From Fidelibacterota bacterium (GTDB lineage Bacteria; Fidelibacterota; Marinisomatia; SCGC-AAA003-L08; D37C17), in the NCBI GenBank assembly GCA_002705605.1, contig PAJD01000030.1:1-10839 (forward strand): DNA of 10,839 nt. The letters are read 5' to 3'. Shown here piece after piece: positions 1 through 10,839 of this stretch (position 1 is the first letter of the stretch; each line of letters opens with the position of its first letter). A program made the position numbers and the translations under genes. The notes beneath the pieces are model-generated. The model saw only the letters and a program-made list of their open reading frames with translations, was not told the origin of the DNA and searched no databases.

Positions 1-240
1 ATTATCACTATCATTATCAGCATCATTTGGACACACATCTACATCACCACATATGCCATCACCATCAAGATCATTATCAGCATCATTTGGACACACATCT
101 ACATCACCACATATACCATCATCATCTAAATCATTATCAGCATCATTTGGACACACATCTACATCACCACATATGCCATCAGCATCCAAATCATTATCAG
201 CATCATTTGGACATACATCTACATCACCACATATGCCATC
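1..240 (-). repeat. Four nearly identical 60-bp tandem repeats
   Basis: Four consecutive 60-bp units begin at 1, 61, 121 and 181. About 51 bp of each unit (for example 10-60 and 130-180) is identical, apart from one substitution in the second copy and one in the fourth. Variation is concentrated in the first ten bases of each unit, which encode the residue before the next DG. The unit after 240 diverges strongly. Each unit encodes DGICGDVDVCPNDADND plus three variable residues. The array may continue left of the window. Confidence 0.95.
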
Positions 241-1311
241 AGCATCTATATCATTATCAATATCATTTGGACAAGTATCACATCCATCAGCTATTCCATC
301 TACATCTGAATCCTCATTATCATCAAAACCAGGACATATATCAAGATTACCGCACACTCCATCATTATCTAAATCGTTATCATAATCAAATGGACAGGTA
401 TCACACCCATCAGCTATTCCATCCAAGTCTGCATCTTGATTATCGTCAAAACCTGGACAAGCATCTACATCTCCACAAACACCATCGTCATCAAGGTCAT
501 TATCAAAGTCATTTGGACAAACATCACATCCATCTGCAACTCCATCTAAATCATTATCAATATTATCACTAAACCCTGGACACACATCATCACTATCACA
601 AATACCGTCACCATCTGAATCATCTAGGAAGTCTTGAGGACAAGCATCTAAACAATCTACAACTTCATCATTATCAGTATCAATAAAATCATTCTCACCA
701 GGACAAATATCATCACTATCACAAGAACCATCATCATCAGAATCATCATTAAAATCATTAGGGCACACATCTATATCACCACAAACACCATCACCATCTA
801 AATCATTATCATAATCATTTGGACATGCATCACAACCATCTGCCGTCCCATCTAAATCTGTATCTTGATTATCATCAAAACCTGGACACACATCTACATC
901 ACCACATACACCATCGTTATCACTATCATTATCCGGATCATTTACACATATATCTAGACAATCAGGAATTTCATCATTGTCAGTATCAATAAAATCATCC
1001 TCACCTAGACAAATATCATCACTATCACAAGAACCATCACCATCAGAATCATCATTAAAATCATTAGGACACACATCTACATCACCACAAACACCATCAC
1101 CATCTAAATCATTATCAAAATCATTTGGACAAGCATCTAGACAATCAACAATTTGGTCATTGTCAGTATCTAAAAAATCATCCTGACTAGGACAAATATC
1201 ATCACTATCACATGAGCCATCTCCATCAGTATCATTTGGATTATCAAATGGACATATATCCGCGTTATCACAAACTCCATCACCATCAGTATCATTCTCT
1301 GGAACACAAGT
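1..1311 (-). repeat. Coding array of thrombospondin type 3-like calcium-binding repeats
   Basis: This part of the giant gene encodes about 437 residues of Asp-rich units of about 20-23 residues, with the spacing DxDxDG...CG/CD..D.CP. At least four unit types recur: 'DGDGVCGDVDVCPND', 'DGDGSCDSDDICPGE', 'DTDNDEIPDCLDACP' and 'DLDGTADGCDACPND'. They appear in a partly regular order, so the array probably grew by duplicating blocks as well as single units. In thrombospondin-3 and OmpA-linked TSP3 repeats the Asp side chains bind calcium. The same role, as a rigid calcium-stabilised stalk, is inferred here. Confidence 0.9.
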
Positions 1312-4300
1312 TATTATATCACTAATTATTACATTAAAAATATCTTCTACTTGTAAATCATTTTGATCTATAGCTTGAATTGTAATTTGAGTTGTTTCAT
1401 AATCAGTTATTGTTTGGTTAATATAAAAACTTAATATTGGGCTACCTGTAATTTCTGACACAAACACCACAAAATCTTCATTTGAAGAAAAAGCATTATA
1501 TGTTAAAAACTCTTCAGACATTATTAACTGATCGACATCCAATATATAGTCATTTAAATCAACAAGATTATAATCCTGATTAAAATATAAATCTTCATCA
1601 AAATCAATATCATCAATTTCATTTAATAAAATAGGTGCGTCATTAACTGAATTAACTTGCAAATCAAACAAAACAGTATCAGTTAACGTATTCGTTTCAT
1701 ATAATTCTATATCATCATAAGCGATTAAATTTATCCCATAAACTCCAAAATAATTATCATCTGGAATTACAGTTAATTGATTATCAACAATGCTGCATGA
1801 AACAGGAGAATTGTTAAGAACAGGTTCAGCAAAATAATTAATAACATCTCCATCCAAATCAATTGCAGCTTCTGATAAATCAAATGTAAATATACCGTCC
1901 TCATCAATATTTGCATTTGAAAGAATCTGAGATTCAAATTCAATAGTAAATTCTGGAGCATTACCCGAATAAGTAAATGTATTTATAGTCACAGATTCTG
2001 ATGGGTTAGATTCAGTCCAGCTTCCAAGTATGTTTATAGCTGAAACTTGATACGAATATTCCATTTCACTTTCCAACTCATCATCAATATATGAAGTTGA
2101 TAATATATTATCTTCTAGCAATGAACCATTCCTATACAACCTATAAGTATCATCATTGACATTCAAATCAACAAATTCTAAACCCAAGCCTTCAAAAATC
2201 AAACTAGATGAAGATGTAGTAGCTAAAATCGTATTGGTATCATAATTCCAAACTTTTATATATGCATAATTCCCTTCAGAAAAACCATTATCACTTCCAT
2301 CATCTTTACTTACAGTTAAAGCTCCTCCAGGCAATGGCATTTGTCCTTTTCCTACACATTTCTCACCATCGAAAACAGCAATAATCGATCCATCAGGAAC
2401 ACTAGAATCATTATATAGAATTTCATTAACAACTATTGTCATAGGTTGATATGGGTTACCTTGATATACCAACTCAAATTCTTCATTTGCTTCATTTTCT
2501 GTAAATACTTTTGATGTCCAATTTATACTTGCCTCAGTATCTAAAAATTCACTCGCTCTTAAACCATCAGGCAAATCAGCCAATAAATTTTCTGGAATAT
2601 TTGCAGATAATAAATTGGATTGTTCTGTTGTTGTAGCCTCAACACTTTCTGAATTATCTGATGAACCAATCTCATTTGATGCAACAATATGATAAGAATA
2701 TGTTGTGTTTTTTTGCAATCCTACATCTGAAAAAGAAGTAGAAGTAGTTTGGCTTACATACTCTCCAAATCTATAAATTTGATAGGTAATAGGTGGAGAA
2801 CCTTCTGATGCAGTCCAATTTAACAATACTTGCTGATTTTGTCCAGTCGCAATGATATTAGATGGTATAGAGGCCGATAATTGAGGTAATGTTCCACTAC
2901 AAATAACATTAGATTTTTCTCCTTCTGATCCTTCACTGTTTACACCTGCTACACTATAACAATAATAAATGTTATCATCTAAATTAAAGTCTATATAATA
3001 ATTTTCACCTGTATTATCAAATAATGACATAGATTCTGTATCATTAAAATCTTCTAATTTTTCTTTATATATATTATATGAAACAGCTGCACCACCTATT
3101 GGATCGCCATATCCAGGAACACTATCCCAACCCAAACTCAATTGATTTTGACCATCTTGAATGTTAAAATTATCAGGAGCAGATGGAAACAACTCAGGTA
3201 ATGTAGTTATTTCAAAAATGTTTGAAGGCAAGGATTCTTGATTCAGTGCAGTTGCTGTAATAACATACTGTTTAAATTCACTAGTCAATAAATCTGAATC
3301 AATAAAAAATGTATCAGTTGTAGAATTAATCAATAAATGTTTATCATATATATTATATCCATCAGAACTGTTAACTAAATCCCATTGTAATGTTATGATA
3401 TTATTAGGAGGATCTAATACTTGTTCAGCTTGAGCTGTAATATTATCTACTTGGTTTAAGTCAGAATCACCAGCTAAAGTTTGACTTTCTACATAGCTTG
3501 ACCAATCAGAAGACCCTGAACTATTAAACGATTTGATTCTATAAGAAAAAAATGAAGAATTTAATAACCCAACATCATTATAATTCTGATCAGAATAATC
3601 ATCAGCGATTATATCATAATACTGATTATCATCAACTGACCAAAATCTTTCTATTTTATAACTAATTAAATCATCACTACCCGTATTAACTGGATTTTCC
3701 CATGTTAAATTATTTTGGTTCCTAAATGGATTAATAGCTAAATCAGCAATACCTGGAATTGTAACTGAATTATAATCTAGACTATTGCTTGTACCTACTG
3801 CTGATATAGCTTCAATAAAATATGAGTAACTAGTATTATAATCTAAGTTAGAATCTACAAAGTTTTGAGAGTCTAGATTTGAAGCTATATTAACATCATC
3901 TCTATAAACAGAAAAAACAACTGCATTAGATGGATTATTATTTAAATCATATACATTGTAATCTCCAATTTGTGGCCTATTCCATGAAATATTCATAGTT
4001 GTTTGCCCAGGATCAAGAGAAACACTACTAATAATAGATGGCGAATAAACTTGAAGCTCTAATCTTGGCGTTGTTAATGCTTCAAATATTTGACCGGTTG
4101 TATTTCCAGATATATCTGTCCAACTATCAATAGTAACATCTATATCAATTTGCAAAGATTCCTTCCACACTCTAAATGATATAGCATTAAATTCTGTATA
4201 CCCATTACCTGATCCATCATCCTTAGAAACTTTTATTTGATTATTTGAATCATTAATATTTCCATTAGAAGTGACAACTCCAGCACCCACACATAAATCT

Positions 4301-6345
4301 CCATCAAAAACACCTATTTCATCACCTTCCTCTAAAGTAATACCATCCCATAAAAAACTATCAACTGTTATCGTCATTGGATTGGATGGATTGCCATCCC
4401 AAACAGGATTAAAATGACCAGTCCTATACATATTATTACTTTGCTCATTAACAAGCAGATCATTACTACCCGGCTCAATAATATCTAAACTTACATCATT
4501 AAGAACTTTAACATAATAACCCTCATCCTTAAACATAGAACCAATAGAGTTTATAGGATCAGATCCTGTAACATAAGAAGGAACATAAATATCTCCTGTT
4601 TCACTAAATACTGTATATAAATCTCCAGATATAATTATATCACTTAATACATTTTCAATCAAATCACCATTTTCTGATTGTACAGGATAGGAAATAATAT
4701 TCCATCCAGTATCTAAATCAATAGATAATGGTAAACTAATCAATTTATTTGTTGTTAATTCTAAAGTTTGATCTGAATCAACTTTAATTAAATATCCTTC
4801 ACTGCTTTTCCATTCCCCTATATTATCAATCCATTGATTACTTTGATCTTTAAAAATACCACTTCCTGTTTCATCTAAAACAAGCGAGAAATCACTAGAA
4901 ATAGGAGATAAAATATTAAACAGAGTAATATCATTTTCATTTGGCAATACACTTAATGAAAAGATATTCCAACCTGTTTGCAAATCAACATCCTGATAAT
5001 AATAACAGGGATCAAATGGATCATAAATCTCAGCTGAATCATCATAATTAACTGCAAACTGTTCAATACAGCCACCAGCCTCATAAATAGCATTAGTACT
5101 ACCTAGCAAATAATAGAATTCTAAATTACTCCAAGGATTAAATAATTGTTCATTAGCAAGAAGATAAATTTCCTGAGATGATGAATCAAAAATATAAAAA
5201 CTAGGGATATCTCCTTCCTGACAATAATCTTGGGTTAACTCTTGAAAATTAGGAGAATTATAATAACCTTGAACTTGGATAGTTGTTTGGGTAATACCAG
5301 ATGAATCCACATAATTCCAACCCACACATGTTCCATTTAAAAATGCTCCAACAACATCACAAGAATAAGGATTTTCAATACAGTTTCCAGGATCAGAACC
5401 AGGTGCCCAATTCTCATCTGAACCTACAGATGCCAAACCATTAATTTGGATATCTTCAAATCCATAAAATGCTTGTAGAGGAGATTGATAGAAGGACCAG
5501 CCAGTCTCTTGATTTATATAACCTTGAGTACTTGCATCACAGGAAGAACTATCTCCTCCACATATACCGCATTCATCAAAATAATTTTCTCCCTCACAAA
5601 CTCCAGAGCAATCTTCAACAGCAAAACCACCGCAAACCCCTAGACAATCATACACATTATTATCACAGTCACAAAAATCTTCGGTAATTCCATTACCCCC
5701 ACATACCCCGCATTCATCTATAATATTACCATCACAGTCGCACTCTCCATCAGCTATTCCAGAACCATTGCAAACACCACATTCATCTTCAACAGATTCA
5801 CCGTCACAAACACCAGCGCAATCATAAATGCCACTTTCACAAGTATTGTTTCCAGAAAGAGGATCTCCTAGTGTAAAGACTTCAGCAGATGTAACACTAC
5901 CAACTATCATATCAGATGTAAAATCATAAGATTCTAAAATACTGTATACCGTATTTTCGCTATCATCATAAAATTGGAAAGTTATCACTTCACCAGAACC
6001 AACATTACTATAAACTAAAATTAAAAAACTAAATCCACCTCCCAAGAAAGGAGGAACTTCTGATGCAAAAGCTAAGCCTCTTTGTTCTCCATCGACAAAT
6101 GCAGCTAAAGCATCGCCACCTGATGTTATATCATCAGTATTTAAATAAATTCTTGCAGTTATAGAACCACTATTTTGATAATTAGATATATTATCGAACA
6201 AACCGTCTCCATCTTGGTCCCATTCTGATGGAATATCTCTCGTTAATGATGTATTAAAAGAAGTCTCACTAGCATATATAGGATTTATACTAGTTACAAT
6301 TGCTAAAATAGCTAAGAATAATGATATGTAAATACGCGCTATCAC
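1..6345 (-). CDS. Giant secreted FN3 / tandem-95 / thrombospondin-3-repeat surface protein, C-terminus cut by window edge
   Basis: The frame is open for 2,115 codons with no stop, and the 3' end lies beyond the left edge. It begins at GTG (6345-6343): an in-frame TAA lies five codons upstream and no other start comes between, and this start gives a good signal peptide (about residues 1-25, ending IYA-SE). Domains in order: beta-rich module (60-160); Cys-rich array with ECGVCGG-type motifs (172-271); a GAFLNG-CVG module (about 280-395); two 'GWN(I)xS' modules (457-615); a GVFDG-CVG module (648-740); five FN3-like domains (about 769-1240); a second GVFDG-CVG module (1292-1374); a sixth FN3 (about 1375-1455); two tandem-95/cadherin-like domains with a VNDAP junction (1460-1675); and Asp/Cys-rich TSP3-type calcium-binding repeats (1679 onward). 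An exported adhesin or surface-layer role is inferred. A sorting domain, such as type IX, would lie outside the window. Confidence 0.93.
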   Translation of the reverse strand, partial: MIARIYISLFLAILAIVTSINPIYASETSFNTSLTRDIPSEWDQDGDGLFDNISNYQNSGSITARIYLNTDDITSGGDALAAFVDGEQRGLAFASEVPPFLGGGFSFLILVYSNVGSGEVITFQFYDDSENTVYSILESYDFTSDMIVGSVTSAEVFTLGDPLSGNNTCESGIYDCAGVCDGESVEDECGVCNGSGIADGECDCDGNIIDECGVCGGNGITEDFCDCDNNVYDCLGVCGGFAVEDCSGVCEGENYFDECGICGGDSSSCDASTQGYINQETGWSFYQSPLQAFYGFEDIQINGLASVGSDENWAPGSDPGNCIENPYSCDVVGAFLNGTCVGWNYVDSSGITQTTIQVQGYYNSPNFQELTQDYCQEGDIPSFYIFDSSSQEIYLLANEQLFNPWSNLEFYYLLGSTNAIYEAGGCIEQFAVNYDDSAEIYDPFDPCYYYQDVDLQTGWNIFSLSVLPNENDITLFNILSPISSDFSLVLDETGSGIFKDQSNQWIDNIGEWKSSEGYLIKVDSDQTLELTTNKLISLPLSIDLDTGWNIISYPVQSENGDLIENVLSDIIISGDLYTVFSETGDIYVPSYVTGSDPINSIGSMFKDEGYYVKVLNDVSLDIIEPGSNDLLVNEQSNNMYRTGHFNPVWDGNPSNPMTITVDSFLWDGITLEEGDEIGVFDGDLCVGAGVVTSNGNINDSNNQIKVSKDDGSGNGYTEFNAISFRVWKESLQIDIDVTIDSWTDISGNTTGQIFEALTTPRLELQVYSPSIISSVSLDPGQTTMNISWNRPQIGDYNVYDLNNNPSNAVVFSVYRDDVNIASNLDSQNFVDSNLDYNTSYSYFIEAISAVGTSNSLDYNSVTIPGIADLAINPFRNQNNLTWENPVNTGSDDLISYKIERFWSVDDNQYYDIIADDYSDQNYNDVGLLNSSFFSYRIKSFNSSGSSDWSSYVESQTLAGDSDLNQVDNITAQAEQVLDPPNNIITLQWDLVNSSDGYNIYDKHLLINSTTDTFFIDSDLLTSEFKQYVITATALNQESLPSNIFEITTLPELFPSAPDNFNIQDGQNQLSLGWDSVPGYGDPIGGAAVSYNIYKEKLEDFNDTESMSLFDNTGENYYIDFNLDDNIYYCYSVAGVNSEGSEGEKSNVICSGTLPQLSASIPSNIIATGQNQQVLLNWTASEGSPPITYQIYRFGEYVSQTTSTSFSDVGLQKNTTYSYHIVASNEIGSSDNSESVEATTTEQSNLLSANIPENLLADLPDGLRASEFLDTEASINWTSKVFTENEANEEFELVYQGNPYQPMTIVVNEILYNDSSVPDGSIIAVFDGEKCVGKGQMPLPGGALTVSKDDGSDNGFSEGNYAYIKVWNYDTNTILATTSSSSLIFEGLGLEFVDLNVNDDTYRLYRNGSLLEDNILSTSYIDDELESEMEYSYQVSAINILGSWTESNPSESVTINTFTYSGNAPEFTIEFESQILSNANIDEDGIFTFDLSEAAIDLDGDVINYFAEPVLNNSPVSCSIVDNQLTVIPDDNYFGVYGINLIAYDDIELYETNTLTDTVLFDLQVNSVNDAPILLNEIDDIDFDEDLYFNQDYNLVDLNDYILDVDQLIMSEEFLTYNAFSSNEDFVVFVSEITGSPILSFYINQTITDYETTQITIQAIDQNDLQVEDIFNVIISDIITCVPENDTDGDGVCDNADICPFDNPNDTDGDGSCDSDDICPSQDDFLDTDNDQIVDCLDACPNDFDNDLDGDGVCGDVDVCPNDFNDDSDGDGSCDSDDICLGEDDFIDTDNDEIPDCLDICVNDPDNDSDNDGVCGDVDVCPGFDDNQDTDLDGTADGCDACPNDYDNDLDGDGVCGDIDVCPNDFNDDSDDDGSCDSDDICPGENDFIDTDNDEVVDCLDACPQDFLDDSDGDGICDSDDVCPGFSDNIDNDLDGVADGCDVCPNDFDNDLDDDGVCGDVDACPGFDDNQDADLDGIADGCDTCPFDYDNDLDNDGVCGNLDICPGFDDNEDSDVDGIADGCDTCPNDIDNDIDADGICGDVDVCPNDADNDLDADGICGDVDVCPNDADNDLDDDGICGDVDVCPNDADNDLDGDGICGDVDVCPNDADNDSDN
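5533..5832 (-). repeat. Cys-rich 'DECGVCGG' repeat array within the giant protein
   Basis: Residues 172-271 of the giant protein contain repeated short motifs such as DECGVCNG, DECGVCGG, DCLGVCGG and DECGICGG, alternating with CDCDGN-type units. The density of Cys, Gly and Asp suggests a disulfide-bonded or metal-stabilised spacer on the cell exterior. Similar arrays occur in large exported proteins of marine bacteria. The motif is recognised by pattern only and its function is unknown. Confidence 0.85.
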
Positions 6346-6436
6346 ATTTAACCTGTTTTATCTCGTAGAATATAAAGATAAATTAATAGAAATTAATGTG
6401 ATTTAGTTAACTTTTTCTGATTTTTTTAAAAAAAAC
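6346..6436 (-). promoter_or_regulatory. Upstream region of the giant gene
   Basis: The 91-bp gap between hflC and the giant gene is very AT-rich. On the minus strand it starts with T8A7 next to the hflC stop, too AT-only to be a firm terminator. It holds a direct repeat AAATTAAT-AG-AAATTAAT (plus-strand 6380-6397). An AGG six bases before the GTG start may be its ribosome site. A TATATT-like -10 is possible but not convincing, so the giant gene may be read from its own weak promoter or through from hflKC. Confidence 0.3.
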
Positions 6437-7372
6437 TTATTTTTCTAAGAAATTTAAGTATTTATTATCTGTAGATAATATAAAATAAGTTGAAGGATCT
6501 AGTGTTTTCTTATAAGTTTCAAGTGTTTTATAATAGTTATATAGCTCAGGAGATTTACTATATGCCTTTGCATATATCTCAGTAGCTTTAGCATCAGCCG
6601 TACCTTTTATTGTTTGTGATTTTAAATAAGCTCCTGATACAATCTCTTTTTCTTTCTGAATTTGTTTTCCTAAAATTTCTTGTTTCTTACCTTCACCTTG
6701 AGCTCTATATTTTTCTGCAATCATATTTTGCTCAGATACCATTCTATTAAATAATTTTGTTTGAACTTGCTTATTATAAGAGACTCTTTTAATTTGGACA
6801 TCAACAATTTCTATACCCATATTTAATTCTTCAAGTTTAGAGCCAACTTTATCTAATATGGATTTAATAATATCTTTTCTTGCTCCAGATTTTGCCAATT
6901 CCTCATCAGAGGCTTCATCTGAACCTTTCACATCTGATATATATATTTCCATTTTCCTATCAGTTGAACGCACTATTTCTCCCATACTCCTATTCGAAAT
7001 TTCATCTCTAACTGCCCCATCAATTATATCATCTAATCGTGATTGAGCCAACATTTCATTCTTTGCTGATTTATAAAACTCTAAAGCATTTGAAATTTTC
7101 CACCTTGCAAAAGTATCAATCAAAATATATTTATTATCTTTTGTTGGTATTTCATTGGCAATTCCATCCCATTCCAAAATTCTTTTATCAAACTTAATTA
7201 TAGTCTGAATCAATGGTATTTTAAAATATAAACCTGAATCTATTATTGGACCACCTACAGGCTTTCCAAATTCAATTTTAATAGCCTGCTCTTTTTCAGT
7301 AACTACAAAGAATGAATTCATTACAACTATAATTAATGCAACTCCTATGATATTTAAATAATTCTTATTCAA
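6437..7372 (-). CDS. hflC: HflC, SPFH-domain modulator of FtsH protease
   Basis: The product of 311 residues is close to the usual HflC length. Residues 5-23 form one N-terminal membrane segment, followed by an SPFH/band-7 domain with typical blocks: EKEQAIKIEFGKP, SGLYFKIP, the QSRLDDIIDGAVRDEIS segment, and VDVQIKRVSY. A charged coiled coil (about 210-265) includes AQGEGK and the 'GTADAKATEIYAKAY' segment, then a 'PELYNYYKTLETY' tail and STDNKYLNFL. HflC pairs with HflK in a large membrane cage that encloses and restrains FtsH. The start codon is TTG, directly after the hflK stop. The only in-frame ATG nearby falls inside the membrane segment, so TTG is preferred. A GGAA in the end of hflK lies 8-9 bases upstream and may serve as ribosome site. 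Confidence 0.95.
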   Translation of the reverse strand: MNKNYLNIIGVALIIVVMNSFFVVTEKEQAIKIEFGKPVGGPIIDSGLYFKIPLIQTIIKFDKRILEWDGIANEIPTKDNKYILIDTFARWKISNALEFYKSAKNEMLAQSRLDDIIDGAVRDEISNRSMGEIVRSTDRKMEIYISDVKGSDEASDEELAKSGARKDIIKSILDKVGSKLEELNMGIEIVDVQIKRVSYNKQVQTKLFNRMVSEQNMIAEKYRAQGEGKKQEILGKQIQKEKEIVSGAYLKSQTIKGTADAKATEIYAKAYSKSPELYNYYKTLETYKKTLDPSTYFILSTDNKYLNFLEK

Positions 7373-8344
7373 TTATTTTATTCCATTTAATTTTTGATTA
7401 AGGAAAGGAACAAGGTTCTCAATATCTTTATCTACTATAATTTTATTTTTATTATTACTAAGTACATGCTCCATTGTTTCCAAATAAAGTCTATCTTTGG
7501 TAATTTGTGGAGCTTTATTATATTCCAATAAAATCGATTCAAATAAAGCAACATCTCCTTGAGCTTGATTCGTTCTTTCTATAGCATAACCATTTGCTTC
7601 AGTAATTATTTTTTCAGCTTGTCCTTCAACAAGAAATATTTTTTGATTATAAGCTTGTTTTGCTTCATTAATTAATGTTTCTTGCTCTTGCTTTGCTCTA
7701 TTTACTTCATTGAAAGAATCAGCAACTGGTTCAGGTGGAACAACACCCTGTAATTGAACAAGCTGTATTGAAACACCACACTTATAACTATCTAATAAAT
7801 CTTGCATATATTTTCTAGCTTCGATTGCAACGGCTTCTCTCTCAGCTTGCAACACCTCTATAAATGAACGATCACCTATCATTAATCTAACAGCTGCTTC
7901 TGAAGCATCAAAAATTGTATTTTCTACATTTTTAACATTAAATAAATAATCTTTTGCATCTTTAATTTTATACTGGACAACCCACTTAACTTCAGCAATT
8001 TTCAAATCTCCTGTAAGCATCCATGATTCCCCTTCATAACCTCTTGTAGAGTATTGAGTCTTAACTCCAGGGCGCAAAGTTCTAAAGCCAAATTCTTGTT
8101 TGTACTGATAATCAACTTTAACTTTTTCAACTACATCTAAAAAAGGAATCTTTAAATGCAGACCAGGTCCTTTTGTACTATTATACTTTCCTAATCTTAA
8201 TATAACTGCATTTTCATTAGCATCAACAGTATATATTGAACCTAATAATAAAAACGCAACAATAAAAGGTACTAAAAAGCCCCTCATATTCTTAATAGGT
8301 GAATTTTTTATAAAATCGTTTATATTTATATCATTATTTGACAT
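7373..8344 (-). CDS. hflK: HflK, SPFH-domain modulator of FtsH protease
   Basis: The 323-residue product has a short cytoplasmic N-terminus, one membrane segment (about 20-40) and an SPFH domain with family hallmarks: ENAVILRLGKY, GPGLHLKIPF, MLTGDLKIAEVKWVVQY, the DYLFNV block, and VVPPEPVADSFNEVNRAKQE leading into a coiled coil (about 210-270). It ends with the 'YLETMEHVL' block. The long Gly-rich N-terminal tail of enterobacterial HflK is absent, as is common outside Gammaproteobacteria. The ATG start gives a complete domain, but no clear Shine-Dalgarno sequence precedes it. It sits immediately upstream of hflC in the same frame, so the two are co-transcribed and probably translationally coupled. 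Confidence 0.96.
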   Translation of the reverse strand: MSNNDININDFIKNSPIKNMRGFLVPFIVAFLLLGSIYTVDANENAVILRLGKYNSTKGPGLHLKIPFLDVVEKVKVDYQYKQEFGFRTLRPGVKTQYSTRGYEGESWMLTGDLKIAEVKWVVQYKIKDAKDYLFNVKNVENTIFDASEAAVRLMIGDRSFIEVLQAEREAVAIEARKYMQDLLDSYKCGVSIQLVQLQGVVPPEPVADSFNEVNRAKQEQETLINEAKQAYNQKIFLVEGQAEKIITEANGYAIERTNQAQGDVALFESILLEYNKAPQITKDRLYLETMEHVLSNNKNKIIVDKDIENLVPFLNQKLNGIK

Positions 8345-8422
8345 TGTCTATATATATTTGAAATTTATATACTCTTAAATTTAAATCAACGAGTTTAAAA
8401 TTACAACGTAGTTTTAATAAAC

Positions 8423-8451
8423 TTTTTAAGCTTGGGCCCTAAGCTTAAAAA
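8423..8451. terminator. Perfect 11-bp inverted repeat, possible terminator
   Basis: The arms TTTTTAAGCTT (8423-8433) and AAGCTTAAAAA (8441-8451) are exact reverse complements around a 7-base GC loop, GGGCCCT. It lies 10 bases past the stop of the small membrane-anchored protein gene and upstream of hflK, where a terminator or attenuator would be expected. On the minus strand the stem is followed by AAAAAGTTTATT rather than a clean T run, so it is not a textbook intrinsic terminator. It could also be a protein-binding site or transcript-end stabiliser. Confidence 0.5.
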
Positions 8452-8461
8452 ATAAGATAGT

Positions 8462-8908
8462 TTATTTTATATCCATACCTATCAACTGATTTTGAAGTTT
8501 TAAATGATCCTTATCAGCTGATTCATTATTAATAGAAGTATTATCAACAATATTATTATTACCCTTAACTTCTACCTTTAATAGAGTACTATACAAACTA
8601 CCCTTCCAAGTAAAATTCTCACCAGAAGCATTACAAATCCTGTAATACTTAAATGCACTAGAAAAATCTAATACATTAGTTTCATCTTCAGATAGATTGC
8701 ATTCAGAATCTTTATTTGAGCTAATATCTTCAATTGATATAATAACATCTTGATTGATTGATTCCTCGATTGGCTGCTCAATTACAACAACATCTTCTAT
8801 TAGATTCTTATTATCAGCGATAGTATCTACAGGACTAACAACTTTATAGTAAAAAAATAATCCGAAAACTAATCCAAGAGTTGAAAAAGCAATTAATTTA
8901 TCTTTCAT
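8462..8908 (-). CDS. Small membrane-anchored protein of unknown function
   Basis: The 148-residue product has a short positive N-terminus (MKDK) and one hydrophobic segment (about 5-25). A Ser/Asp/Glu-rich linker (about 30-75) follows, then a compact motif at 79-110, with DFSSAF..YR......FTWKGSLYSTL, and a hydrophilic tail. The segment resembles a short 'F..AF...R...G...F.W.G..Y.T' motif that I recall from hypothetical proteins of Bacteroidota, often with a similar membrane anchor. That likeness is from memory and has not been searched. The ATG start is supported by AAGGAG eight bases upstream, one of the few strong ribosome sites in the window. It lies upstream of hflKC on the same strand, but an inverted repeat separates them, so a shared operon is uncertain. 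Confidence 0.82.
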   Translation of the reverse strand: MKDKLIAFSTLGLVFGLFFYYKVVSPVDTIADNKNLIEDVVVIEQPIEESINQDVIISIEDISSNKDSECNLSEDETNVLDFSSAFKYYRICNASGENFTWKGSLYSTLLKVEVKGNNNIVDNTSINNESADKDHLKLQNQLIGMDIK

Positions 8909-9023
8909 GATTTATTCTCCTTTTTTAATTGAGGTTAACTATAAATATATACTTGCAAGATTGTATTTTGTTCCTAAATGAATATCATTTTGTTTAATAA
9001 AAAATCAATAATATATTAGAGTG
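8909..9023. other. Divergent intergenic region with candidate promoter and direct repeat
   Basis: This AT-rich 115-bp gap separates divergent genes and must hold promoters for both. On the plus strand TTGTTT (8990-8995) and TATATT (9012-9017) are spaced by 16 bases. If used, they would start the transcript almost at the ATG at 9024. The octamer ATTTTGTT occurs twice (8965-8972 and 8987-8994), 22 bp apart, flanking an inverted repeat AAATGA-ATA-TCATTT (8976-8990). This could be an operator. No promoter is convincing on the minus strand. Confidence 0.35.
8917..8922 (-). promoter_or_regulatory. Shine-Dalgarno site AAGGAG for the 148-residue protein
   Basis: On the minus strand AAGGAG is followed by eight bases and then ATG at 8908. 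It fixes the start of the small membrane-anchored protein and stands out because most other genes here have no clear ribosome site. Confidence 0.8.
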
Positions 9024-9197
9024 ATGGTAGAATTCTTCTTATTTATGTTGTCTGCTTTTTTTAGTTTAGCTGGAATTAAATTAATCTTATTAAAAACAGG
9101 GAACCATGATACTGATATGTTTATGAAAATCATTGGATTAATTTTATTTATACCATCAATATATATTGTCCTTGAAACTTTAAAAATTATTAAATAA
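9024..9197 (+). CDS. 57-residue two-helix membrane protein, unknown function
   Basis: The ATG at 9024 opens a 57-codon frame ending in TAA. It encodes an N-terminal hydrophobic segment (about 3-24), a short polar loop (KTGNHDTD, 24-31) and a second hydrophobic segment (about 33-52) ending in Lys. This layout is typical of small inner-membrane proteins. Its stop lies one base before the ATG of the selenoprotein gene, so coupling is likely. A GTG just before the ATG is an alternative start, and the ribosome site is weak (GAG five bases upstream). I do not recognise a family. The case for it is its hydrophobic pattern and tight fit in front of two well-supported genes. A minus-strand frame across the same bases is less credible. 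Confidence 0.6.
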   Translation: MVEFFLFMLSAFFSLAGIKLILLKTGNHDTDMFMKIIGLILFIPSIYIVLETLKIIK

Positions 9198-9198
9198 A

Positions 9199-9423
9199 AT
9201 GAATATACATATAGAATACTGCATAAAATGAAATTATGAACCTGAATTTGACCGTGTGTCAAAAATGATAAAAAAAATTTCTTCTAATTCTAAAATATCA
9301 AGCAATAGAGACTATCCAAGATCTGGTTCATTTGAAATTGAAGTCGATGGAAAAATTGTATACTCTAAATTAAAGACATATAGATTTCCAACAGAAGAAG
9401 ATATTAATAAATTAATCAAATAA
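9199..9423 (+). CDS. selW: SelW/Rdx-family selenoprotein with in-frame TGA (Sec11)
   Basis: Read through one TGA (9229-9231), the frame gives a 74-residue protein that fits the SelT/SelW/SelH (Rdx) thioredoxin-like family. An N-terminal beta strand, NIHIEYC, leads to the redox motif C8-I-K-U11, so the TGA falls exactly at the CxxU selenocysteine position. A helix and the conserved SGSFEIEVDGKIVYSK segment (42-57) follow, then FPTEEDINKLI at the end. The family is thought to act in thiol redox reactions, with the exact substrate unknown. Start and stop fit tightly between neighbours: 1 base after the small membrane protein and 8 bases before the glycosyltransferase. No Shine-Dalgarno is visible. 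UGA is unlikely to mean Trp here, because the other genes use TGG and have no internal TGA. A sequencing error replacing a Cys codon is the main alternative. Confidence 0.9.
9247..9263 (+). promoter_or_regulatory. Candidate bacterial SECIS hairpin
   Basis: TTTGAC (9247-9252) and GTCAAA (9258-9263) form a perfect 6-bp stem around the loop CGTGT. The loop begins 21 bases after the UGA and has G as its second base. From established work, bacterial SECIS elements are a short stem with a small apical loop about 16-37 bases downstream of the UGA, with a G in the first two loop positions. A lower helix, TTAT (9234-9237) with ATAA (9268-9271), could extend the stem across an internal loop. SelB recognition is inferred. 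Confidence 0.75.
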
Positions 9424-9431
9424 AATTTAAA

Positions 9432-10529
9432 ATGAACATCCTATTAATCGAACCATTCTTCACTGGCTCTCATAAGCAGTGGGCTGAAGGTTATAAAAAT
9501 CACAGTCAACACAATATAGAGATTATTTGTTTAAAAGGGATATATTGGAAATGGAGAATGCATGGCGGAGCAATCACACTTTCAAAAAAATTTAATAATT
9601 ATGTAAAAAAAAATGGAAAACCTGATTTAATATTAGTAACAGACATGTTAAACCTCCCAGTTTTCACATCATTTTCAGATGTTTCAGAAGTACCTATTGT
9701 ATCTTTTTTTCATGAGAATCAAATAACATATCCATGGTCAACCCAGGATAGAGATAAAGAGAAAAATAGAGATCATCATTATGGATTTATAAATTATACA
9801 ACAGCATTAAGAAGTGATTTGATTATGTTTAACTCTAAATTTCATAAAAATATTTTCATTAAAGAACTAAAAAAATTTTTAAAACAATTCCCTGATCATA
9901 ATGATTTATATAATGTTGATGAAATCGAAGATAAATCAATTGTATCTTACCTTGGGTTAGATTTAAAAAAATTTGATGCATATAAAAATAATTCACAAAA
10001 TAAAATTCCAATAATACTCTGGAATCATAGATGGGAATATGATAAGAATCCTGATGATTTTTTTAATTGTTTAAAAAAATTAAAAAAAGAAAAAATTAAA
10101 TTTAAGCTCATTATACTAGGAGAAGAATTTCAGACAGAAATGCAGGTGTTTACTGAAGCTAGGGATTATTTTTTCGATGAAATAATTCACATGGGTTATT
10201 GTGAATCATTCTCTGAATATGCTGCTTTTCTAAATAAAGCTGATATTATTCCAGTAACAACAAATCAAGAATTTTTTGGTGTTAGCGTTATAGAAGCTAT
10301 ATATTGCGATGTATATCCATTATTACCAAATAGATTAACATATCCTGAATTATTTGATAATAAAAAAAATCCAGAAAACTTTTATTTAAATTCTAGTGAG
10401 CTATTTATAAAATTAAAAGAATATATAAAGAATAAACATAAAAAATCATTGAAGAAATACTCAAAAGAATATGATTGGTCTTCAATTGCTAAAAACTATG
10501 ATAGCTTAATGAATAAAATAATTAAATAA
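9432..10529 (+). CDS. GTDC1/DUF3524-type glycosyltransferase, tRNA-queuosine alpha-mannosyltransferase family
   Basis: The 365-residue product has the two-part structure of this GT-B family. The N-terminal DUF3524 domain (about 1-170) carries EPFFTGSHKQWAEGY, the W.WRMHGGA block, DLILVTDMLNL and FFHENQITYPWS. The GT4-type C-terminal domain carries ILWNHRWEYDKNP (about 195-207), LILGEEF, and an EX7E-like nucleotide-sugar site, E280-FFGVSVI-E288, followed by PLLPNRLTYPE. The vertebrate member (GTDC1/QTMAN) transfers mannose from GDP-mannose to queuosine in tRNA-Asp. Bacterial members share the domain, and a tRNA substrate here is inferred. The protein is cytosolic, with no signal or membrane segment. 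It starts 8 bases after the selenoprotein gene, so the two are probably co-transcribed. No Shine-Dalgarno is visible. Confidence 0.92.
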   Translation: MNILLIEPFFTGSHKQWAEGYKNHSQHNIEIICLKGIYWKWRMHGGAITLSKKFNNYVKKNGKPDLILVTDMLNLPVFTSFSDVSEVPIVSFFHENQITYPWSTQDRDKEKNRDHHYGFINYTTALRSDLIMFNSKFHKNIFIKELKKFLKQFPDHNDLYNVDEIEDKSIVSYLGLDLKKFDAYKNNSQNKIPIILWNHRWEYDKNPDDFFNCLKKLKKEKIKFKLIILGEEFQTEMQVFTEARDYFFDEIIHMGYCESFSEYAAFLNKADIIPVTTNQEFFGVSVIEAIYCDVYPLLPNRLTYPELFDNKKNPENFYLNSSELFIKLKEYIKNKHKKSLKKYSKEYDWSSIAKNYDSLMNKIIK

Positions 10530-10533
10530 ACAA

Positions 10534-10839
10534 TTATTTTGCCAACGCCCCCATAGGATCCCAAGGATTTAAAGAAATAGGCTTTTGATTAAAAAGTTTC
10601 AAAATATCTTTTGTTAAATATTTTTTATCAACAACAACTTCATAATTATATTCATCGAACCATTCATCAGACATCAAGAAATAACCCTTGTCTCCGCTTT
10701 TATTTCCCCAGCTATTTTCTACTCTCCATTTAGTTGATTTGTTTTTTTTCAAATCAACACCAGTGAATAACATCGCATGGGTCATTTGACTATCTCCGTA
10801 TTCTAAACGTGTTGCTTTATCCATATTTGAATCTACACC
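10534..10839 (-). CDS. pepC: C-terminal part of PepC / bleomycin-hydrolase-type cysteine aminopeptidase
   Basis: This is the last 101 codons of a gene whose start lies beyond the right edge. The frame stays open to 10839 (GVDSN before the first visible Met). Family C1B hallmarks are clear: RLEYGDSQMTHAMLFTGVD with the catalytic His (codon 10777-10779), WRVENSWGNKSGDKGYF with the catalytic Asn (10714-10716), SDEWFDEY, and the terminal PWDPMGALAK. The catalytic Cys is outside the window. These are cytosolic hexameric aminopeptidases that trim peptides, and in the family the C-terminal tail reaches into the active site. The gene converges with the glycosyltransferase gene, with four bases between the two stops and no separate terminator. 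Confidence 0.95.
   Translation of the reverse strand, partial: GVDSNMDKATRLEYGDSQMTHAMLFTGVDLKKNKSTKWRVENSWGNKSGDKGYFLMSDEWFDEYNYEVVVDKKYLTKDILKLFNQKPISLNPWDPMGALAK

Follow-up and report, generated by a model that had tools for sequence, protein, structure and literature searches.

A predicted SelW-like selenoprotein gene in a Neomarinimicrobiota genome and the covarying, SECIS-like hairpin that follows its UGA

SelW-like proteins containing selenocysteine (Sec) are a known kind of protein in marine metagenomes, as an earlier note on the present locus also states. The excerpted text of the Sargasso Sea study gives 48 SelW-like genes with a CxxU motif and a bacterial SECIS element, which make up the most abundant selenoprotein family there (PMC1088965); that of the GOS study counts 427 Sec and 56 Cys forms of SelW-like proteins, again the most abundant family (PMC2398784), and in a later GOS set, likewise as excerpted, SelW-like proteins account for 11.3% (PMC9402790). 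The Sargasso Sea excerpt also places eukaryotic SECIS elements in the 3' UTR, unlike the hairpin described below (PMC1088965), and the GOS excerpt mentions ten reads on which selenoprotein genes for a peroxiredoxin (Prx) and SelW are neighbours, assigned to closely related but unnamed organisms (PMC2398784). For the lineage studied here, the table of one survey lists three SAR406 single-cell genomes with SelD and without another selenium trait (PMC5029168); beyond this table, we found no literature on selenoproteins of Marinimicrobia, SAR406 or Neomarinimicrobiota in a search with most subscription journals outside its scope.

The gene described here lies in the window, by which we mean the whole analysed stretch of 10,839 nucleotides, contig C27 of a 1.64 Mb Neomarinimicrobiota metagenome-assembled genome (MAG; 91.9% complete, 4.2% contaminated). 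Related SelW loci from titled genomes (n = 5; four Candidatus Neomarinimicrobiota MAGs and one “bacterium TMED6”) have a best full-length identity of 65–66% to the window protein, and three of them (L025, L026 and L027) share their SelW stretch with the same-genus genomes G007 and G008; it is on this close relationship that the lineage assignment is based. The window protein resembles the Sargasso Sea and GOS proteins, as far as these are described in the excerpts, in its CxxU motif, in the bacterial-type SECIS following the UGA and in its marine origin (PMC1088965, PMC2398784). Whereas the carriers are unnamed in the excerpted text of these studies (PMC1088965, PMC2398784, PMC9402790), here the phylum is named and the Sec machinery is found in the same assembly. 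The locus comprises the following features:

9021..9197 (+): 58-aa ORF ending 1 nt before the SelW start, with no NCBIfam or Pfam match
9199..9423 (+): predicted SelW-like selenoprotein gene, 74 residues, CxxU (C8, U11), stop TAA
9229..9231 (+): in-frame TGA at codon 11, read here as selenocysteine (U11)
9247..9263 (+): putative bacterial SECIS hairpin, 9247-9252 pairing with 9258-9263 (six pairs), 15-nt spacer from the UGA
9253..9257 (+): apical loop CGTGT, of the form N-G-[T/G]-N-T in 92/92 distinct loci
9432..10529 (+): tRNA-queuosine alpha-mannosyltransferase-like gene, matching PF12038 (175.6 bits) and glycosyl transferase group 1, 8 nt past the SelW stop

The frame 9199-9423 (+) holds a single TGA, at codon 11, and is otherwise open to its TAA. 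The earlier note had proposed that reading this TGA (9229-9231) as Sec gives a complete 74-residue Rdx/SelW-like protein with the TGA exactly at the CxxU position, and had named TIGR02174 as the profile to compare it with. Both proposals stand: the 74-residue translation scores 68.4 bits against TIGR02174 (cut-off 34.2) and 61.5 bits against PF10262 Rdx (cut-off 22.6), in each case over nearly its full length, and the motif reads C8-I-K-U11 near the N-terminus, with the in-frame UGA aligned to the catalytic Cys/Sec position of the family. Score and CxxC/CxxU motif alike therefore place the protein in the SelT/SelW/SelH family (TIGR02174, PF10262 Rdx), while its score against the NF041051 (SelTWH_Campy) equivalog stays under the cut-off (65.6 versus 88 bits), so that it is not assigned to that equivalog. 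The note's further statements, that the gene fits between two co-directional genes and that it is left unannotated, fared differently: the fit is confirmed, with gaps of 1 nt and 8 nt and all genes on the + strand, whereas the second holds only in part, because translation table 11 still leaves a 55-aa GTG-started fragment (9256-9423). A relative of this fragment (P0019) is named “selT/selW/selH-like putative selenoprotein” in the protein database.

In a stop-tolerant search of the genome, the window gene is the sole TIGR02174 match (63.1 bits, “1 TGA”), and the same search yields matches in 2 of 14 control genomes. Among solved structures, the Rdx protein C17orf37 (2ljk) matches the window protein in sequence with an E-value of 5.9e-8 and differs from it in the alignment by carrying Cys in place of Sec; weak matches to Atu0228 (2fa8; E 0.012) and selenoprotein W (2npb; E 0.095) cover a similar range, the three spanning residues 3-73 or 3-72. 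A match to the endo-beta-galactosidase 2ygl (1.7e-4) was taken as chance, as none of its stretches passes alone. In an alignment of 28 SelW rows, hand-picked after the hairpin tally given below, C8 and C/U11 of the motif are invariant, together with E6 and Y13.

Sec synthesis is encoded in the window's genome. The earlier note had suggested looking there for selA, selB, selD and tRNA-Sec, of which all except selB are found over their cut-offs. Two of the genes have the following coordinates:

C35:29162-29253: tRNA-Sec, 65.8 bits (gathering 47), called tRNA-SeC with anticodon tca (UCA) by ARAGORN
C34:39014-40357: selA, 368.1 bits (cut-off 267.9), over the cut-off in 1 of 14 control genomes

Given that the tRNA-Sec model reaches E <= 0.001 in 14/14 control genomes and exceeds its cut-off in only 5, only the match over the cut-off was counted; the next eight matches in the genome score at most 40.3 bits, and ARAGORN reads the six next-best loci as tRNAs of the ordinary kinds (Leu, Ser, Gly and others). 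The selD match (356.6 bits, cut-off 125) has one TGA inside it, within GAGUACK, whose U we take to stand in the place of the active-site Cys; SelD is thus itself a predicted selenoprotein in this genome. selB adjoins selA, the two matches lying about 23 bases apart, and is present as pieces in two frames, all under the cut-off (best 133.1 versus 242.25 bits), in a stretch (G000:C34:37100-40450, L021) with 234 N in 3350 bases. In all six other genomes of the family that were examined, selB reads in one frame, scores over the cut-off and adjoins selA, and the two-frame selB of the window's assembly is most likely an assembly matter.

The TGA is conserved in the lineage. Within the family, SelW was found in 16 of 23 genomes and not found in the other seven, and each of the 17 matches contains exactly one TGA. 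Of the 245 genomes of the phylum, 143 have a SelW match and 102 have none; a TGA lies inside 143 of the 149 matches, one of which (G136) also shows a TAA. The six matches without TGA are partial and start at profile position 31 or later, past the motif. A full-length Cys form of SelW was seen in none of the 245 phylum genomes, and a look-up of Cys-containing orthologues, as the earlier note had proposed, gave none in the phylum and none with Cys at the site among 42 database proteins. While SelW occurs in Sec and Cys forms in the GOS data as excerpted (PMC2398784), Sec is therefore the sole form seen in Neomarinimicrobiota, where the SECIS is moreover backed by covariation.

A selA match is present in 201 of 245 phylum genomes (over the cut-off in 175) and absent, as counted by eye, from nine of the 143 SelW genomes (G016, G048, G057, G096, G100, G116, G138, G154 and G224), eight of which are less than 90% complete (the exception being G116 at 93%); several further SelW genomes have only a weak selA match. 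selA without SelW occurs in many genomes, for example in family f29. The 24 genomes of family f13 (G058-G081, 0.4-1 Mb) contain no SelW and have selA matches in 13 cases, none better than 8.7e-7, a pattern that looks as if the Sec trait had been lost with genome reduction.

The UGA is followed by a hairpin, which in the window has the stem TTTGAC / GTCAAA. We compiled 100 SelW loci, 97 of which remained after dropping a partial locus without a match (L029), one with an N in the motif (L044) and one in which the pattern fell on the wrong C..U (L092), and 92 of which were distinct after merging five that duplicated a stretch already in the set (L027, L037, L038, L039 and L045). Sixty of the loci had been chosen by hand to cover a broad range, at a stage when their hairpins had yet to be looked at; a further 48 TGA-bearing SelW matches were left out of the set. 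The stem joins bases 16-21 to bases 27-32 after the UGA, and its pairs are named here by 0-based positions, from (15,31) to (20,26).

The hairpin fits all 92 loci gap-free, its distance from the UGA being the same in each. Its four inner pairs are present in 91, 88, 90 and 91 of the 92 loci, and the two outer ones in 64 and 55; by class, the outer pairs are present in 21 and 22 loci of class A (n = 22, including the window) and in 43 and 33 loci of class B (n = 70), where they are often unpaired. All six pairs are found in 39 loci, and at most one is missing in 72. At the hairpin position, a fraction of 0.868 of all cells is paired, compared with 0.185-0.685 for the same shape placed at 28 other starts. 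In class B, RNAfold often closes the first base and the last T of the loop as an extra pair.

The best test for covariation is offered by third codon positions, on which the protein places the fewest constraints. In class B, pair (17,29), which joins two third positions, forms in 69 of the 70 loci as compared with 30.3 in shuffles (none of 20000 shuffles being as good); every one of the six standard pair types occurs at it, and among the 171 pairings of two third positions it ranks first by a wide margin. In class A, 21 of the 22 loci form pair (20,26), versus 13.1 in shuffles (0/20000 as good): the third bases of codon U+7 and of the Val codon U+9 pair as C-G, T-A or A-T in these 21 loci. The window stem does this with codons that are scarce in the genome stretches read, namely GAC (52 of 957 Asp codons) and GTG (35 of 666 Val codons). 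Pair (18,28) is formed in 66 of 70 class B loci versus 40.7 in shuffles (0/20000 as good). The remaining comparisons are less decisive, with 1141 of 20000 shuffles as good for (19,27) in class B, 284 for (20,26) in class B and 85 for (17,29) in class A, while (18,28) and (19,27) hardly vary in class A and are no better there than shuffles.

As the shuffles are uncorrected for kinship, parsimony was added, using a tree built from the stretch of protein encoded after the hairpin and giving 27 pair-state changes for (17,29), 5 for (18,28), 7 for (19,27) and 8 for (20,26). In a separate check of 24 rows, hand-picked after the 92-locus tally, 95.1% of the cells are paired and the covariation is 0.927, compared with 0.274 in shuffled and at most 0.229 in slid alignments (0/500 shuffles as good), and RNAalifold returns exactly the same six pairs. 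Folding of single sequences was discarded as proof of a SECIS: the window hairpin folded alone is mildly better than shuffles (z -1.92; 9/200 at least as good), and over 30 loci the z-values range from -2.32 to +0.87, which is unconvincing and makes covariation necessary. A search against Rfam gave no match to a SECIS family, and its two matches, far below their gathering scores, were taken as chance.

Lying just 3' of the UGA and having a small apical loop with a G, the hairpin has the marks of a bacterial SECIS, and the comparative evidence that it is one is strong. Its maintenance by paired mutations strongly indicates that the UGA is read as Sec. Among the alternatives, the one that survives best accepts the UGA as Sec and assigns the hairpin to another RNA function, for example mRNA stability; the data, being only comparative, leave it some room. 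We consider it very improbable, because the place, the size and the small G-bearing loop fit the bacterial SECIS as described in the excerpt of PMC1088965 and because, in the same genome, the Sec UGA of selD likewise has a hairpin behind it, drawn either with loop AGTTT and seven pairs or with loop GTT and eight and assessed without a shuffle control.

Reassigning UGA wholesale, for example to Trp as in code 4, would place Trp at position 11, and gene callers have indeed used that reading: of 42 proteins found in the protein collection (P0002-P0043), three start after the site, and each of the 39 that span it has W there. We nevertheless regard such a reassignment as extremely unlikely, as had the earlier note, which argued that all visible stops of the window are TAA and that TGG is used for Trp. 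The argument is correct for the window, in which 7/7 checked ORF ends are TAA and 5/7 ORFs use TGG in frame, and does not extend to the genome, but its conclusion is reinforced by this very difference: in four stretches (59 kb) of the wider genome, TGA ends 5 of 34 ORFs of at least 200 aa, selA among them, so that UGA is also an ordinary stop here, and it was on these ORFs that general reassignment was rejected. Beyond their TGA, the five ORFs stay open for only 0-25 codons, and none of them lies inside a longer ORF of the set; in addition, TGG is common in the stretches read (123 uses), and in some relatives a TGA seems to serve as the stop of SelW itself (e.g. L036, L040 and L050). Reassignment also leaves aside that tRNA-Sec, selA and selD are present, that the family has its Cys/Sec site at position 11, and that the hairpin covaries although a Trp reading needs none. 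Since the genome stretches read with the motif have TGA, the W of the database proteins most likely stems from gene callers applying code 4 to short, AT-rich contigs, which would fit the 34 of 39 W proteins that come from contigs with a longest length below 1,300 bases.

That the gene is a decayed pseudogene, or its TGA a sequencing or assembly error, might be suspected of a MAG with many N in places, yet 143 of 149 matches, drawn from separate genomes, share the TGA, the residues past it are conserved and the hairpin covaries, leaving this explanation a negligible chance. Equally hard to credit is that the true product is the 55-aa ORF from GTG 9256, which starts past the TGA without CxxU: it is open under table 11, and such fragments are in the database (P0015, P0019 and P0022), but it would lack the residues invariant in the 28 rows (E6, C8, C/U11 and Y13) and would leave unexplained a hairpin that starts ahead of it. 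We therefore hold, on comparative grounds, that the window gene genuinely encodes a selenoprotein, that it has its own SECIS and that its genome contains Sec machinery.

For this SelW-like selenoprotein, a SelB recruited by the hairpin would almost certainly insert Sec at the UGA 9229-9231. A ribosome arriving at this codon would meet SelB with Sec-tRNA-Sec, held by the hairpin 9247-9263, and Sec, supplied as Sec-tRNA-Sec through SelA and SelD, would be placed at position 11 in place of termination. The protein made, 74 residues long, would most likely be a small redox protein of the thioredoxin-fold type, whose Cys8-x-x-Sec11 would cycle via a selenenylsulfide while reducing a partner. This partner might be a peroxide-detoxifying enzyme or a glutathione-like disulfide.

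Gene order provides a hint as to the partner. Directly before the Sec-SelW gene (CxxU) and on the same strand, 10 of the 97 loci have a gene for a Sec-peroxiredoxin (TPGU), the distance from the end of the Prx frame to the SelW start being about 2-22 nt in nine loci and 346 nt in one. All ten (L052, L058, L095, L098, L101, L109, L111, L113, L114 and L119) belong to family f18, which contributes 13 of the 97 loci; the pair was absent from the other families among these loci, the window's included, with a search pattern that could miss diverged peroxiredoxins. The GOS reads, in the excerpted description, and the f18 loci are alike in having a Sec-peroxiredoxin gene beside a Sec-SelW gene (PMC2398784), and by this likeness family f18 is a good candidate for the source of those reads. 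On the basis of the gene pair in this one related family, a peroxiredoxin as partner of the window protein is a tentative guess, which we hold to be rather less probable than its opposite.

In the window itself, SelW and the queuosine mannosyltransferase-like gene are probably co-transcribed. The latter was considered as a conserved operon partner and rejected: such an ORF lies by SelW in three loci only (the window, L025 and L026), and we claim no functional link. Thirteen loci have an hflK-like ORF close to SelW, in most cases on the other strand.

Searching the genome for a few selenoprotein families revealed further genes with an in-frame TGA:

G000:C18:14441-14827 (L140/L144) (-): peroxiredoxin with in-frame TGA at TPGU (ANTPGU), a further likely selenoprotein
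G000:C35:8229-8621 (L141/L145) (-): redoxin domain with UPVC (UxxC; APNUPVC), in a 647-residue frame
contig C4 (L139), frame 1967-3298 (-): candidate with TGA at GUSTC (UxxC), 444 residues, adjoining a redoxin-type match

Two of the five AhpC-TSA matches of the genome, those on C18 and C35, have one TGA each inside the family match, and an AhpD-like (CMD) gene was not found in the window's genome. The redoxin UGA on C35 is followed by a hairpin with loop AGTTA, seen without a shuffle control, and by eye its frame has a dockerin-like repeat at the C-terminus. In the C4 frame, the TGA follows dockerin-like repeats, again as judged by eye, and this candidate may be an exported selenoprotein.

The hairpin also bears on the protein sequence. 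Pair (18,28) links the first base of codon U+7 with the second base of codon U+10, and the residues at these two sites mostly come as Ala..Ala, Ser..Glu, Thr..Val or Asp/Glu..Ser, and 88 of 92 loci preserve the base pair; the combinations that break it are Thr..Ala (3 loci) and Ser..Ala (1 locus). At U+8, beneath the G of the loop, the residue is Arg, Ser or Gly, with a codon NGT or NGG in 92/92 loci. We lean towards the view that the SECIS has shaped the protein, the pairing of bases 18 and 28 coupling the residues at U+7 and U+10 and the loop G confining the codons at U+8. A SECIS that limits the amino acids at these sites would be the simplest reading of the alignment; a purely protein-level cause of the coupling is a possible alternative, and (18,28) changes only about five times on the tree.

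SelW-like selenoproteins being a known kind, what is added here is the host lineage, the evidence for the SECIS and the Prx-SelW gene pair; within the literature searched, neither the picture across the lineage nor the evidence from covariation seems to have been reported before. The hairpin, the Sec of SelD and the other TGA-bearing redox genes of the genome are additions to the earlier note. The results place the commonest marine selenoprotein family in Neomarinimicrobiota (SAR406/Marinimicrobia), provide unusually clean evidence from third codon positions for a bacterial SECIS, and give a usable model for finding selenoproteins that gene callers truncate or read as Trp. If the SECIS has indeed shaped the protein, an RNA signal would drive the coevolution of amino acids next to the catalytic residues and contribute to locking the lineage into the use of Sec.
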